Source: Bacteroidetes bacterium 2013_40CM_41_45 (GTDB lineage Bacteria; Bacteroidota; Bacteroidia; AKYH767-A; 2013-40CM-41-45). Taken from it: a stretch of DNA of 64,000 nt. The position numbers and the translations under genes were made by a program. The stretch covers positions 186,001 through 250,000 of the forward strand of contig NGFH01000005.1 in the NCBI GenBank assembly GCA_002215675.1, written 5' to 3'. Below the pieces are notes generated by a model. It saw only the letters and a program-made list of their open reading frames with translations, searched no databases and was not told where the DNA came from. This document shows, in pieces, positions 1 through 64,000 of the stretch. The stretch's first letter is position 1. Each line of letters opens with the position of its first letter.

Positions 1-1314
1 GGCAGAAATTACCATCACCAGGCTCGCAGACGATGCATTAAGGTTTACACGCTCTCTTTCTGGATTAGAAAATTCACTATACGAGGTCCGCGAAAAATAA
101 TCGCTCGAGTCGTTGTGAGCTGGCAAATTAAAACTACCCGCTGCGCCCAGCGTGGCATAGAAAGAATTTTTCTTCTGACTGAGATAGTATTTTGCTCTTC
201 CATAAATCTCGACATACCGGCCTTTGTAGTCGTACGTAAAATCTGAAAATATTTCTTCTCCCGAATTCGCTGAGTACGCCGGTGTGTATATATCTGCATG
301 AAGTTTTTTCTTCTGGGAATAAAACACGCCTGCTTCAAGAGATAATTTCTGCGTGAATAAATATCCGCCTATTATTCCAACGGTATACTGTCCTCCCCAT
401 TTATTGTCTTTCATTAAATCAGACTGACGTACATAGTCTGATTCTGCCTGTGCTGCACTGGTGTTCTTTTTTAACGAGTAATAATTATAATCCAGTGAAA
501 CATAAATACCCAGACGGAAACGCTTACGTGCCGTGGAATCACGGATACTGATTTTATTATCCGCAGCTAACAAGGTTGAATCATTTTTACCGGCAGCCAG
601 TGACTTTTCTGAAGCCGTACTCAGCGTATCCCCCGTTGCAAGTGTTGACGGAATATTGTTTTCATCCGGTGTGCCTGTTTGCGTTGAAGCGGTGGTTACT
701 CCGGAAGAATTTATTTTTTCATCCGCAGCATTGCTTTCAGGTTTAGAAATATTATCACCTGGAAGTGGCACAACAGCATCGTTCTTTCCAACATCATTGG
801 CTGTAATTTCTTTTTCCCCTGTTTGAGGCGCTGATTTATTTTCCTCACCGACCCTTTTCTCCACATTTGTTTTTGTGAAAGAATTCATTTTGATTGCTCC
901 CGTAATTTTATTTTTACTTGCAGGCAGGTAAGCCGGCGGCTCATTCAATGAAGCGGTTCCGGAATTTATTCCCTTCTCTTCTGCTGTCGCAACTCCCTTT
1001 GTTTCAAATGTTACATTTTTATTCGTTGCATTTTCATTCCCCGATTTTGCAACAGGTTGTATAGTTTCCTTTTTTACATTTTCAATTTTATTCTTCATTA
1101 AAAATGGTAACGACACGAATCCTGATAAAAGAGCAAACAATAATACAAGGAAAAAATACTTTCTCCCGTTTGAATTATTTCCAAGCAGGCCATCGGACTT
1201 AATCCGTAAATTCATCTGCTGCCAGTCATCGGCAGACGGTTTTTCTTCAGGAAGATTTTCCAGTTCTTTCCTGAAGAAATCATCCATTTCGTTGTTGAAT
1301 TTTTCGTCATTCAT
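1..1314 (-). CDS. Membrane-anchored sigma-partner protein with C-terminal outer-membrane beta-barrel (partial, C-terminus beyond left edge)
   Basis: The frame starts at ATG 1312-1314 and stays open to the left edge, so about 438 codons are visible and the C-terminus is missing. The first ~50 residues are acidic and cytoplasmic in character. Residues ~53-72 form one hydrophobic helix (YFFLVLLFALLSGFVSLPF). A long low-complexity Ser/Thr/Asn/Lys linker follows, and from ~residue 260 there are alternating beta-strands (LGIYVSLDYNYYS, SLEAGVFYSQ, FYATLGAAGSFN) typical of Bacteroidota outer-membrane beta-barrels. It starts three bases after the stop of the ECF sigma gene, so the two are almost certainly one transcript. 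I infer an anti-sigma-like role from position and layout. No named anti-sigma domain is recognisable, and a structural envelope-spanning role is the alternative. Confidence 0.7.
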   Translation of the reverse strand, partial: MNDEKFNNEMDDFFRKELENLPEEKPSADDWQQMNLRIKSDGLLGNNSNGRKYFFLVLLFALLSGFVSLPFLMKNKIENVKKETIQPVAKSGNENATNKNVTFETKGVATAEEKGINSGTASLNEPPAYLPASKNKITGAIKMNSFTKTNVEKRVGEENKSAPQTGEKEITANDVGKNDAVVPLPGDNISKPESNAADEKINSSGVTTASTQTGTPDENNIPSTLATGDTLSTASEKSLAAGKNDSTLLAADNKISIRDSTARKRFRLGIYVSLDYNYYSLKKNTSAAQAESDYVRQSDLMKDNKWGGQYTVGIIGGYLFTQKLSLEAGVFYSQKKKLHADIYTPAYSANSGEEIFSDFTYDYKGRYVEIYGRAKYYLSQKKNSFYATLGAAGSFNLPAHNDSSDYFSRTSYSEFSNPERERVNLNASSASLVMVISA

Positions 1315-1317
1315 GGT

Positions 1318-1905
1318 TTATACTTTTTGTGCAAAAGGTGAGAGTATCATTTGTTTTAATTTTTGCCGAGCCTTGGCAAGATTAGCGCGCGAGGTGCTTT
1401 CGGTTATATGCAGCTTCTCAGCAATTTCATGATGCGTGTATCCCTCCAGCGCATGCAGGTTGAAAACTATGCGGTACCCGGCAGGCAGGTTTTGTATCAT
1501 CTTGAGCAGGCGTTCGGCATCATAATTTTTCTTCGCTTCGTTTATATCAAATCCGAAATCCGTTTCATTCATTACTGAAGTAAGATGAAGGTGGTCCATA
1601 TACTCGACTGTTTCTTTGCTGTGGTGCTTGTGATAATAATTAATGCATGTGGTTACCATTACCCGGCGCATCCATCCTTCAAATGAACCTTCACTTCTGT
1701 ATTGGAGGATATTCCTGTAGATGCGGATAAAACCTTCCTGCACCATATCGCGCGCTTCCTCGCGGTTTTTTGCATACCGCCTGCAGACGTTGAACATCTT
1801 TCCGTAATACTTTTCAAAAAGCAAACGGTAATGCTCCCCGCTTTGCTGGGAGCATCCTTTGACGAGTTCTTCCTCGGAAATTGCTTTTGGTTTAACTTCT
1901 TGCAT
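1318..1905 (-). CDS. RNA polymerase ECF-type sigma-70 factor
   Basis: This 195-residue protein has the two-domain layout of extracytoplasmic-function sigma factors. Region 2 is at ~25-95 (EEARDMVQEGFIRIYRN for core and -10 binding, then GWMRRVMVTTCINYY). Region 4 is at ~135-190, a helix-turn-helix with LPAGYRIVFNLHALEGYTH and IAEKLHITESTSRANLAKAR. It would direct RNA polymerase to a small regulon, usually envelope-related and often autoregulated in Bacteroidota. The downstream gene, three bases away, encodes a single-pass membrane protein with a beta-barrel and is the likely partner. I see no convincing ECF promoter motif in the 218 bp between this gene and the divergent protease gene. Family assignment is secure; signal and regulon are unknown. 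Confidence 0.93.
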   Translation of the reverse strand: MQEVKPKAISEEELVKGCSQQSGEHYRLLFEKYYGKMFNVCRRYAKNREEARDMVQEGFIRIYRNILQYRSEGSFEGWMRRVMVTTCINYYHKHHSKETVEYMDHLHLTSVMNETDFGFDINEAKKNYDAERLLKMIQNLPAGYRIVFNLHALEGYTHHEIAEKLHITESTSRANLAKARQKLKQMILSPFAQKV

Positions 1906-2123
1906 CAGTGACAGTAGTAAGACAACTATTGCCCGGTAAACGCTGCATGCAAGTTAACTTTTCCTTTGCTAACAATGCGGTTCCCTCACTTTTCTGAAGC
2001 CGCAATTTCAAGGCATTATTCCAATATTAATTTATCACATAATGATAATGTTAAAATATTCTCTAAAAGCGCTGTTCAGCCCATTCATTTATTTTTGTAT
2101 ATTTCGCTCATAAATGAACTAAC

Positions 2124-5100
2124 ATGAAAAAAATATACTCCTTCATTTTCATTCTGATTATAATTATTCCGGCAACCGCAAAAGAGTGGGTTGCTCTAAA
2201 ATCAGGCAGCAAGACGGGCATTGAAATGCTTGCTTCTGATATAAGCACTACTGTTTTAAAAGCTTCCGCTTCCGGTTATTTTAAACAAGCTGTTACAACG
2301 GGCAGAGGAAATGCATTTATTATCTCGACCCAAGCATCCGCTCCCATGCTTATAAAAGGCGCACCAGACCTTGGCAAATTTGCTGCATCCATTATCATTC
2401 CTGACATGGCAAAAATGAAGGTCGATATTGTTTCTTCGTCTTACATCGAAGTTCACAATATTGATATCGCTCCTTCAAAAGGACATCTTTATCGCAATAT
2501 TGACCCTGCCACCGTTCCTTATTTTTATGGTGATGTTTACAACCGCGATGAATTTTTTCCGGGAAAGCTTGCTGAATTAAATTCACCGTACATCATGCGC
2601 GACTATCGCGGGCAGTCAGCCTGGATTTATCCCTTCCAATATAATCCCGTAACAAAAACATTGCGTGTTTATGATGAAATTGTTTTGAAAGTTTCTGAAG
2701 ATATTGGCGCAGGTGAAAATGTTTTTATCCGCTCCAAAGAATTGCAAAGTATAGAACCTGAATTCAACGAAATTTATTCCAACCTTTTTTCCAACTACAG
2801 CAACACGCTGCGTTATACTCCCGTAGATGAAACCGGAGAAATGCTTATTATTTCCTATGGTTCATATATGAGCGCCATGCAGCCGCTTGTTGACTGGAAA
2901 ATAAGGAAAGGAATTAAAGTTACCATGGTAAGTGTTACTACTGCCGGCGGAACAGCGACAGCCATTAAGACCTACATCAGCAATTTTTATAATGCCAATC
3001 CTCTAAAATATGTTTTGCTTGTGGGCGATGCAGCGCAGGTTCCTACTCTTACTGCTTCGGGTGGCGCATCTGACCCCAGCTACGGATTCCTGGTGGGCAG
3101 TGATTCTTATCCCGAAGTTTTTGTGGGAAGGTTTTCTGCCGAATCAATTGCCGATGTGAACACACAGGTTCAGCGCGTTATTGACTACGAACGTTATCCC
3201 CAGGCGGGTGCACCATGGTATGCTCACGGAATTGGTGTCGCATCCAACCTCGGTCCCGGTGATGATAATGAAATGGATTGGGAGCACGAGCGCAACATCA
3301 GGACAAAGCTGCTTGCATTTACTTACACAGGTGTTGACGAACTCTATGACGGCACGCATGGCGGAGCAGATGCTGCAGGCGACCCGGCCAACACAGATTT
3401 GATGAGCTCGCTGCAAAGCGGAGCGTCCATACTTAATTATACAGGCCATGGAAGCCAGACCGCTTTTGTGACAACAAATTTTTCCGTTTCCGATATTCCT
3501 TCGTTGACCAATTATCACATGCTTCCTTTTGTTTGCTCAGTGGGATGTGTGAATGGCGATTTCACAACCGGCACCTGCCTGGCAGAAACATTTCTTCGTG
3601 CGCAGGTAGGCAATCAGCCCACGGGAGCGGTTGCAACTTTTATGTCTTCCATCAATCAGTATTGGAATGAACCGATGCGTGCGCAGGATGAAATGGTTGA
3701 CCTGCTGGTAGGCACTTATCCTACAAACATCAAAAGAACGTATGGCGGATTGTGCGAAAACGGATGCATGAACATGAATGATGTGTATGGCTCCACAGGT
3801 TTTGACATGACAAACACCTGGCACATTTTTGGCGATCCGTCTCTCGATGTAAGAACGGCACCTCCTACCGCAATCACGGCAACCCATCCTGCATCGATTA
3901 TGATTGGTGTATCCCAGCTATCCATTACCAGTAACACCAATGGCGCACTTGCCTGCCTTAGCATGAACGGGCAGATTCTCGGAACCGGAATTGTCACAGC
4001 TGGAAGCGTCACCATTAATTTCCCTGCCGCCAGTTCTGTGGATACTATTTTTGTTACACTCACTGCCTTCAATAAAGTTCCTTATGAAGGAATGGTGCTG
4101 ATAATTCCCGCAAGTGGCCCCTATGTAATACAGGCATCCAATACTATTGTTGATGTCACCGGAAACAATAATGGCGCTGCTGATTTTTCTGAAAACATAA
4201 CGCTTAATGTTACGCTTCAGAATGTGGGACTGGTTACAGCCAGCAGTGTTAATGCATCATTCAGCACGGCAGACCCGAATGTAACTATTACCGGTGCATC
4301 CAATACGTTCGGAAATATTTCTGCCAGCGCTTCTTCAACAGTCAATAATGCATTCGCTTATACTGTGGCTAACAATGTTGTCGACCAGCATCCTGTTCCA
4401 TTCACCATTACGATTACCGACAATGCATCCAACACATGGAATGCGTACATCTCTCATGTAATGAATGCGCCTGCGCTTGCCATAGGAAATATGTCTGTCA
4501 ACGATGCTGCCGGAAACGGAAATGGCATACTCGACCCGGGCGAAACGGCCACATTTACTATCGCAAATCTTAACAATGGGCACAGCGCATCGGTTGCGGC
4601 TACTGCTGTACTTACAACCACCAGCCCCTATATCACTGTCAATACACCTAATTCAAATCTTGGTGTAATTAATCCGAGCGCTTCTGCCAACGCTTCGTTC
4701 TCTGTCACCATGTCTCCGAGCATGCAGATAGGAAGCACTTTCCCGCTCACCATTACTACAACGGCAGGCGGTTATTCTGCCACGTACACATTTATAATTA
4801 CTGCCGGAGACCAGATAGAAGATTTCGAGACGGGAACATTTAGCGCGTATCCATGGGTAATGACAGGTGACCTTCCCTGGACTATCACCTCTATCACTCC
4901 ATTCCAGGGAACGTACAGTGCACGCTCCGGCGCAATCACCGACAACCAGGCATCTGAAATGAAAGTTACTACCAACGTGCTTAGCGCTGATTCCATTTCA
5001 TTCTACTATAGTGTTTCGTCCGAAGCTACCTATGATTTTCTCAGGTTTTATATTGACAATACTATGATGGGAGAATGGTCAGGAACAGTTGCATGGACGT

Positions 5101-5516
5101 ATTCCTCGTACCCTGTTACCTCCGGTGTTCATGTGTTCCGCTGGGTCTATTCGAAAGACGTTTATTTAGCTGCCGGCAGCGACCGCGCTTGGATTGATAA
5201 CATCAACTTCCCTCCTATGAATTTAATAACCGGTGTCAGCACCGCCGCGCCAACTGCTTATTCTGCGTTAAGCATATATCCAAATCCTGCAGATGGTATG
5301 CTGAACATTATTTATAATCTCGATGAAACGGGATTCACTTCACTGCAGGTCTTCAACTCAATTGGCCAGGAAATGAAATCTCTTACCAGGAATGAAAAAC
5401 AATCTGCCGGTAATCATCACGAAGCTATCAGCACTTCGGGACTGAATGCAGGATTATATTTTGTAAAACTTACTACTGAAAACGGAAACAGGATTCAGAA
5501 ATTTATGGTAAAGTAA
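2124..5516 (+). CDS. Gingipain-like peptidase C25 family protein, T9SS cargo
   Basis: This 1130-residue secreted cysteine protease has an N-terminal signal peptide (MKKIYSFIFILIIIIPATA). A propeptide-like region precedes the C25 catalytic domain at ~235-575. The domain contains YVLLVGDAAQVPTL, FVGRFSAES, catalytic His442 in NYTGHGSQTAF and catalytic Cys475 in CSVGCVNGDF, matching the gingipain GHG and ACVNGDF motifs. Several Ig-like/CARDB-like beta repeats follow (~610-880), with a jelly-roll-like segment at ~890-1030. The last ~80 residues (LSIYPNPADGML to the final KFMVK) form a type A T9SS sorting domain, so the protein should cross the outer membrane by type IX secretion. It is monocistronic, with a terminator just downstream. 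Substrate is unknown: the Arg/Lys preference of true gingipains cannot be assumed. Confidence 0.92.
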   Translation: MKKIYSFIFILIIIIPATAKEWVALKSGSKTGIEMLASDISTTVLKASASGYFKQAVTTGRGNAFIISTQASAPMLIKGAPDLGKFAASIIIPDMAKMKVDIVSSSYIEVHNIDIAPSKGHLYRNIDPATVPYFYGDVYNRDEFFPGKLAELNSPYIMRDYRGQSAWIYPFQYNPVTKTLRVYDEIVLKVSEDIGAGENVFIRSKELQSIEPEFNEIYSNLFSNYSNTLRYTPVDETGEMLIISYGSYMSAMQPLVDWKIRKGIKVTMVSVTTAGGTATAIKTYISNFYNANPLKYVLLVGDAAQVPTLTASGGASDPSYGFLVGSDSYPEVFVGRFSAESIADVNTQVQRVIDYERYPQAGAPWYAHGIGVASNLGPGDDNEMDWEHERNIRTKLLAFTYTGVDELYDGTHGGADAAGDPANTDLMSSLQSGASILNYTGHGSQTAFVTTNFSVSDIPSLTNYHMLPFVCSVGCVNGDFTTGTCLAETFLRAQVGNQPTGAVATFMSSINQYWNEPMRAQDEMVDLLVGTYPTNIKRTYGGLCENGCMNMNDVYGSTGFDMTNTWHIFGDPSLDVRTAPPTAITATHPASIMIGVSQLSITSNTNGALACLSMNGQILGTGIVTAGSVTINFPAASSVDTIFVTLTAFNKVPYEGMVLIIPASGPYVIQASNTIVDVTGNNNGAADFSENITLNVTLQNVGLVTASSVNASFSTADPNVTITGASNTFGNISASASSTVNNAFAYTVANNVVDQHPVPFTITITDNASNTWNAYISHVMNAPALAIGNMSVNDAAGNGNGILDPGETATFTIANLNNGHSASVAATAVLTTTSPYITVNTPNSNLGVINPSASANASFSVTMSPSMQIGSTFPLTITTTAGGYSATYTFIITAGDQIEDFETGTFSAYPWVMTGDLPWTITSITPFQGTYSARSGAITDNQASEMKVTTNVLSADSISFYYSVSSEATYDFLRFYIDNTMMGEWSGTVAWTYSSYPVTSGVHVFRWVYSKDVYLAAGSDRAWIDNINFPPMNLITGVSTAAPTAYSALSIYPNPADGMLNIIYNLDETGFTSLQVFNSIGQEMKSLTRNEKQSAGNHHEAISTSGLNAGLYFVKLTTENGNRIQKFMVK

Positions 5517-5540
5517 TTGTAAAAGATAAATGTTCAGATA

Positions 5541-5570
5541 AAAACTCCCTGCGGGGAGTTTTTTTATTTT
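5541..5570 (+). terminator. Rho-independent terminator after the C25 protease
   Basis: AAAACTCCC and GGGGAGTTTT form a GC-rich hairpin with a three-base TGC loop, followed by a T-run. It lies 25 bp past the protease stop and before mutL. Confidence 0.85.
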
Positions 5571-5621
5571 CATCCAAAGCGTAAAAAAATCATTTAATGA
5601 CTACTTTTACCGGCTCGCTGT

Positions 5622-7442
5622 ATGCACGATATTATTTCCATCCTTCCCGATTCCGTTGCCAACCAGATTGCTGCAGGCGAGGTGATTCAACGCCCCGCTT
5701 CGGCCATTAAAGAGCTGCTCGAAAACGCTATTGATGCGGGAGCCACTTCCATAGAAGTTTTTACACGCGATTCAGGAAAAGCGCTCATCCAGGTAACGGA
5801 TAACGGCTGCGGCATGAGTGAAACGGATGCCCGCATGAGTTTTGAGCGGCATGCTACTTCCAAAATCCGCGCTGCCGATGATTTGCTTTCCATCCGCACC
5901 ATGGGTTTCCGGGGCGAAGCGCTTGCTTCTGTTGCCGCCATAGCGCAGGTTGAAATGAAATCAAAAAGACATGATGACGAGACAGGAACCTTTATTGTGA
6001 TTGAGGGCAGCAACGTGGTGAGCCAGCAGGCATCGGCCTGCGCGGCCGGCACAACTATTTCGGTAAAAAATCTTTTCTTTAATGTACCCGCCCGCAGGAA
6101 TTTTTTGAAGTCGAACACCGTGGAAGCGCGGCATATTATTGACGAGTTCCAGCGGGCTGCTCTTGCACATCCCGAAATTGCTTTCTCGCTCCAGCAAAAC
6201 GGAATGGATGTTTTTAAGCTTCCCTCTGCATCACTTCGCCAGAGGATTGTGGCGCTCTTTGGCCCGGCAAGCAACGATAAGCTTGTTCCTGTTGGCGAGG
6301 AAACTTCTCTTATGAAAATTACGGGGTTCATCGGCAAACCCGAATTTGCAAAAAAGACAAGAGGCGAACAGTTCTTCTTTATCAATAACCGTTTCATACG
6401 CGATGGCTACCTCAATCATGCCGTGGTGAATGCATTTGAAGAGCTTCTTCCGCGTGATGCTTTCCCCTCGTACTTCCTGCATATTACCATGGACCCGGCA
6501 CGCATTGACATCAACATTCATCCCACGAAAACCGAAGTAAAATTTGATGATGAACGCTCAGTATATGCTATTGTAAGGGCGGCTGTTAAGCATGCTCTCG
6601 GACAATTCAGCATTGCCCCCTCTATTGATTTTGATATTGAGAAAAGTTTTGAGCCGCACACATCGGCCGCTGGTGGGAAATCACCGGTAAGTTCCATCAC
6701 CTCTACACCCGGAATAATTTCTCCGCCTTCATTCCTCCAGAAAAGAGCCGAGCAAAAAGAATGGCGAAATGTTTTTGAGGGCATCCGCAATGAATCTATG
6801 CGCGATGTTTTTTCACAACGGGAAACATCTTCGCAGCAGTTTATTAACCCGGAGTGGAACAGCGAATTGCTTGCCGAAGACAACCGGATGCTTTTTCAAC
6901 TTCACAGAAAATATATTGTTTCGCAGGTAAGTTCAGGGCTTGCCATTATAGACCAGCAGGCGGCTCATTACAGGATTCTCTACGAAAAATATTCCAGGCA
7001 GATGGAAAGCAAAGAAGTTACAGCGCAGCAGGAACTGTTTCCGCAAACGCTTGAATTTTCCTCGTCCGACAGCGAAGTGCTGCGCGAACTGCTCCCACAT
7101 CTTCATGCACTCGGGTTTGATTTAAGAGAATTTGGAAAAAATTCTTTTGTCCTCAACGGCACACCACAGGATGTGGAACAGGGAAAAGAACAGCAAACCA
7201 TAGAACGCATGCTGGAGCAATACAAGAATAATTCACCGGTCAAAATGAGCTCGCGCGAGAACCTTGCCCGCTCCGTTGCAAAAAATCTTTCTATCTCTGC
7301 CGGAAAAATTCTTAGTGTTCGCGAAATGAAAAACATTGTGGATGAATTATTCGCCTGCTCCTTGCCTTTTCAATCGCCCGAGGGAAAACCAACTGTTGTT
7401 GTCATTTCCGATGCAGAGCTGGAAGAAAAATTTAAAGCATAA
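5622..7442 (+). CDS. mutL: DNA mismatch repair protein MutL
   Basis: This 606-residue protein has the MutL architecture. The N-terminal GHKL ATPase (~1-330) carries ELLENAIDAGA, DNGCGM and TMGFRGEALASV, and the transducer region has INNRFIRD and HPTKTEVKF. A variable linker (~335-430) leads to the C-terminal dimerisation domain. The metal-binding endonuclease motif DQHA(X)2E(X)4E of nicking MutL homologues is altered here to DQQAAHYRILYE (from Asp444). The C-terminal CPHGRPT-type motif reads SPEGKPT (~585-591). MutL couples MutS mismatch recognition to strand removal. The degraded metal ligands suggest this copy does not nick DNA itself. It starts a + strand run with two rhomboid genes and an EEP protein. 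Confidence 0.97.
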   Translation: MHDIISILPDSVANQIAAGEVIQRPASAIKELLENAIDAGATSIEVFTRDSGKALIQVTDNGCGMSETDARMSFERHATSKIRAADDLLSIRTMGFRGEALASVAAIAQVEMKSKRHDDETGTFIVIEGSNVVSQQASACAAGTTISVKNLFFNVPARRNFLKSNTVEARHIIDEFQRAALAHPEIAFSLQQNGMDVFKLPSASLRQRIVALFGPASNDKLVPVGEETSLMKITGFIGKPEFAKKTRGEQFFFINNRFIRDGYLNHAVVNAFEELLPRDAFPSYFLHITMDPARIDINIHPTKTEVKFDDERSVYAIVRAAVKHALGQFSIAPSIDFDIEKSFEPHTSAAGGKSPVSSITSTPGIISPPSFLQKRAEQKEWRNVFEGIRNESMRDVFSQRETSSQQFINPEWNSELLAEDNRMLFQLHRKYIVSQVSSGLAIIDQQAAHYRILYEKYSRQMESKEVTAQQELFPQTLEFSSSDSEVLRELLPHLHALGFDLREFGKNSFVLNGTPQDVEQGKEQQTIERMLEQYKNNSPVKMSSRENLARSVAKNLSISAGKILSVREMKNIVDELFACSLPFQSPEGKPTVVVISDAELEEKFKA

Positions 7443-7466
7443 GTGAACTAAAAGTTATCGCAGCAA

Positions 7467-8195
7467 ATGGCTCTTGAACAATACCGCCCGTCACGATTGA
7501 ACCTGATGCCCACGGTTACCAAGAACATTATCATCATTAATGTGATTATGTTCATCACCACCGTTGTCTTTGAAAGAATGGGTATTGACCTTGTTGACAT
7601 ACTGGGCCTGCACTATTTTCAGTCAGAAAAATTTCATGTGTGGCAGTTCATAACCTACATGTTTATGCACGGAGGAGTAGCGCATATTTTCTTCAACATG
7701 TTTGCCGTGTGGATGCTCGGAAGTGCCGTGGAAACTATGTGGGGGCCAAAACGTTTTCTTAATTATTACATTCTTACCGGGCTGGGCGCAGCGGCTGCTC
7801 ATTATGCAATTGTATATTATCAATTGCAACCGGCACTTGCGCAAATCAACAGCATGCTTTCTGATTCCTCTCTTACTCCAAGCCAGCTCAACGAAATAGC
7901 TGAGCAGAAAACCTTGCTGCTGGATGGCCATGTGGTCATCGGTGCTTCAGGTGCGGTCTTCGGAATTCTTGTCGCCTTCGGAATGTATTTTCCCAACACG
8001 CACCTCTTTATTATTCCCATTCCGTTTCCCATCAAAGCCAAATATTTTGTGATTATATACGGGCTTGTTGAACTGTTTTCAGGTGTTGCAAATATCAAAG
8101 GGGATAATGTGGCTCACTTCGCTCACCTGGGGGGATTGATATGCGGCTTTCTCCTTATCCAGCTATGGAAGCACAACGACAGGACTTACTTTTGA
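7467..8195 (+). CDS. Rhomboid family intramembrane serine protease
   Basis: This 242-residue polytopic membrane protein has the rhomboid signatures: an N-terminal-half HxxFN-like segment (HGGVAHIFFNMFAVWMLG), the catalytic serine Ser161 in GASGAVFG, and the partner histidine in AHFAHLGG near residue 220. About six hydrophobic helices are visible. Rhomboids cleave transmembrane segments of client proteins within the inner membrane. It lies 24 bp after mutL and 3 bp before a second rhomboid gene, so the group is probably co-transcribed. Both catalytic residues are present, so it should be active; substrates cannot be told from sequence. Confidence 0.93.
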   Translation: MALEQYRPSRLNLMPTVTKNIIIINVIMFITTVVFERMGIDLVDILGLHYFQSEKFHVWQFITYMFMHGGVAHIFFNMFAVWMLGSAVETMWGPKRFLNYYILTGLGAAAAHYAIVYYQLQPALAQINSMLSDSSLTPSQLNEIAEQKTLLLDGHVVIGASGAVFGILVAFGMYFPNTHLFIIPIPFPIKAKYFVIIYGLVELFSGVANIKGDNVAHFAHLGGLICGFLLIQLWKHNDRTYF

Positions 8196-8198
8196 ATC

Positions 8199-9089
8199 AT
8201 GGCTTCTTCTTTTCGTGATGAACTGCGACAAGCGCTGAGCAGCGGTGATACGCTGAATATTTTACTTCTTACCAATGTGATTGTCTTTCTTTTCATCAAC
8301 ATTCTTGATGCATTTTTAAAATTATTAACGGTAGAATCTTTTGTTCCCGCCCTGGTTGGTGTGCTTGCAGTTCCTGCTTCGCTTTCAAAATTACTTATCA
8401 AACCGTGGACGCTGATTACATACCAGTTCCTGCACTTCAATTTTTTTCATATTCTGTTTAACATGCTCTGGCTTTTCTGGATGGGGAAAATTTTTGCTGA
8501 ATACCTGGGAATGAAAAAACTTTTAAGCACGTATATCATCGGGGGAATTGCCGGAGCGATTCTTTTTATCATTGCCTACAATGTGTTTCCGCTTTTCGCA
8601 GGAGAAGTATCTGCGGCGCAGGCGCTGGGCGCATCGGCAAGTGTGCTGGCCATCACCATTGCTATTGCTGCGTACATCCCCGATTACACCGTGCATCTTA
8701 TCCTGATTGGCCCTGTGCGGCTCAAGTACATCGCTCTTGTATCCGTCCTTCTCGACTTAGTAAGTGTAAGTGGCAGCAATGCAGGCGGGCACATCGCTCA
8801 TCTTGGAGGCGCGCTGTACGGTTACATTTTTGCAATGAATCTGAAGAAGGGTAACAATATTTCTTCCTGGTTCGATGTGCTTGCAGAAAAAATAAAAAAT
8901 CTTTTCAGAGCACGGAGAATGAAGGTTATAAAAAAAGAGCGTCCGCTGAACGATGACGAATACCTTCACAACAAAAAAGCAGGCCAGGAAAGAATTGATT
9001 CTATTCTTGATAAGATAAGCCGCTCGGGCTACGGAAGCCTGACGGCTGAAGAACGAGACATTCTTTTTAATTACAGCAACAAGAAATGA
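8199..9089 (+). CDS. Rhomboid family protein with C-terminal cytoplasmic extension
   Basis: This 296-residue protein is a second rhomboid, with HFNFFHILFNMLWLFWMG, a candidate catalytic Ser146 in ALGASASVLA and a histidine in GGHIAHLGGALYGY. The usual glycine after the catalytic serine (GxSG) is alanine here. A basic cytoplasmic tail (~225-296) ends in RSGYGSLTAEERDILFNYS, a segment I recognise from the ends of Bacteroidota rhomboids (DUF6576-like). It starts 3 bp after the first rhomboid and overlaps the next gene by 4 bp (ATGA), which supports translational coupling. Whether the pair has distinct clients or acts as a heteromer is unknown. Confidence 0.88.
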   Translation: MASSFRDELRQALSSGDTLNILLLTNVIVFLFINILDAFLKLLTVESFVPALVGVLAVPASLSKLLIKPWTLITYQFLHFNFFHILFNMLWLFWMGKIFAEYLGMKKLLSTYIIGGIAGAILFIIAYNVFPLFAGEVSAAQALGASASVLAITIAIAAYIPDYTVHLILIGPVRLKYIALVSVLLDLVSVSGSNAGGHIAHLGGALYGYIFAMNLKKGNNISSWFDVLAEKIKNLFRARRMKVIKKERPLNDDEYLHNKKAGQERIDSILDKISRSGYGSLTAEERDILFNYSNKK

Positions 9090-10216
9090 GTGAACCCGAA
9101 AAAAAAAGGGGAATCAGAAAAATACTGATAAAACCTTTTTTTCTTTTCCTGAATGCTGTTTTTATTTTTTTGCTGCTGCTCTCCTACGCCGCGTCTAAAA
9201 TCAGCCCTGACAAATTTTGGCCGCTGGCATTTACAGGGCTTGCGTATCCTCTTTTACTGGCAGCTAATATTTTTTTTGTGGTGTGGTGGCTTGTCTTCAG
9301 AAAAAGATATTTTCTCCTTTCATTAGTGGCGATTGTTGCCGGTTACAGTCAGCTAACATCAACTTTTGCATTTCATTTTTCCGGTACGGCTCATTCTGAT
9401 ACTGCAAGTTCCGCGCTCAAACTGATGACGTACAATGTCCGCCTGTTTGACTTGTACAACTGGACGCATAATCTTGAAACCCGCGAAAATATTTTCGGGA
9501 TGCTTAAAAAAGAAGCGCCCGATATTCTTTGCCTTCAGGAATTTTACCAGTCGGACGGAACTCCATTTGATAACCTGGCAAAGTTGGAAAAAGAGCTTCG
9601 TACAAAAAATATCCATGTCGATTATTCGCACACCGAGAGGATACGCGACCACTGGGGCATTGCCACATGCAGCATATACCCGATTATAAACCGCAAAACT
9701 ATTCGCATCGGATATCGCGGAGGAAACTTGTGTCTTGCTACAGATGTTATCAAAGGCAGCGATACAATTCGCATTTTTAATGTGCACCTGGAATCAATAC
9801 GGTTTATGCCGGAGGATTACAAATTTGTGGAGAACTTTGGCAGCGATAAAGAATCGCAGGAACTGGAAAGTTCGAAGCGCATTCTAAGAAAACTCAGAAT
9901 TGCAGCGCAGCGCAGGGCAAGGCAAGCCGAAGAATTAAAGAAAGAAATTAAAAACTCTCCTTACAAGGTAATTGTATGCGGTGACTTTAATGATACGCCT
10001 TCATCCTATACATACAGCACGGTAAGAGAGGGGTTGCACGATGCTTTTATGGTTAGCGGAACAGGAATGTCGGGAACGTATGCAGGGAACCTTCCCTCGT
10101 TCAGGATTGATTATATACTCTACGACAAAAAGTTTTCCTCATATGGATATAAGGTAATTCACAAAGATTTTTCTGACCACTACCCGGTGCAGTGCTTTAT
10201 TGAAACGAGAAAATAA
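9086..10216 (+). CDS. Endonuclease/exonuclease/phosphatase (EEP) family membrane protein
   Basis: This 376-residue protein has about three N-terminal transmembrane helices (~15-105), followed by an EEP-fold domain. Motifs of the DNase I/exonuclease III superfamily are visible in order: LKLMTYNVRLFDL, DILCLQEFYQ, HLESIRF, VIVCGDFNDTP and a final DYILYD...SDHYPVQ. These correspond to the metal- and phosphate-binding Asn, Glu, Asp-Asn and Asp-His residues. The domain probably faces the periplasm. Members of this family hydrolyse phosphodiesters or phospholipid/inositol phosphates, and the exact substrate cannot be assigned. It overlaps the rhomboid stop by 4 bp. Confidence 0.85.
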   Translation: MSEPEKKRGIRKILIKPFFLFLNAVFIFLLLLSYAASKISPDKFWPLAFTGLAYPLLLAANIFFVVWWLVFRKRYFLLSLVAIVAGYSQLTSTFAFHFSGTAHSDTASSALKLMTYNVRLFDLYNWTHNLETRENIFGMLKKEAPDILCLQEFYQSDGTPFDNLAKLEKELRTKNIHVDYSHTERIRDHWGIATCSIYPIINRKTIRIGYRGGNLCLATDVIKGSDTIRIFNVHLESIRFMPEDYKFVENFGSDKESQELESSKRILRKLRIAAQRRARQAEELKKEIKNSPYKVIVCGDFNDTPSSYTYSTVREGLHDAFMVSGTGMSGTYAGNLPSFRIDYILYDKKFSSYGYKVIHKDFSDHYPVQCFIETRK

Positions 10217-10230
10217 AAGGAATCGAACAG

Positions 10231-11469
10231 CTATGCGACTTTCAGTTTTGTCATTCCTGATTTATTCAGTTTCTCGTGCGCATATGCAAGAGTAACAGAA
10301 AAATCTTTTATAGTTTTATCTGAAGGCAATTCAAACATAGCATCAAGCATAATGGCTTCGCAAATAGAGCGCAGCCCCCGTGCGCCCAGTTTAAATTCAA
10401 TTGCCTTGTCGACAATAAATTCAAGAACAGGTTTATCAAATGAAATTTTGATTCCCTCCATCTCAAAAAGTTTTTCATACTGCTTGAGCAGGGCATTCCT
10501 GGGTTCGGTGAGAATAGCAAGAAGCGCTTCTCTATCCAATGGAAGCAGGTGCGAAACAACCGGCAGGCGGCCAATCAGCTCGGGAATCAAACCAAAACTT
10601 TTTAAATCTGCCGGGGAAATATGCTTGAGCATATTTTCTTTTTCGAACGATGCATTCTGATGTGAAGCTGTATAACCGATGGTCTGCGCTTTGAGACGCG
10701 ATGCAATTTTCTTTTCTATCCCGTCAAACGCGCCACCGCATATAAATAAAATATTCTGAGTATTAATCTGAATCATTTTTTGCTCGGGATGTTTGCGCCC
10801 GCCCTGGGGAGGAACATTGACAACCGAACCTTCGAGCAATTTCAACAGCGCCTGCTGCACTCCTTCTCCTGACACGTCGCGCGTGATGGAAGGATTGTCA
10901 CCCTTGCGTGCAATTTTGTCTATCTCATCTATATAAACAATGCCACGCTCTGCTGAAGCAACATCATAATCGGCTACCTGCAACAGGCGGACCAAAATAC
11001 TTTCAACGTCTTCGCCTACATATCCTGCCTCGGTGAGCACCGTAGCATCGGCAATGCAGAAAGGAACATTCAGGATGCGGGCAATGGTTCGTGCAAGCAG
11101 CGTTTTGCCTGTACCGGTTTCACCCACAAGAATAATATTAGATTTTTCTATTTCAACATCTTCTTTCTTCTTAAATTTCTGGGAGATGCGCTTGTAGTGA
11201 TTATATACCGCAACCGAAATAACTTTTTTTGCTTCCTCCTGCCCTATTACATATTGGTCAAGAAATTTTTTTATTTCATATGGTTTGTGAAGCGAAAGCT
11301 GGTGCTGAATACTCGTTTTGCTTTTTACGCTAAGCTCGTCATTGAGAATATGCTGCGCCTGCTGAATGCACTGGTCGCAAATATGCCCGGTGATGCCCGC
11401 AATAAGAACAAACGCTTCGTTTTTATCGCGTCCACAAAAAGAACACTTTATGTCTTTGGTTGTTTTCAT
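10231..11469 (-). CDS. clpX: ATP-dependent Clp protease ATP-binding subunit ClpX
   Basis: This 412-residue AAA+ unfoldase has an N-terminal zinc-binding domain (Cys9, Cys12, Cys31, Cys34), Walker A GETGTGKT (116-123), a pore loop GYVGED (149-154), Walker B IVYIDEID (~177-184) and the C-terminal small AAA domain. ClpX recognises and unfolds tagged proteins and threads them into ClpP. It lies downstream of clpP and trigger factor on the same strand, the common tig-clpP-clpX order, but with 110 bp between clpP and clpX. Start is the first ATG, directly before the zinc finger. Confidence 0.98.
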
Positions 11470-11579
11470 AAATTATCATTAGCGAATGGACACGAATATA
11501 CGAATCTTAGCTAAATACACAAGGAATATGATTACTATTTTACGATTAAAAATCAGGCTTTATTTCTATAACGTATAGC

Positions 11580-12263
11580 TTATTTCGGCTTGCTACGCAC
11601 AAGAACCTCGTCAATCATTCCATACTCTTTGGCTTCATCGGCTGTCATCCAGAAATCGCGGTCCCCATCTTTCTGAACTTTTTCGAAATCCTGTTTCGAG
11701 TGCAAGGAGATAATTTCATACAATTCTTTTTTCAGCTTCATAATTTCGCGGGCGGTAATTTCTATATCAGATGCCTGTCCTTCTGCTCCGCCCATGGGTT
11801 GATGAATCATGACTCGCGCATGTTTTAATGCCGTTCTCTTTCCGGCTGAGCCGGCACATAAAAGCACGGCAGACATAGATGCGGCCATACCGGTGCAGAT
11901 GGTTGCAATGTCGGGATTGATATACTGCATGGTATCATAAATGCCGAGTCCGGCATACACCGAACCGCCCGGAGAGTTTAGATAAATCTGGATATCTTTT
12001 TTCGCATCTACCGATTCAAGGAAAAGCAACTGCGCCTGGATGATGTTCGCCACATAATCGTTGATGCCCACACCAAGAAAGATAATGCGGTCCATCATCA
12101 GCCGCGAAAAGACATCCATCGTTGCTATGTTTAGCTGCCTTTCTTCAATAATGGTAGGAGATATATATTCTCCATAAACCGATTTTACATACTGGTCAAC
12201 TGTAGAGCTTGGTATGCCCTTGTGCTTGGTAGCGTATTTTCTGAATTCGCTTTTAAGATTCAT
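11580..12263 (-). CDS. clpP: ATP-dependent Clp protease proteolytic subunit ClpP
   Basis: This 227-residue serine peptidase of family S14 has the catalytic triad Ser129 (CTGMAASM), His154 (VMIHQP) and Asp199 (VQKDGDRD). The N-terminal ~35 residues form a longer leader than in E. coli ClpP and may be a propeptide removed by self-processing. It forms the tetradecameric chamber that works with ClpX encoded next door. A 7-bp-periodic array sits 30 bp upstream of the start codon, and trigger factor lies beyond a small remnant gene. Confidence 0.98.
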   Translation of the reverse strand: MNLKSEFRKYATKHKGIPSSTVDQYVKSVYGEYISPTIIEERQLNIATMDVFSRLMMDRIIFLGVGINDYVANIIQAQLLFLESVDAKKDIQIYLNSPGGSVYAGLGIYDTMQYINPDIATICTGMAASMSAVLLCAGSAGKRTALKHARVMIHQPMGGAEGQASDIEITAREIMKLKKELYEIISLHSKQDFEKVQKDGDRDFWMTADEAKEYGMIDEVLVRSKPK

Positions 12264-12292
12264 ATAATATTTTTTACAATGATAAGAAGTGG

Positions 12293-12341
12293 GTTATGAA
12301 TGATGAATGATGTATGACGAATGATTAATGATGAGTTATGA
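12293..12341 (-). repeat. Heptad array upstream of clpP
   Basis: Seven consecutive 7-bp units, mostly ATGATGA variants bounded by GTTATGA on both sides (+ strand), with no break in periodicity. The array lies 30-78 bp upstream of the clpP start and runs into the stop region of the adjacent remnant gene. Confidence 0.85.
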
Positions 12342-12518
12342 ATTTCTAATTTTTCCTTTTGCGGTGAGAATGGATGAACGAATGATCTTTAAAAGTTCTG
12401 TTGCCTGCTGCGATAAGCTGTTAAATTCTTTCTTCTCGATTAGTATTTTATGATTCTTTATTATTTCTATAGCAAACAAAAACGTTTTATCTCTAAGTAC
12501 ATTTCTTTTCTCATTCAT
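12336..12518 (-). pseudogene. Remnant of a four-helix-bundle (23S rRNA intervening-sequence type) protein
   Basis: The 60-codon frame begins like the four-helix-bundle family common in Bacteroidota (MNEKRNVLRDKTFLFAIEII, then a KKEF motif) and ends like that family's last helix (ATELLKIIRSSILTAK). The ~60 residues expected between these ends, normally SxQLLRSGTSIGAN...E..., are missing. I read it as an in-frame internal deletion that left a head-to-tail fusion. It lies between two 7-bp-periodic arrays, which may have mediated or accompanied the loss. Family recognition is from memory of the consensus. It could still be expressed as a short helical peptide. Confidence 0.6.
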
Positions 12519-12542
12519 CTCTCATATTTCATAACTCATCGT
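12515..12542 (-). repeat. Heptad array between trigger factor stop and the remnant gene
   Basis: Four 7-bp units on the + strand (TCATCTC, TCATATT, TCATAAC, TCATCGT). The array includes the last base of the trigger factor stop codon and the first bases of the remnant gene's start codon. Confidence 0.75.
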
Positions 12543-13972
12543 TAATGAGCATGTTCGTGTTCATGTTCATGGTTATGTTCATGTTCATGCTCGTGCTGAT
12601 GCTCGTTTACAATTTTGAGAAAGTCATCGTACGCGATTTCCTGTTCTTTAACGGGGGTATTCATTTTGTATTGTTCGATGGCTTTATCGTCCAGGATTCT
12701 TTCGATAATATTTTCCGAAATCTTTTTATCGCTCAGGTATTGCTTTGACAGTTCCTGCATTTTGTCTTCGGGCACTTCATAAATTCCATAACGGGAAAAC
12801 TGGCTGAGCACGAGTTGCCGTGCAACCGCGTTCTTTTCTTCGTCAGTGATATTTATGTTATACGTTTCTACCATTTTATCCCGTAAAAGTTTCCATCGGA
12901 GCTCCTCGGCTTGCTGAACAAATTCCTTTTCAACGGTTTCCATAGTTACCGGTTGTTCTGAAGCAGTCATCATCCAGCGTTTCAGAAAATCTGCCGGCAA
13001 TGCAATGGGGTTTGAAGCCAGCATGGTATGCCGCACATTATGATTCAGAAACCTGGTGTTATCCCGCGATAGATATTTTTCATAATCACTCTTCACTTTG
13101 TCCCTGAAATCTTTTTCGTTGGTGATAGCCGAATCGGTAAGCGTTTCACCTGTTCTCACCGGTGTGCCGGCATATTTGTCGAACAGCTCTTGCCCGATGG
13201 GAAGCTTTTCAAGATGATTTATAGTTTTAACCGTGAACCGGTAATCAGAATTCAACTGAGGAGCATCCTTTTTCAGGTTTAGCATCAGCAATACTTCCGC
13301 TTCATTGTCCAATGCTTTTATCGGATTAAAGTTTACGGTGCCTTCTTTTTGCAGACCGATAAATTTCTTTTTCTCTTCCTCATTCTTTACGATTTCACTG
13401 GCAAGAGTTGTAGTTGTATGATGGCCACCGGTTTTCAGTTCTCCGTTTTCATCCAGCTCATTAAAATCACCATAGAGAATATCGCCTTCGCCGGATGTTT
13501 CAGGATACGAATGCTTGCCGAAACGTCTCGTCAGTTCTTCGATGTACTGGTCAGTCATCGCATCGCTGGCTTTAATGGAATAGCTGGTGAGCGGCTCTGA
13601 TGGATAACGGATTTCAAATTCGGGAACGTGTCCTATCTCGTATTCAAAATCAAAATCCGATGGATTATCCCAATCGTGCGTTGCGTCATTATCTTTCGGA
13701 ATAGGGTTGCCGATAAATTTTATTTTATTCTCAGAAAGAAATTTGTAAAGGGAATTGCTTAGCATTTTATTAAGCTCTTCAATAAGAACCGTTCTGCCAA
13801 AACGCTTGCGCACTATATCAAAAGGCGCTTTGCCCGGACGAAAACCGGGAATAGAAATGCTCCGATGGATTTTCTTCAGCTCGGTTTCTACGTTGGGTTT
13901 ATAGTCCTCGGGAGTAAGATGAATCTTGATAAAGGAGCTTAGTTCGGTATTCTTTTCCTGGGTTATATTCAT
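12542..13972 (-). CDS. tig: Trigger factor with histidine-rich C-terminal tail
   Basis: This ribosome-associated chaperone is 476 residues long when started at ATG 13970-13972 (MNITQEKN). A longer open frame exists upstream but reads through the defective tRNA-Leu copy, so I reject it. The ribosome-binding domain contains the signature GFRPGKAP at 43-50. The middle region, where a FKBP-type PPIase domain sits in other phyla, is divergent. The C-terminal substrate-binding arms end with a tail of alternating His and Glu (about the last 20 residues, at least 9 His), which would bind divalent metal. The gene leads a clpP-clpX group. Heptad arrays sit 10 bp upstream of the start and at the stop. 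Confidence 0.95.
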   Translation of the reverse strand: MNITQEKNTELSSFIKIHLTPEDYKPNVETELKKIHRSISIPGFRPGKAPFDIVRKRFGRTVLIEELNKMLSNSLYKFLSENKIKFIGNPIPKDNDATHDWDNPSDFDFEYEIGHVPEFEIRYPSEPLTSYSIKASDAMTDQYIEELTRRFGKHSYPETSGEGDILYGDFNELDENGELKTGGHHTTTTLASEIVKNEEEKKKFIGLQKEGTVNFNPIKALDNEAEVLLMLNLKKDAPQLNSDYRFTVKTINHLEKLPIGQELFDKYAGTPVRTGETLTDSAITNEKDFRDKVKSDYEKYLSRDNTRFLNHNVRHTMLASNPIALPADFLKRWMMTASEQPVTMETVEKEFVQQAEELRWKLLRDKMVETYNINITDEEKNAVARQLVLSQFSRYGIYEVPEDKMQELSKQYLSDKKISENIIERILDDKAIEQYKMNTPVKEQEIAYDDFLKIVNEHQHEHEHEHNHEHEHEHAH

Positions 13973-13981
13973 GTCTGAATA

Positions 13982-14068
13982 GTTATACGTTACAAGTTTA
14001 TACGTTATACGGCTATCTGCGCTTACCTGAGAATTTCTAATAACTGGTAACGTATAACATATAATTTT
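13982..14068 (-). repeat. Paired heptad arrays upstream of trigger factor
   Basis: Bases 13982-14010 read GTTATAC, GTTACAA, GTTTATAC, GTTATAC. Bases 14041-14068 carry the same family in inverted orientation (TAACTGG, TAACGTA, TAACATA, then TAATTTT). The inner array ends 10 bp before the tig start codon. The two could pair as a long imperfect hairpin. Confidence 0.75.
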
Positions 14069-14073
14069 TTCCG

Positions 14074-14140
14074 TGCGGGCGGAGGGACTCGAACCCACAT
14101 GCCGTTAAGCGTCCCGATGTTTCAATCGGGATGCGTCTGC
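14074..14140 (-). pseudogene. Defective tRNA-Leu copy with the anticodon arm replaced by a palindrome
   Basis: Bases 14074-14111 match 14214-14251 of the intact tRNA-Leu (acceptor 3' strand, T arm, variable arm; 38 bp). Bases 14132-14140 match its D-arm segment at 14269-14277. Between them, the 17-bp anticodon arm of the real tRNA is replaced by TCCCGATGTTTCAATCGGGA (14112-14131), a 7-bp-stem palindrome. The 5' acceptor strand and most of the D arm are absent, so no functional tRNA can form. It lies 140 bp downstream of the real gene in the tRNA's reading direction. Confidence 0.85.
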
Positions 14141-14213
14141 ACTTTCTAATATATTATTATTGCGTTCAATTTTTGAATTTAAAGCGTATAGTTTTCCTGT
14201 CATTTTCTATTCG

Positions 14214-14295
14214 TGCGGGCGGAGGGACTCGAACCCACATGCCGTTAAGCGCCAGATTCTAAGTCTGGTGCGTCTGCCAGTTTCGCCACGCCCGC
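14214..14295 (-). tRNA. tRNA-Leu (UAG anticodon)
   Basis: Reading the - strand, GCGGGCG pairs with CGCCCGC in the acceptor stem, followed by discriminator A. The anticodon stem CCAGA/TCTGG holds loop CTTAGAA, giving anticodon TAG (reads CUA). A class II variable arm (CGCTTAACGGCATG) and a T arm with GTTCGAGTC are present. CCA is not encoded. It is 82 bases long and has a defective partial copy 3' of it. Confidence 0.95.
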
Positions 14296-14331
14296 ATTGA
14301 TTGTTTTAAGTTTTGGCGGGCAAAGATAATT

Positions 14332-14366
14332 GATTTGAGTGATGAGTGATAAGTGATAAGATAACA
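14332..14366 (-). repeat. Heptad array upstream of tRNA-Leu
   Basis: Five 7-bp units on the + strand (GATTTGA, GTGATGA, GTGATAA twice, GATAACA). The array is 37 bp upstream of the 5' end of tRNA-Leu in its reading direction. The rest of 14296-14442 shows nothing I can name. Confidence 0.7.
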
Positions 14367-14442
14367 TGAATACTTTAAATTGCTAGCAAAAAGAAACAGA
14401 AAATAGTTAATGATTATACCTTCATAATTAATCGTTCACATC

Positions 14443-15105
14443 TCATCGCTTATTAAACACATACTGAATCATATTAGCTCCCATCCTAAGTGCTTGTTGC
14501 CGCACCTCGGGAGTATCATGATGTATTTCGGGCGACTCCCATCCATCGCCTAAATCACATTCATAATCAAAAAAACATACCAGTCGCCCTTCAAAAATTA
14601 AACCAAAACCTTGCGCCGGTTTGCCGTCATGCTCGTGAATTTTTGGAGGCCCGTTAGGGAAATCAAATTTTTGGTGATAGACAGGATGCGAAAAAGGAAG
14701 CTCTACAAAATCCAGTTCGGGAAAAACCTTTTTCATCTGGGGCCTAACGTAAGGACTCAATCCGTAATTGTCAGAGATGTGAAGAAACCCGCCCGCCACC
14801 AGGTATTTACGCAGGTTTTCCGCCTCCTGCGTATTGAAGACAAAATTTCCGTGGCCAGTCATGTGCACAAAAGGATAATTAAAAATCTCCGGGCTGCCCG
14901 GCTCCACAATCGCCTGTTCGGGAGAAATATTGGTGTTAATATTATCGTTGCAAAACTTGATGAGGTTGGGAAGCGATGTTTCAAGATTCGCATACCAGTC
15001 TCCTCCGCCACCATATTTAAGCAAAGCAATCTGAACCGTTGGCTCGGCAGAAAAAGATGAGAAAAGAAAAATGCAGAGCGCTGATATTAAGATATTTCTT
15101 TTCAT
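14443..15105 (-). CDS. DUF4159 domain-containing secreted protein
   Basis: This 220-residue protein has a signal peptide (MKRNILISALCIFLFSSFS) followed by one DUF4159 domain with VQIALLKYGGGGDWY, FNYPFVHMTGHGNF, YLVAGGFLHISDNYGL and ending MGANMIQYVF. DUF4159 resembles a glutamine-amidotransferase-like fold without a demonstrated activity. In Bacteroidota it often sits near gliding or envelope genes. It is 6 bp upstream of the - strand stop side of rsmE's neighbour region (rsmE ends at 15112), so it is likely the last gene of an rsmE-DUF4159 transcript. Function is unknown. Confidence 0.88.
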   Translation of the reverse strand: MKRNILISALCIFLFSSFSAEPTVQIALLKYGGGGDWYANLETSLPNLIKFCNDNINTNISPEQAIVEPGSPEIFNYPFVHMTGHGNFVFNTQEAENLRKYLVAGGFLHISDNYGLSPYVRPQMKKVFPELDFVELPFSHPVYHQKFDFPNGPPKIHEHDGKPAQGFGLIFEGRLVCFFDYECDLGDGWESPEIHHDTPEVRQQALRMGANMIQYVFNKR

Positions 15106-15111
15106 ACAAAA

Positions 15112-15813
15112 TTACCGGTTTACAAAATTAATCATACTACAGGCAACAATCCCTGCGGTTTCGGTACGCAATTTGCTGCTTCCCAATGAAACAGCGGTGA
15201 AACCGTTTTGCACTGCCGCATTTATTTCGTCTTTACTAAAATCTCCTTCAGGCCCTATAAGTACAGTTGCACCGGAACGCGGTTTACACAAATCTTTTAA
15301 GTGCCCTGATGACACCTCAAGCGTGCAGATAAATTTTTGCTCTTCATTTTTTGATTTAATAAAATCATTGAATGAAACGGCATCGCTAATCTGCGGAAGA
15401 AAAACATTCTGTGACTGTTTGATGGCAGCAATGGCGATATTTTTTAACCGCTCGTGCTTTACTGTTTTTCTTTCTGAATGCTCACAGATGAGCGGAACAA
15501 TTTCATCCACCCCTATTTCTGTTGCTTTCTCAACAAACCATTCAAAGCGGTCGTGGTTTTTAGTTGGTGCGATAGCGATGCATAAATTATAATCTCTTTC
15601 TCTTTCTTTCTTTTCGCGATTGCGGATTTCAACAATGCAATGATGAATTGAATCATCTGTAATTACTGCCTCGGCAAGATTTCCATTTCCATCAGTAATG
15701 TGAATAATACTTCCCTTATGAAGCCGCAGCACTTTTATACAATGCCGCGATTCGTCCTTATCCAGATTCACTGAAGAAGATGAAATATCTTCCCGATAAA
15801 AAAGTGATGTCAT
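15112..15813 (-). CDS. rsmE: 16S rRNA (uracil1498-N3)-methyltransferase RsmE
   Basis: This 233-residue SPOUT-class methyltransferase has an N-terminal PUA-like domain with SRHCIKVLRLHKGSIIHITDGNG, and a trefoil-knot SAM-binding end with VLIGPEGDFSKDEI, SLGSSKLRTETAGI and a short final helix. RsmE methylates U1498 of 16S rRNA. Length and motifs match the family. The start ATG is 39 bp downstream of the stop of a truncated toxin gene, which may supply the transcript. Confidence 0.96.
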   Translation of the reverse strand: MTSLFYREDISSSSVNLDKDESRHCIKVLRLHKGSIIHITDGNGNLAEAVITDDSIHHCIVEIRNREKKERERDYNLCIAIAPTKNHDRFEWFVEKATEIGVDEIVPLICEHSERKTVKHERLKNIAIAAIKQSQNVFLPQISDAVSFNDFIKSKNEEQKFICTLEVSSGHLKDLCKPRSGATVLIGPEGDFSKDEINAAVQNGFTAVSLGSSKLRTETAGIVACSMINFVNR

Positions 15814-15852
15814 ATTTTTCTTCGGCTGACAGATTCAATCAGCTGTTTCAAT

Positions 15853-16014
15853 TCAGCATTTGTAATAGCTGCTGTCTATAGGTGTTCCTATAAACGGACG
15901 GACTGAAAGTTGCTGGTTGAGCCCGGCAAGCTCTTTCTTTAATGAAGGAAATTTTTTAACAAAGCGTTTTGCTTCCTTCTCAAAATTGTGTGTGAGAAGT
16001 ACTCTATACTTCAT
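15853..16014 (-). pseudogene. Truncated RelE/ParE-like toxin
   Basis: ATG at 16012-16014 opens a 53-codon frame beginning MKYRVLLTHNFEKEAKRFVK, followed by KKFPSLKKELAGL and TPIDSSYYKC, then TGA. This matches the first half of RelE/ParE-superfamily mRNA interferase-like toxins, where the text after YYK normally continues KIRLAI...GKSGGARVI. That catalytic beta-sheet half is missing. The start overlaps the antitoxin stop by 11 bp, the usual antitoxin-toxin coupling. I infer a decayed toxin. The frame was identified by direct translation, and the family call rests on remembered consensus. Confidence 0.65.
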
Positions 16015-16222
16015 TCAGAAAATCAGAGAGCGTCCTTACTTTTTTATTCCGCTTTTGAATCAATCTGACTTCCTCCAAAGCATTTTTCAACCCTGACAAA
16101 ACCTCAAGCTTATTCTTCATTCGGATATATTCCTTTTTAAACTGCTCCCATTCATTATTCGGAATAATCACCGATTTGGTTTTACCGGTTCGGTCCGTTA
16201 TGTATTCAATGTGCAACGTCAT
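16004..16222 (-). CDS. Antitoxin-like small protein of a decayed type II TA pair
   Basis: This 72-residue protein starts MTLHIEYITDRTGKTKSVII and contains a central NNEWEQFKKEYIRMKNKLEVL helix. This is the layout of Bacteroidota antitoxins paired with RelE/ParE toxins: a short N-terminal strand for dimerisation or DNA contact, then toxin-wrapping helices. The last 11 bases overlap the start of a truncated toxin frame. It lies 8 bp after the pckA stop, on the same strand. The antitoxin reading frame is intact although its toxin is not. DNA-binding ability cannot be judged. Confidence 0.65.
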   Translation of the reverse strand: MTLHIEYITDRTGKTKSVIIPNNEWEQFKKEYIRMKNKLEVLSGLKNALEEVRLIQKRNKKVRTLSDFLNEV

Positions 16223-16230
16223 AAAATAAA

Positions 16231-17844
16231 TTATACCGCCATTGCCACCTTAGGGGCGGCAGCTAAAATTTCTTCATTGGCAAACTCGGCATACTGCTCA
16301 AAGTTGCGGACAAAGGATGAGGCAAGCTTTTGCGCCTTGGCATCGTAATCGTTCTTATCGGCCCAGGTGTTGCGGGGATTCAGAATTTCTGCAGGAACTT
16401 CCGGGCACGTTACAGGATATCTTAGTCCGAAAACAGGAAGTGTTTCATATTTCGCTTTATCCAGGTCGCCATTGATAGCTGCAGTAATGAGCGCGCGGGT
16501 ATACGGGAGCTTAATGCGCGAGCCCGTTCCATAAGAGCCGCCACTCCATCCTGTGTTCACCAGCCACACTTTCACTTTGCCGGCTTTTATTTTTTCTCCA
16601 AGCAACTCGGCATAGCGGGTTGGATGCAGCGGAAGAAATGCCTTGCCGAAGCAGGCAGAAAATGTAGTCTGCGGCTCGGTAATTCCAACTTCAGTTCCCG
16701 CAACTTTTGCAGTGTAGCCGGAAATGAAATGATACATGGCTTGTCCCGAATCGAGCTGCGAAATAGGCGGCAGCACTCCGAAAGCATCTGCTGTAAGGAA
16801 GAAAATATTTTTTGGTTCGGGGCCCACAGAGGGTTCAACGGCATTATCAATAAAATCAATAGGATATGCTACGCGGGTGTTTTCCGTTTTCTTGATATTG
16901 TCGAAATCAACAGTTGTAGTGCCGGGGAAAAATTCGGTGTTCTCTACCAGCGCTCCGAAACGGATAGCGTTAAAAATCTGTGGTTCTTTTTCTTTGGAAA
17001 GATTTACGCATTTAGCATAACATCCTCCTTCAAAATTAAATACACCATCGTTACTCCAGCCATGCTCATCATCACCAATCAATTTGCGGTGAGGGTCAGC
17101 AGAAAGCGTTGTCTTTCCTGTACCTGACAAGCCGAAGAAAATGGCGGTATCGTTTTTCTCTCCAAGGTTTGCAGAGCAATGCATGGAAAGCACTCCGTGG
17201 TTATGCGGCAACAGGAAATTAAGCACCGTAAAAATTCCTTTCTTGATTTCTCCGGTGTAAGCGGTGCCGCCAATGAGAATGATTTTTTTGGTGATATTAA
17301 TTACTGCAAAGTTCGACTGGCGCGTTCCGTCTGTTTCAGGGTCCGCCTGGAAACCGGGAGCTGCAACCACGGTCCAGTCCCATTTTGCTTTAAGGATTTC
17401 TTCTTTGGTTGGGCGCTGAAAAAGGTTAGAAGCAAAAAGATTTTGCCAGGGATTTTCCGTAATCACCCTAAGATTCAAACGGTAGTTGGGGTCGGCACAA
17501 GCAAAAGCATCGCGTACATAAACGGTTTTGCCTGTGAGATATGCAGCAACACGGTTGTAGAGATTATCAAAATCCTCCGGAGAAAATTTTATGTTGATAT
17601 CTCCCCACCAAACGCTTCCGGCGGTGATATCATCCGTTACCAGAAATTTATCTTTGGGTGAACGTCCCGTAAATTTTCCGGTGTCGACAGCAAGAGCGCC
17701 TGTATCGGTAAGTGTTCCTTCCCCCCGTATTATGGTTTCCTCAACCAGTTCAGAGGGCGAAAGATTCCAATAAGCGTCTTCAACATGTTTTAAACCTATA
17801 TCGGCAAGCGAAGTATTTTTTGCTTTTACTCCAAATTCATTCAT
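16231..17844 (-). CDS. pckA: Phosphoenolpyruvate carboxykinase (ATP)
   Basis: This 537-residue enzyme converts oxaloacetate and ATP to phosphoenolpyruvate, CO2 and ADP, the first step of gluconeogenesis. Visible motifs are GKFTGRSPKDKF near the N-terminus, the kinase-1 P-loop GLSGTGKTTLS with metal-binding DDEHGW just after it, and the conserved GTGSRIKLPYTRALI in the C-terminal half. Length fits the ATP-type family. The gene is followed by a small TA remnant 8 bp downstream, and 135 bp upstream lies a CCCCTAAAGGGG-type inverted repeat. Confidence 0.98.
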   Translation of the reverse strand: MNEFGVKAKNTSLADIGLKHVEDAYWNLSPSELVEETIIRGEGTLTDTGALAVDTGKFTGRSPKDKFLVTDDITAGSVWWGDINIKFSPEDFDNLYNRVAAYLTGKTVYVRDAFACADPNYRLNLRVITENPWQNLFASNLFQRPTKEEILKAKWDWTVVAAPGFQADPETDGTRQSNFAVINITKKIILIGGTAYTGEIKKGIFTVLNFLLPHNHGVLSMHCSANLGEKNDTAIFFGLSGTGKTTLSADPHRKLIGDDEHGWSNDGVFNFEGGCYAKCVNLSKEKEPQIFNAIRFGALVENTEFFPGTTTVDFDNIKKTENTRVAYPIDFIDNAVEPSVGPEPKNIFFLTADAFGVLPPISQLDSGQAMYHFISGYTAKVAGTEVGITEPQTTFSACFGKAFLPLHPTRYAELLGEKIKAGKVKVWLVNTGWSGGSYGTGSRIKLPYTRALITAAINGDLDKAKYETLPVFGLRYPVTCPEVPAEILNPRNTWADKNDYDAKAQKLASSFVRNFEQYAEFANEEILAAAPKVAMAV

Positions 17845-17979
17845 ATTCCTGTTAATTTATGAGTGGACAAAGTAACTGAAAAAAAGGTAATCACCCAATC
17901 TTATTTGCTGTCTTTCGCCCACAGTTTTTAGCTTTTTATCAACTGCTATATTTATTTAGAGTGTTTAAATTCATCATGC

Positions 17980-18042
17980 AACCCCTAAATCCCCTAAAGG
18001 GGACTTTCCCGCGCTGGGGTCCCTTTAGGGAATTAAAGGGTT
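17980..18042. repeat. Inverted repeat of the CCCCTAAAGGGG family, copy 1
   Basis: Left arm AACCCCTAAATCCCCTAAAG plus GGGAC (17980-18004) and right arm from ~18017 to 18042 (GGTCCCTTTAGGG, AAAGGGTT) form an imperfect stem around a short spacer. Each arm also holds its own small palindrome. Related copies are at 27762-27855 and 33598-33643. Confidence 0.75.
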
Positions 18043-18062
18043 GCGTGGGAAAATCCCTGCTG

Positions 18063-18485
18063 CTATTTTAATTCCCTGCAGGGATGATTTTCATAAAAAT
18101 GAATTAATTCAAAGGGCTTAATCAATTCACGTACTCTCTCAGTAAAAATTCTTTTTTCATCAGCGTTCAGTTCCGCCAGCGATATGCAAAAGTCCGTTTC
18201 CCCCTCCCTGCCCCATGCAATTTTACTGTACGGAATAGGGCGCTTGATTTTTGACGGATACTCCTGGAGAAAACTTTCAATGGCCTCCGCAGCTTTATAG
18301 TTTGATCCTCCGCCTATGGAATACAATGAAATCACCAGGTTGTTAAGCGCATCCTTCTTTACCTGCATTTCATCACTCGTTTCTGACGGCGCAGATGGTG
18401 CGGATGGCACTGATACAACATTTTGTTTGGGCTTGCAGCCGATGATTAAAGCAGCAATAAAAATCGACCAAAAAATAATTCTCAT
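18063..18485 (-). CDS. Hypothetical lipoprotein
   Basis: This 140-residue protein has a type II signal peptide with lipobox LIIGC (Cys17), a Pro/Ser-rich spacer (VPSAPSAPSETS) and then a ~100-residue domain with SLYSIGGGSNYKAAEAIESF, AWGREGETDFCISLAELNADE and a Cys near the C-terminus. I do not recognise the family. It is expected to be anchored in a membrane facing the periplasm or the surface. It lies downstream of a DUF4476 gene but is separated from it by a terminator. Confidence 0.6.
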   Translation of the reverse strand: MRIIFWSIFIAALIIGCKPKQNVVSVPSAPSAPSETSDEMQVKKDALNNLVISLYSIGGGSNYKAAEAIESFLQEYPSKIKRPIPYSKIAWGREGETDFCISLAELNADEKRIFTERVRELIKPFELIHFYENHPCRELK

Positions 18486-18536
18486 ATCAGAGTTGCGGTG
18501 GAATCTTGAATATCGGAATGAAACATTTTTTAAATG

Positions 18537-18570
18537 AAAAAAGAGCCCGAGTTGTATTCCGGACTCTTTT
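18537..18570. terminator. Terminator downstream of the DUF4476 gene
   Basis: AAAAAGAG(C)CCG and CCGG(A)CTCTTTT form a hairpin with A- and T-runs on both sides, between the DUF4476 stop and the lipoprotein gene. It can act in either direction. Confidence 0.75.
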
Positions 18571-18584
18571 CTAAGAATAGATTT

Positions 18585-19559
18585 TTAACGTCTGTATGAG
18601 CTAATGTACGTATTCAAATCGTTAATAGATGATTCAAAAGTGAAAGCGTCATTTACCAGGTAATAGTTGCCGATGTCGTAGGTATAACCATAAGCATACT
18701 TGGCAAAGTCAAGGCGGGTTGCTTCAAAGCTGAAGAGCAGCATGATGTCTTTTACCTGCGATGTCATAAGACAATTATTATTGAGTACCTGCTTGGCTAT
18801 GGTGAGCTTGCTGTCTTCAAATGACTTGGAATCAATGGTTGACTTTAATCTTTGAAAATCATTCTGGCTCATAGCAACCGGGCAACCTACAGGGCCACTG
18901 TAATCAGGCCGGGGAGCCGGAGGAGGCGGAGTTTGATATATATTTCCGGAAGTAGTTGTAGTGGTATGCGTAGTGGTTGTGGTAGTTGTTCCCGATGACA
19001 TGCCATTATCCATTCCCGATACGTTAACGTTCATTCCTCCTCCGTTTTCATTGGTATTAACGCCCATGCTTATATTGACATTTTCTCCTGTTGGTTGAGT
19101 GCTGTTAGTAGTGGTTGTAGTGCTTCTTGAAACTGTAGTGGAAGTTGTAGTCGCAGCAGGAGGAGTTGTGCTGTAGACGTGCACAATTTGCGTAGATGGT
19201 GTAGGTGGCGCTTGTGCAAGCGGTACATCGCTTATAGGACGCTGCACATATTCACCTTTGTTATTTTTCTTGATGGTCACCGTGCGCTCTATGCCGTTTT
19301 GAACAGCGGTATTGAAATCCTTTGTACCCAGGGCAGCATCGGCAAAAATGATTTTCATTTTGTACCCGGTCGGGTAATCGGGACTCGCAGGGAGGTCGGT
19401 TACCTTCACATTGGTTTCGGGTGAAGCATTCTGAAGCACACCGTTGAGAACAAGGGAGAATTTTTCTCCGCCTTCAGTAAACACAATAAGGTTACCGGTT
19501 TGAGCGGATACGCGCATGGCGAATGCAATAAGAGCGAGCAAGAGTAATTTGGTTTTCAT
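18585..19559 (-). CDS. DUF4476 domain-containing secreted protein
   Basis: This 324-residue protein has a signal peptide (MKTKLLLLALIAFAMRVSA), an N-terminal beta domain (LIVFTEGGEKFSLVLNGVLQ), a long Thr-rich low-complexity linker (~145-215, runs of TTTTT) and a C-terminal DUF4476 helical domain (~230-324) beginning PVGCPVAMSQNDFQRLKSTI. DUF4476 proteins are common in Bacteroidota and uncharacterised. The Thr-rich linker is a likely O-glycosylation region in this phylum, but that is inference. Two heptad arrays and a longer inverted repeat fill the 213 bp upstream. Confidence 0.88.
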   Translation of the reverse strand: MKTKLLLLALIAFAMRVSAQTGNLIVFTEGGEKFSLVLNGVLQNASPETNVKVTDLPASPDYPTGYKMKIIFADAALGTKDFNTAVQNGIERTVTIKKNNKGEYVQRPISDVPLAQAPPTPSTQIVHVYSTTPPAATTTSTTVSRSTTTTTNSTQPTGENVNISMGVNTNENGGGMNVNVSGMDNGMSSGTTTTTTTHTTTTTSGNIYQTPPPPAPRPDYSGPVGCPVAMSQNDFQRLKSTIDSKSFEDSKLTIAKQVLNNNCLMTSQVKDIMLLFSFEATRLDFAKYAYGYTYDIGNYYLVNDAFTFESSINDLNTYISSYRR

Positions 19560-19566
19560 TTGAAGA

Positions 19567-19602
19567 AGTTTAGAGTTTAGGGGTTAAGGGTTTAGAGTTG
19601 GC
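19567..19602 (-). repeat. Heptad array upstream of the DUF4476 gene (TTTAGAG type)
   Basis: Units AGTTTAG, AGTTTAG, an 8-bp GGGTTAAG, GGTTTAG and AGTTGGC on the + strand, ending 8 bp before the start codon. In gene sense the unit reads CTNTAAAC-like. Confidence 0.75.
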
Positions 19603-19633
19603 GCCACAAAACCAAAATCGTGCCAAGAACTGC

Positions 19634-19661
19634 GTTATATGTTATAAGTTATAGGTTATAC
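19634..19661 (-). repeat. Heptad array (GTTATAN type)
   Basis: Four perfect 7-bp units: GTTATAT, GTTATAA, GTTATAG, GTTATAC. The same unit family lies upstream of trigger factor and the MFS transporter. Confidence 0.85.
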
Positions 19662-19702
19662 GGGATTGCGGAGGACAAATATAATTGGTTTTTGGAATTT
19701 TA

Positions 19703-19761
19703 ACCACAGAGGCACAAAGACACAGAGAAGCTTTAACTCTGTGCTCCTGTGTCTCCGTGGT
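19703..19761. repeat. Imperfect inverted repeat, ACCACAGAGG type
   Basis: The left arm (ACCACAGAGGCACAAAGACA, CAGAG) and right arm (CTCTGTGCTCCTGTGTCTCC, GTGGT) pair imperfectly around AAGCTTTAA. It lies between the stop of aconitase (downstream side) and the DUF4476 heptads, and could serve as a terminator for aconitase. Confidence 0.7.
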
Positions 19762-19772
19762 GAATCATTATT

Positions 19773-22043
19773 TTAAACGCTCACATTACCACGAATAATA
19801 TTCAGCGCTGCTCCTGCTTTAAACCACTCAATCTGGTTCTCGTTGTATGTGTGATTCACTTTGAATTGCTCCGTGGTTCCGTCTGAATGATGCAACGCAA
19901 TAGTAAGCGGAACACCGGGCGTGAATGATGTGAGCCCTGTAATATCTAAGGTATCGTCTTCACGGATTTTATCGTAATCGTTTTTGTCGGTAAATGTTAG
20001 AGCCAGCATTCCCTGTTTCTTCAGATTGGTTTCGTGGATACGCGCGAAAGATTTGACAACTATAGCACGCACACCGAGAAAACGCGGCTCCATAGCTGCA
20101 TGCTCGCGCGATGAGCCTTCACCATAATTTTCATCGCCCACAACAACACTTCCAATACGCTGCGCTTTGTAAGCCCGTTGAACTTTCGGCACGGAATCAT
20201 ATTCTCCCGTAAGCTGGTTTTTCACCGAATCGGTTTTCCCGTTGAACGCATTGATAGCGCCAATCAAAAGATTGCTTGAAATATTATCGAGATGCCCGCG
20301 ATAACGGAGCCATGGCCCTGCCATAGAAATGTGGTCTGTAGTGCATTTGCCTTTTACTTTGATAAGCAGTTTCAATCCTTTCAGGTCAACACCTTCCCAT
20401 GCAGGGAAAGGCTCGAGCAACTGAAGGCGCTCGGAAGAAGGGGATACTATCACGTCCACACTGCTGCCATCTTTTGCCGGCTCCTGGTAGCCCGCATCTT
20501 CCACATCAAAACCTTTAGAGGGCATTTCAATTCCTTTGGGTTCATCCAGCTTAACTTTTTCTCCTTTGTCATTCGTGAGAAAATCGGTAATAGGGTTGAA
20601 ACATAAATCACCCGAGAGAACCATTGCAGTAACTATTTCGGGAGAGGCGACAAAAGAATGTGTATTGGGGTCACCATCATTTCTCTTGGCAAAATTCCGG
20701 TTGTAAGAAGTGAGAATCGAATTTTTCGGTTCGGTGTTCTTGCGGTGCCTTGCCCACTGCCCGATGCATGGGCCGCAGGCATTGGCCAAAACCACTCCTC
20801 CTATTTCTTCAAATTCCTGAAGAAGTCCATCGCGCTGAGTAGTAAACCTTACCTGCTCTGAACCGGGGGTGATTGTAAATTCTGTTTTTGCTTTCAGTTT
20901 TTTTTCTTTCGCCTGCCTGGCAACCGAAGCGGAGCGGGTAATGTCTTCATAGGAAGAATTAGTGCAGGAGCCAATCAAGCCAACTTCAAAATAACGCGGC
21001 CAGCCGTTTTTCTTTACTGCTTCGCCAAATTCAGAAATCGTCCATGCTTTATCAGGAGAATAGGGTCCATTGATGTGCGGCTCCAGTTCAGAGAGATTTA
21101 TTTCAATGACCTTGTCAAAATATTTTTCAGGATTCAAATACACTTCAGAGTCGCCCGTAAGATGAGCCGAAATTTTATCAGCCAGCGCGGCAACATCTGC
21201 CCGTCCCGTTCCATTTAAATATTGCGACATCTTTTCATCATAACCGAATACAGAAGTCGTTGCTCCGATTTCAGCGCCCATGTTGCAGATGGTTCCTTTG
21301 CCTGTACATGAAATGGTGAGCGCACCCGGACCGAAGTATTCCAGGATATTATCTGTACCACCTTCAACCGTAAGTATTCCCGCAACTTTAAGAATGACAT
21401 CTTTTGCTGAAGTCCATCCATTCATTTTGCCGGTAAGTTTTACTCCAACAAGCTTAGGCATCTTTAGTTCCCACTGGAAACCCGCCATTACATCACATGC
21501 GTCTGCACCTCCAACACCAATGGCAATCATGCCGAGTCCGCCGGCATTTACCGTATGCGAGTCGGTGCCTATCATCATTCCGCCCGGAAATGCGTACTGC
21601 TCCAAAACAACCTGGTGAATGATTCCCGCTCCCGGCTTCCAGAAACCGATTCCATATTTGTTGGAAACGGAAGAAAGAAAATCATACACTTCTTTATTCT
21701 TGTCGAGCGCGGCTTGCAAATCCTGCTGGGCGCCTGCCATGGCCGTGATAAGATGGTCGCAATGAACGGTTGTAGGCACAGCAACTTTTGCTCTTCCCGC
21801 CTGAATAAACTGAAGCAAAGCCATCTGTGCCGTTGCATCCTGCATAGCAACACGGTCGGGGTTGAAATCAACATACGATTTACCGCGTTGGTACTTTACC
21901 CCCAACTCTTCTGCAGAAGAAAGATGAGAGTAAAGAATTTTTTCTGTGAGCGTGAGCGGATGCCCAAGCGCTTTTCGTGCTGCAGAAATCCGGTTGGGGA
22001 GTTCTGAATACACTTTTTTTATCATTCCTATATCGAAAGCCAT
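19773..22043 (-). CDS. Aconitate hydratase
   Basis: This 756-residue [4Fe-4S] enzyme interconverts citrate and isocitrate in the TCA cycle. Iron-sulfur cysteines are in [18 protein letters not shown] and [12 protein letters not shown]. Substrate-binding segments include [20 protein letters not shown], the swivel-domain [14 protein letters not shown] and the C-terminal domain. Length and sequence resemble the mitochondrial-type aconitase found in many Bacteroidota rather than E. coli AcnA or AcnB. A heptad array lies 6 bp upstream of the start codon. Confidence 0.97.
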
Positions 22044-22048
22044 TGATG

Positions 22049-22076
22049 AGTTAGGGTTTAGAGTTTATAGTTTAAG
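22049..22076 (-). repeat. Heptad array directly upstream of aconitase
   Basis: Four 7-bp units on the + strand (AGTTAGG, GTTTAGA, GTTTATA, GTTTAAG), ending 6 bp before the start codon. In gene sense this is a CTNTAAAC-type array. Confidence 0.8.
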
Positions 22077-22236
22077 ATCACAAGGGCGAAATTACAAAAT
22101 TTAGTGCGGTTAAATCCATGAAGCCCCCGGAGGGCAATACGTTTTTAAAAAAATCTTACATCTGAAATGTGACAAGGGTTTTAAAAAATCGAAGCAAGCC
22201 CCAGGCAATACTTTTACACACAGAAAATTAACAAGA

Positions 22237-22365
22237 ATGGTCTATATAACTACTAAAAAACCTACCCGTTCACAAAAAATGATAGCACGCATCTTCAGCT
22301 ATGCTTACTACTGTGCTGCGTACTTATTCATTTTTACGGTATGGCTTCGCCTGGTAAAAAACTGA
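22237..22365 (+). CDS. Possible 42-residue small membrane protein
   Basis: The 446-bp gap 22044-22489 holds one short frame, ATG 22237 to TGA 22365. It has a basic N-terminus (VYITTKKPTRSQKMIAR), then a hydrophobic helix (IFSYAYYCAAYLFIFTVWLR) and a basic end, a credible single-pass peptide. There is no homology I can recall and no clear ribosome site, so this may be chance. Elsewhere in the gap I see only a small hairpin, CACGGA/TCCGTG (22396-22413), in the leader of the next gene. Confidence 0.25.
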   Translation: MVYITTKKPTRSQKMIARIFSYAYYCAAYLFIFTVWLRLVKN

Positions 22366-22489
22366 TATACTATTTTATCAGTATTATAAATACGACACGG
22401 ATTAAATTCCGTGCGAAAGCTCTTACTCTGTCTATCATCTAATACATATCTTTTTAAATATCATCTGACAACCTTAACAAAAACGCACC

Positions 22490-24250
22490 ATGAAAAAGTT
22501 ACTACTCATTATTTCAACCGTTATTTTGTATGCCGTTGCTTCGGCACAATGCCTTGTTTATGAAGTTCCTCTTTCGGCAAGAGTCGAACAGGCGGAATCT
22601 GTATTTGAAGGAAAAGTTGTTGCAAAAAAATCTTTCTGGAACAAACAGCACAACTACATCTACACAGCCAATACGGTTGAGGTATATAAAATATTTAAAG
22701 GGAACTTTACTGAAGATAAAGTGGATGTCATTACTCCCGGCGGAGTAATTGGCGGAATGGCAATTGTTGCCGAGCCGGCTTTAAAGCTCTCAAAAGGCCA
22801 AACCGGAATATTTCTTACAGCATTAAACACTGTTAGTCTCCCGGTAAAAGGAACCTTGATGAAACCCACTGCCGGCCCCCAAAGCTTTATTCAATATGAC
22901 ATTGCTGAAAACAAAGCGACAGATATATTCGCTACCTACCAGGGCATAACGAGCAACTTGTATAAAAAAATAACTGCCCTTACAAAAACCAATTACCAAA
23001 CCGTACGTCCTTTCAATGTTGATGCAGCTGTAGAAGAAAGCAACCGTACTGCTCCTCCAGTCATTACGAACTTAAACCCGCTGTCGCTTTCGGCAGGAAC
23101 CAGGACGGTGGTTACTATTTCGGGCTCAGGTTTTGGTACAACACAAGGCAATGGCTATGTCTCATTTAAAAATGCCGATAACGGCGGAGGTTCTGTTGTA
23201 AATGTTACCGATCCGAAGTATTATATATCATGGTCAGACAATACCGCACAGGTAATAGTACCCGGTGACGTAATGGCCAATGCCGTTGGAACAGGAACGG
23301 TAACAGTGACAAACAACAGCGTTCAGTCAGGAACAAGTTCTCAGACGCTGACCGTAACTTTTAACCGTTACGAAATCGCAATCAATTCCGCTCTTGAACA
23401 AACTTTTTTTTATAATGACAATACTTCCGGCGGCTACACTTTTGCCCCTCACACCGAAGTTGCCGCTTTACCCGCAGCTACTGCGGCTATTCAGCGCGCC
23501 ATGGATACTTGGACCTGCGCTACCAATGTAAACTGGATCTTATCTTCTACTCCTACCACAACGGATGTAGTCGCTTCTGACGGAGTAAATGTAATTCGTT
23601 TTGACAACGGCAGCGAGCTGGGTGCCGGAGTATTGGGTATGGGCAGTTCTTATTGGTCTTATGCTTTCGGCACCATGGAAAACTACTGGAAACTCACCGA
23701 GATGGATATTACTCTTGATGACGGCACAAACTGGAATTATGGCCCCGCAAGTCCCGGCGGTGCGCAGTATGATATTGAATCGGTGATGCTTCACGAGTTA
23801 GGACACCTTCACCAGTTCAATCACGTGATTAATACTTCTTCGACTATGCACTACGCCATTGCAAATGGTACGATGAGAAGAACACTTCTTTCCAGCGATG
23901 TTACCGGAGGCAACCTGGTTATGAATTCAAGTGCAACAGATGCCTCCGATGCCGGTATCAGCGCCATGGTTCCTTACACGAATAATCCCAGCTGCATACC
24001 TACTTCAGTAGACAATATTTCAACACATGTTGACCATCCGGTATATCCCAATCCTGCTACAGATTTTATAAGAGTTAAATTCAGCAAGGATGCCAAAGTG
24101 GAAGTGTTTAACCTCCTCGGAAAATTGTGTGGAATCTCCGTTGCAGGAGACAATCTTATTGATGTCTCTTCCCTGGACCGTGGAATTTATGTCCTGAAGA
24201 TATCCGATTCTTTCTCTTCTGCTACGTACAGGTTTAGTGTTGCTAAATAA
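22490..24250 (+). CDS. Secreted metzincin-like metalloprotease with IPT/TIG domain, T9SS cargo
   Basis: This 586-residue protein has a signal peptide (MKKLLLIISTVILYAVASA), an N-terminal beta domain (~20-165), an IPT/TIG domain (~185-285, PPVITNLNPLSLSAG and GSGFG) and a zinc-protease domain. The zinc motif is HELGHLHQFNH (His435, Glu436, His439, His445), followed by a Met-turn-like SSTMHYA, as in matrixin-type metzincins. The usual Gly of HExxHxxGxxH is Gln here. The last ~80 residues (VYPNPATDF to YRFSVAK) are a type A T9SS sorting domain. It probably degrades extracellular protein; the substrate is unknown. It is monocistronic with its own terminator. Confidence 0.88.
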   Translation: MKKLLLIISTVILYAVASAQCLVYEVPLSARVEQAESVFEGKVVAKKSFWNKQHNYIYTANTVEVYKIFKGNFTEDKVDVITPGGVIGGMAIVAEPALKLSKGQTGIFLTALNTVSLPVKGTLMKPTAGPQSFIQYDIAENKATDIFATYQGITSNLYKKITALTKTNYQTVRPFNVDAAVEESNRTAPPVITNLNPLSLSAGTRTVVTISGSGFGTTQGNGYVSFKNADNGGGSVVNVTDPKYYISWSDNTAQVIVPGDVMANAVGTGTVTVTNNSVQSGTSSQTLTVTFNRYEIAINSALEQTFFYNDNTSGGYTFAPHTEVAALPAATAAIQRAMDTWTCATNVNWILSSTPTTTDVVASDGVNVIRFDNGSELGAGVLGMGSSYWSYAFGTMENYWKLTEMDITLDDGTNWNYGPASPGGAQYDIESVMLHELGHLHQFNHVINTSSTMHYAIANGTMRRTLLSSDVTGGNLVMNSSATDASDAGISAMVPYTNNPSCIPTSVDNISTHVDHPVYPNPATDFIRVKFSKDAKVEVFNLLGKLCGISVAGDNLIDVSSLDRGIYVLKISDSFSSATYRFSVAK

Positions 24251-24270
24251 TTCCTGGGTACTCTTAGAGT

Positions 24271-24304
24271 AAAATAGCCGGGCTAACGTCCGGCTATTTT
24301 TTTT
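24271..24304 (+). terminator. Rho-independent terminator after the metalloprotease
   Basis: AAAATAGCCGG and CCGGCTATTTT form a perfect 11-bp stem with a short loop, and a T-run follows. It ends the protease transcript before lepA. Confidence 0.9.
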
Positions 24305-24357
24305 GCCTTTCCCTCGGCAAAAAGCCCTACTTTAGCCGCTCATTTTTCCCACTCCAA

Positions 24358-24389
24358 ATTCGTAAATTCGTAATTATTCGTTATTCGTA
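24358..24389 (+). repeat. ATTCGTA repeats before lepA
   Basis: Four ATTCGTA/ATTCGTT units with uneven spacing (8, 10 and 7 bp), ending 3 bp before the GTG start codon. A less regular relative of the heptad arrays. Similar units overlap the start of the M16 gene at 48058. Confidence 0.55.
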
Positions 24390-24392
24390 CCC

Positions 24393-26180
24393 GTGAAGAA
24401 CATTCGTAATTTCTGCATTATAGCCCATATAGACCATGGCAAAAGCACGCTGGCAGACCGACTTCTGGAATATACCGGCACCGTTGCAGGCAAAGCAATG
24501 CAGGCGCAGGTGCTTGATGATATGGACCTGGAACGCGAGCGTGGCATCACCATAAAAAGCCATGCCATACAGATGGATTATGAGTATAACAATGAGAAAT
24601 ATGTCCTTAATCTTATTGATACTCCGGGGCATGTGGATTTTTCGTACGAAGTATCACGCTCTATTGCCGCTTGCGAAGGTGCCCTCCTTATTGTAGATGC
24701 TGCACAGGGAATCCAGGCACAGACCATTTCGAATTTATATCTCGCCCTGGAGCATGACCTTACCATTATTCCCGTTCTGAATAAAATTGATTTGGAGAGC
24801 GCCAATCCCGAAGTGGTGAAAGACCAGATGGTAGATTTGGTGGGATGCAAGCGCGAAGAAATTATTCCTGCCAGCGCTAAAACGGGATTGGGAGTTCATG
24901 ATATTCTGCACGCCATTGTGGAACGCATTCCTGCGCCTAAAGGAAATCAAGAGGCGCCCCTTAAAGCACTGATTTTCGATTCAGTCTTCAACGCATTCCG
25001 CGGCATCATTGCATACTTCCGTGTGTTTGACGGAGAAATCCGCAAAGGTGACCACGTGAAATTTGTAAACACAGGTCAGGATTATTTTGCTGATGAGGTG
25101 GGAATTTTGCGTCTTGATAAAATTCCGCGTTCTGTAGTAAGCAGTGGAGATGTGGGATATATTATCTCCGGAATAAAAACCGCCAGCGAAGTAAAAGTGG
25201 GCGATACTATTACGCATTTAGAGCGTCCATGCTCCGAGGCAGTGAAAGGTTTCGAGGACGTGAAGCCGATGGTTTGGGCAGGGATTTATCCTGTAGATAC
25301 CGATGAATACGAGGAACTGCGTAACTCTGTGGAAAAGTTGCAACTGAACGATGCTGCTTTGGTATTTCAGCCGGAAGCATCGGCAGCGCTTGGCTTTGGC
25401 TTTCGATGCGGATTTCTCGGGTTGCTTCATATGGAAATTGTACAGGAGCGTCTCGACCGCGAATTCAACATGGCTGTAATTACCACGGTGCCCAACGTAA
25501 ATTTCACTGCATATCTCACCAACGGAGAAGTGCACGAGATTCACAACCCCAGCGATATGCCGGAACCGAATTTTCTGCAGCGCATCGAAGAGCCGTATAT
25601 CCGTGCACAAGTGATTACCAAGTCAGAATACATCGGTCCGATTATGACGCTTTGCATTGGCAAGCGGGGCAACATTGTGAACCAGCATTACCTTACCGTT
25701 GACCGCGTAGAACTTCAATTCGATATGCCGCTGGCAGAAATTGTTTTCGATTTTTACGACAAGCTCAAAAGTATTTCCAAAGGATATGCCTCGTTCGATT
25801 ATCACCCTCTCGCCTATCGCGAAAGCGATTTGGTAAAATTGGATATCCGCATGAATGGCGAACCGGTGGATGCGCTGTCTGCGCTCGTACACCGCACCCA
25901 TGCGTATGATTTCGGCAGGAGAATGTGCGAAAAGCTGAAAGAACTGATGACGCGCCAGCAATTTGAAATCGCTATACAGGCAAGCATCGGCTCTAAAGTT
26001 ATTGCACGTGAAACGGTGAAAGCGCTGCGCAAAGATGTTACTGCAAAATGTTACGGAGGGGATATTTCGCGCAAACGGAAACTTTTAGAGAAGCAGAAAG
26101 AAGGAAAGAAAAAGATGAAGCAGGTGGGTAACGTGGAGATTCCGCAGCAGGCATTTCTTGCCGTGCTCAAGCTGGACTGA
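24393..26180 (+). CDS. lepA: Elongation factor 4 (LepA) GTPase
   Basis: This 595-residue translational GTPase starts at GTG 24393-24395, and the product begins [25 protein letters not shown], exactly where LepA homologues start. G motifs visible are AHIDHGKST (G1), DTPGHVDF (G3) and NKIDLE (G4). The EF-G-like domains and the LepA-specific C-terminal domain follow ([40 protein letters not shown]). LepA acts on stalled or initiating ribosomes. The GTG start sits directly after an ATTCGTA repeat tract. Confidence 0.98.
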
Positions 26181-26198
26181 TTTTTGTTCCGGGCGAGC

Positions 26199-26231
26199 TG
26201 TAACTTTTTCTGATAGCCAGCCGTCCCATTA
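26199..26231 (+). promoter_or_regulatory. ECF-type promoter motif upstream of the sigma gene
   Basis: TGTAAC (26199-26204), a 17-bp spacer, then CGTCCCATTA (26222-26231), 13 bp before the sigma ATG. The same -35-like and -10-like blocks at the same spacing occur at 27909-27941 before the DUF2807 gene. TGTAAC/CGTC with ~17 bp is the expected shape of ECF sigma promoters. Confidence 0.65.
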
Positions 26232-26244
26232 ATAACTAGTTGTA

Positions 26245-26730
26245 ATGACTGTTTCAGAATTCAACGCATGCGTGGATGAACACTCTGACGGGCTTTATCG
26301 CTTCATCTTAAAAAACATAAAAGATGAAGATAAGGCGCGCGATGTGGTGCAGGATGCCTATGAAAAGATGTGGAAAAAGGTGGACGATATTCAGGCGGGC
26401 AAAGCAAAATCATATCTCTTTACAACAGCATATCACTGCATGATTGATGGTATCAGGAAATACAAAAGAGAGCAGCCGTTTGATATTGAGAATGATGATA
26501 TCCCTCACGACAGCAACCATTATACAGGCGCAAAGGAAATCGTCAGCAAGGCAGTGCAGCAGCTTCCTGCAGTGCAGCGTTCCGTCCTTATGCTGCGCGA
26601 CTATGAAGGATATTCTTACAAAGAAATAAGCGAGATTACATCTCTTACCGAAGCGAAAGTGAAAGTGTATATCTACCGCGCCAGGATGTTTCTGAAAAAT
26701 TATATCGGCAGCCCGGAAAAAATTATTTAA
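26245..26730 (+). CDS. RNA polymerase ECF-type sigma-70 factor
   Basis: This 161-residue sigma factor has region 2 at ~15-80 (DEDKARDVVQDAYEKMWKK, then KSYLFTTAYHCMIDGIRKYK) and region 4 at ~105-155 (LPAVQRSVLMLRDYEGYSYK, EISEITSLTEAKVKVYIYRA). It is followed 2 bp later by a single-pass membrane protein, the expected anti-sigma factor. A TGTAAC-N17-CGTC element lies upstream of this gene and also upstream of the DUF2807 gene 1.2 kb downstream, suggesting autoregulation and a shared regulon. Confidence 0.93.
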   Translation: MTVSEFNACVDEHSDGLYRFILKNIKDEDKARDVVQDAYEKMWKKVDDIQAGKAKSYLFTTAYHCMIDGIRKYKREQPFDIENDDIPHDSNHYTGAKEIVSKAVQQLPAVQRSVLMLRDYEGYSYKEISEITSLTEAKVKVYIYRARMFLKNYIGSPEKII

Positions 26731-26732
26731 AA

Positions 26733-27743
26733 ATGCAAATCAACCGTCAGAATTACGAAGCATTTTTCCTTGACCATATTGAGGGGCGGCTTTCTCATGA
26801 GGAAGAAATGGAGCTAAAGAAATTTTTGTCTGCGAATCCTGACCTTGCCATTGAACTGGACGAGTATGAACTCATCTCTCTTGACAATAAAGAAAAAATT
26901 ATTTTCAAAGATAAATCAGCTGTAAAAAAATCCGCTGATGAACTAACTCCGGTCACCCGGCTTATTGCTTTAATGGAAGGAGATTTGACTTCGCAAGAAT
27001 CTGCTTCACTGAAAAAGAAAATTGAATCGGATGAATATTTACGTGGGCAGTCAGAACTGTTGCTGAAAACAAAATTAGTTCCCGATTTGAATATTCGCTT
27101 CCCTTACAAAAACAAGCTCAAGCGCAAAGGCAACGTAGTGTACATGTGGCGCTATGCCGCTGTTGCAGCATGTCTCATTATCGGTTTAACAATTGTCTTT
27201 AGAAACGTTCCGGATAAAAAACAAAATGAAACTGTTGCTCAAAAAAATATGCCCGCGTTGCCTTCAACAACTCTTCCTTCCGATGTTAATGTAAATCAGA
27301 AAGCCAACGTGCTGGCAGAAAGCAAAAAACCCGTATTACAATCCTTATCAAAAAAATTAAATCGGGAAGAGAAAATTCAAAAAGAAAAAGTTACAGAGCA
27401 GGTTGCTTCTGTGCCCTTGCTTGCTGTGAATGAAATTAAATTACCAGCTAAAGATGTTTCACTCTCAGAACAAGTTGGAGTAAAGGAAAATATTCAATCC
27501 AATTCAATTTCAGAAAATACTTTTGGCATTAGTGATGTATTTAGCGAAGATGAATTGAAAGAGTTGCAAGATATGAGCAAGACCTCAGAATCATCCACGG
27601 TGAAGCAGCTTGCCAAGGCAGGCATGAATCGCCTGGGAGAATTGACAGGAGTAAAAGTGCTGCTTCCCGACAAAGAAAAACAGCAGGATGTTTTTGCATT
27701 TTCAGTCGGCAATTTTGAAGTCCGGCACGTTTCAGGAAAATAA
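26733..27743 (+). CDS. Probable membrane anti-sigma factor
   Basis: This 336-residue protein is acidic and helical at the N-terminus (MQINRQNYEAFFLDHIEGRL, SHEEEMELKKFLSANPDL), like Bacteroidota anti-sigma/zinc-finger-less sigma-binding domains. One transmembrane helix lies at ~138-157 (WRYAAVAACLIIGLTIVF), followed by a charged extracytoplasmic domain of ~175 residues with no named fold (DVFSEDELKELQDM, KQLAKAGMNRLGELTGVKVL). It starts 2 bp after the sigma gene. I infer that it holds the sigma factor at the membrane. No catalytic or metal site is visible. Confidence 0.75.
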   Translation: MQINRQNYEAFFLDHIEGRLSHEEEMELKKFLSANPDLAIELDEYELISLDNKEKIIFKDKSAVKKSADELTPVTRLIALMEGDLTSQESASLKKKIESDEYLRGQSELLLKTKLVPDLNIRFPYKNKLKRKGNVVYMWRYAAVAACLIIGLTIVFRNVPDKKQNETVAQKNMPALPSTTLPSDVNVNQKANVLAESKKPVLQSLSKKLNREEKIQKEKVTEQVASVPLLAVNEIKLPAKDVSLSEQVGVKENIQSNSISENTFGISDVFSEDELKELQDMSKTSESSTVKQLAKAGMNRLGELTGVKVLLPDKEKQQDVFAFSVGNFEVRHVSGK

Positions 27744-27761
27744 TTTTTCGCAGCATATTTT

Positions 27762-27855
27762 ACCCCTGACCCCTAAAAGGGGGACATGCTAATTAAGTTT
27801 GTATTAAGAAGAAGCCTTAGATAATGCTAAGTCCCCTTTAGGGGATTTAGGGGTT
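27762..27855. repeat. Inverted repeat of the CCCCTAAAGGGG family, copy 2
   Basis: Left arm 27762-27785 (ACCCCTGACCCCTAAAAGGG, GGAC) and right arm 27831-27855 (GTCCCCTTTAGGGGATTTAG, GGGTT) enclose a 45-bp AT-rich spacer. This is the layout of a miniature inverted-repeat element or a large bidirectional terminator. Confidence 0.75.
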
Positions 27856-27908
27856 CTCTTTGAAACTCTGTTACCTCTGGCGCTCTGTGTTAAAATTTTT
27901 CTTCTGTC

Positions 27909-27941
27909 TGTAACAAACCCTGTTACCTAGCCGTCCCATTA
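27909..27941 (+). promoter_or_regulatory. ECF-type promoter motif upstream of the DUF2807 gene
   Basis: TGTAAC (27909-27914), 17-bp spacer, CGTCCCATTA (27932-27941), 16 bp before the ATG. Beyond the core blocks, the spacer shares CTG.TA.C.AGC with the copy before the sigma gene at the same positions. Confidence 0.65.
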
Positions 27942-27957
27942 TTAAAAGCAAAACTTT

Positions 27958-29448
27958 ATGTACAAAAAAATAACCGCGTTATCTTTTCTCACTGCAACCT
28001 TATGCCCGCTCATTGCCTTTTCGCAAGGCACCGGTGTAAAACAATTGTCTCCGTTTACTTCCGTCAACATTACCGGCAGGGGAAAAGTAATTGTGACACA
28101 AGATGCTAATCACACTTTAAGAACCGAACCTGCTGATAAGGGTGAAAAGATAAGTGCAACCGTCTCGGGCAATACACTTTCTATAGATGCTCCATCAGAT
28201 GCTACAGTTTATATTTCGATGAAAGAAATAGAAGAGCTTTCCGTAAGCGGATGGGGAAGCATCATGAGCGAATCGCCCATAAAATCTGAAAACCTCCGGC
28301 TTACGATTGGCGGCAGCGGCAAGATTGAAATTAAAGACGCGGATGTAAAAAAATTAACTGCTGATATCAGCGGCCTTGGCAAGATTACCGTTTCCGGTAA
28401 AGCAGAAACTACAGAAATCAATATTCCGGGTTCGGGTAAAATAGATGCGGCAGGATTGAAAACTGCAACCTGCAATGCAACTATTTCCGGTGTCGGCAAA
28501 TGCACGGTTGATGTTACCGATAACCTTAATGTTTCTATCAGCGGCAGCGGCAGCGTTAATTATGTTAATCCTCCCAAAAACATTTCCAAAAGTATAAGCG
28601 GTATAGGCAAGGTTCGCGAATCGCGCGACGGCAGCGATACAACTTCCTTACGTTTCGGCAATAAGAAAATAACCATCTCTGATGAAGACGGGGAAGATCA
28701 AGACAAGGAGATAGAGCATGAGAAAGATTGGGAACAGAAATGGGATAAATGGGGTGACAAGTGGGAAGGGAAATGGGGTGACAATTTTCCTTTTAATGAA
28801 AAGAAGAAAAAAGATTCCGGCAGAAATAAACCGTCATGGCCCGGCATTGAACTTGGCATTAACGGATATATGGATGCCGATAACTCTACTACTCTTCCGC
28901 AGGGGCTCAATTATCTTGACCTTGACTACGGAAAATCCTTTGCATTTTCCCTAAACGTTGTTGACTTCAGAAAAAAATTCTTCTCGCGGCATTTATTTCT
29001 TCACACCGGTTTAGGCCTTACGTGGAATAACTACCGCTTCAGCAATAACATTACGTTGAATCCGAATTCTTCCTCAGTTCTTGCAAACAACGACAGCGTA
29101 AGCTATTCCAAAAATAAACTTACGGCAAGTTATCTTATCGCTCCTGCCATGGCAGAAGTTTTCTTCGGCAACAACCGCTACAGATCATTTCATATTTCCG
29201 GGGGAATATTACTGGGGTATAAGCTCGGCTCGCACACCAAGCAGAAATATGAATCGGAAGGCAAAACGGTGAAGACAAAAGTATATGACGATTTCAACCT
29301 GAATCCGTTTCGCGCATCGGTGCGTGTAAGCGCAGGATACGGCAGGGTAACCATTTTTGCAGAGCAGGCATTAACCACTTTGTTTCAAAAAGATAAAGGA
29401 CCTATACTGTATCCGTTTACGGTGGGGATTGGGATAGCTTCTTTCTGA
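27958..29448 (+). CDS. DUF2807 (GIN) head domain fused to an outer-membrane beta-barrel
   Basis: This 496-residue protein has a signal peptide (MYKKITALSFLTATLCPLIA). Residues ~30-225 form a right-handed beta-helix-like DUF2807/GIN domain with repeated GSGKIE, GLGKITVSG and SGSGSVNY turns. A highly charged Trp/Lys/Asp linker follows (~235-285, with KDWEQKWDKWGDKWEGKWGD). The C-terminal ~200 residues show alternating strands of an outer-membrane barrel (LFLHTGLGLTWNNYRFS, SVRVSAGYGRVTIFAEQAL) and end in a hydrophobic residue. It is a probable surface or periplasmic adhesin-like envelope protein, likely under control of the ECF sigma factor encoded upstream. Confidence 0.8.
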   Translation: MYKKITALSFLTATLCPLIAFSQGTGVKQLSPFTSVNITGRGKVIVTQDANHTLRTEPADKGEKISATVSGNTLSIDAPSDATVYISMKEIEELSVSGWGSIMSESPIKSENLRLTIGGSGKIEIKDADVKKLTADISGLGKITVSGKAETTEINIPGSGKIDAAGLKTATCNATISGVGKCTVDVTDNLNVSISGSGSVNYVNPPKNISKSISGIGKVRESRDGSDTTSLRFGNKKITISDEDGEDQDKEIEHEKDWEQKWDKWGDKWEGKWGDNFPFNEKKKKDSGRNKPSWPGIELGINGYMDADNSTTLPQGLNYLDLDYGKSFAFSLNVVDFRKKFFSRHLFLHTGLGLTWNNYRFSNNITLNPNSSSVLANNDSVSYSKNKLTASYLIAPAMAEVFFGNNRYRSFHISGGILLGYKLGSHTKQKYESEGKTVKTKVYDDFNLNPFRASVRVSAGYGRVTIFAEQALTTLFQKDKGPILYPFTVGIGIASF

Positions 29449-29481
29449 TACGAGCTTGCTGTTTCTTCCCATAGAAGCAGG

Positions 29482-29519
29482 ATCCGGGTAACGACAGGTA
29501 ACGTTCCCGGATTTTTTTT
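29482..29519 (+). terminator. Rho-independent terminator after the DUF2807 gene
   Basis: ATCCGGG and CCCGGAT arms, with an inner GTAACG/GTAACGTT region, are followed by eight T residues. It lies ~35 bp past the stop codon. Confidence 0.85.
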
Positions 29520-29572
29520 GTTTTCACTTTACAGATTAAGAGTATTTTTATCACCGAATAATTTTTTATTTT

Positions 29573-31117
29573 ATGAAAGATAAAATACAGGAACTGGGCA
29601 AGAAACGCGAGGAAGGACTTCAGGGTGGAGGAAAAAAGCGAATTGAGCAGCAGCATAAAAAAGGAAAGCTCACAGCGCGAGAGCGCATTCAATTGTTGGT
29701 GGACGAAGGAATTTTCGAAGAGATAGGAATGCTGGTAACGCACCGCTCTGTTGACTTCGGGTTGGACAAAGAAAAATATGCCGGTGACGGAGTGGTTACC
29801 GGCTTCGGGAAAATCAACGGGCGGCTGGTTTATATTTTCTCACAGGACTTTACCGTGTTTGGCGGTTCACTATCCGAAACGCACGCTGAAAAAATCTGCC
29901 GTATCATGGATTTGGCCATGCAGAATGGGGCGCCACTCATCGGCCTGAATGATTCCGGAGGTGCGCGTATACAGGAAGGCGTGGTTTCTTTGGGTGGTTA
30001 TGCTGATATTTTTTACCGTAACACGCTGGCGTCAGGAGTTATTCCACAAATCTCCGCGGTCATGGGACCCTGTGCAGGCGGTGCCGTCTATTCCCCTGCT
30101 ATCACAGATTTTATATTGATGGTTGAAAATACTTCTTACATGTTTGTAACGGGACCTAATGTTGTAAAGACGGTAACCCATGAAGAAGTTACGAGCGAAG
30201 AACTTGGAGGCGCATCCGTTCACTCGGCAAAAAGCGGGGTGGCGCATTTCTCCTGTGCGAATGAAGTCGAGTGTCTCAACAACATTAAAAAACTTCTCTC
30301 TTATATTCCCCAGAACTGTGAAGATGACACTCCCCTTCTCCAAACCTCAAACCTCAAACCTCAAACCTCAAACAATTTAGATAATATCATCCCCGACAAT
30401 CCTAATCAGCCTTATGATATCCGTGAAGTAATCACTAACGTGATTGATGCTGATAGTTTTTTTGAAGTGCATAAAAATTTTGCAGAGAATATTGTTGTGG
30501 GATTTGCACGGCTTGGGGGAAGAAGCATTGGCATTGTTGCTAACCAGCCGGCTCATCTTGCCGGTGTGCTCGATATACATGCTTCCACCAAAGCGGCGCG
30601 CTTTGTGCGCTTCTGCGATTGCTTTAATATTCCTCTGCTGGTGTTTGAAGATGTTCCCGGTTTTCTTCCCGGCACAGACCAGGAATGGAATGCTATCATT
30701 ACCAACGGAGCAAAGTTATTATATGCTTTCAGCGAGGCGACTGTTCCGCGCATCACGGTGATTACCCGCAAGGCATACGGTGGAGCGTATGATGTGATGA
30801 ACTCAAAACATATCGGTGCCGACATGAACTACGCCTGGCCTTCAGCAGAAATTGCGGTGATGGGAGCAAAAGGTGCGGCAGAAATTATTTTCAAAAAAGA
30901 AATTGCCGAGGCAAAAGTTCCTGAAGCGAAATGGAAAGAAAAAGAAAGTGAATACCAGGAAATGTTCGGCAATCCGTATCGTGCGGCTGAGCGGGGATTT
31001 ATTGATGAAGTGATTGAACCCTCACAAACACGACAGAAACTGATTAGCGCATTCGCCATGCTGGAAAATAAAGTGGCTAAGCTCCCGAGGAAGAAGCACG
31101 GGAATATTCCATTATAA
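29573..31117 (+). CDS. Acyl-CoA carboxylase beta subunit (propionyl-CoA carboxylase type)
   Basis: This 514-residue carboxyltransferase moves CO2 from carboxybiotin to an acyl-CoA, most likely propionyl-CoA. It has the two crotonase-like halves of the family: N-terminal [36 protein letters not shown] and [12 protein letters not shown], and C-terminal [31 protein letters not shown] and [14 protein letters not shown]. Residues ~257-267 ([11 protein letters not shown]) are encoded by 4.7 tandem copies of CAAACCT and fall between the two halves, in a linker that usually varies. The reading frame is intact at this copy number. No biotin-carrier or biotin carboxylase gene lies next to it. Confidence 0.95.
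30341..30373 (+). repeat. Intragenic CAAACCT heptad tandem repeat (4.7 copies)
   Basis: Four exact CAAACCT units plus CAAAC, lying in frame in the carboxylase gene. Seven is not a multiple of three, so any change of one unit would shift the frame of the second half of the protein. Related TTTAGAG-type heptads occur upstream of other genes in the window. Confidence 0.9.
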
Positions 31118-31239
31118 AACCAGAAATTGGCTGTACGGAAAATGGAAATTGGTAATGGAAAACAGAAATCAGAAATTTTCTAATCTCAACTTTCAATTAC
31201 TATTTTCAAATTTCAACATAACAATTTTCAATTTCCAGG

Positions 31240-32451
31240 TTATTCCCTGATAAATCTTCCGGCCAAGTTTCCGGCCGAAGTTTTTATTCTAACGAAATAC
31301 ATTCCGCTTGCAAGTGATGAAACGTCTATCGCTTCATTATTCCTGAAAATTTTTCCCATCACTTCCTGTCCGTTGAGATTTAAAATAGCAAGCCGGCTGT
31401 CATTTGAAACGACAGGGGTATAAATTGTAATTGAACGCGAAGCAACCGCCGGAAAAATCGATAACATATTTATAGATTGTTTTTGATTTCCTGCGGATGT
31501 AATGATGCTGCTCGGTGTATATTCCCATAAGTCGTTAAGAGGAGAAAATGAAATATCATTTCCGCAGCTTATGTATCCTTTATTCCCAATAGCAAATCCC
31601 ACGGAGTTGCTCCTGGCGGGCCCGGTTAATGTTGTCATGGTGTTCCAGGTATCGGTGAGCGTATCGTATTCAAGAACCCGGCCTGAAGTATTTACGTTAA
31701 CGTATCCGGTGCAGATGTATCCTTCCCCACCAATGGAAAAACCACAGGCATCGCTGGTTCCCAGCCCACCGACATTGGCCTTCTGTGCCCACGTATTGCT
31801 CTGCGGGTCGTATTGCCAGAAATCATTTACCCCGCTTCCGCTATACCCCGTACCGATATATCCCTTATTGCCGATACTGAAACCAACCGCGCTGCTTCGC
31901 GGAAACCCCGGAACATCGGCACGCTGAAGCCATGAATCCGTTACAGGATTATATTCCCAGAAATCATTGAAGTTAATTGAAGAAGCATCGTAACCTGTTC
32001 CGAAATATCCTTTTCCATTGATGGAAAAAGCAACGGCATAATCGCGCCCTGCGCACGGGCAGGAAGTTTTCTGTGTCCAGGTATTAAGCACAGCATCGTA
32101 TTCCCAAAGCTCACTTACCACTGCAGGAGACGAATTAGCACCGCCTACCACGTATCCTTTGGTTCCTATGGAAAAGGCGCTGGCACCGGAAAGACCAAGG
32201 CCGGGAAAACTTGTCATTGCTGTCCAACTATCAGTAGCAGGACTATATTTCCAGAAATCGGTTTGCTGGGAAGGAGACTGGCTGAAATTATATCCCAGCC
32301 CAACGTAAGCAACCGAATCAATAGAAAAGGCAACCAAAGCTGCGCGCTGAATACCGGTAAGGTTTGCCTTTTGCGTCCAGGTATTCTGTGCTGAAGTTTG
32401 CAAGGTAATTACAGAGCAAAGCAACAGCGCTAATAGTAATTTTATTCTCAT
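31240..32451 (-). CDS. Kelch/galactose-oxidase-like beta-propeller protein, T9SS cargo
   Basis: This 403-residue secreted protein has a signal peptide (MRIKLLLALLLCSVITLQTSA) and about six to seven kelch-like repeats of ~48 residues with a recurring FSIGxKGYIGTGY and W.YDP.TDTW pattern, forming a beta-propeller. The C-terminal ~80 residues (LSIFPAVASRSITIYTPVV to the final RFIRE) are a T9SS type A sorting domain. Proline is altered in the usual YPNP motif (IFPAVAS). It is probably a surface or extracellular carbohydrate- or protein-binding module. The gap to the convergent carboxylase gene (31118-31239) is an A/T-rich degenerate inverted repeat (GGAAATTG/CAATTTCC) and may terminate both genes. 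Confidence 0.85.
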   Translation of the reverse strand: MRIKLLLALLLCSVITLQTSAQNTWTQKANLTGIQRAALVAFSIDSVAYVGLGYNFSQSPSQQTDFWKYSPATDSWTAMTSFPGLGLSGASAFSIGTKGYVVGGANSSPAVVSELWEYDAVLNTWTQKTSCPCAGRDYAVAFSINGKGYFGTGYDASSINFNDFWEYNPVTDSWLQRADVPGFPRSSAVGFSIGNKGYIGTGYSGSGVNDFWQYDPQSNTWAQKANVGGLGTSDACGFSIGGEGYICTGYVNVNTSGRVLEYDTLTDTWNTMTTLTGPARSNSVGFAIGNKGYISCGNDISFSPLNDLWEYTPSSIITSAGNQKQSINMLSIFPAVASRSITIYTPVVSNDSRLAILNLNGQEVMGKIFRNNEAIDVSSLASGMYFVRIKTSAGNLAGRFIRE

Positions 32452-32557
32452 GTTGAAATGATTTACGAGGCAAATGTTATTAAAAGTTTTTTAATCCCTA
32501 AATTTTTTAGACGAAATCCGCTATGTTAATCTAATCACCAAAGTGCGTTTTTATTTA

Positions 32558-32565
32558 TACTTTTG
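32558..32565 (+). promoter_or_regulatory. Possible Bacteroidota -7 box
   Basis: TACTTTTG fits the TAnnTTTG -7 consensus of the Bacteroidota primary sigma factor and lies 23 bp before the ATG of the next small gene. No clear -33 TTTG is visible at the right spacing. Confidence 0.35.
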
Positions 32566-32588
32566 ATTCCGTTAAGAAATAGGCAACT

Positions 32589-32858
32589 ATGGACAGGTAT
32601 ATGGTAATTTCAGAACACACGGCAGAAGAATGCCGCATGGCGACAAAACATTTTGCGCAATACCACGCCTCTTTTATGACTCACTTTGAATGGGGATGCC
32701 TCGATAACGACCATCATGCTTATAACATCATCGAGGCGAACAGCCATGAGGAAGCGAAAATGTCAGTGCCGCCGCTTTTCCGCGACAAAACAAAAGTTAT
32801 TAAGCTTACTTATTTTAAACCGAGAGCGTCTGCAGAAAAAATCCACAGAGAGCAATAA
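32589..32858 (+). CDS. Conserved small protein of unknown function
   Basis: This 89-residue soluble protein begins MDRYMVISEHTAEECRMATK and has several His, Cys and Trp residues (HFEWGCLDNDHHAYNIIEA), ending in a strand, KTKVIKLTYFKP. I recall similar short Bacteroidota proteins that look like dimeric alpha-beta barrel (ferredoxin-like) folds, but I cannot name a family. It carries no signal peptide. It has its own -7-like box and faces the convergent thioredoxin-like gene 11 bp away. Confidence 0.65.
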   Translation: MDRYMVISEHTAEECRMATKHFAQYHASFMTHFEWGCLDNDHHAYNIIEANSHEEAKMSVPPLFRDKTKVIKLTYFKPRASAEKIHREQ

Positions 32859-32868
32859 TTTTTTTGCT

Positions 32869-33402
32869 CTATTTTGCGAGTGGTACAGCGTTTATTTCAT
32901 TCGTGTAATCCTGCCACGATTTTGTTTTGTAAATATTATCTCCGTAGTATTTCAGGATAGGCATAATCTGCTCTGCCGTTAAATAGCCGGGAACAGGACT
33001 AAGAACTGAAGCTGTTTCATCCAGGTATACCGAAGTGGGATAAGACATTCTTTGATTCAAAAGTGAAATTGCCATGTCGTTGGCCCTGTTTTCCGGGCGA
33101 TAAATAAAATCGTGGCCCTGGAAATGAATGGTGTCTTTTGTTTCAGCATTAAATTTTACAGAGTGAAAATTTTTATTCATGTAGCTCACCACAGCGCTGT
33201 CTTTAAAAGTAGTCGCATCCATACGCTTGCACCAGCCACACCAGTTGGTGTAAACATCAATGAACATTTTTTTCGGTTCGGTTTTATTTTTCTCAACGGC
33301 TTCTTCGAAAGTGAGCCATTTTATTTCAGCGTCCTGTGAAAAACAAAATGACGGCACTATAAAGCCGGCAGCAAATACAAATGCAAGTATGATTTTATTC
33401 AT
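32869..33402 (-). CDS. Secreted thioredoxin-like protein
   Basis: I place the start at ATG 33400-33402 (MNKIILAFVFAAGFIVPSFC), because a signal peptide begins there. An in-frame ATG 60 bp upstream would put a charged extension in front of it. The 177-residue product has a thioredoxin-fold domain with active site WCGWCK (CxxC) and a cis-proline region near SYPTSVYLDE. It probably acts in the periplasm as a thiol-disulfide reductase/isomerase. It resembles the DUF255/Thioredoxin_7 group found in Bacteroidota. Confidence 0.88.
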   Translation of the reverse strand: MNKIILAFVFAAGFIVPSFCFSQDAEIKWLTFEEAVEKNKTEPKKMFIDVYTNWCGWCKRMDATTFKDSAVVSYMNKNFHSVKFNAETKDTIHFQGHDFIYRPENRANDMAISLLNQRMSYPTSVYLDETASVLSPVPGYLTAEQIMPILKYYGDNIYKTKSWQDYTNEINAVPLAK

Positions 33403-33516
33403 GTAAAGTATTACGTGTGTGTTTAATAATGGTTCAGGAATTTTCCTGCATGATTTTTTCAAATTTCCGATTTTCCAATGTAAAACAGATGAAAGGGAAT
33501 AGAATTGTGAATTTCG

Positions 33517-33536
33517 CCTGCCTGCCGCAGGCAGGG
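33517..33536. repeat. CCTGCCTGC palindrome
   Basis: CCTGCCTGC, a single C, then GCAGGCAGG: a perfect 9-bp inverted repeat, of a type often dispersed in environmental bacterial genomes. It lies in the 308-bp gap upstream of the thioredoxin gene, which holds no gene. Confidence 0.7.
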
Positions 33537-33597
33537 ATTTTAAATTACGGATCGAAAATTATGCATACCCTATATTGATTTTCCCTCGCTTACCTTT

Positions 33598-33643
33598 AAT
33601 TCCCTAAAGAGACCCTCACTCAGGAAAGTCCCTTAGGGGAATT
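33598..33643. repeat. Inverted repeat of the CCCCTAAAGGGG family, copy 3
   Basis: AATTCCCTAAAGAGAC (33598-33613) and GTCCCTTAGGGGAATT (33628-33643) pair around a 14-bp spacer. Related to copies 1 and 2, and lies 68 bp from the POT transporter stop. Confidence 0.7.
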
Positions 33644-33710
33644 AGGGATTATAAATGAAATAAGAAACATTCTGTAATCCGAAATTGACAATCCGCAATC
33701 CATAATGCGT

Positions 33711-35366
33711 TCAAATGGTTCCTGTCCGCTCCACAATAATGGCACGAAGCCATTTCACAAGCAGGTACATTCCTATAGCAGCAGCTATGCAAAGCGCGGT
33801 GAGAATATAAAAGTAGTTTGCTTTATTTTCGAACGTATCCCAGGAGGAAGCCAACATGCCTGCAAACTTTCCTCCAAGCGAAGTGGAAAGAAACCATCCG
33901 CCCATCATTAAAGCCGTGAGGCGTGGCGGAGCAAGCTTGCTCACAAGTGAAAGCCCTATAGGGCTGATGAGCAATTCACCGATTGTGAATATGGCATAAG
34001 ACAAAACGAGCCAGATGGCCGCAGATTTGGTGATATAAATATCGCTCAGGTACCACGGCGCAACCATGATGAGCGCTGACAGCCCTGTGAATACCATAGC
34101 CCACACCAGCTTTAGCGGAGTGCTGATGGGCTTTCCCCGCCTCGTAAAAAAGGTAAACACGCCCAGCACCAGCGGAGTGAATATCACAATAAAGAAAGGA
34201 TTCACCGACTGGAATATTTCTGTGGAGATTAAGTTTTGTTTCACTCCTTCGGCGGGCCATTTTTCTTTCGGCAGGTTTTGATAGTAAGGATTTACAGTAA
34301 GAGCAGTGATGGCATTGCCTTTTTCATTTGTTTGCCCGCGGAAGTAGTGGTCAACCAGCGGGAAACTGTCGGGCGCTGTGCTCACGGTCTGCACAAGATT
34401 AAACGGCTTGGCAACTTTCACAAGCGATTCGGGCATGGAGCGGTTGGTGTACGTTTCTGCCCAGATGGTGAGCCCTGTTGCATTCTGGTTATAGATAATC
34501 CAGAAAATAATTGCGACAAAATAAAATACAAGTAATGCGCCTATGCCGCGCTTGTCTTCTTTGTTTGCCCTGAAAAAAAGTGAAGCGAAGAAAATGGTGA
34601 TGGGAATGCAGGCAAGCATAAACGCATCATTCGAATCAGAACCCATCAGGTTTCCGGGAATCATCCATCCTACAGCACCGAAAATAAGGGCCGGCAAAAA
34701 CACATAGAGCAAAACTTTTGAAACCGGCATGTCACCTTGCTGCACCGGCTTGATAACATCGGCATGCGCAACATGCTTCATTCCATACAAAAACCAGACG
34801 AGAGCTATGATTAGTCCGACACCTGCAGTGGCGAAGGCATAACCCCATCCATAGTTGTTGCGCATATAGGCAGCCACAAAGTTGCAGATAAACGCACCAA
34901 TGTTAATGCCCATATAGAAAATATTGTAAGCAGAATCTTTCTTGGCCCTGAGCGCTTCTTCGTTATACATATTACCGAGCAGGGTGGAAATATTCGGTTT
35001 AAAAAATCCATTACCGAGGATAATGCAAAGGCAGGAAAGGTACATGGCTGTTTCGCTGTGAATAGAAAGGCCGAAGTAGCCGAGTGCCATAAGCACTCCC
35101 CCTAGCAGAATAGCTTTCCGGTACCCTAGCAGGCGGTCTGCAATGAGCCCGCCAAGAAAAGGAGCGAGGTATACCAGGGCCACGTATGTCCCGACAATAT
35201 CTGCAGCTTTCTTTAATGAAAATCCAAGACCTCCGTTAGAAACCGGGTCAATCATATAGAGCAGGAAAATTCCGACCATCAGGTAATAGCCGAACCGCTC
35301 CCACATTTCAGTCATAAACAACACATAAAGACCACGGGGATGCTTGGTATTTGTTTGCTGATTCAT
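33711..35366 (-). CDS. POT family proton-coupled peptide transporter
   Basis: This 551-residue membrane protein has the proton-coupled oligopeptide transporter (PTR2) signatures: the TM1 ExxER motif (TEMWERFGYYLMVGIFLLYM), FFKPNISTLLGNMY and the PTR2 motif FYMGINIGAFICNFVAAYM. About 14 hydrophobic helices are visible. The family imports di- and tripeptides with H+. Together with the secreted proteases in this window it fits a lifestyle of degrading extracellular protein and importing the peptides. The long loop around residues 320-370 is variable. Confidence 0.95.
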   Translation of the reverse strand: MNQQTNTKHPRGLYVLFMTEMWERFGYYLMVGIFLLYMIDPVSNGGLGFSLKKAADIVGTYVALVYLAPFLGGLIADRLLGYRKAILLGGVLMALGYFGLSIHSETAMYLSCLCIILGNGFFKPNISTLLGNMYNEEALRAKKDSAYNIFYMGINIGAFICNFVAAYMRNNYGWGYAFATAGVGLIIALVWFLYGMKHVAHADVIKPVQQGDMPVSKVLLYVFLPALIFGAVGWMIPGNLMGSDSNDAFMLACIPITIFFASLFFRANKEDKRGIGALLVFYFVAIIFWIIYNQNATGLTIWAETYTNRSMPESLVKVAKPFNLVQTVSTAPDSFPLVDHYFRGQTNEKGNAITALTVNPYYQNLPKEKWPAEGVKQNLISTEIFQSVNPFFIVIFTPLVLGVFTFFTRRGKPISTPLKLVWAMVFTGLSALIMVAPWYLSDIYITKSAAIWLVLSYAIFTIGELLISPIGLSLVSKLAPPRLTALMMGGWFLSTSLGGKFAGMLASSWDTFENKANYFYILTALCIAAAIGMYLLVKWLRAIIVERTGTI

Positions 35367-35823
35367 ATGATATTTGATTTTGTTGAGCGGCGAATGTAGA
35401 GAATATTATAGATAACATCCGGGCACAGGTCTTTCAGCTTTTTCAGTGCAATGCTTAGTACTTGTTCTAAAAAAGTAAACCAATATTCCCTTATCCCGAG
35501 TGACTCCAGTCAGGTTTTTAAAAAGCTATAGTCTCTTTAGGGCTGAACGTGTAATTTTCTATAAAACGACTAAAAATGCATTATTTAAGCATATTTGTTC
35601 TATTTCGGACAAATTTGAGCTGACTGTCCATTTATTTTGTCCATACTTTCTGCTTTTTTATTGTATTCTGTCTATGCTTTTTTTACAACAAATTAGACTA
35701 AAGACGCTATAAGAGTCCTCAATTGTCAAAATTTTCTTGTCAGATTTCAGTAAGTTTTTAAATGTTATTGCTTCCCCGCCTGCCGGCTTCACCATTAAAA
35801 TAGAGGCGAATTTCAATTCATTA
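35367..35823. other. Intergenic region without a recognisable gene
   Basis: This 457-bp AT-rich stretch separates two divergent genes. Its only longer open frame (35500-35712) is hydrophobic, lacks a credible start context and has no family signature. The last part borders the duplicated leader block of the next gene. Confidence 0.6.
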
Positions 35824-35884
35824 AATTATTGATTCGGGTAAAATTTCGAGATGCTTTAAATAAAAATTATTTAAAAAGAAGTCT
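35824..35884 (+). promoter_or_regulatory. Duplicated 61-bp leader with hairpin, copy 1
   Basis: This block directly before the ATG is nearly identical (one difference noticed) to 38539-38599 before the paralogous gene. Both contain a perfect 9-bp inverted repeat, TTTAAATAA / TTATTTAAA around AAA (here 35855-35875), ~10 bp before the start codon. It is likely a shared promoter/leader or regulatory hairpin. Confidence 0.7.
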
Positions 35885-38512
35885 ATGAAAAAATTAACTA
35901 CTGCAATTATTCTTCTAAGTGCTTTTGTTTCAACGTCAGTGCTTGGTCAAGGCCAGGCAAACGTTTGGTACGTGGGCAACGGAGCCGGGTTAGATTTTGC
36001 AACGGTGCCTCCTACCGTTCTGCAGGATGGGAATGCAGGGTTATATACATTCACCGGTGAAGGTGTCGGAGCAATATGTAATGCAAGCGGAACCCTACTC
36101 TTCTATACAAACGGAAATATAGTTTATAACAAGAATCACGTTGCCATGACCAATGGAACGGGGTTGTATGGAAACGGTACTACAATGCAAACGGGTACTG
36201 TTGTTCCAAAGATTGGCAGCGCCACTCAATATTATATTATTTCTCCTGCCGATATTGATTCGGCAACAAAATGGTCTATCGTAGATATGTCTTTGAATGG
36301 CGGACTGGGCGATGTGGTCGCAGCATCAAAGAACACTACTCTGCAATTGCACGCTTCTGAATCATGCCAGGTGATTCCGCACAGTAATGGAACGGATTTC
36401 TGGGTGGTTCTGCACGCAAGCATGGCAAACACCTATTATGTTTATCCCTTAACGGTTACCGGCTTCGGTGCAGTATCCACATATAATGTAGGCACCTTCG
36501 GACAGGCGACCATGCTTATGAAAGTAAATAGCTGCTTCACCCAAATCGCTTCAGTATTTTATAATAAGACTAAAGTTGAAGTGGCTTCATTTAATAATAC
36601 CACAGGAGTTGTTTCTGCCACCGGGTTGCAAACCATTACCAACTTCCTTAACCCTGAAGTTTATGGCGCAGAGTTTTCACCCAGCGGAAGATTTCTGTAT
36701 GTTACCGAGTCGGGACTGAACACAAGAAAAACAATTTTTCAGTTTGACCTGCAGGCAGGAAACGATGTGGCAGTAAACGCATCAAGAAGTTATTATACAA
36801 ATAGTGATGCAAGCATTATCCGCTTCGGGCAGTTGCAATTAGGCCCCGATGCGAAGATTTATGTCCCTGCATTTGCCAACAATCCGCCTGCCTATGAGAA
36901 TGTTGTTCCTAATCCGGATGTTAAATGGACTACACCAACTCCGACAGCTACTGAATTCCTGAGCGAATCCATCCGTTTCAGTTCAAAGATTGTTGGCGAA
37001 GGATTGCCTGCTGTTATCAGGTCTTTTCTTACTGTGCCGCGTATAGCAAGCAGCAACGTATGCGAAAACGGTACCGCAACATTAAATCTTATATATGGAA
37101 GCACCCCTGTCACCAGTTCCTGGAACCTTGGAGACGGCAATACGGCAACCAATGTCACAACAGTTAACCATACTTATGCCGCTGCAGGTACTTACAGTGT
37201 TGTTGTGACAGTAACAGACGTATGCGGCAATATAAGGACAGGAACATCGAGCGTTGTTATTGGTGCAGGTGCGCAGGTTTCAGTTCCTACAAATGCCTGT
37301 CCTAACACTAACGTAACGTTGACAGGAACAGGAGCAAACGCCTCTAACTATACCTGGTCAACCAGCCCCACAGGAACACCGGTGCTTGGAACCGGCTCTA
37401 CCTATACATACAACGGCCCATTGCCCGCCACTATTTATGCGCAGGACCCGGCACCTCTTGCAACATATACTACGGGTAACCCCAATAATCCTCCTGCGAG
37501 CGGTGCAGGTGCTGATATCGGTACCACTTTCTTCGAAACTTACCAGACACTTATACTTTACTCCTTCCAGGTTTATTCCCGCGCTGCAGGTCTTTCCACC
37601 CTTACTATAGATAATGAAGCCGGTACAACCAACTACTGGACCGGAACATGCACCCCTGCTGCTGCCGGTCAAACATTTACACTAACGCCTAACGTGAGCT
37701 TAGCTCCCGGAAGGTACAGGCTATTCGCAAACCCTATAACCAAATTCTTCAGGGAGGACACCAATGACGATGGCGACAGGGACGTGAAGAATGTAATTGA
37801 CGTTGTCGGAGAAATGAACCCCGGCATGTTAAAAGGCGGGCTTTTCCTCAATATAGTTGTTAAGCTCCCTAACGATTGCGGTATTGAGGCATTTACAATT
37901 ACCGATGGTTGCCCAAGTTCATTGCCTGTTGAGCTTGTTTCGTTTAACGGAGCATTGAACGAAAACGGAGTATTGCTTAACTGGACTACCGCGAGCGAAA
38001 TTAATAATGACCACTTTACTGTAGAACGTACAGAAGATTTAGTGACCTACTCAGAAATAGGAAGCATACATGCAGCAGGCAATAGCACCATCGCCAATGA
38101 ATATAGTTTACGCGATGAGCATGCTCCGGCAAAAGAATTATTTTACCGCCTCAAGCAGGTTGATATTGATGGTAAAACTAATTACCCCGGGAAATTAGTG
38201 CGTATTAATAACCAGGATGCAGCGCGCATGCCTGTCATCTCCCCCAATCCCAATGACGGAAGACAATTTACTCTTAACCTTTCAGGCAGCAATGACAAAG
38301 AAGCGCTGGTTCGCATTGTAGACGATATGGGAAAAATAGTGTGGCAGCAGTTTATTGATTTAAGAAACTATGGTGACAACAAACTCGTTTCTATAAACAC
38401 CGGTCAGCATTTTGATACCGGAATATATACGCTTCGCGTTACCGGCCTTTCCGGCCAGCAGACCGGACGGTTTTTAGTTACGGGAAAAGAGAATAGTTTT
38501 TCAAAAAATTAA
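35885..38512 (+). CDS. Beta-propeller and PKD-domain T9SS cargo protein
   Basis: This 875-residue secreted protein has a signal peptide (MKKLTTAIILLSAFVSTSVL) and an N-terminal ~400-residue region with WD40/PD40-like beta-propeller repeats (AEFSPSGRFLYVTESG, LQLGPDAKIYVPAF). A PKD domain follows at ~395-460 (SWNLGDGNTATNVTTVNHTY), then Ig-like and calcium-rich (DTNDDGDRD) segments. From ~680 a linker and type A T9SS sorting domain (VISPNPNDG) run to the end. The leader, signal peptide and last ~190 residues are close to those of the next gene, so the two are paralogues with exchanged middle regions. A cell-surface adhesin or binding protein is likely; the ligand is unknown. Confidence 0.85.
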   Translation: MKKLTTAIILLSAFVSTSVLGQGQANVWYVGNGAGLDFATVPPTVLQDGNAGLYTFTGEGVGAICNASGTLLFYTNGNIVYNKNHVAMTNGTGLYGNGTTMQTGTVVPKIGSATQYYIISPADIDSATKWSIVDMSLNGGLGDVVAASKNTTLQLHASESCQVIPHSNGTDFWVVLHASMANTYYVYPLTVTGFGAVSTYNVGTFGQATMLMKVNSCFTQIASVFYNKTKVEVASFNNTTGVVSATGLQTITNFLNPEVYGAEFSPSGRFLYVTESGLNTRKTIFQFDLQAGNDVAVNASRSYYTNSDASIIRFGQLQLGPDAKIYVPAFANNPPAYENVVPNPDVKWTTPTPTATEFLSESIRFSSKIVGEGLPAVIRSFLTVPRIASSNVCENGTATLNLIYGSTPVTSSWNLGDGNTATNVTTVNHTYAAAGTYSVVVTVTDVCGNIRTGTSSVVIGAGAQVSVPTNACPNTNVTLTGTGANASNYTWSTSPTGTPVLGTGSTYTYNGPLPATIYAQDPAPLATYTTGNPNNPPASGAGADIGTTFFETYQTLILYSFQVYSRAAGLSTLTIDNEAGTTNYWTGTCTPAAAGQTFTLTPNVSLAPGRYRLFANPITKFFREDTNDDGDRDVKNVIDVVGEMNPGMLKGGLFLNIVVKLPNDCGIEAFTITDGCPSSLPVELVSFNGALNENGVLLNWTTASEINNDHFTVERTEDLVTYSEIGSIHAAGNSTIANEYSLRDEHAPAKELFYRLKQVDIDGKTNYPGKLVRINNQDAARMPVISPNPNDGRQFTLNLSGSNDKEALVRIVDDMGKIVWQQFIDLRNYGDNKLVSINTGQHFDTGIYTLRVTGLSGQQTGRFLVTGKENSFSKN

Positions 38513-38538
38513 TAAAATAGAGTGAATTGTAAATCATT

Positions 38539-38599
38539 AATTATTGATTCGGGTAAAATTTCGAGATGCTTTAAATAAAAATTATTTAAAAAAAAGTCT
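38539..38599 (+). promoter_or_regulatory. Duplicated 61-bp leader with hairpin, copy 2
   Basis: Near-identical to 35824-35884. The TTTAAATAA / TTATTTAAA hairpin is at 38570-38590. It sits between the stop of the first paralogue and the start of the second. Confidence 0.7.
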
Positions 38600-40732
38600 A
38601 TGAGAAAATTAACTACAGCAATCATCCTTATCAGCACCCTTTGTTTAAGTGCTGTAGCTCAAACCAACATCAGTGGTATAATAAATACCTATGTCAAGGT
38701 AACAGCATATTCAAATGGCTGCACATGTCCTTCTACCAATTGCGCAACGGTAACGGTAACTTCCTCAACAGGATATGCTGCGAACGACCTTGTGATGATT
38801 ATCCAGATGAAAGGTGCAAGAGCAGATAGCAGTAACTCCGCCAGTCACGGAAATATTTTAAACCTGTATGATGCAGGTAATTACGAGTTCGACACTATTG
38901 CGTCCATAGCGGGTAATGTTATAACCTTAAAGGTTCCTTTAATGAATACATACTTCACTAATGCCTATATGCTTGACAGCGCATACGTTCAGCTTATAAA
39001 AGTTCCTGTTTATGCAAGTGCAAACGTTAACGGTACGCTTACTCCGCAAACATGGAATCCAGGAACAGGAACAGGAGGTGTACTTGTTTTCTTCGTAACA
39101 GGAACATTAACACTCAATGCAAATATTTCAGCTGATGGTGATGGTTTTAGTGGTGCAACATATCTTAAGGAACCCCTTGGATGTGATTTGGACACTAACT
39201 TTTATTATCAGACCACCATATGGAATTATGCTTCGTGCACAACCTGCGGTTACATCTATGATGATTCCCCTACCCGGTATGCCGATGCAGTTGCTTATGG
39301 TGGATGTGCTGCCCCGTGTCAAACGAATCGAATGAGCAGCAGTGACTGGAAGCAAGCCGGTTTTAGAGGCGAAGGCATTGTGTCTTTTACTTTCAAAAAA
39401 ACGTTTGCTAATGCCAACGTTGCATATTTTAAGTTAGGAAAAGCAAAATGGGGTAATGGCGGAGGTGGCGGCGGAAACCATAATGGAGGCGGAGGCGGTG
39501 GCGGTAACTATGGCGCCGGTGGATGGGGAGGCAATGCCTTTAACGTTGTGGGTGGAGGTGCCGGCTGCACTGCCGGAACACTAACCGTCCGTAAAGGATA
39601 TGGCGGCACGGCGCTAATCCCGACAGGAAGTAAAATATTTATGGGTGGTGGTGGTGGCGAAGGTCATGATGACGGTGGACAAGGAACTACAGGAGTAAAC
39701 GGAGGCGGAATCATAATTATCAAGGCTGCAACCGTAACAAACGGAGGCGCTTACACTATCACGGCAAACGGAGCAACGCAAACCACGGTTGCAACAGGTG
39801 ACGGAGCAGGTGGCGGAGGTGCGGGCGGAAGCATTTTAATGAATGTATCGGGCAGCTATACCAATGCCGTTACTATACAGGCAAAAGGCGGAAAGGGCGG
39901 TGACCACAATAATAATACATGTCACGGAACCGGTGGCGGTGGCGGTGGCGGTGTTCTATGGTTTTCTCAAGGTTCAACACCTGCTAATGTTACTACGAAT
40001 GTTACGGGCGGAGCAAACGGTATACAGGTTGCCGTAAGTATTGACTGCGGTGATATAAACTGGGGTGCAACGGCAGGAAGTGCAGGAGCAGTACTTTACG
40101 GAACTGATCCAGGCTCTACGTATTTCCTTAACATGAACGACTGTAACTTCGTTCTGCCCGTGGAACTGGTTTCTTTTGAAGGAACGGTAAGTGAGCAAGG
40201 CGTTGAGCTTAATTGGACTACAGCCAGCGAAGTCAACAACGACCACTTCTCTATAGAACGTACAGAAGATTTAATGACGTATGCCATTATAGGAAGCATA
40301 TCTGCATCAGGAAACAGCAGCGTAAGCAAGGATTATAATTTCTATGACAATCATGCTCCTGCAAAAGAATTGTTCTATCGCCTTAAACAAGTTGACTTTG
40401 ACGGCAAGGTGCACTACCCGGGAAAATTAGTACGTGTCAATAACCAGGATGCAGGCCACATGCCTATAATCTCCCCTAACCCGAATGACGGAAAGCAGTT
40501 TACACTTAACCTCGCTGATTATGATGAGAAAGAAGTGCTGGTGCGTATAGTAAATGATATGGGAGTAATAGTGTGGCAGGAGTTTATTGATTTAAGAAAC
40601 TACGGTGGTGATGACAAGCTTTTTGCAGTAAACACCGGTCAGAATTTGGCCTCAGGAATATATACGGTACGCATTACCAGCCTTTCCGGCCAGCAAACCA
40701 AACGGTTTATGGTTGCGAGAAAAGAAGAATAA
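38600..40732 (+). CDS. Glycine-rich T9SS cargo protein, paralogue of the preceding gene
   Basis: This 710-residue secreted protein has a signal peptide (MRKLTTAIILISTLCLSAVA), an N-terminal beta-rich domain with TLTPQTWNPGTGTGGVLVFF, then a Gly-rich region (~280-470, with runs such as GNGGGGGGNHNGGGGGGG) of the glycine-rich-protein/adhesin type. It ends in the same linker plus type A sorting domain (IISPNPNDG...RFMVARKEE) as the upstream paralogue. The C-terminal ~190 residues of the two are very similar, whereas the middles are unrelated. Probably exported by T9SS to the cell surface or matrix. A strong terminator follows. Confidence 0.85.
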   Translation: MRKLTTAIILISTLCLSAVAQTNISGIINTYVKVTAYSNGCTCPSTNCATVTVTSSTGYAANDLVMIIQMKGARADSSNSASHGNILNLYDAGNYEFDTIASIAGNVITLKVPLMNTYFTNAYMLDSAYVQLIKVPVYASANVNGTLTPQTWNPGTGTGGVLVFFVTGTLTLNANISADGDGFSGATYLKEPLGCDLDTNFYYQTTIWNYASCTTCGYIYDDSPTRYADAVAYGGCAAPCQTNRMSSSDWKQAGFRGEGIVSFTFKKTFANANVAYFKLGKAKWGNGGGGGGNHNGGGGGGGNYGAGGWGGNAFNVVGGGAGCTAGTLTVRKGYGGTALIPTGSKIFMGGGGGEGHDDGGQGTTGVNGGGIIIIKAATVTNGGAYTITANGATQTTVATGDGAGGGGAGGSILMNVSGSYTNAVTIQAKGGKGGDHNNNTCHGTGGGGGGGVLWFSQGSTPANVTTNVTGGANGIQVAVSIDCGDINWGATAGSAGAVLYGTDPGSTYFLNMNDCNFVLPVELVSFEGTVSEQGVELNWTTASEVNNDHFSIERTEDLMTYAIIGSISASGNSSVSKDYNFYDNHAPAKELFYRLKQVDFDGKVHYPGKLVRVNNQDAGHMPIISPNPNDGKQFTLNLADYDEKEVLVRIVNDMGVIVWQEFIDLRNYGGDDKLFAVNTGQNLASGIYTVRITSLSGQQTKRFMVARKEE

Positions 40733-40749
40733 TTTTTTACGGGTTGAAT

Positions 40750-40792
40750 AATTAAAATGCCCGGTGCAAAATCAGCATCGGGCATTTTAATT
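40750..40792 (+). terminator. Terminator after the glycine-rich gene
   Basis: ATTAAAATGCCCG and CGGGCATTTTAAT arms around GTGCAAAATCAGCAT form a long hairpin. Its core is nearly identical to the terminator at 42146-42190 on the opposite strand. Confidence 0.85.
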
Positions 40793-40810
40793 TCTTACGT
40801 TTTATCACAA

Positions 40811-40850
40811 GCAAAAAAAATCCGTCCCCAATTTTGAGAGACGGATTTGC
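40811..40850 (-). terminator. Terminator after the GH18-like gene
   Basis: On the - strand, ATCCGTC and GACGGAT arms are followed by a run of eight T residues, 19 bp past the stop at 40869. Confidence 0.8.
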
Positions 40851-40868
40851 AAATAAATAATTTTCTTT

Positions 40869-42005
40869 TTACTGCTGGCGCAGCGCAGACATTGCAACAG
40901 GAATGCTATAAAATGTAGCTCCGGCGCCAACACCATTTTGACATGTGTTACTGGGAGTGGTGCAAACGCGGTTAGTAGCTGAGCATTCAGCAGCCCAAAA
41001 CATGAACCCAAGCATACCGGCAGAAGTTCCTGCTCCGTTTGGCTGAACGGATTGAACATAATTTCCCATTGCCTTTTCAAGCGAGCTGTTAAAACTATTG
41101 CATTCAGCAATGACATGATTGCCTACCAAAAAAAGCGAGCCTGTGAATTTTGCCGGAGACAACGGAAGTATTGGCGGAGAATATTGAGGTTTGCCATCCA
41201 CATGTTCCTGCCAGTCGCCCTGGATTGAACTAGCGCTTCCATTTTTTGTTCCCGAAACCATTGCATTCGCATAGTCGAGCACAGGATTGGAAGTATTGAG
41301 CCAATCGGCAGTTGCTTTGCGGCAGATATCAATTAAAAATCTGTCCCCGGCACCTAAGTCAATGGTAAGGCGTGCAGCCGCATTTGCTCCCGTTGCATCG
41401 TAAGGCAACTGTGAGCGGTACGCGTCAATGAAGGCCTGCAAGCCAATAAGATTTGGAGTTATGTTTTCTTCGTAATCAATTTCTATACCTACACCTAAAC
41501 TGGTTGCAACCGCTGCTGCATTTAAACCTAATTGTGTCGCATTGGTTGTGAGCGCCTGTGTCCAGTCAGCGGTATAGGTAATGCCACCTATAGAAAGCAT
41601 AACCCTGACGCCGTGGCTGGTGAAATAGCTGACAACATCCGATGTCATTCCTCTTGGAATTCCGTTTAATGTTCCCGCATCAGTAGTTTGATTAAGGAGT
41701 CTGAGCGGATTAACAAAACTGAGAACAACTAAATTGACTGAGGGGCTTCCGTTTCCCCGGTCTATAAGCCAATGATTCTTGATGTCGAAATCTGTCATGT
41801 TTCTTACGGTCGCCCATGAGCAGTAATCGTTTCCTGCATGCCACACTCCGTAAACAGAAACCGGAGATGGTGGAAGAATTGATTTAAGCTGAGATTTAGC
41901 TGCATTTTCATTCGGAAGAGGGCTATCCTTTTCCTTGCTGCAACTCACAGAGAAAACATACGCTGCAATTAAAATAATTTGAACAAGAGGTTTTAGTTTT
42001 TTCAT
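40869..42005 (-). CDS. GH18-like (chitinase/endo-glycosidase) lipoprotein
   Basis: This 378-residue protein has a lipoprotein signal (AAYVFSVSC). A TIM-barrel glycoside hydrolase 18-type domain follows: the strand with VRVMLSIGG matches the SxGG motif, and the strand GVGIEIDYEEN matches DxxDxDxE with Glu at the catalytic acid position. One of the usual Asp residues is Glu here. A barrel strand, MLGFMFWAAEC, ends the fold. It would hydrolyse chitin, peptidoglycan-like or N-glycan GlcNAc linkages at the cell envelope. The substrate cannot be assigned. Catalytic residues D and E of DYE are retained, so activity is plausible. Confidence 0.85.
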   Translation of the reverse strand: MKKLKPLVQIILIAAYVFSVSCSKEKDSPLPNENAAKSQLKSILPPSPVSVYGVWHAGNDYCSWATVRNMTDFDIKNHWLIDRGNGSPSVNLVVLSFVNPLRLLNQTTDAGTLNGIPRGMTSDVVSYFTSHGVRVMLSIGGITYTADWTQALTTNATQLGLNAAAVATSLGVGIEIDYEENITPNLIGLQAFIDAYRSQLPYDATGANAAARLTIDLGAGDRFLIDICRKATADWLNTSNPVLDYANAMVSGTKNGSASSIQGDWQEHVDGKPQYSPPILPLSPAKFTGSLFLVGNHVIAECNSFNSSLEKAMGNYVQSVQPNGAGTSAGMLGFMFWAAECSATNRVCTTPSNTCQNGVGAGATFYSIPVAMSALRQQ

Positions 42006-42145
42006 AAAGTTTTTTTAAAAAGGTTAGAAGTTTAAAGCCAGGTCTTTATTCATTTTCAAAAAGCTGAATAAAGTTTTCAAACATACCTAACCTAAATTGA
42101 GTCTTATGGATTTATTATGAAAAATTATAACTCTTTCTCACGAAT

Positions 42146-42190
42146 AAAAAAAAATACCCGATGCAGATTTTGCACCGGGCATTTTTTTTT
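42146..42190 (-). terminator. Terminator after the hypothetical lipoprotein
   Basis: On the - strand, AAATGCCCGGTGCAAAATC, TGCATCGGGTATTTT forms a hairpin with T-runs, 17 bp past the stop at 42207. Its sequence is nearly the same as the hairpin at 40750-40792. Confidence 0.85.
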
Positions 42191-42206
42191 CTGTGTCAGT
42201 GAGATT

Positions 42207-42899
42207 TTACTGTACAGTGGTTGGATTCTGATAGAACCGAAGTTGAAGCACCTTCAGACCGTTGTTATCATAGCTCCAGAAATAATCCTGGAACAGCGGG
42301 TCGAACAGCGGAACACGATCCAGCGTACCATCTCCATTGAGGTCAACAAAAATGTAGAGCAATTGTTTGGTCACATTGTCGAACGTCTGATGACCGTGTG
42401 TTCTCACAGCGAGCACGCTGTCTCCGGAGCAAAACGGATTGCCTGAGGCATCCAGTGCGCAAAGGTGAATAACTGCGTTTCCGCCCGGGGTGCCCAATGC
42501 GCGGGCATACACAGAGTATGTTGTGGTGCCTGAGTTTGCGGAATCAGGATTCGGCAGTTGAAATGATGCACCGTTGGCGTCTGTACCGTTGGCGTCAAGC
42601 ACCTGGAAATCTCCCTGTTTGAGATAGATTTTGGTATTGCCAGAAAGGTTAACGAAAATACGGTGACCGTTATTTCCTGACATGTCGGCCGTTTTACCAT
42701 GAGGTACACCGATGATGTTCAGGTCATAGTGCGGTCCGTTTGGGGCACCGTTACCAGTACTTTTAAAAATACCCGGATGGTCTACGGCTTGATTACTGCT
42801 CCCGACGGGTGCTGAATTTTCTTTGTTGCAGGCAATTACTGCAAACATGATAACGAGTAATGACATTACTCCTAATCCAATTTTCTTTTTGTTTTTCAT
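42207..42899 (-). CDS. Hypothetical lipoprotein
   Basis: This 230-residue protein has a lipoprotein signal peptide (VMSLLVIMFAVIAC) and a beta-rich domain with PHYDLNIIGVPHGKTADMSG, GHRIFVNLSGNTKIYL and a possible calcium loop, VDLNGDGTLDRVP. I do not recognise the family. DLNGDGT resembles a dockerin/EF-hand-like loop but is single. It is expected on the outer membrane. Between this gene and the next (42900-43108) I see nothing beyond A/T-rich sequence. Confidence 0.6.
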   Translation of the reverse strand: MKNKKKIGLGVMSLLVIMFAVIACNKENSAPVGSSNQAVDHPGIFKSTGNGAPNGPHYDLNIIGVPHGKTADMSGNNGHRIFVNLSGNTKIYLKQGDFQVLDANGTDANGASFQLPNPDSANSGTTTYSVYARALGTPGGNAVIHLCALDASGNPFCSGDSVLAVRTHGHQTFDNVTKQLLYIFVDLNGDGTLDRVPLFDPLFQDYFWSYDNNGLKVLQLRFYQNPTTVQ

Positions 42900-43108
42900 A
42901 ATTCAAATGTTTTGGGGATTAATAAAATAATTAAGGGACATAATATTTTGGCAAGGATTATGCCTGTAAAATCCGGAGACCTCATTAGCTTTCTTAAAAT
43001 CTTTACTGTCAGCAGCAAAGAGTTGCGGTACATTAAGGAAAAATACGAGAGAGGAGAAAATCCTTTGTGGAAATTTTTTCCCACTTGTAGCTTTAGTTGT
43101 ACCTGTAA

Positions 43109-43666
43109 TTACACACTACTGAATGTAAACTCCATTAAGGGGTTCCATCTTTTTCCGACATGCTTTAGCAAATGCGCTGAAGAAACAGTCCATGTTTCAT
43201 TAAAAGTTTTCTTTTCAAATTCCTGCCATGCCGGGTGAAAATATTTTTTGCTCAAATCGCCTGAAGCAACGGTAACGTGAGGATTATATTCTCGCGAAAG
43301 CGTGCTTTCGATAAATGAAAAATCTTCGCTTAAATAATTGCGCAAGTCTTCCTGAAATGTTTGAAGATGCGAGTTCTTTTCAGGCCTGATAAAAATAGTT
43401 CTGCTGTCGAACCTGCCGAAACCATTTAGCTCAACTATAAACGAAGCGTACTTGCCGAAAAAGGGAGTAAGTTTTTTCTCTAAAATAATTTCAATGGAAG
43501 GATCATGTCTGAAGGGAGGAATTAATGTAATGTGAGGGGGTGAGCGCAGTGCTTTTTTACTCTTATACTCTTCGGAGCAATACAGCTGAATCTCCCGTAT
43601 TTTCTCTGATAAGAGCCCGTCTACAACCAGGGCAATAAAATATAATTGTGCTTTATCAAGAGACAT
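43109..43666 (-). CDS. 2H phosphoesterase / 2'-5' RNA ligase family protein
   Basis: This 185-residue protein carries the two HxT motifs of the 2H superfamily, PPHITLIPPF (~residues 43-52) and NPHVTVAS (~129-136), and a fitting overall length. Members act as cyclic nucleotide phosphodiesterases or RNA 2',3'-cyclic phosphodiesterases (ThpR-like). Substrate is not inferable. It starts 15 bp after the der stop on the same strand, so it is likely in the era-der transcript. Confidence 0.85.
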   Translation of the reverse strand: MSLDKAQLYFIALVVDGLLSEKIREIQLYCSEEYKSKKALRSPPHITLIPPFRHDPSIEIILEKKLTPFFGKYASFIVELNGFGRFDSRTIFIRPEKNSHLQTFQEDLRNYLSEDFSFIESTLSREYNPHVTVASGDLSKKYFHPAWQEFEKKTFNETWTVSSAHLLKHVGKRWNPLMEFTFSSV

Positions 43667-43681
43667 CTTTTAAGATGTAAT

Positions 43682-44986
43682 TTATTTCTGCCTGAAATAA
43701 ATCTTTATGGCCACCCCTGTAAAATCAAATTTCTCTCGTATTTTATTTTCCAGGAACCGGGCATATGACTCGTTGATATAGGTGGGATGATTGGTAAAAA
43801 AAGCAAACTGCGGGTACGCTGTCGGCAGCTGGGTAATGTAATTAATGCGGATAATTCTTCCTCTTATAGCAGGCGGAGGCGTTGCCTCTATAAACGGTAA
43901 TATGGTTTTGTTGAGCAGAGAAGTTGTAATTTTTTTCTTCCTGTTCTCATACACTTTTATGGTTGTTTCAATAACCTTCATTACCCGCTGCTTGTTAATT
44001 ACCGAAGTAAATACAAGAGGCACATCGGTGAAAGGCTTTAGTTTTTCGTGAACATATTTTTCGTAATTCAACAGAGTAGAATTATCTTTTTCAAGAAGGT
44101 CCCATTTGTTCACAACCAAAACAACTCCTTTTCCTTTTTCTTTGGCTTCACCGAAAATACTCAGGTCTTGCGCGCTTATTCCGTTCTCAGCATCAATCAT
44201 CAGGATGCAGACATCACATTCTTCAATCGCTTTCATCGCCCTCAGCACCGAGTAATATTCAACATCCTCTTTCACTCTTGCTTTCCTGCGTATGCCGGCA
44301 GTATCCACCAATATGAACTCATGCCCGTATTTATTGTAATGGGTATCGATAGAATCGCGTGTAGTTCCTGCAACCGGGGTTACAATAGTGCGCTCCTCCC
44401 CTACCAGGCAATTCAGCAGCGATGACTTGCCTACGTTGGGTTGCCCCACAATGGCGAACCGGGGAATCTCTATGTCTTTTTCAACCCTTTTATCGGGAAG
44501 CGATTTAACCAAAGCATCCAGCAACTCGCCTGTTCCGCTGCCGTTGATAGCAGATACGCAATATACCTCGCCAAATCCGAGAGAAAAAAATTCAGGAGTA
44601 TCATTGATCCGTGTATTGTTATCCACTTTGTTTGCGACCAAAAAAATTTTCTTCCCACTTTTCCTTAGCACGCTTGCAACCGATATATCAAGGTCCGTAA
44701 CGCCCGTTTCCACATCCACCACAAACAAAAGCGCTGATGCTTCCTCCACCGCCATTTCCACCTGCCTGCGAATCTGTTTTTCATAAACATCATCCGAGCC
44801 CTTCACATATCCTCCGGTGTCAATCACTGTAAATGTTTTTCCGTTCCATTCACTTTCGCCATAGTGACGGTCGCGCGTTACTCCGCTCTGTTCATCCACA
44901 ATAGCTTTGCGCTTGCCAACCAGCCGGTTAAACAGCGTTGACTTTCCCACATTCGGACGGCCTACTATTGCTACTATATTGGTCAT
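43682..44986 (-). CDS. der: Ribosome biogenesis GTPase Der
   Basis: This 434-residue EngA/Der protein has two tandem GTPase domains, each with G1 to G4: GRPNVGKSTLFNRLVG and DTGGY near the N-terminus, then GQPNVGKSSLLNCLVG, DTAGIRRKARVKEDVEYYS and NKWDL. A C-terminal KH-like domain (~350-434) follows. It acts in 50S subunit assembly. Its start codon lies inside a 7-bp-periodic array that also encodes the C-terminus of era, with a 3-bp gap between the two genes. Confidence 0.98.
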   Translation of the reverse strand: MTNIVAIVGRPNVGKSTLFNRLVGKRKAIVDEQSGVTRDRHYGESEWNGKTFTVIDTGGYVKGSDDVYEKQIRRQVEMAVEEASALLFVVDVETGVTDLDISVASVLRKSGKKIFLVANKVDNNTRINDTPEFFSLGFGEVYCVSAINGSGTGELLDALVKSLPDKRVEKDIEIPRFAIVGQPNVGKSSLLNCLVGEERTIVTPVAGTTRDSIDTHYNKYGHEFILVDTAGIRRKARVKEDVEYYSVLRAMKAIEECDVCILMIDAENGISAQDLSIFGEAKEKGKGVVLVVNKWDLLEKDNSTLLNYEKYVHEKLKPFTDVPLVFTSVINKQRVMKVIETTIKVYENRKKKITTSLLNKTILPFIEATPPPAIRGRIIRINYITQLPTAYPQFAFFTNHPTYINESYARFLENKIREKFDFTGVAIKIYFRQK

Positions 44987-45005
44987 TGGTTATTGGTCAT
45001 TGGTT
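44978..45005 (-). repeat. Heptad array spanning the era stop and der start
   Basis: Four 7-bp units on the + strand (ATTGGTC, ATTGGTT, ATTGGTC, ATTGGTT). Reading the - strand, the array encodes the last residues of Era (TNDQ), its stop codon and the first codons of Der (MTN). Confidence 0.85.
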
Positions 45006-45880
45006 GATTCATATCCGAATCTTCTCAGTTTCTTCTCATGATTTCTCCAGTCCTCTTCTACTCTTACAAATACTTCAAGGAAAACTTTTTTACCCAGAAA
45101 TTCCTCTATGTCTTTTCGTGCCTGTGTGGCTGTTTTCTTTAATGCCTCTCCCTTGCTGCCAATGATAATACCTTTTTGCGATTTGCGCTCAACATAAATC
45201 TCCGCGCTTATTCTTATCAACCCTTCCTCTTCTTTATAGTTAATCACCTTTACTTCCGTGGCATAAGGAATTTCCTGCTGGTAATTTCTGAATATTTTTT
45301 CGCGTATGATTTCAGCTACAAAAAAACGAACGGGTAAATCTGTAACTTCTTCTTTAGGAAAAAACGGTGGCGCTTCGGGCAGCAATTCAACCAGCATTCG
45401 TTTTAACTCTTCAACATTAAAATTTTCTTTTGCCGAAACAGGAATCACTGCCTTGGGATTCAGCTTCTTTTTCCATCCGCTGACTAATTTTTTTATTTCA
45501 TCCTCGCCCGATAAGTCCGCTTTGTTAATGGTAACTATTACCGGAGTTTTCAATTCACGAAATACCTTAGTGAGTTCTTCATTATCATAATCTTCATCCA
45601 AATCAGTTACAAGTAAAACAACATCGGCATCGGCAAATGCAGCGCGCACATTATCCATCATCCTTTCGTGCAGCAGGTAATGCGGTTTTATGATTCCCGG
45701 AGTGTCTGAAAAAACAACCTGGAAATCTTCTCCGTTAATGATGCCTCGTATGCGATGACGGGTAGTTTGTGCCTTGGGAGTTACAATGGAAAGCTTCATG
45801 CCCGTAAGAGCATTCATCAGGGTCGACTTTCCAACGTTTGGCTTTCCGGCAATGCAGACAAAGCCGGCTTTGTGATTCAT
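44990..45880 (-). CDS. era: GTPase Era
   Basis: This 296-residue protein has a GTPase domain with GKPNVGKSTLMNAL (G1), DTPGI (G3) and NKADL (G4), and a C-terminal KH RNA-binding domain with GIIIGSKGEALKK. Era binds 16S rRNA near its 3' end during 30S maturation. It begins a likely era-der-2H phosphoesterase transcript just downstream of the initiator tRNA locus. The last residues are encoded by heptad repeat sequence and may be a recent extension. Confidence 0.98.
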   Translation of the reverse strand: MNHKAGFVCIAGKPNVGKSTLMNALTGMKLSIVTPKAQTTRHRIRGIINGEDFQVVFSDTPGIIKPHYLLHERMMDNVRAAFADADVVLLVTDLDEDYDNEELTKVFRELKTPVIVTINKADLSGEDEIKKLVSGWKKKLNPKAVIPVSAKENFNVEELKRMLVELLPEAPPFFPKEEVTDLPVRFFVAEIIREKIFRNYQQEIPYATEVKVINYKEEEGLIRISAEIYVERKSQKGIIIGSKGEALKKTATQARKDIEEFLGKKVFLEVFVRVEEDWRNHEKKLRRFGYESTNDQ

Positions 45881-45894
45881 CTACAAATTTTTAG

Positions 45895-46098
45895 TAGCGG
45901 GGGTAAGATTCGAACTTACGTCCGTCAACTGACGGATATGAGCCGAAAAAAACCATAATTTAAAAATACCGAAGCCGCTTTCATCGGTTCTTTTTGTAGC
46001 GGGGGTAAGATTCGAACTTACGTCCGTCAACTAACGGATATGAGCCGAAAAAAACCATAATTTAAAAATACCGAAGCCGCTTTCATCGGTTCTTTTTG
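45895..46098 (-). repeat. Two 102-bp tandem repeats carrying defective initiator-tRNA 3' halves
   Basis: Copies begin at 45895 and 45997, and the intact tRNA at 46099 continues the 102-bp period. Each copy keeps 26 bp of acceptor and T-arm (e.g. 45997-46022) and the eight bases TATGAGCC that include the CAT anticodon. Between them, the 10 bp of 3' anticodon stem and variable loop are replaced by a 16-bp palindrome: TCCGTCAACTGACGGA at 45921-45936 and the one-base variant TCCGTCAACTAACGGA at 46023-46038. The tRNA 5' half is absent. The rest of each unit includes a hairpin ACCGA...TCGGT before T-runs that may terminate transcription. Confidence 0.9.
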
Positions 46099-46171
<73 letters not shown>

Positions 46172-46267
46172 ATGTATTTTTATATTAAAATTTCAAATAA
46201 AATCCAGAATAATTTTTTTAAAGGGTGCGCAAAGATATAATTTGCTTTGAATTGATTGTTGAATCGA

Positions 46268-46298
46268 TTGTTTATTGAAAAACATATTTATATTTTTG
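46268..46298 (+). promoter_or_regulatory. Bacteroidota-type promoter for the SRPBCC gene
   Basis: TTG at 46268-46270 and TATTTTTG (TAnnTTTG) at 46291-46298 are 20 bp apart, 30 bp before the ATG at 46329, matching the -33/-7 promoter form of this phylum. Confidence 0.55.
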
Positions 46299-46328
46299 TA
46301 GTTATATATCATTTTAACAGAAAATAAA

Positions 46329-46754
46329 ATGGAAACAGCATTAAAAACCGCGATAACCGTTGAAACGATTATTAGCGCACCGGTAGAAAAAGTATGGAAA
46401 TACTGGACCGAACCGCAACACATCACCAAATGGTGCCAGGCATCGGACGATTGGCATGCCCCTTATGCCGAAAATGATGTAAGGACGAACGGAAAATTCA
46501 AAACTACCATGGCAGCAAAAGACGGCAGCGCAAGCTTTGATTTTGAAGGCGTTTACACCAACGTACAATTAAATAAAGTTATTGGGTATGACATTGCGGA
46601 TGGTAGAAAAGTTAAAATCGTTTTTTCTGACCAAGGCGGAAAAACGAAAGTAACTGAAACCTTCGAGACTGAAAATATTAACCCGGTTGAAATGCAGCGA
46701 GGCGGCTGGCAGGCAATCCTGGATAACTTCAGAAAGTATACCGAAGCTAATTGA
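46329..46754 (+). CDS. SRPBCC (AHSA1/START-like) domain protein
   Basis: This 141-residue soluble protein is a single START-like helix-grip domain: ITVETIISAPVEKVWKYWTE at the N-terminus, SASFDFEGVYTNVQLNKVIG in the middle and a long C-terminal helix GGWQAILDNFRKYTEA. The family binds hydrophobic ligands or acts as an Hsp90-activator-like module. Function in this organism is unknown. It has its own promoter and faces the convergent M16 gene 2 bp away. Confidence 0.9.
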   Translation: METALKTAITVETIISAPVEKVWKYWTEPQHITKWCQASDDWHAPYAENDVRTNGKFKTTMAAKDGSASFDFEGVYTNVQLNKVIGYDIADGRKVKIVFSDQGGKTKVTETFETENINPVEMQRGGWQAILDNFRKYTEAN

Positions 46755-46756
46755 TT

Positions 46757-48058
46757 TTACTTTTTCCCTGCAACTACTTCGTAAAAGGAATCTTCGGTAA
46801 GATATTCCCCCGCGAGTTGCATGAGTTGTTCGGGTGTAGTATTGCGGACGGCTGCAATATGCCTTTCGAAGTAATCATAATCCATGTCGAATAGGACAAT
46901 GCTTTTGCATCGGTCTATTAAATGGAAAGCGCCATCAATATTCCGCATAAAAGTGCCGAGCATATAATTGCGAACCATCTGCAATTCATCATCAGGAACG
47001 GGTTCGGCACTGAGCCGTTTAAGCTCCTTATAAATTTCTTCAATCGCCTGTTGGGTTACCTCGCTGCGCACTTCAGTGGTGATAATAAAAAATCCCGAGT
47101 GCAGCATGGAGCCGAGCATGGAACCGATTCCATAGGTAAATCCTTTGTCTTCGCGGATGTTCGACATGAGGCGCGAGCCGAAGTAACCGCCGAGGATGGT
47201 GCTCAAAACCATCAGCGGATGAAAATCAGGATGACGTTTGTCTATAATTCTCTTCCCTATCCTTATGGCTGACTGCAGCGCTCCTTCTTTAGGAATGAAA
47301 TATTTTTTCTCAGCAACAGATGAAAAAGTTATTTCTTTTCCATTGGTTGGTTTTGTTCTTAGCCAATCCTTCTTTCCGAAAATTTCGTTAAGTGATTTGA
47401 TGATGGCATCAGAAATTTTTCCCGCAGTAAAAATGATGCAGTTGCCTGAGTGATAATAGCTCCCGTAAAAATCAACCAACGCTTGCCTGTTAAGAGAATC
47501 ATAATCTGTTTCGGTTTCATCATAACCGTAGGGATGCCGGGCGCCATAGAGCACTTCGCTGATTTTCTTTCGCGCCATATAAGATACTTTCTCTTTATTA
47601 ACGCGCAGGAATTGCTTGCTGTTGGTTTTGTAAATATCGATTTCCTTCTCCGGGTATGCAGCCTCAAAAAGAACTTCAGAGAAAATATTTAGTGTCTCGT
47701 TCACATATTTTCCAAGTGTGAAAAGCACTATGGAAGAAAAATCAGGATTCGATTCTGTTTCAAGATACGCTCCGTAGAAATCCAGCATCTCTGATATTTC
47801 CAATGCGCTGTGCTTCGCTGTTCCCTCACGAATTAATTTGTTAACGGCAGCGATGAGAGCAGAATTATGGTTCGTACTCTTGTCGGTAAACACAAATTCA
47901 ATCCGCACCACATCCTGCGTTCCGGCATTTACCGAGTAAACTTTTATTCCATTATCGAGTGTAAACTTTTCGGCCTGCGGAATAGTAATTTTCTCCGGAA
48001 TAGTTATTTCGGGTATGCGTGTGCGGTCGGGGATTATGTCTTCGGTTGATGCCTTCAT
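46757..48058 (-). CDS. M16 family peptidase-like protein, non-catalytic subunit
   Basis: This 433-residue protein has the pitrilysin/processing-peptidase fold (LDNGIKVYSVNAGTQDVVRI, DFSSIVLFTLGKYV, GKSTRL-equivalent GGYFGSRLMSNIREDKG). It lacks the zinc-binding HxxEH, the corresponding stretch reading NKLIREGTAKHSALE. It still carries the conserved R..Y-type substrate-binding end (EDKGFTYGIG). It follows the active M16 gene on the same strand, so I infer a two-subunit heterodimer like bacterial alpha/beta M16 pairs. Confidence 0.9.
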   Translation of the reverse strand: MKASTEDIIPDRTRIPEITIPEKITIPQAEKFTLDNGIKVYSVNAGTQDVVRIEFVFTDKSTNHNSALIAAVNKLIREGTAKHSALEISEMLDFYGAYLETESNPDFSSIVLFTLGKYVNETLNIFSEVLFEAAYPEKEIDIYKTNSKQFLRVNKEKVSYMARKKISEVLYGARHPYGYDETETDYDSLNRQALVDFYGSYYHSGNCIIFTAGKISDAIIKSLNEIFGKKDWLRTKPTNGKEITFSSVAEKKYFIPKEGALQSAIRIGKRIIDKRHPDFHPLMVLSTILGGYFGSRLMSNIREDKGFTYGIGSMLGSMLHSGFFIITTEVRSEVTQQAIEEIYKELKRLSAEPVPDDELQMVRNYMLGTFMRNIDGAFHLIDRCKSIVLFDMDYDYFERHIAAVRNTTPEQLMQLAGEYLTEDSFYEVVAGKK

Positions 48059-48088
48059 TCGTATATTCGTAATGATTCGTTATTAGTA
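48057..48088 (-). repeat. ATTCGTA repeats at the start of the non-catalytic M16 gene
   Basis: Four ATTCGTA/ATTCGTT/ATTAGTA units, with one 3-bp interruption, overlap the start codon of the gene at 48058. Similar units precede lepA in the opposite orientation. Confidence 0.5.
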
Positions 48089-48093
48089 ACCTT

Positions 48094-49332
48094 TTATGTT
48101 TCAGAATAATAATAAAGTACTGAACAATTCTCTTCTCTAAAGATTTGCTGCGCCTGCTGCTGTATATCGGCAGCGGTAACGGAAAGATAACGTTCCTGCT
48201 GGCGGTTGGCTTCATTGGCATCGCCTGTCAACTCATAGTAAGCAAGATTCAATGCGCGGTTGACAAGGTCAATCTCGGAGAATTCAAGGTTGGCTAGAAC
48301 TTTGTTTTTCACTTTCTGCACTTCGCGTTCTTCAGCTTTCAGGTTTTTTATCTTGTCCAACTCCTCGCTTATGGCACGCTCGGCATCGGTAAGCTTCACT
48401 CCGTCAAGAACTTTTCCCATCACTACTACCATGCTCTTGTCAAATTCAGCAGTAGTGAATGCATTGATTTCGGAAAAAAGTTTTTTCTCTTTAACCAAAG
48501 CATTATATAGTCTCGATGACTTTCCGCCCGAAAGAATATCGGTGAGCAAATCAACAGAATAAAATTCTTTGTCGTTGCGCGAAGGGCAGTGATACGCCAT
48601 GTAAATGGCATCGGCAGGAACTTTTTTCTTCACTTCAAGCGTACGCTTTTCTTTTTGCTCCGGCTCGGGGGGAAGATTTCTTTTGTATGGAGATTTTCTG
48701 TCAATGCTGCCAAACCATTTTTCGGCAAGCGAAAAAACAGCATCCGCTTTCACATTCCCTGCGACAGAAAGAACGGCGCGGTTGGGACAATAATGGGTGA
48801 AGAAAAAATTCTTTACGTCCTCAAGTGAGGCATGCTCGATATGCGAAATATTTTTACCAATGGTATCCCACAAATACGGATGCACCTTATATGCCAGCGG
48901 ACGCAGCAGCAGCCATATATCTCCGTAAGGTTGGTTAAGATAACGCTGCTTGAATTCCTCAATCACCACGTTGCGCTGTACTTCTAAGGTGTGCTCGCTG
49001 AAGGCAAGCTGCATCATGCGGTCGCTCTCCAGCCAGAAAGCGGTCTCTATATTGGAAGATGGAAGCGTGAGGTAATAATTAGTGATATCGTTGCTGGTGA
49101 AAGCGTTGTTCTCACCACCGGCAAGCTGAACGGGCCCGTCATAATCTGAGATGTTTTGCGAGCCGCCAAACATGAGGTGTTCAAAGAGATGTGCAAATCC
49201 GGTGCGTTCGGGATTTTCATCGCGCGAGCCCACATCATACAAAACATTGACAGCAGCAAGCGGGGTTGTGTTGTCTTCGTGCACCAGCACGCGGAGTCCA
49301 TTAGAAAGGGTATGCTTATTAAAAGAAATCAT
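48094..49332 (-). CDS. M16 family zinc peptidase, catalytic subunit
   Basis: This 412-residue protein has the inverted zinc motif HLFEH (His48, Glu51, His52) followed by GGENNAFTS, and a downstream glutamate in the LEVQRNVVIEEF region as third ligand. It lacks a signal peptide, so it is either cytoplasmic or exported by another route. M16 peptidases degrade peptides inside a closed clam-shell. The partner subunit without the zinc site is encoded 35 bp downstream. A heptad array sits 15 bp upstream of the start. Confidence 0.95.
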   Translation of the reverse strand: MISFNKHTLSNGLRVLVHEDNTTPLAAVNVLYDVGSRDENPERTGFAHLFEHLMFGGSQNISDYDGPVQLAGGENNAFTSNDITNYYLTLPSSNIETAFWLESDRMMQLAFSEHTLEVQRNVVIEEFKQRYLNQPYGDIWLLLRPLAYKVHPYLWDTIGKNISHIEHASLEDVKNFFFTHYCPNRAVLSVAGNVKADAVFSLAEKWFGSIDRKSPYKRNLPPEPEQKEKRTLEVKKKVPADAIYMAYHCPSRNDKEFYSVDLLTDILSGGKSSRLYNALVKEKKLFSEINAFTTAEFDKSMVVVMGKVLDGVKLTDAERAISEELDKIKNLKAEEREVQKVKNKVLANLEFSEIDLVNRALNLAYYELTGDANEANRQQERYLSVTAADIQQQAQQIFREENCSVLYYYSET

Positions 49333-49347
49333 GGCGCAAAGGTAATC

Positions 49348-49375
49348 GGTTTAAGGTTTAGAGTTTATGGTTTAG
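49348..49375 (-). repeat. Heptad array upstream of the catalytic M16 gene
   Basis: Units GGTTTAA, GGTTTAG, AGTTTAT, GGTTTAG on the + strand, 15 bp before the start codon. Same TTTAG-type family as upstream of aconitase and DUF4476. Confidence 0.8.
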
Positions 49376-49386
49376 GTGATAAAAGC

Positions 49387-49416
49387 AAAACGCCCCACGA
49401 TTAGCGGGGCGTTTTT
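49387..49416 (-). terminator. Terminator after the PorE-like gene
   Basis: AAAACGCCCC and GGGGCGTTTTT arms around a 9-base loop with a T-run on the - strand. It lies 19 bp past the PorE-like stop. Confidence 0.9.
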
Positions 49417-49434
49417 GTTAAGTAAATTTTTTGC

Positions 49435-51348
49435 TTACATCTTGTCGTTTACAAAACCGGTGACTTTAAATTCTGTCCTGCGGTTTGCCTGGTGTTCGGC
49501 TTCGGAGCATGCAACGCCATCGGTGCATTGGTTGGTGAGTTTACTTTCGCCATATCCTTGTGCTGTCATTCGGGTCTTATCAACGCCTTTTTTGGCAAGG
49601 TATTTAACGGCTGCCTCAGCACGTTTCTGGGAGAGTTTCATGTTGTATTCCTCTGTTCCGCGGCTGTCTGTATGGCTCATCAGCTCTATCTTAATATTAG
49701 GGTTCATTTGAAGAACACCTGCCAATGAATCGAGTTGCACGGCTGCATCAGAACGGATGTCTGCTTTATCGTAGTCGTAATAAATATTCGGCACGGTGTA
49801 AATTTTTTCAACCACAACGGGCTCCACTTCCATGCGCAAATGAACCATCATATTCTCCGAAGCATGCTTGTCAACAGTGCTTACGTCAACGCTCTGTGTA
49901 AAGAAACGGTTTTTGGTTCCCACAATATTGAACTCTGCCTCTGGAGCCAGCTTAAAAGTAAATGTTCCATCATCGCCGGTAGTAACGCTGTCGCGGTTGC
50001 CGGTGAGCTTATTCTGTAACGATACGGTAACGCCACCCAGCGGTTTGTCGCTGTCTTTTTCAACTGCCATGCCGTCAACAACAAAAATGAGTTCCTTTTT
50101 TACGAAAGAGAAAATATGGTCGGTACCATTATCGCTGTTGCGGTTGGAAGAAAAATATCCCGTCATAGCGCTGGTGCTGTCCGGCATAAAACCAAAGTCA
50201 TCTCTGAAAGAATTAATAGGATACTCCATATTTACCGGGGGACTCCATGTGCCATTTGTGTTTTCGGTTCTGTAAATATCAAGTCCGCCCATGCCTACAA
50301 TACCATCGGAAGAATAATAAAGAGTATTGCCGCTTATCACGGGGAACACTTCATTACCTGCAGTGTTAATAGTAGGGCCCAGGTTAACAGGCGTTCCCCA
50401 TGTTCCGTTTTCATACTTCACCATGTAAATATCCGAGCCGCCTAAACCGCCCGGCATGTCGGATGCAAAATACATAGTGGTGCCGTCCGCACTTAGCGTG
50501 GGATGCCCGGTAGAATATTCTTTGCTGGTGAAAGGAAGCATTTCATCGCTATGCCATTTATTGTTCTGAAGTGTAGCTTTATGCACACTAAAATTAACAA
50601 TGCCGTCTGAGCTGTTCATCGTTTTCTTTCCGACAACATTGCTGGCTGTATAGAACATAGTGTTACCGTCAGAAGAAAATGTTGCTGAGGTGTTGTGAAA
50701 TTTTGTATTCACCTCTTCGTTGAGCGGTTCAGCTTTTCCCCATTTGTTGTTATCCTTGCGGGAGTAATACAAACTATAATATGGCCTACCTGTGAAAGGA
50801 GAATACTTCGACTTGCCGTCCTTTTTTTCTCCGGTGAATACAATTCCGTCTTTATACTTTACCGGGCTGAACTCACTTCCGGAAGTGCTTAAGTTAAGCT
50901 GCTCCACCACATATTTTGCCGAATCAATCATCAGCTTTGCCTGCATGTCGCACGAAGAAATCATATTCTTTGCAACCTGGGTAAAGATATTTTCTGATTG
51001 ATTTTCGCTAAGCCATTTTTTTGCCTCTTCGCATTTCCCGTTTTTCATCAGCTGCTGTGCATAATAAAACTTATGAATTGCCTTTGCTTCAGGCAGGGTA
51101 ACGGCAATAGCATAATTCTCCTCTGCTTTAACCGAGTTATTCAATTTCCTGTAACAGTCAGCAAGCTTAAATCGTGCATCGGGAATATTCTTTTTCTTTA
51201 ATGCTTTCTCATATTGAGCGGCTGCTTTGCTGTAAGCAAGGTCGTTATAATATTTATTGCCGGATTTATACATCGAGTCGGCGCATCCGGTAAAAATAAT
51301 TGCAACCGCTGCGAGGAAGAAGATGGAATAGAAATAATTTTTTTTCAT
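49435..51348 (-). CDS. PorE-like OmpA-family lipoprotein of the T9SS adhesin cluster
   Basis: This 637-residue protein has a lipoprotein signal (AAVAIIFTGC). TPR-like helices follow (~25-135, AAAQYEKALKKKNIPDARF), then a PD40/WD40-like beta-propeller (~150-410, with SGNTLYYSSDGIVGMGGLDIY). A carboxypeptidase-regulatory-like domain (~420-510) precedes an OmpA/MotB peptidoglycan-binding domain (~525-637, HTDSRGTEEYNMKLSQKRAE, NRRTEFKV). This domain order matches PorE, which anchors T9SS complexes to peptidoglycan. It is the last gene of a three-gene run with a PorP/SprF protein and a giant adhesin. Confidence 0.93.
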   Translation of the reverse strand: MKKNYFYSIFFLAAVAIIFTGCADSMYKSGNKYYNDLAYSKAAAQYEKALKKKNIPDARFKLADCYRKLNNSVKAEENYAIAVTLPEAKAIHKFYYAQQLMKNGKCEEAKKWLSENQSENIFTQVAKNMISSCDMQAKLMIDSAKYVVEQLNLSTSGSEFSPVKYKDGIVFTGEKKDGKSKYSPFTGRPYYSLYYSRKDNNKWGKAEPLNEEVNTKFHNTSATFSSDGNTMFYTASNVVGKKTMNSSDGIVNFSVHKATLQNNKWHSDEMLPFTSKEYSTGHPTLSADGTTMYFASDMPGGLGGSDIYMVKYENGTWGTPVNLGPTINTAGNEVFPVISGNTLYYSSDGIVGMGGLDIYRTENTNGTWSPPVNMEYPINSFRDDFGFMPDSTSAMTGYFSSNRNSDNGTDHIFSFVKKELIFVVDGMAVEKDSDKPLGGVTVSLQNKLTGNRDSVTTGDDGTFTFKLAPEAEFNIVGTKNRFFTQSVDVSTVDKHASENMMVHLRMEVEPVVVEKIYTVPNIYYDYDKADIRSDAAVQLDSLAGVLQMNPNIKIELMSHTDSRGTEEYNMKLSQKRAEAAVKYLAKKGVDKTRMTAQGYGESKLTNQCTDGVACSEAEHQANRRTEFKVTGFVNDKM

Positions 51349-51427
51349 TTTAAATAAGCAAAAGGTTTTTAAGAATTAATTGACTTTGTCATAATCTTTA
51401 TCCTAATCTTAGTCTAAATTTTTTTTA

Positions 51428-52324
51428 TCAGAAATATCTCGGCACCCGTACTTTGGGAACTTCATGACCGAAGTCATAACCCAGCATTATTTCATGAGAG
51501 CCGGGAGCAAAGTCCTTTATAGCAGATTGAACTATATCATACGAATATCCCAGGCGAAGCTGGGGAGTAATCTGCAATTCCAAAAGTCCTACGATAGCAT
51601 CTTCTGCGCGGTATGATACTCCTATGCCGAGCATCTTTCCAAAGAAAGCATTAACGTTGATATCATAACTGAGTGGTGCGCTTGCTGCATACTTTAACAA
51701 CACAGACGGCTTCAGCTTGAAATTGTCACTGCTGCCCAGCACAATTCCTGTTGTAAAGTAGAAATGATTGACCAGTGCCGGCGCTGCCTTCGGGTCGGTG
51801 CTCAGGAGCTGTGGCGCCGAAGCTCCGGCATAAAATGTCTGAGTATAATAATACAACCCGGCCCCGGCATTCGGGAATATTTCCGTTTCATCGGTGTTGG
51901 CAACGTTATCATTCAAATCAAATACTCTTAGTTCAGAAAGTTTATTTGAAAACTGTGATATGCCCCCTTGTATTCCAAGAGCCAGAATTCCGCTCCCGGT
52001 TTCAATATGGAAAGCGTAGGAAGCCATAAAATCCATCCGCTTGCTCGATTTGCCGGTCTTATCATTTACAAATAAAAATCCAAGTCCCATTTTTCCCTGC
52101 GAAACAGGCCCGTGAGCGCTGAAGGTTTGCGTTTCGGGTGCTCCCGGAAAATCTAACCACTGCTTGCGGTACAATGCCGTAAGAGAAAGATAGTCTTTGC
52201 TTCCGGCATAGGCAGGATTAATGGCAAGCCCGTTAAACATATACTGGCTATACTGCGGTAACTGCTGCGCCTTTATATTAAGAACAGCTACAGATAAGAG
52301 GAGGAAGAGTACTAATTTTTTCAT
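51428..52324 (-). CDS. PorP/SprF family type IX secretion membrane protein
   Basis: This 298-residue protein has a signal peptide (MKKLVLFLLLSVAVLNIKA), then QQLPQYSQYMFNGLAINPAY, the hallmark start of PorP/SprF proteins, and a predicted outer-membrane beta-barrel ending RLGYSYDIVQSAIKDF...GSHEIMLGYDF. SprF-like proteins are needed for surface display of type B CTD cargo such as SprB. Here it sits between the giant type B cargo gene (38 bp upstream) and the PorE-like gene, so a cognate cargo-translocation pair is likely. Confidence 0.95.
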   Translation of the reverse strand: MKKLVLFLLLSVAVLNIKAQQLPQYSQYMFNGLAINPAYAGSKDYLSLTALYRKQWLDFPGAPETQTFSAHGPVSQGKMGLGFLFVNDKTGKSSKRMDFMASYAFHIETGSGILALGIQGGISQFSNKLSELRVFDLNDNVANTDETEIFPNAGAGLYYYTQTFYAGASAPQLLSTDPKAAPALVNHFYFTTGIVLGSSDNFKLKPSVLLKYAASAPLSYDINVNAFFGKMLGIGVSYRAEDAIVGLLELQITPQLRLGYSYDIVQSAIKDFAPGSHEIMLGYDFGHEVPKVRVPRYF

Positions 52325-52362
52325 GTCGTATCTTATATTTTCTGTCTGGTTATTTCTGAAAT

Positions 52363-55300
52363 TTATTTTCTTATTTCAACAAATCCTTTCATGCCTTCTT
52401 TTCCCGGAACGGTAAGTACATAGTAATAGGTGCCATTGGGCAGTTCATCGCCGGATGTACCTGCTTCTGTTCTTCCTCTCCATTCATTCTTGTAGCCGTC
52501 CTGCGAAAACACTTCACTTCCCCAGCGGTTAAAAATTACAAGCTTGTTTTGTGGAAACTGGTACAACCCCGTAAAGATGAGACGTTCATTGAGCCCGTCA
52601 TTGTTAGGAGTAATAAGTTCATTCGTCTCAAATGTGCCGCAGGTGTCAATGCCGTCATGAACAACAGTAAGGTTAATCGTGTCGCTGCAAGTGCCGTTCA
52701 CCACGCGCCATTGATAAACGCTTACTCCCGTGTCAACACCTATCACAGCGGTGATGTAATTGTTGGGCGTTGCAAAGCCGCCTGTTCCCGACACCAAACT
52801 CCAGGTTCCAAAAGCAGGGTTGGGGTCAACAGCAGCAATTATAGTATCGAGCGCACAGGTATGCACTTCCGAAACACCGTTCGGCAACTGGGCTGCAATG
52901 TTCTGGTCAATCTGAACCACAACCGTATCACCATGACTTGTACATCCGGTCCCGGAATCAGTCCTGGTAACAATGTAATTTCCTCCATCAGAAAATGTTA
53001 CGGGGGAACGTGTTGTAATTTGGTTAGGGTCTGAAAATCCGTTAGGCCCTGTCCATAAGTAAGATGCTGCGCCGACTGTGTCTGTGAAAAGGTCGAGTGT
53101 TGATGTTTCGCAGATAGGACTGTTACTGCCCCCAACGGGAGGAACAGGCAATGGATTCATTACAATAACCGTATTGGAAGGAGCGCTTGGACAACCGGCA
53201 ACGGTAACAATTACCGTGTATGTTCCGGAATCTGTTAAAGCTGCCGGCGAGATGAAAGGATTTTGCATCGTTGATGAGTACGCATTAGGCCCCGACCAAC
53301 TGTACGAACCTCCAAGCAGAGTATCGGTTGTCAAAGAAATGGTTGCTTCGTCACAAACAGGGCTGCTACCGTTAGCATTAGCCACCGGTGTTGTAATCAC
53401 CTGCACAAAAACATTTGCCGTCGGACTCGGGCACCCGTTATCGGTTGCGAAAACAAAATAAAATCCTGTCATGGCAGGAGTAGCAGAGGGAATAACGGGG
53501 TTCTGTATCGTGGAACTAAATGGGCTTGGGCCTGTCCAGCTGTATGTTGCGGTAGCGGAACTTGTCGCGGCAAGGTTAATGGATGCTCCTTCGCAAACCA
53601 GCGTATCGCTTCCCGTTGTAGAAACAGTTGGATTAGGATTGATGGTAACATAAAGAACCGTGGTTACCGAAGTACATGAGCTGTCCTGAACGACAAGCGT
53701 TATGGAATCGGTTCCGGCAGTTGGCCATGTAATAAGATAGGGACCTGCACCGGAGCCGCTGACGGTATCGCCTGAGCCAAAGTTCCAGTTATATGTCGCA
53801 GCAGGAGAGGCGACTCCTGTATATGTAAGCGTAGCATTTTCGCCGATACATAAAGTAGTGCTGTTGATAGAGAATGTAGACTGAGGTGTATTGGTAACAT
53901 TCACCTGCGCTGATGCTGAACCCGGGCAGCCGGTTGCATCTGTGGCGATAAACGTATAGTTGGTAGAAACACCGGGCATCGCTATGGTTGTGTCATTCGT
54001 TGTGGATGACAGGCCCGCAGAAGGTGTCCATGAATAGGTAAGATAATTCGGCACATTGAAAGTAATGCTCCAGTCATTCAATGTTCCCGCAAAGCCGCCA
54101 ACTACGTCATCAATAAGAAGAGACCATGTGCCATCGTTAGGGGTAAAGTTAAATGTCGGTAAGAAATAGTCATAGGGAGCCCATTGCCCGGTGAGCGGAG
54201 CTGACCCCGTTGTTATAGACGGAAGCAGAGTTGCAGATGAATCAAAACAGGTTCCGATGTAGTCAGAGCCAAAGCCGCCTGCATTAAATGCAAGGGCTAT
54301 TTGCGTACCGTCAGGAGCGCGTAATTGAAGGTTAAGATCGAAATCCTCAGGATGAGTAATATTAACGCAAACTGAAACCAGGGGATTTGCAAAAAATGAA
54401 TTCGGCAAAACACCGGATACTACAATATCTGACTGGATGCCGGGGTTAGGAAAATCAGGTATTGGCGTTGCAGTGTTATTGGTGAAAGTCATCGGCACCT
54501 GGAGCGAAGAGTTGAATGTAGCCGACCCGATGAGTGTAACGCTGTCGCCATTACAGATAGTGGCTGCAGTTGGTGTTACGGATGCAGGAAGAGGCGGCAA
54601 TATGGTTATAGAGCTGACTTGAACGTTGGAGTTTGAACCGCATGTAGCAATCAAAGTTATATTGAAGGTTCCTGCTGCACCATAAGCGTGTGTTGGATTA
54701 GCAAGAGTTGAGGTATAGCCGTCACCAAAATTCCAGACAAAGGTCAAGTTTTGGTTTTGAGTGGTAGATGTATTTGTAAATGCAACGCTCTGCCCTACGC
54801 ACACCGAATCACCATGAGTGAAAGTAGGAATAGGTACTCCGCCAAATAAGGCAGTGGTAGTTGTAAAATTAAGAGTGAAGCCGGTAGAGTTGTTTGTCCT
54901 TCGCGAAACAAGAATGGCATACGTAGAACCCGCACCAACGCTAAGGCATGCACCATGACAAGCAATGCTTCCGCACCCAAGCCCGGTTACCAGGCCCGCA
55001 GAAGCGGTGTAATCGCAATCCATACCAAAACCGGGACAGCCGGTTGTAACATCTGCAACATACCAGTCATAATCGGTAACTCCGTCATTTGCATAAATAT
55101 CAAAGCAAAGATTGCCCGAAGTCAATGCGGTAAACTGATACCAATACGCGCCCGGGTCGGTCGTGATGCTGAACGGGAAACAGTATGCCGGCTCGGCTAC
55201 CGAACCGAAGGAATGGGTATTGGTTGCAACAGAAATCATGGATGTATCGCACAGGTAGGTGGCGGTATAGCAATCCTCCGATAGAATTGCCGGCTGAGGC

Positions 55301-55785
55301 GGCCCCAGGTTTTCAACACAAACACCATAGGTGCCCGTGCTGTTTCCGTTTCCGTCAATCATAATGTAATAGGTGTTGCCAATGGTTAGCCCGTTCACAA
55401 TCATATCTGTATGGAGGTACCCGTTAAAGGTGTAGATATCTTCCTGGCAGGCAATTTCGGTAAATGCACCGCAGGTGCCGCTGAAAACAGCACACTGAGT
55501 ATTGGCAAGGGAATAGTTAAAGTTAGTGCTGATATGCACACGCGAGCTGTCGGGTATAAAGGTGAACCATACTGTATTGCTTATGGAAGCAGGAACCCAG
55601 CAGGAAGGAATCGGGTCAATGAGCGGTTCTACGGTCGCAAGAGTGTTATCATATTGAACAGAGTTACACATACCCGTTGTCACCGTAAGTGCAATGGCAT
55701 TGGCGCAATTATCGTTCGGCGGCTGTGCCGATGCAAGGGAATAAACAAAGAGCAGTATTGCTGAAAGTAGTAAACGTTTAATCAT
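52363..55785 (-). CDS. Giant adhesin-like T9SS cargo with gliding-type (type B) sorting domain
   Basis: This 1140-residue protein has a signal peptide (MIKRLLLSAILLFVYSLASA). An N-terminal region rich in Cys carries galactose-binding-like jelly-roll segments, then a PKD domain (FVWNFGDGYTSTLANPTHAY). A proprotein-convertase P-domain follows (~430-590, MTFTNNTATPIPDFPNPGI and WSLLIDDVVGGFAGTLNDWS), then at least five Ig-like repeats with recurring YSWSGPNAYSS and SPVCEGA-type cysteine motifs. The end is a gliding-motility-type CTD (ITPNNDGLNE, RWGSEVFS, YYYVLTVPGKEGMKGFVEI). It is probably a cell-surface adhesin delivered by T9SS. It heads the adhesin-PorP/SprF-PorE cluster. Confidence 0.92.
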   Translation of the reverse strand: MIKRLLLSAILLFVYSLASAQPPNDNCANAIALTVTTGMCNSVQYDNTLATVEPLIDPIPSCWVPASISNTVWFTFIPDSSRVHISTNFNYSLANTQCAVFSGTCGAFTEIACQEDIYTFNGYLHTDMIVNGLTIGNTYYIMIDGNGNSTGTYGVCVENLGPPQPAILSEDCYTATYLCDTSMISVATNTHSFGSVAEPAYCFPFSITTDPGAYWYQFTALTSGNLCFDIYANDGVTDYDWYVADVTTGCPGFGMDCDYTASAGLVTGLGCGSIACHGACLSVGAGSTYAILVSRRTNNSTGFTLNFTTTTALFGGVPIPTFTHGDSVCVGQSVAFTNTSTTQNQNLTFVWNFGDGYTSTLANPTHAYGAAGTFNITLIATCGSNSNVQVSSITILPPLPASVTPTAATICNGDSVTLIGSATFNSSLQVPMTFTNNTATPIPDFPNPGIQSDIVVSGVLPNSFFANPLVSVCVNITHPEDFDLNLQLRAPDGTQIALAFNAGGFGSDYIGTCFDSSATLLPSITTGSAPLTGQWAPYDYFLPTFNFTPNDGTWSLLIDDVVGGFAGTLNDWSITFNVPNYLTYSWTPSAGLSSTTNDTTIAMPGVSTNYTFIATDATGCPGSASAQVNVTNTPQSTFSINSTTLCIGENATLTYTGVASPAATYNWNFGSGDTVSGSGAGPYLITWPTAGTDSITLVVQDSSCTSVTTVLYVTINPNPTVSTTGSDTLVCEGASINLAATSSATATYSWTGPSPFSSTIQNPVIPSATPAMTGFYFVFATDNGCPSPTANVFVQVITTPVANANGSSPVCDEATISLTTDTLLGGSYSWSGPNAYSSTMQNPFISPAALTDSGTYTVIVTVAGCPSAPSNTVIVMNPLPVPPVGGSNSPICETSTLDLFTDTVGAASYLWTGPNGFSDPNQITTRSPVTFSDGGNYIVTRTDSGTGCTSHGDTVVVQIDQNIAAQLPNGVSEVHTCALDTIIAAVDPNPAFGTWSLVSGTGGFATPNNYITAVIGVDTGVSVYQWRVVNGTCSDTINLTVVHDGIDTCGTFETNELITPNNDGLNERLIFTGLYQFPQNKLVIFNRWGSEVFSQDGYKNEWRGRTEAGTSGDELPNGTYYYVLTVPGKEGMKGFVEIRK

Positions 55786-55930
55786 TATTTTTCAATTTGA
55801 TTTGATGATGAAAAAACTAACCGTATCAAAGTACTTTTATTTGTGCAATGATAAATATTTTTATGAAACAACCGAAAGAGAAAAAATAAAATGTTTTTGA
55901 AGATGAAGAAGAATTCTTCATAATATCATT

Positions 55931-56288
55931 TCAATACAATCCCACTGCCAACGTAGTAAGCGTGCAGGCCTCGAGAGTTTCAATTCCTTTTTGCTGAGCC
56001 AGCTTCGCAAGCTCAGGGTTTTCTGCTCCGGGATTAAAGATGATGCGCTTTGGTTTTAACTCCAGAATATAATCGTAATACTTTTTCTGGTTCTCCGCGT
56101 TGAGATAAAGTGTAACCGTATCGAAGTCAGTTTCTGCAGGCGGTTCTTTAATAATATCTATCTCTCCTATTTTTTCCTCGCGCAACTACCGGATGCCCGT
56201 ATTTTACCAGGCGGTTCACTGCATCGTGCGATACGCGCCACGTTTTCAGCGATGCGCCAAGCACCAATGTTTTCTTTTTTTCACTCAT
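55931..56288 (-). pseudogene. CoA-binding domain (YccU-like) protein, frameshifted
   Basis: The ATG at 56286-56288 opens MSEKKKTLVLGASLKTWRVS, with HDAVNRLVKYGHPVV, the N-terminal half of the small CoA-binding/YccU family. After GHPVVA the frame runs out at a stop. The rest of the family sequence (REEKIGEIDII, TVTLYLNAENQKKYYDYIL, FNPGAENPELAKLAQQKGIE) continues in another frame to TAA at 55931. The shift lies at ~56180-56186, and bases encoding about two residues (usually IG) appear lost. Total length (119 codons) otherwise fits the family. A sequencing error is possible. Confidence 0.8.
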
Positions 56289-56425
56289 TTACTCAAACCA
56301 ATTAACACAAATTACAATATAAAAATTAACTGTCTTTTAAGTTGAGGTGCAGATAACAGATTATGGATTTTCTGATAACTCTGTAAATCTGTATTTACCT
56401 GATATCTGCATCCATCCATCGGTAC

Positions 56426-57664
56426 TCACTCAACTCCTTCTACGTAATCCAAATCCTTGTGATAGGTTTCATCCATTTTATACACCGATAAAAATGCAAG
56501 CAGCATAACGATGGCAGCTATTAGGCAGCCGGCATACAACATTCCAATTACATCATCGCTCTTCAGGTACCGGAAAAATAAAGTCATCAGCACCGTTGAG
56601 CCGCGAACAAAGTTAGGAACCGTAGTGGTAACTGTTGCGCGCATGTTGGTGCCGAATTGTTCCGATGCCGTAGTGATAAACACGGCCCAGTATCCCTGTG
56701 CAATTCCCAACAAAAAAAGTATGACATAAAACATGGTTGCAGAAAATCCGAATGAAGTAAAATACAAAACCATCATTGCCGTGAGTGCAGTAACGGAAAT
56801 CCCCAATGCTTTTTTTCTCGACTTCAAAACCTGGCTCAGCCACCCGGTGGCAAAGCTTCCAATCGATGCACCGATATAATGATACATCAGCGCCCTGCCC
56901 CCGTTAATAGCTTCTGGAATATGGAAAACTTTTTGTGCAAACTCGGGAGAAAAAATCACCAGTATTCCAATCACAAACCATACCGGTACGCCAATGAGAA
57001 TACAATAGAGATATTTAAAAAATCTTTTCCGGCTGGTAAAAATCGTAAAGAAATTTCCCTTGCTGATATCATGCTTCCTGATTTTCTCAAACATCCCCGA
57101 TTCACTTACAATAAAACGTAAAACAAGGAGCACTAATCCCATGCCGCCACCCACCCAGTAAGCAACGTGCCAGTTGAATTTATCCGCCACCTGGAAACCA
57201 AAAGCTGCACCTGCAATTCCAACACCCGAAACAATCATGGTTCCGTATCCGCGCGATTCTTTTGCCATTACCTCGCTTACCAATGTTATTCCCACTCCAA
57301 GTTCTCCCGCCAGGCCAACGCCGGCAATAAATCTCATCCATGCATACTGCGGAACAGTGGTTACAAACCCATTGGCAATATTGGCAAGCGAATAAAGAAG
57401 TATGGTTCCAAACAATGTGTAGAGACGTCCTTTTTTATCTCCCAGTATTCCCCAGAGAATTCCTCCCAGCAGCATTCCTGTCATCTGCATGTTAAGGAGA
57501 TAAATTCCAACATCGAGCAACTGGTCCTCAGCAACGCCAATGGCTTTTAAGCTGGGCATGCGCACAATACCGAAAAGAATCAAATCATAGATATCCACAA
57601 AATATCCCAGCGCTGCTACTATGACAATGCTGTTGATAGGATTTTTGAGATTGTGCCTTGACAT
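56426..57664 (-). CDS. MFS transporter
   Basis: This 412-residue protein has about 12 hydrophobic helices. The MFS loop 2-3 motif is GGILWGILGDKKGR, and the loop 8-9 region has GWLSQVLKSRKKAL. The first helix contains VDIYDLILFGIVR, and the long-chain pattern resembles metabolite:H+ symporter or sialate/aromatic-acid-type MFS members. I cannot assign the substrate. It is monocistronic, with a GTTATAN heptad array 8 bp upstream. Confidence 0.9.
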   Translation of the reverse strand: MSRHNLKNPINSIVIVAALGYFVDIYDLILFGIVRMPSLKAIGVAEDQLLDVGIYLLNMQMTGMLLGGILWGILGDKKGRLYTLFGTILLYSLANIANGFVTTVPQYAWMRFIAGVGLAGELGVGITLVSEVMAKESRGYGTMIVSGVGIAGAAFGFQVADKFNWHVAYWVGGGMGLVLLVLRFIVSESGMFEKIRKHDISKGNFFTIFTSRKRFFKYLYCILIGVPVWFVIGILVIFSPEFAQKVFHIPEAINGGRALMYHYIGASIGSFATGWLSQVLKSRKKALGISVTALTAMMVLYFTSFGFSATMFYVILFLLGIAQGYWAVFITTASEQFGTNMRATVTTTVPNFVRGSTVLMTLFFRYLKSDDVIGMLYAGCLIAAIVMLLAFLSVYKMDETYHKDLDYVEGVE

Positions 57665-57671
57665 ATAAAAA

Positions 57672-57742
57672 GTTATACGTTATATGTTATTAGTTATACG
57701 AAAAAAAATCAGCGTCATTCATATAACATATAAACGTATGAC
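57672..57742 (-). repeat. Heptad arrays upstream of the MFS gene
   Basis: GTTATAC, GTTATAT, GTTATTA, GTTATAC (57672-57699) start 8 bp from the ATG. An inverted, less regular set (CATATAACATATAAACGTATG) lies at ~57719-57740, directly next to the defective tRNA-Ser copy. Confidence 0.75.
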
Positions 57743-57747
57743 TCATT

Positions 57748-58103
57748 GCGGAGGAAGAGGGATTCGACCTCGTGCTCCGAAGCTTTAGCGAAGGAGCAAA
57801 ATTAGACGAGGTGCTTATTTCTGAAAGCAATTCCTGAACCTGATTTAAGGTATTTTTCAAAATCATATGCTTTGTATTTACTCATAAAAGCTAAATAGAG
57901 AATAAGTTCAACAGGCAGTTTATTTTGAGTTGATTCTACATATCCGCGGTTATGTCGTTCTAATCTTTGAGTTAATTCCTCTGTGCATCCGGTATAATAG
58001 CTTCCGTCTGCACATTTCAAAATATAGACATAATGCATATGAAAGAGCAGACCAAATTATATTTAAACCAAGACCTCCTTCGCTGAAGCTATGGAGGTTG
58101 AGA
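57748..58103 (-). mobile_element. tRNA-Ser-associated GIY-YIG mini-element
   Basis: A 20-bp direct repeat, GCGGAGGAAGAGGGATTCGA, lies at 58104-58123 (tRNA-Ser 3' end) and at 57748-57767. Between the two are a 24-bp palindrome at 57774-57797, the GIY-YIG gene, and a related 24-bp palindrome in opposite orientation at 58074-58097, about 19 of 24 bases matching. Next to the left palindrome, ACCTCGT (57767-57773) and ACGAGGT (57806-57812) form an outer stem whose right arm is the coding end of the nuclease. I infer an integrated mini-element whose insertion point is the T loop of the tRNA. Confidence 0.7.
57802..58038 (-). CDS. GIY-YIG nuclease family protein
   Basis: This 78-residue protein is a complete GIY-YIG domain with YVYILK (3-8), YYTGCT (14-19), Arg25/Arg28 in QRLERH, and the metal-binding glutamate Glu61 in YDFEKYLKSGSG. 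It is the small single-domain type annotated as homing-endonuclease-like or UvrC-N-like. It lies just 3' of tRNA-Ser between inverted palindromes, and its last codons (HLV, stop) take part in a predicted stem. No DNA-binding extension is present, so target choice must come from the small domain or a partner. Confidence 0.9.
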   Translation of the reverse strand: MHYVYILKCADGSYYTGCTEELTQRLERHNRGYVESTQNKLPVELILYLAFMSKYKAYDFEKYLKSGSGIAFRNKHLV

Positions 58104-58104
58104 G

Positions 58105-58191
58105 CGGAGGAAGAGGGATTCGAACCCCCGGACCCCGCGAAGGGTCAACAGTTTTCAAGACTGCCGCAATCGACCGCTCTGCCATTCCTCC
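58105..58191 (-). tRNA. tRNA-Ser (UGA anticodon)
   Basis: On the - strand: GGAGGAA/TTCCTCC acceptor, anticodon loop CTTGAAA (TGA), a long class II variable arm (TGACCCTTCGCGGGGTC), T arm GGGGG TTCGAAT CCCTC, discriminator G. It is 87 bases long with no encoded CCA. Its last 20 bases (to 58104) are repeated 356 bp downstream at the far end of the GIY-YIG element. Confidence 0.95.
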
Positions 58192-58231
58192 GGGGGCGAA
58201 AATAAAAGTTTATTGGCAGGGGATGCAATTA

Positions 58232-59812
58232 TTATTTCAGTAAAAGCGCTGCGCACTTTTCGGCACATCGTTCACCATCTAAGGCAGCAGAAACAATTCC
58301 TCCTGCATATCCTGCACCTTCTCCGCAAGGAAAAAGTCCTGACAACTGCGGATGCTGAAGCGTTTCCTTATCACGCGGAATACGGACCGGTGATGATGTG
58401 CGCGACTCAACGGCAACGAGCACGGCTTCTTCGGTAAGAAATTTTTTCATCTTCCCTGAAAAGTATTTTAACCCTTCACGTAAAGGAGAAATAATTTCAG
58501 AGGGAAGAACATCATCGAGCAATGCGGAAGTTATGCCCGGAATATAAGAGCATGAAGGCAATGAAGCGGATTTTTTTTTCGAAATAAAATCAGAAAGCCG
58601 CTGTGCCGGAGCGCTTAAATCTTTTCCTCCCGCTGCAAATGATTGCTGCTCAGCGCTTGCCTGGTAATGCATAGCAGATAAAGCTCCATGCTTTGCAAAT
58701 TTTTTAAAATCTTTTTCATCCACGGAAACAACAATACCCGAATTGGCATACGGGTTATTTCTTCTCGATGGCGACCATCCGTTCACGACCACTTCTCCTG
58801 CAGCCGTTGCAGCGGGTGCAATAATTCCGCCGGGGCACATGCAGAAAGAATACACTCCCCTGCTGCCGATGTTACACGAGAGATTGTAAGACGCAGGCGG
58901 CAGAAAGGGGTTGCGCTTTACAGCATGATACTGTATTTCATCAATGAGCGGCTGCGGATGTTCAATACGTACTCCCATAGCAAATGGCTTCGCCTCGATT
59001 AAAATTTTGCTGTCGTTTAACAATGAAAAAATATCTCTTGCCGAATGACCCGTGGCGAGTATGACTGCGTCAGAAAAAATTTCTGTTTCTTTTTCCTTCG
59101 CAATGTCCACGCATTTCACTCCTTTTATTTTTTCTCCCGAAGAAATCAGACCCGTAACTCGTGTATTAAAATGAATTTCGCCTCCGTGCTTAAGAATTTT
59201 TTCGCGCATTGCTGTTACTACCTGCGGCAATTTATTGGTCCCTATATGCGGATGAGCGTCAATAAGAATATCGGGGCTTGCACCATGGAGAACAAAACTT
59301 TCCAGTATCCTGCTTATGTTTCCTCTTTTACCCGAGCGAGTATACAGTTTTCCGTCAGAGTACGTGCCTGCACCGCCTTCGCCAAAACAATAATTTGAAT
59401 CGGGATTTACAATGCCTTGCCTGCTAATGACCGCCAAATCCCTCCGCCTGTTTCTTACATCTTTTCCTCTTTCAATGATTACAGGTTTTATTCCCAGCTC
59501 AATAAGCCGCAGCGCGGCAAACATTCCTGCCGGTCCGCAGCCAACAATAATTGCCGCAGGTTTTCCTGAAACATCTTCGTATGAAAATTTATTTTCAAAA
59601 ATAATTTCATCAGCGGGTTGTTCATCTATATAAACATCGGCCAGCAAACGAACCGCGACTTGCTTTTGCCGCGCATCTATAGACCTTCTTCTTATCAATA
59701 CCGAATTAATGCGGGAAATATTTGTGCCCAGCGCACGCGCAGCCATTGATTTGCGGGCCTCTGCGCGGACGGCCTCCTGCGGAGACATCAGCAATTCGAT
59801 TCGTTTAATCAT
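58232..59812 (-). CDS. FAD-dependent oxidoreductase (COG2509 type)
   Basis: This 526-residue flavoprotein has an N-terminal ~80-residue extension, then a dinucleotide-binding motif VGCGPAGMFAALRLIELG with a second IIERGKDV strand. The conserved NYCFGEGGAGTYSDGKLYTR and FCMCPGGII motifs and the C-terminal GLFPCGEGAGYAGGIVSAAL complete the fold. This set is typical of the uncharacterised FAD-dependent dehydrogenase family found across bacteria. Substrate is unknown. It lies 40 bp downstream of tRNA-Ser's 5' end, on the same strand. Confidence 0.9.
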   Translation of the reverse strand: MIKRIELLMSPQEAVRAEARKSMAARALGTNISRINSVLIRRRSIDARQKQVAVRLLADVYIDEQPADEIIFENKFSYEDVSGKPAAIIVGCGPAGMFAALRLIELGIKPVIIERGKDVRNRRRDLAVISRQGIVNPDSNYCFGEGGAGTYSDGKLYTRSGKRGNISRILESFVLHGASPDILIDAHPHIGTNKLPQVVTAMREKILKHGGEIHFNTRVTGLISSGEKIKGVKCVDIAKEKETEIFSDAVILATGHSARDIFSLLNDSKILIEAKPFAMGVRIEHPQPLIDEIQYHAVKRNPFLPPASYNLSCNIGSRGVYSFCMCPGGIIAPAATAAGEVVVNGWSPSRRNNPYANSGIVVSVDEKDFKKFAKHGALSAMHYQASAEQQSFAAGGKDLSAPAQRLSDFISKKKSASLPSCSYIPGITSALLDDVLPSEIISPLREGLKYFSGKMKKFLTEEAVLVAVESRTSSPVRIPRDKETLQHPQLSGLFPCGEGAGYAGGIVSAALDGERCAEKCAALLLK

Positions 59813-59874
59813 ACGATGCCGTCATTCAAAAAATAAAACGCAATAAACTTAATAAGTAAAAGTTGAAATAATAT

Positions 59875-60621
59875 TTACTCGAAGAGAAACGATATGTAAA
59901 ATATCTTTGAGTGAAGTGATTCGAGCGAGCGCGAATAAATAAATTCATCTTTTACCAGGAGATTATTTATCCCGTTGTACATTTTTATTTCAAGTGCAAA
60001 TTTGAAATACATGAGATAAAAATCAAATCCAAAACCGATTTCGTATCCGTAATCATACGGCTGAAGGCGTACCGGCTCTTTATCACTTTTCTGAACGTTT
60101 GCCTGAGAAACCAGGTCGATGGAATATTTTCCTCCTGCAAGCACGTAAGCGCGGTAATTATTTACGCGCGCCGATTTGTATTTCAACATCAATGGAAAAT
60201 CAAGAAAGGTTGATTCCACCGGCTTAACGGTTGCCGGAGCACCTAAGTTGCCGGAGTTAAGCGTGTAGAGCAAATTACGCTGCGCAAAGGTGAGCATCGG
60301 AACAAACCGCACATCAAAATAATCGCCCACTCTTAAATTTGAAACGATACCGAGCAGGAATCCAAGCTGGGCCTGCGATTCTACATTATATACCGTATCC
60401 ATCGTCCTGAAATTCGGGTCTGGTGAGAGCCTGAAATCGGGCGATGTGAAACCAAGGGCAAATCCGAAATGAACGGTTTGCTTATCGTACTTTGGAATAT
60501 TCTGAACTTTTTTTGTCTGGGCATCAGTGGCAATCGCCATGAATGAAAACAGGCAAAAGAGAATCACTCTGAGAAAAGATATTTTTTTCTCCGCCCTTGA
60601 AGTGAATTTCTGATTGCTCAT
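59875..60621 (-). CDS. porT: Type IX secretion system protein PorT
   Basis: This 248-residue protein has a signal anchor/peptide (FLRVILFCLFSFMAIATDA) and a short eight-stranded outer-membrane beta-barrel (VHFGFALGFTSPDFRLS, YDYGYEIGFGFDFYLMYFKF). The ATG overlaps the stop of ubiE/menG by 4 bp, the usual ubiE-porT linkage in Bacteroidota. PorT (SprT) is an essential T9SS component, so this window supplies one core part of the machinery that exports its many CTD cargo proteins. Confidence 0.93.
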   Translation of the reverse strand: MSNQKFTSRAEKKISFLRVILFCLFSFMAIATDAQTKKVQNIPKYDKQTVHFGFALGFTSPDFRLSPDPNFRTMDTVYNVESQAQLGFLLGIVSNLRVGDYFDVRFVPMLTFAQRNLLYTLNSGNLGAPATVKPVESTFLDFPLMLKYKSARVNNYRAYVLAGGKYSIDLVSQANVQKSDKEPVRLQPYDYGYEIGFGFDFYLMYFKFALEIKMYNGINNLLVKDEFIYSRSLESLHSKIFYISFLFE

Positions 60622-61343
60622 TTTGCTCCAAAATAAACAGACGCTATACCAAACGTAAGTTTTCTCTGAAACGTATTTTTAAATCCGGCTGTTTCCATCA
60701 TATTAAGGAATTCTCGCCCTTCGGGGAAATTTTTAACAGAATCGTGCAGGTATTGATATGCGTTTTTGTCTTTCGAAACGAGCGCGCCAATGAGAGGGCA
60801 TAATCTTTTGAAGTAAAAATTAAAAATTCCTTTCACTAAAAAATTCTTTGGCTTTGAAAATTCAAGCACCGCTATTTGTCCGCCCGGCTTTAGAACCCGG
60901 TGCATCTCGGTTAATCCTTTGACTGGATTCATAAAATTCCTGACTCCGAAACCGATGGTAACGGCATCGAAATTATTGTCGGAAAAAGGAAGGGCTTCTG
61001 AATCGGCTTGCTTCAGGGAAATAATTTTTTCAAGATTCATTTTCCTGATTTTTTTTTCGCCTATCTCAAGCATATTTTCAGCAAGGTCTACCCCGATTAT
61101 TTTTTCAGGGTGGATTGAATTTGCTTCAATGGCAAAGTCAGCTGTTCCCGTTGCAACATCGAGGATGGTTTTGGGTTTCGAAGGGCTGAACATCCTCACA
61201 GCAATTTTTCGCCAGTGCTTGTCAATTCCTGCTGAAAGAAAATGATTCAGGAAATCATAGCTGAACGCGATGCGGTTGAACATTTCGCTCACCTGCTGTT
61301 TTTTATCACGCTCAACGCCGGGATAAGGTACAGTGTGATTCAT
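60618..61343 (-). CDS. ubiE: Demethylmenaquinone methyltransferase (UbiE/MenG)
   Basis: This 241-residue class I SAM-dependent methyltransferase has the UbiE signatures: YDFLNHFLSAGIDKHWRK, the SAM-binding LDVATGTADFAIEA, ADSEALPFSDNNFDAVTIGF and GVRNF-type GFGVRNFMN. In this phylum it methylates demethylmenaquinone in the last step of menaquinone synthesis. It overlaps porT by 4 bp and is 35 bp from the heptose kinase gene upstream. Confidence 0.97.
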   Translation of the reverse strand: MNHTVPYPGVERDKKQQVSEMFNRIAFSYDFLNHFLSAGIDKHWRKIAVRMFSPSKPKTILDVATGTADFAIEANSIHPEKIIGVDLAENMLEIGEKKIRKMNLEKIISLKQADSEALPFSDNNFDAVTIGFGVRNFMNPVKGLTEMHRVLKPGGQIAVLEFSKPKNFLVKGIFNFYFKRLCPLIGALVSKDKNAYQYLHDSVKNFPEGREFLNMMETAGFKNTFQRKLTFGIASVYFGAK

Positions 61344-61361
61344 AGAGCGATAAAAAAATTA

Positions 61362-61377
61362 TCCATCAACTGACGGA
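61362..61377. repeat. Dispersed 16-bp palindrome relative
   Basis: TCCATCAACTGACGGA differs by one base from TCCGTCAACTGACGGA found in the defective initiator-tRNA copies. It lies alone between the ubiE and kinase genes, showing the palindrome is a dispersed element. Confidence 0.7.
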
Positions 61378-61378
61378 A

Positions 61379-62383
61379 TTAAAATATTTTTTCTTTTTCG
61401 GCTTCCGCAATAAGCTGAGCAAAGTCAACGGGAACTACTCCGGTTTTTTCAATCACTTGTCCTCCGGCAAGATTCGCTAAGCGGGCGGTAGTTACCAGAG
61501 GAATTTCAAGAGCCGTGCATAAAGCAGCAACGCTGATTACCGTATCGCCTGCACCGGAAACATCGGCAACATTGTGCACACGCGCCGGAACAATTTCCTG
61601 AACTTCGGAATTACTGATAAAAATTCCCTTCTCCGAAAGTGTTACCATTACCGTATCAATTTTTTGAGACTGCTTCAGCTTTGCAGCAGCTTTTTTAATG
61701 TCTGTTAAATTGTCTTTATCAATATCAATTTTCATACCCTCGCGCAGCTCTTTCAAATTCGGTTTCATAACTGTAATGTTACGGTAATTCAGGAAATTTT
61801 TCTTCTTGGGGTCAACTACAACAGGAATAGATAAACGGTTTGCTGCTGTCACAGTCTCCTCAATCAATTCGGGAGTAATTACTCCTTTATCGTAGTCCTC
61901 GAAAATTACAACGTCTGCTTTCTTTGCTTTAAGAACAGAAAGAATTTTTGAAATAAGAGCTGAAGACGATTTATCCGAAATCAAATTTTCTTCCTCCTCA
62001 TCCACCCTCAGCATCTGGTGATTGTTGCCAATGACACGCGTTTTAACTGTTGTGCTTCTTTTATTATCTGAAATCAAAAAAGATGTATCCATCTTTAATC
62101 CGGAAATCATTTTTGCAAAGTGCTTTCCCGGTTCGTCATTGCCGGTAACAGAGCAAAGCAGCGGAGTAGCACCGAGAGACAAAATATTAAGCGCAACATT
62201 GGCAGCGCCCCCGGGACGGATTTCCTTTTTATCTACTGCCACAATGGGTACGGGCGCTTCGGGAGAAATGCGTTCTACCCTGCCCCACATATAGGAATCT
62301 ACCATCACATCACCAATAATAAGTACCCTTAAGCGACTGAAGCCGTTCACCAGCTGACGGATGTTTTGGGTTTTTCCTGCCAT
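61379..62383 (-). CDS. D-glycero-beta-D-manno-heptose-7-phosphate kinase-like PfkB protein
   Basis: This 334-residue PfkB/ribokinase-fold protein has the start RVLIIGDVMVDSYMWGRVER, GGAANVALN and the catalytic anion hole DVSGAGDTVISVAAL. It matches the kinase half of the RfaE/HldE family, which phosphorylates heptose 7-phosphate in LPS inner-core heptose synthesis. The adenylyltransferase half is absent, so it is a stand-alone RfaE1/HldA-type enzyme. It lies 8 bp after the aminotransferase gene on the same strand. Confidence 0.9.
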   Translation of the reverse strand: MAGKTQNIRQLVNGFSRLRVLIIGDVMVDSYMWGRVERISPEAPVPIVAVDKKEIRPGGAANVALNILSLGATPLLCSVTGNDEPGKHFAKMISGLKMDTSFLISDNKRSTTVKTRVIGNNHQMLRVDEEEENLISDKSSSALISKILSVLKAKKADVVIFEDYDKGVITPELIEETVTAANRLSIPVVVDPKKKNFLNYRNITVMKPNLKELREGMKIDIDKDNLTDIKKAAAKLKQSQKIDTVMVTLSEKGIFISNSEVQEIVPARVHNVADVSGAGDTVISVAALCTALEIPLVTTARLANLAGGQVIEKTGVVPVDFAQLIAEAEKEKIF

Positions 62384-62391
62384 GTAAGAAA

Positions 62392-63591
62392 TTATTTAAG
62401 CGCTGTTAATGCACTATGAATTCTTTCCACTGCTTTTTGAATCATTTCGTCTGATGCAGAATACGAAATACGTATGCACTTTTCCTCACCAAATGCAGTA
62501 CCGGGCACCGTTGATACATGTGCTTTATATAATAAGTACATGCAAAGGTCATTCACATTGTCTATTTTCTTTTCACTATCACTTTTCCCCAAATAAAAAC
62601 TCACATCGGGGAAAAGATAAAACGCTCCGCTGGGTTTATTCACCTTTATATTAGGAATAGCACGCAACAATGAAAGCATCAGGTTTCTTCTGCGCAAAAA
62701 AGCATCACGCATTTCGCGGGTAGAAGAAAGCCCGTTGGCAAGTGCTGCCTCGGCAGCTTTCTGAGAAACAGAGCTTGCACCGGAAGTAAACTGCCCTTGC
62801 ATTTTATCACATGCCTGTGCAATCTTGAGTGAAGCGCCTATGTAACCGATGCGCCAGCCGGTCATCGCAAAACTTTTTGAAACACCATTTACAACAATCA
62901 CGCGTTCATTGATGGAAGGAAACTGTGCGATGCTTTCGTGCTTGCCGTTGTAATTGATGTGCTCATAAATTTCGTCAGACAAAATATAAACGCCTTCATG
63001 TTTTTCGAAAACCTTTGCAAGCGCGGCAAGTTCTTCCTTCGTGTAAACAGAACCGGTTGGGTTGCACGGAGAAGAAAACATAAACATCCGTGTCTTTTTA
63101 GTGATTGCTTTTTCGAGCTGCTCCGGAGAAATTTTAAAATCATTCTCCATCGTGGTAGGAATAAAAACCGTCTTTCCTTCTGCAAGTTTTACAATTTCAA
63201 TATAGCTTACCCAATACGGCATGGGAATCACCACTTCTTCTCCTTTATTCACCAGCGACAAAACTGCATTTGCAATGGCTTGCTTTGCTCCTGTGGAAAC
63301 AACAATCTGAGAAGGTGCATACTCAAGATTATTTTCCCTTCTGAATTTTTCTGAAATCACTTTCCGCAGCTCGCTGAACCCCGCAACGGGAGGATAGTGC
63401 GTATATCCCTCATCAATGGCTTTCTTAGCTGCATCGCGGATATGAGCAGGTGTATCGAAATCCGGTTCGCCCAAACTAAGATTGATAACATCAAAACCTT
63501 TTTCTGCAAGTTCGCGGCATAGCTTTGCCATGCCAATGGTTTGTGATTCCTCAAGCTCGTTTACACGTGCGGAAAGCTGCGTTTCGCTCAT
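62392..63591 (-). CDS. Class I aminotransferase (aspartate aminotransferase type)
   Basis: This 399-residue PLP enzyme has the aspartate aminotransferase family motifs: NLSLGEPDFDTPAHIRDAAK near the N-terminus, SSPCNPTGSVYTKEELAAL, the PLP-binding lysine in VNGVSKSFAMTGWRIGY and the C-terminal CIRISYSASDEMIQKAVER. It transfers amino groups between aspartate (or similar) and 2-oxoglutarate. It is followed closely by the heptose kinase and ubiE genes. Confidence 0.93.
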   Translation of the reverse strand: MSETQLSARVNELEESQTIGMAKLCRELAEKGFDVINLSLGEPDFDTPAHIRDAAKKAIDEGYTHYPPVAGFSELRKVISEKFRRENNLEYAPSQIVVSTGAKQAIANAVLSLVNKGEEVVIPMPYWVSYIEIVKLAEGKTVFIPTTMENDFKISPEQLEKAITKKTRMFMFSSPCNPTGSVYTKEELAALAKVFEKHEGVYILSDEIYEHINYNGKHESIAQFPSINERVIVVNGVSKSFAMTGWRIGYIGASLKIAQACDKMQGQFTSGASSVSQKAAEAALANGLSSTREMRDAFLRRRNLMLSLLRAIPNIKVNKPSGAFYLFPDVSFYLGKSDSEKKIDNVNDLCMYLLYKAHVSTVPGTAFGEEKCIRISYSASDEMIQKAVERIHSALTALK

Positions 63592-63654
63592 TAAAAATTT
63601 TAAGCGGCAAAACTAATAAAAGGTAGGCAAGCGGAAAGAAGTAAAAATTGGATT

Positions 63655-64000
63655 TTACAGGCTCATTTTCACGTATCTGAAGTTTTCAATCTTCAGGATA
63701 TTGATGTAACGGTTCTCCGCAGCAATAGAATCAACGTAATTAAAATAATATTTACTGCGAAGCCCCTTCAGATTTATTTCCGGTGCACCGAAAGGCAATT
63801 GTTTATGAATGAAAAGATTACCGAATTGCAAAAAAGAGTCGTATGCAAGATACGCTTCATCACCCGGCTCGGTGCTGAAAAGATGCCGGAATTTTTTTCT
63901 GAATTGCAGCACGTCATTTTCATCGTACGAATAATATTCTGAAGCAAAAAGTGTGGTATTATATTTTTCGAGCAGGCGCGGGTCTATACTCTCAAAGAGC
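63655..64000 (-). CDS. C-terminal part of a probable periplasmic-binding-like protein (partial)
   Basis: The frame is open from the right edge to TAA at 63655, giving ~115 residues (LFESIDPRLLEKYNTTLFAS, EYYSYDENDVLQFRKKFRHL, FSTEPGDEAYLAYDSFLQFG, then ENRYINILKIENFRYVKMSL). The KFRHLF...P.DEAYLAYDS pattern resembles the C-terminal lobe of type 1 periplasmic-binding proteins fused to LysM domains in Bacteroidota, where it is often annotated as an amino-acid ABC transporter substrate-binding or LysM protein. The N-terminus is outside the window, so the call is tentative. Confidence 0.5.
   Translation of the reverse strand, partial: LFESIDPRLLEKYNTTLFASEYYSYDENDVLQFRKKFRHLFSTEPGDEAYLAYDSFLQFGNLFIHKQLPFGAPEINLKGLRSKYYFNYVDSIAAENRYINILKIENFRYVKMSL

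Follow-up and report, generated by a model that had tools for sequence, protein, structure and literature searches.

SegB of phages T4 and T6 cuts tRNA genes and clusters with them (PMC13096335). Like the element described here, SegB and its kin combine the GIY-YIG fold, an association with tRNA genes and the form of a small selfish gene. However, our element has two terminal hairpins, duplicates the tRNA 3′ end and uses many unrelated targets; its nuclease is a bare single catalytic domain without a separate DNA-binding domain, and it resides in bacterial chromosomes. SegB is a phage homing enzyme for which, to our knowledge, neither terminal hairpins nor a target duplication is known. It is the nearest described relative in behaviour. 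Fungal mitochondrial endonuclease elements, such as that of Allomyces atp6, are inserted at a gene end and carry a copy of that end. As those elements are generally understood, the donor supplies the new gene end there, whereas here the own end of each target is duplicated.

In the REP/RAYT and IS200/IS605 systems, short palindromes also flank one small nuclease gene, ORF-less derivatives occur, and the hairpins may be recognised as single strands. However, those systems use an HUH-tyrosine transposase and are not tRNA-specific, and IS200/IS605 makes no target duplication. Our element has no HUH-tyrosine TnpAREP, and with a GIY-YIG gene as its sole ORF it also stands apart from the known insertion-sequence families with DDE, HUH, serine or tyrosine transposases. 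Elements with a tRNA-targeting tyrosine integrase resemble it in their insertion at tRNA 3′ ends and in a direct repeat that keeps the tRNA whole. Nevertheless, the present element is 336 bp long, has no integrase and does not supply the tRNA end; in one locus (L031), different tRNA ends stand beside identical element ends. In addition, a survey of rRNA genes in Patescibacteria reported GIY-YIG genes in non-intron inserts that do not fit homing (PMC11270868). There too a GIY-YIG gene is inserted in a structural RNA gene, but the hosts are rRNA genes rather than tRNA or tmRNA 3′ ends; the two kinds of insert possibly reflect the same biology. The text of a GIY-YIG superfamily survey mentions neither palindromes nor COG2827 (PMC1564403). 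In the open-access library that we searched, we found no description of such elements, and the element matches no class of mobile DNA that we found described there.

The window is the whole analysed stretch of 64,000 nucleotides. The features of the locus, all positions being those of the window, are as follows.

57768-58103, minus strand: whole inserted element, 336 bp, from the repeat boundaries, which are alike in relatives
58104-58191, minus strand: tRNA-Ser, anticodon TGA, the intact target (ARAGORN; Rfam tRNA, 55.4 bits)
58074-58097, minus strand: left hairpin P1, CCTCCATAGCTTCAGCGAAGGAGG (repeat search, fold, relatives)
57802-58038, minus strand: GIY-YIG nuclease gene, 78 aa, sole ORF of the element (Pfam, invariant residues, AlphaFold)
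57773-57798, minus strand: right hairpin P2, TGCTCCTTCGCTAAAGCTTCGGAGCA, in the orientation opposite to P1 (repeat search, fold)
57748-57767, minus strand: 20-bp target-site duplication, copy of the tRNA-Ser 3′ end, TCGAATCCCTCTTCCTCCGC (exact repeat)
57767-57773: one arm of an extra stem (minus strand ACCTCGT reads ACGAGGT), the other arm lying at 57806-57812 (sequence, fold)

On the minus strand, the order is thus tRNA-Ser(TGA) (58191-58104), six bases, P1, the ORF (58038-57802), P2 and TCGAATCCCTCTTCCTCCGC. The element was taken to begin right after the final tRNA nucleotide and to end just ahead of the 20-bp copy; element plus repeat come to 356 bp. The first-pass annotation had described a 356-bp insertion without integrase or transposase, in which a 20-bp direct repeat of the tRNA-Ser 3′ end encloses a 78-residue GIY-YIG gene and two related palindromes in opposite orientation. 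Each of these points was reproduced. The 20-bp direct repeat is exact (57748-57767 and 58104-58123, spacing 356), and its upstream copy is the last 20 nt of tRNA-Ser, from the T54/T55 border in the T loop to the last encoded nucleotide. Between 57500 and 58500, the only repeats found were this pair and an inverted pair (57775-57796 and 58075-58096, 86% complementary) corresponding to the palindromes. No integrase or transposase gene lies between the 20-bp repeats, and scans of the 336-bp element for sigma-70 promoters and terminators were negative. A group I or II intron was rejected, since the tRNA is complete upstream of the insert and Rfam gave no intron match. The stem ACCTCGT/ACGAGGT, which had also been pointed out, is present, and its fold as single-stranded DNA has a z of about −2.2 to −2.6. 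However, it was not seen in relatives inspected by eye; thus it looks locus-specific, and we rejected it as a general part of the element.

The 78-aa ORF matches the GIY-YIG family of Pfam (PF01541, E = 6.5e-14) and carries the GIY and YIG tyrosines together with the active-site Arg and Glu, which places it in the GIY-YIG superfamily. Across 42 sequences, V4, Y5, L7, Y15, G17, R25, H29, F60, E61, Y63, K65 and F72 are invariant, and the catalytic residues are among them, including Y5, Y15, G17, R25, H29 and E61. In addition, the ORF is under strong purifying selection, with dN/dS near 0.1 or below in close pairs (for example 0.05/0.53, 0.050/0.746 and 0.067/0.572). The AlphaFold model has a mean pLDDT of 97.6, and its best fold matches among solved structures are UPF0213 proteins and Slx1. 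Slx1 is a GIY-YIG nuclease that prefers and cuts branched DNA. By analogy, this preference would fit a role of our nuclease on hairpins or on insertion joints. Plasmids and phages hold only distant homologs of the nuclease. As the only gene of the element, and judging by its conservation and modelled fold, the GIY-YIG protein probably catalyses the movement.

The terminal hairpins are inverted copies of one design. P1, which begins 6 nt past the tRNA-Ser end, is built of an outer stem, a GWA/GAA-type internal loop and a GC..GC inner stem, and the architecture is alike in relatives. As single-strand DNA, both hairpins fold better than shuffled sequences (z −2.8 for P1 and −2.55 for P2), and no Rfam family matches the palindromes. 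The two-stem core with the GWA/GAA-type internal loop occurs 107 times in 55 loci. At least four outer pairs are kept in 73 of the 107 hairpins against a shuffled mean of 19; the arms comprise 36 different sequences. Furthermore, the region past the RNA gene contains the reverse complement of the last six bases of that RNA in 15 of 61 loci, against 4.1 in permuted data, and none of 2000 permutations reached this value. In ten loci, a short loop and then a copy of that RNA end come after the six-base complement. Such target-matched ends could guide insertion or arise during it; because related loci are not independent, we rank this result as a lead.

To survey the distribution, the protein was used as a query against contigs from 84,980 genomes, which gave 80 loci; these lie in Bacteroidota, Patescibacteria and a small number of further phyla. 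With family-, order- and phylum-level searches added, 118 distinct loci were scored, many of them from metagenome assemblies. The loci are not independent, since the homologs were gathered by similarity to one protein. A tRNA or tmRNA gene lies within 500 bp upstream on the same strand in 68 of the 118 loci and on the opposite strand in 2, which agrees with the expectation that GIY-YIG ORFs of this type are linked to tRNA 3′ ends elsewhere. Rfam recovered tmRNAs missed by ARAGORN in L043, L050, L057, L058 and L067. The first-pass annotation had suggested a search for such elements at other tRNA ends in related Bacteroidota, and they do occur there, but the class also extends beyond Bacteroidota and beyond tRNA-Ser, and includes tmRNA.

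In the maximum-likelihood tree, which is based on 84 columns and has poorly resolved branches, the window protein and most 3′-end-linked loci fall in one clade of 74 proteins with support of 99/98. Such an RNA gene lies within 500 bp in about 59 of these members (tree labels plus Rfam rescues, counted by hand), and several of the others are truncated at contig edges. Switches of target recur along the tree, among Ser, Ala, Met, Asp, Glu, Thr, Leu, Asn, Gln, Lys, Pro and tmRNA. In addition, Bacteroidota and Patescibacteria are interleaved in this clade, which indicates horizontal spread. At one tRNA-Ser, two elements stand in tandem with a tRNA-end remnant after each (L025:1501-2120), and two GIY-YIG ORFs stand in tandem past a tRNA-Met (L128). 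Such arrangements would be expected if one site receives insertions more than once.

The last 30 nt of each RNA were compared with the 250 nt past its own ORF, and mismatched tRNA/downstream pairs served as control. At least 10 nt are shared in 22 of the 68 linked loci against 7.2% of mismatched pairs, and at least 14 nt in 16 of the 68 against 2.0%. The shared stretch usually stops at the last base of the tRNA (+0 to +3) and in most cases starts at T54/55 or at about nt 60. It measures 20 nt in the tRNA-Ser elements nearest to the window and 14-15 nt in several others. Linked loci without a repeat of at least 10 nt are old or belong to subtypes with very short repeats. In loci of the L037 type, a second P1 after the repeat can lengthen it, and these extra bases were not counted as tRNA. 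Some apparent downstream repeats at tRNA-Ser in relatives (L118) are neighbouring tRNA genes and were left uncounted.

The most informative locus, L031, is a contig of a Magasanikbacterium on which one element occurs twice, the copies being separated by about 970 bp. Each copy is exactly 361 bp; the two are 92.5% identical, and their first 154 bp are identical. They adjoin two tRNA-Ser genes with unlike 3′ ends, TCTATCTCTCCGCC and CCCTCCCTCTCCGCC. Behind copy 1 stands TCATATCTCTCC, which is the end of its own target in worn form, and behind copy 2 stands CCCTCCCTCTCCGCC. Because each copy precedes a copy of the 3′ end of its own tRNA, the repeat is a target-site duplication. Thus, the target is duplicated and the element brings no tRNA sequence, which is evidence against integrase-type insertion and against plain homing.

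For the site in the window, the flanking FAD-dependent gene gave no useful synteny within the window's family. The empty-site test was therefore made on L119, a relative that has the same arrangement with an exact 20-bp repeat and, beyond it, an asparaginase-like gene. Occupied and empty flanks were compared pairwise and at the protein level. In L160 (same genus as L119), L149, L150 and L152, tRNA-Ser(GGA) lies directly before an equally oriented counterpart of this gene, whose protein is 57-60% identical over about 190 residues (score 544-593; control, 39). At these four loci, the element is absent and no match to the tRNA end longer than 7 nt was found within 600 bp. Thus, as anticipated, syntenic tRNA-Ser loci without the ORF are also without the duplicated end. 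Neither P1 nor the ORF accompanies most tRNA-Ser(TGA) genes in the family to which the window belongs.

The L031 pair, the target-matched repeats and these empty sites uphold the early proposal of a mobile element at the tRNA 3′ end. Together they present what characterises a transposable element, namely fixed ends, more than one site and a duplication matching each target. Mobility with target duplication is well supported by these sequence comparisons.

The genome of the window has 68 tRNA genes. In 11 of them, 14-30 nt of the 3′ end recur no more than 450 nt downstream, and every one of these repeats stops exactly at the final base of the tRNA; the upstream control gave 0 and mismatched pairs 0.3%. 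Most have a hairpin directly before the repeat. A chance origin of the repeats is ruled out by the matched-pair and upstream controls. A GIY-YIG gene is enclosed in three of the 11, at Ser (window), Pro (L003/L234) and Arg (L004/L227); the other eight contain no ORF. At Met, Leu, Thr, Trp and Val, the copy is a partial tRNA of greater length, with a hairpin in place of the anticodon arm. The Pro insert has the right end ...CAGCA/TTCGA, which recurs in the ORF-less inserts at Arg(TCT), Val and, as ...CTGCA/TTCGA, Gly. These four inserts (L003/L234, L202, L215 and L223) have target repeats of 21-22 bp. Judging by the common right-end hairpin, they look as a family of autonomous and non-autonomous copies would.

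All three tRNA genes of the window are among the 11. Downstream of tRNA-Met (46098-46171, minus strand) is a tandem array of 2.3 copies with a period of 102 and no ORF (45894-46171). Its unit consists of a 75-bp spacer ending in the hairpin TCCGTTAGTTGACGGA and a 27-nt copy of the tRNA 3′ end, present twice (45996-46022 and 45894-45920). Downstream of tRNA-Leu (14213-14295, minus strand) is a second partial tRNA copy at about 14073-14140, in which the hairpin TCCCGATTGAAACATCGGGA replaces the anticodon arm and more than 30 nt of the 3′ end are exact. Thus, the eight ORF-less cases and the Met array show that hairpins with tRNA-end repeats are possible without a nuclease gene in cis. At the tRNA-Ser of relatives, ORF-less inserts of about 120-160 bp were also seen (L109, L114, L157, L170, L171 and L173). 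They have 3′-end repeats of 13-17 bp (AATCCC... in most), and in several the flank past the repeat is duplicated as well.

The insert in the window is probably a minimal, hairpin-ended transposable element that is mobilised by its own GIY-YIG nuclease at tRNA and tmRNA 3′ ends. Points that weigh against this reading are the ORF-less cases with the Met array, the modest share of linked loci that keep a repeat of at least 10 nt (22 of 68), the non-independence of the loci and the many metagenome assemblies among them. We infer that the nuclease moves the element by a staggered cut, with joining by host repair. The nuclease, probably structure-specific by its fold, would recognise the hairpin ends. 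On one strand, it would cut within the T arm (past T54 in the clade of the window, at about nt 60 in others), and on the other strand just past the last encoded tRNA nucleotide. The hairpin-ended element would be joined at the cut, and gap filling by host repair would leave 14-21 bp duplicated. Afterwards, the downstream copy would decay while the upstream tRNA remains complete; the insertion would therefore be harmless or neutral.

The best surviving alternative, which we nevertheless regard as unlikely, is a free-standing homing endonuclease gene that cuts empty alleles of the same tRNA and spreads by recombination of the flanks, the tRNA-end repeat having been captured once and then inherited. 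GIY-YIG homing endonucleases exist, tRNA genes are cut by phage SegB, which also clusters with them (PMC13096335), and the element sits in a gene that it must spare. Homing could still account for spread within a species, but it does not carry an element to another tRNA gene and create there a new copy of the end of that gene, which is what L031 shows. Spread by flank homology would be limited to cognate alleles, whereas members of one clade are found at many RNA genes and, in L031, at two targets in one genome. The many isoacceptor and tmRNA targets in one clade and the paired terminal hairpins are also left unaccounted for.

Much less probable is that the hairpins are REP-like repeats with some other mode of spread, that the tRNA-end repeats are local tandem duplications, and that the GIY-YIG gene is a domesticated or incidental neighbour. 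The eight ORF-less cases in the same genome, one of them a clean tandem array, and the replacement of the anticodon arm by a hairpin in some second partial tRNA copies would suit this idea. However, a whole nuclease clade is found at RNA 3′ ends in many phyla, L031 presents a 361-bp unit with fixed ends, and the ORF-less Arg, Gly and Val inserts share the right-end hairpin of the GIY-YIG-bearing Pro insert, as in non-autonomous derivatives. We give equally little credence to a tyrosine integrase acting in trans, with the nuclease as passenger and the repeat as att core (T arm plus acceptor end). The stretch from the T loop to the tRNA 3′ end is the classic att position of tRNA-targeting integrases, but the element has no integrase gene. 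An integrase-inserted element would also bring the tRNA 3′ end with it, but in L031 the same left end borders two unlike tRNA ends. In addition, the repeats of some subtypes measure 14-15 bp and start elsewhere, and the supposed passenger is strongly conserved.

Beside the 3′-end elements, another GIY-YIG lineage shows a mirror-image arrangement. In Patescibacteria, it lies within about 10 bp before the tRNA 5′ end (L080, L081, L077 and L076), and the tRNA 5′ copies measure at least 36 nt in L080, L081 and L077. In L119, it lies upstream of the tRNA-Ser, with the intact tRNA on one side and a 20-nt copy of the tRNA 5′ end on the other. In addition, GIY-YIG genes of a different clade (L134, L137, L143 and L147) are flanked by dispersed palindromes of the TGTCACCCTGAGC..GTCGAAGG type and are not at tRNAs. 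They are possibly a GIY-YIG counterpart of REP/RAYT.

Returning to the transposable element with its own nuclease, on balance we lean towards an undescribed autonomous class. Its sole mobility enzyme would be a GIY-YIG protein of 75-85 residues; it would have hairpin ends, some of them target-matched, insert into tRNA and tmRNA genes of Patescibacteria and Bacteroidota with a target duplication that repairs the gene, and include ORF-less derivatives and a mirror-image 5′ form. If the nuclease drives the movement, these elements would rank with the smallest autonomous mobile elements, and we know of no earlier example that moves by a GIY-YIG enzyme alone. Here, a parasite exploits the essential and universally conserved sequence of a tRNA as its target and leaves the host unharmed. 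This would account for orphan GIY-YIG genes and for repeats of tRNA ends for which annotation offers no explanation, and it bears on the unexplained GIY-YIG insertions in the rRNA genes of Patescibacteria.
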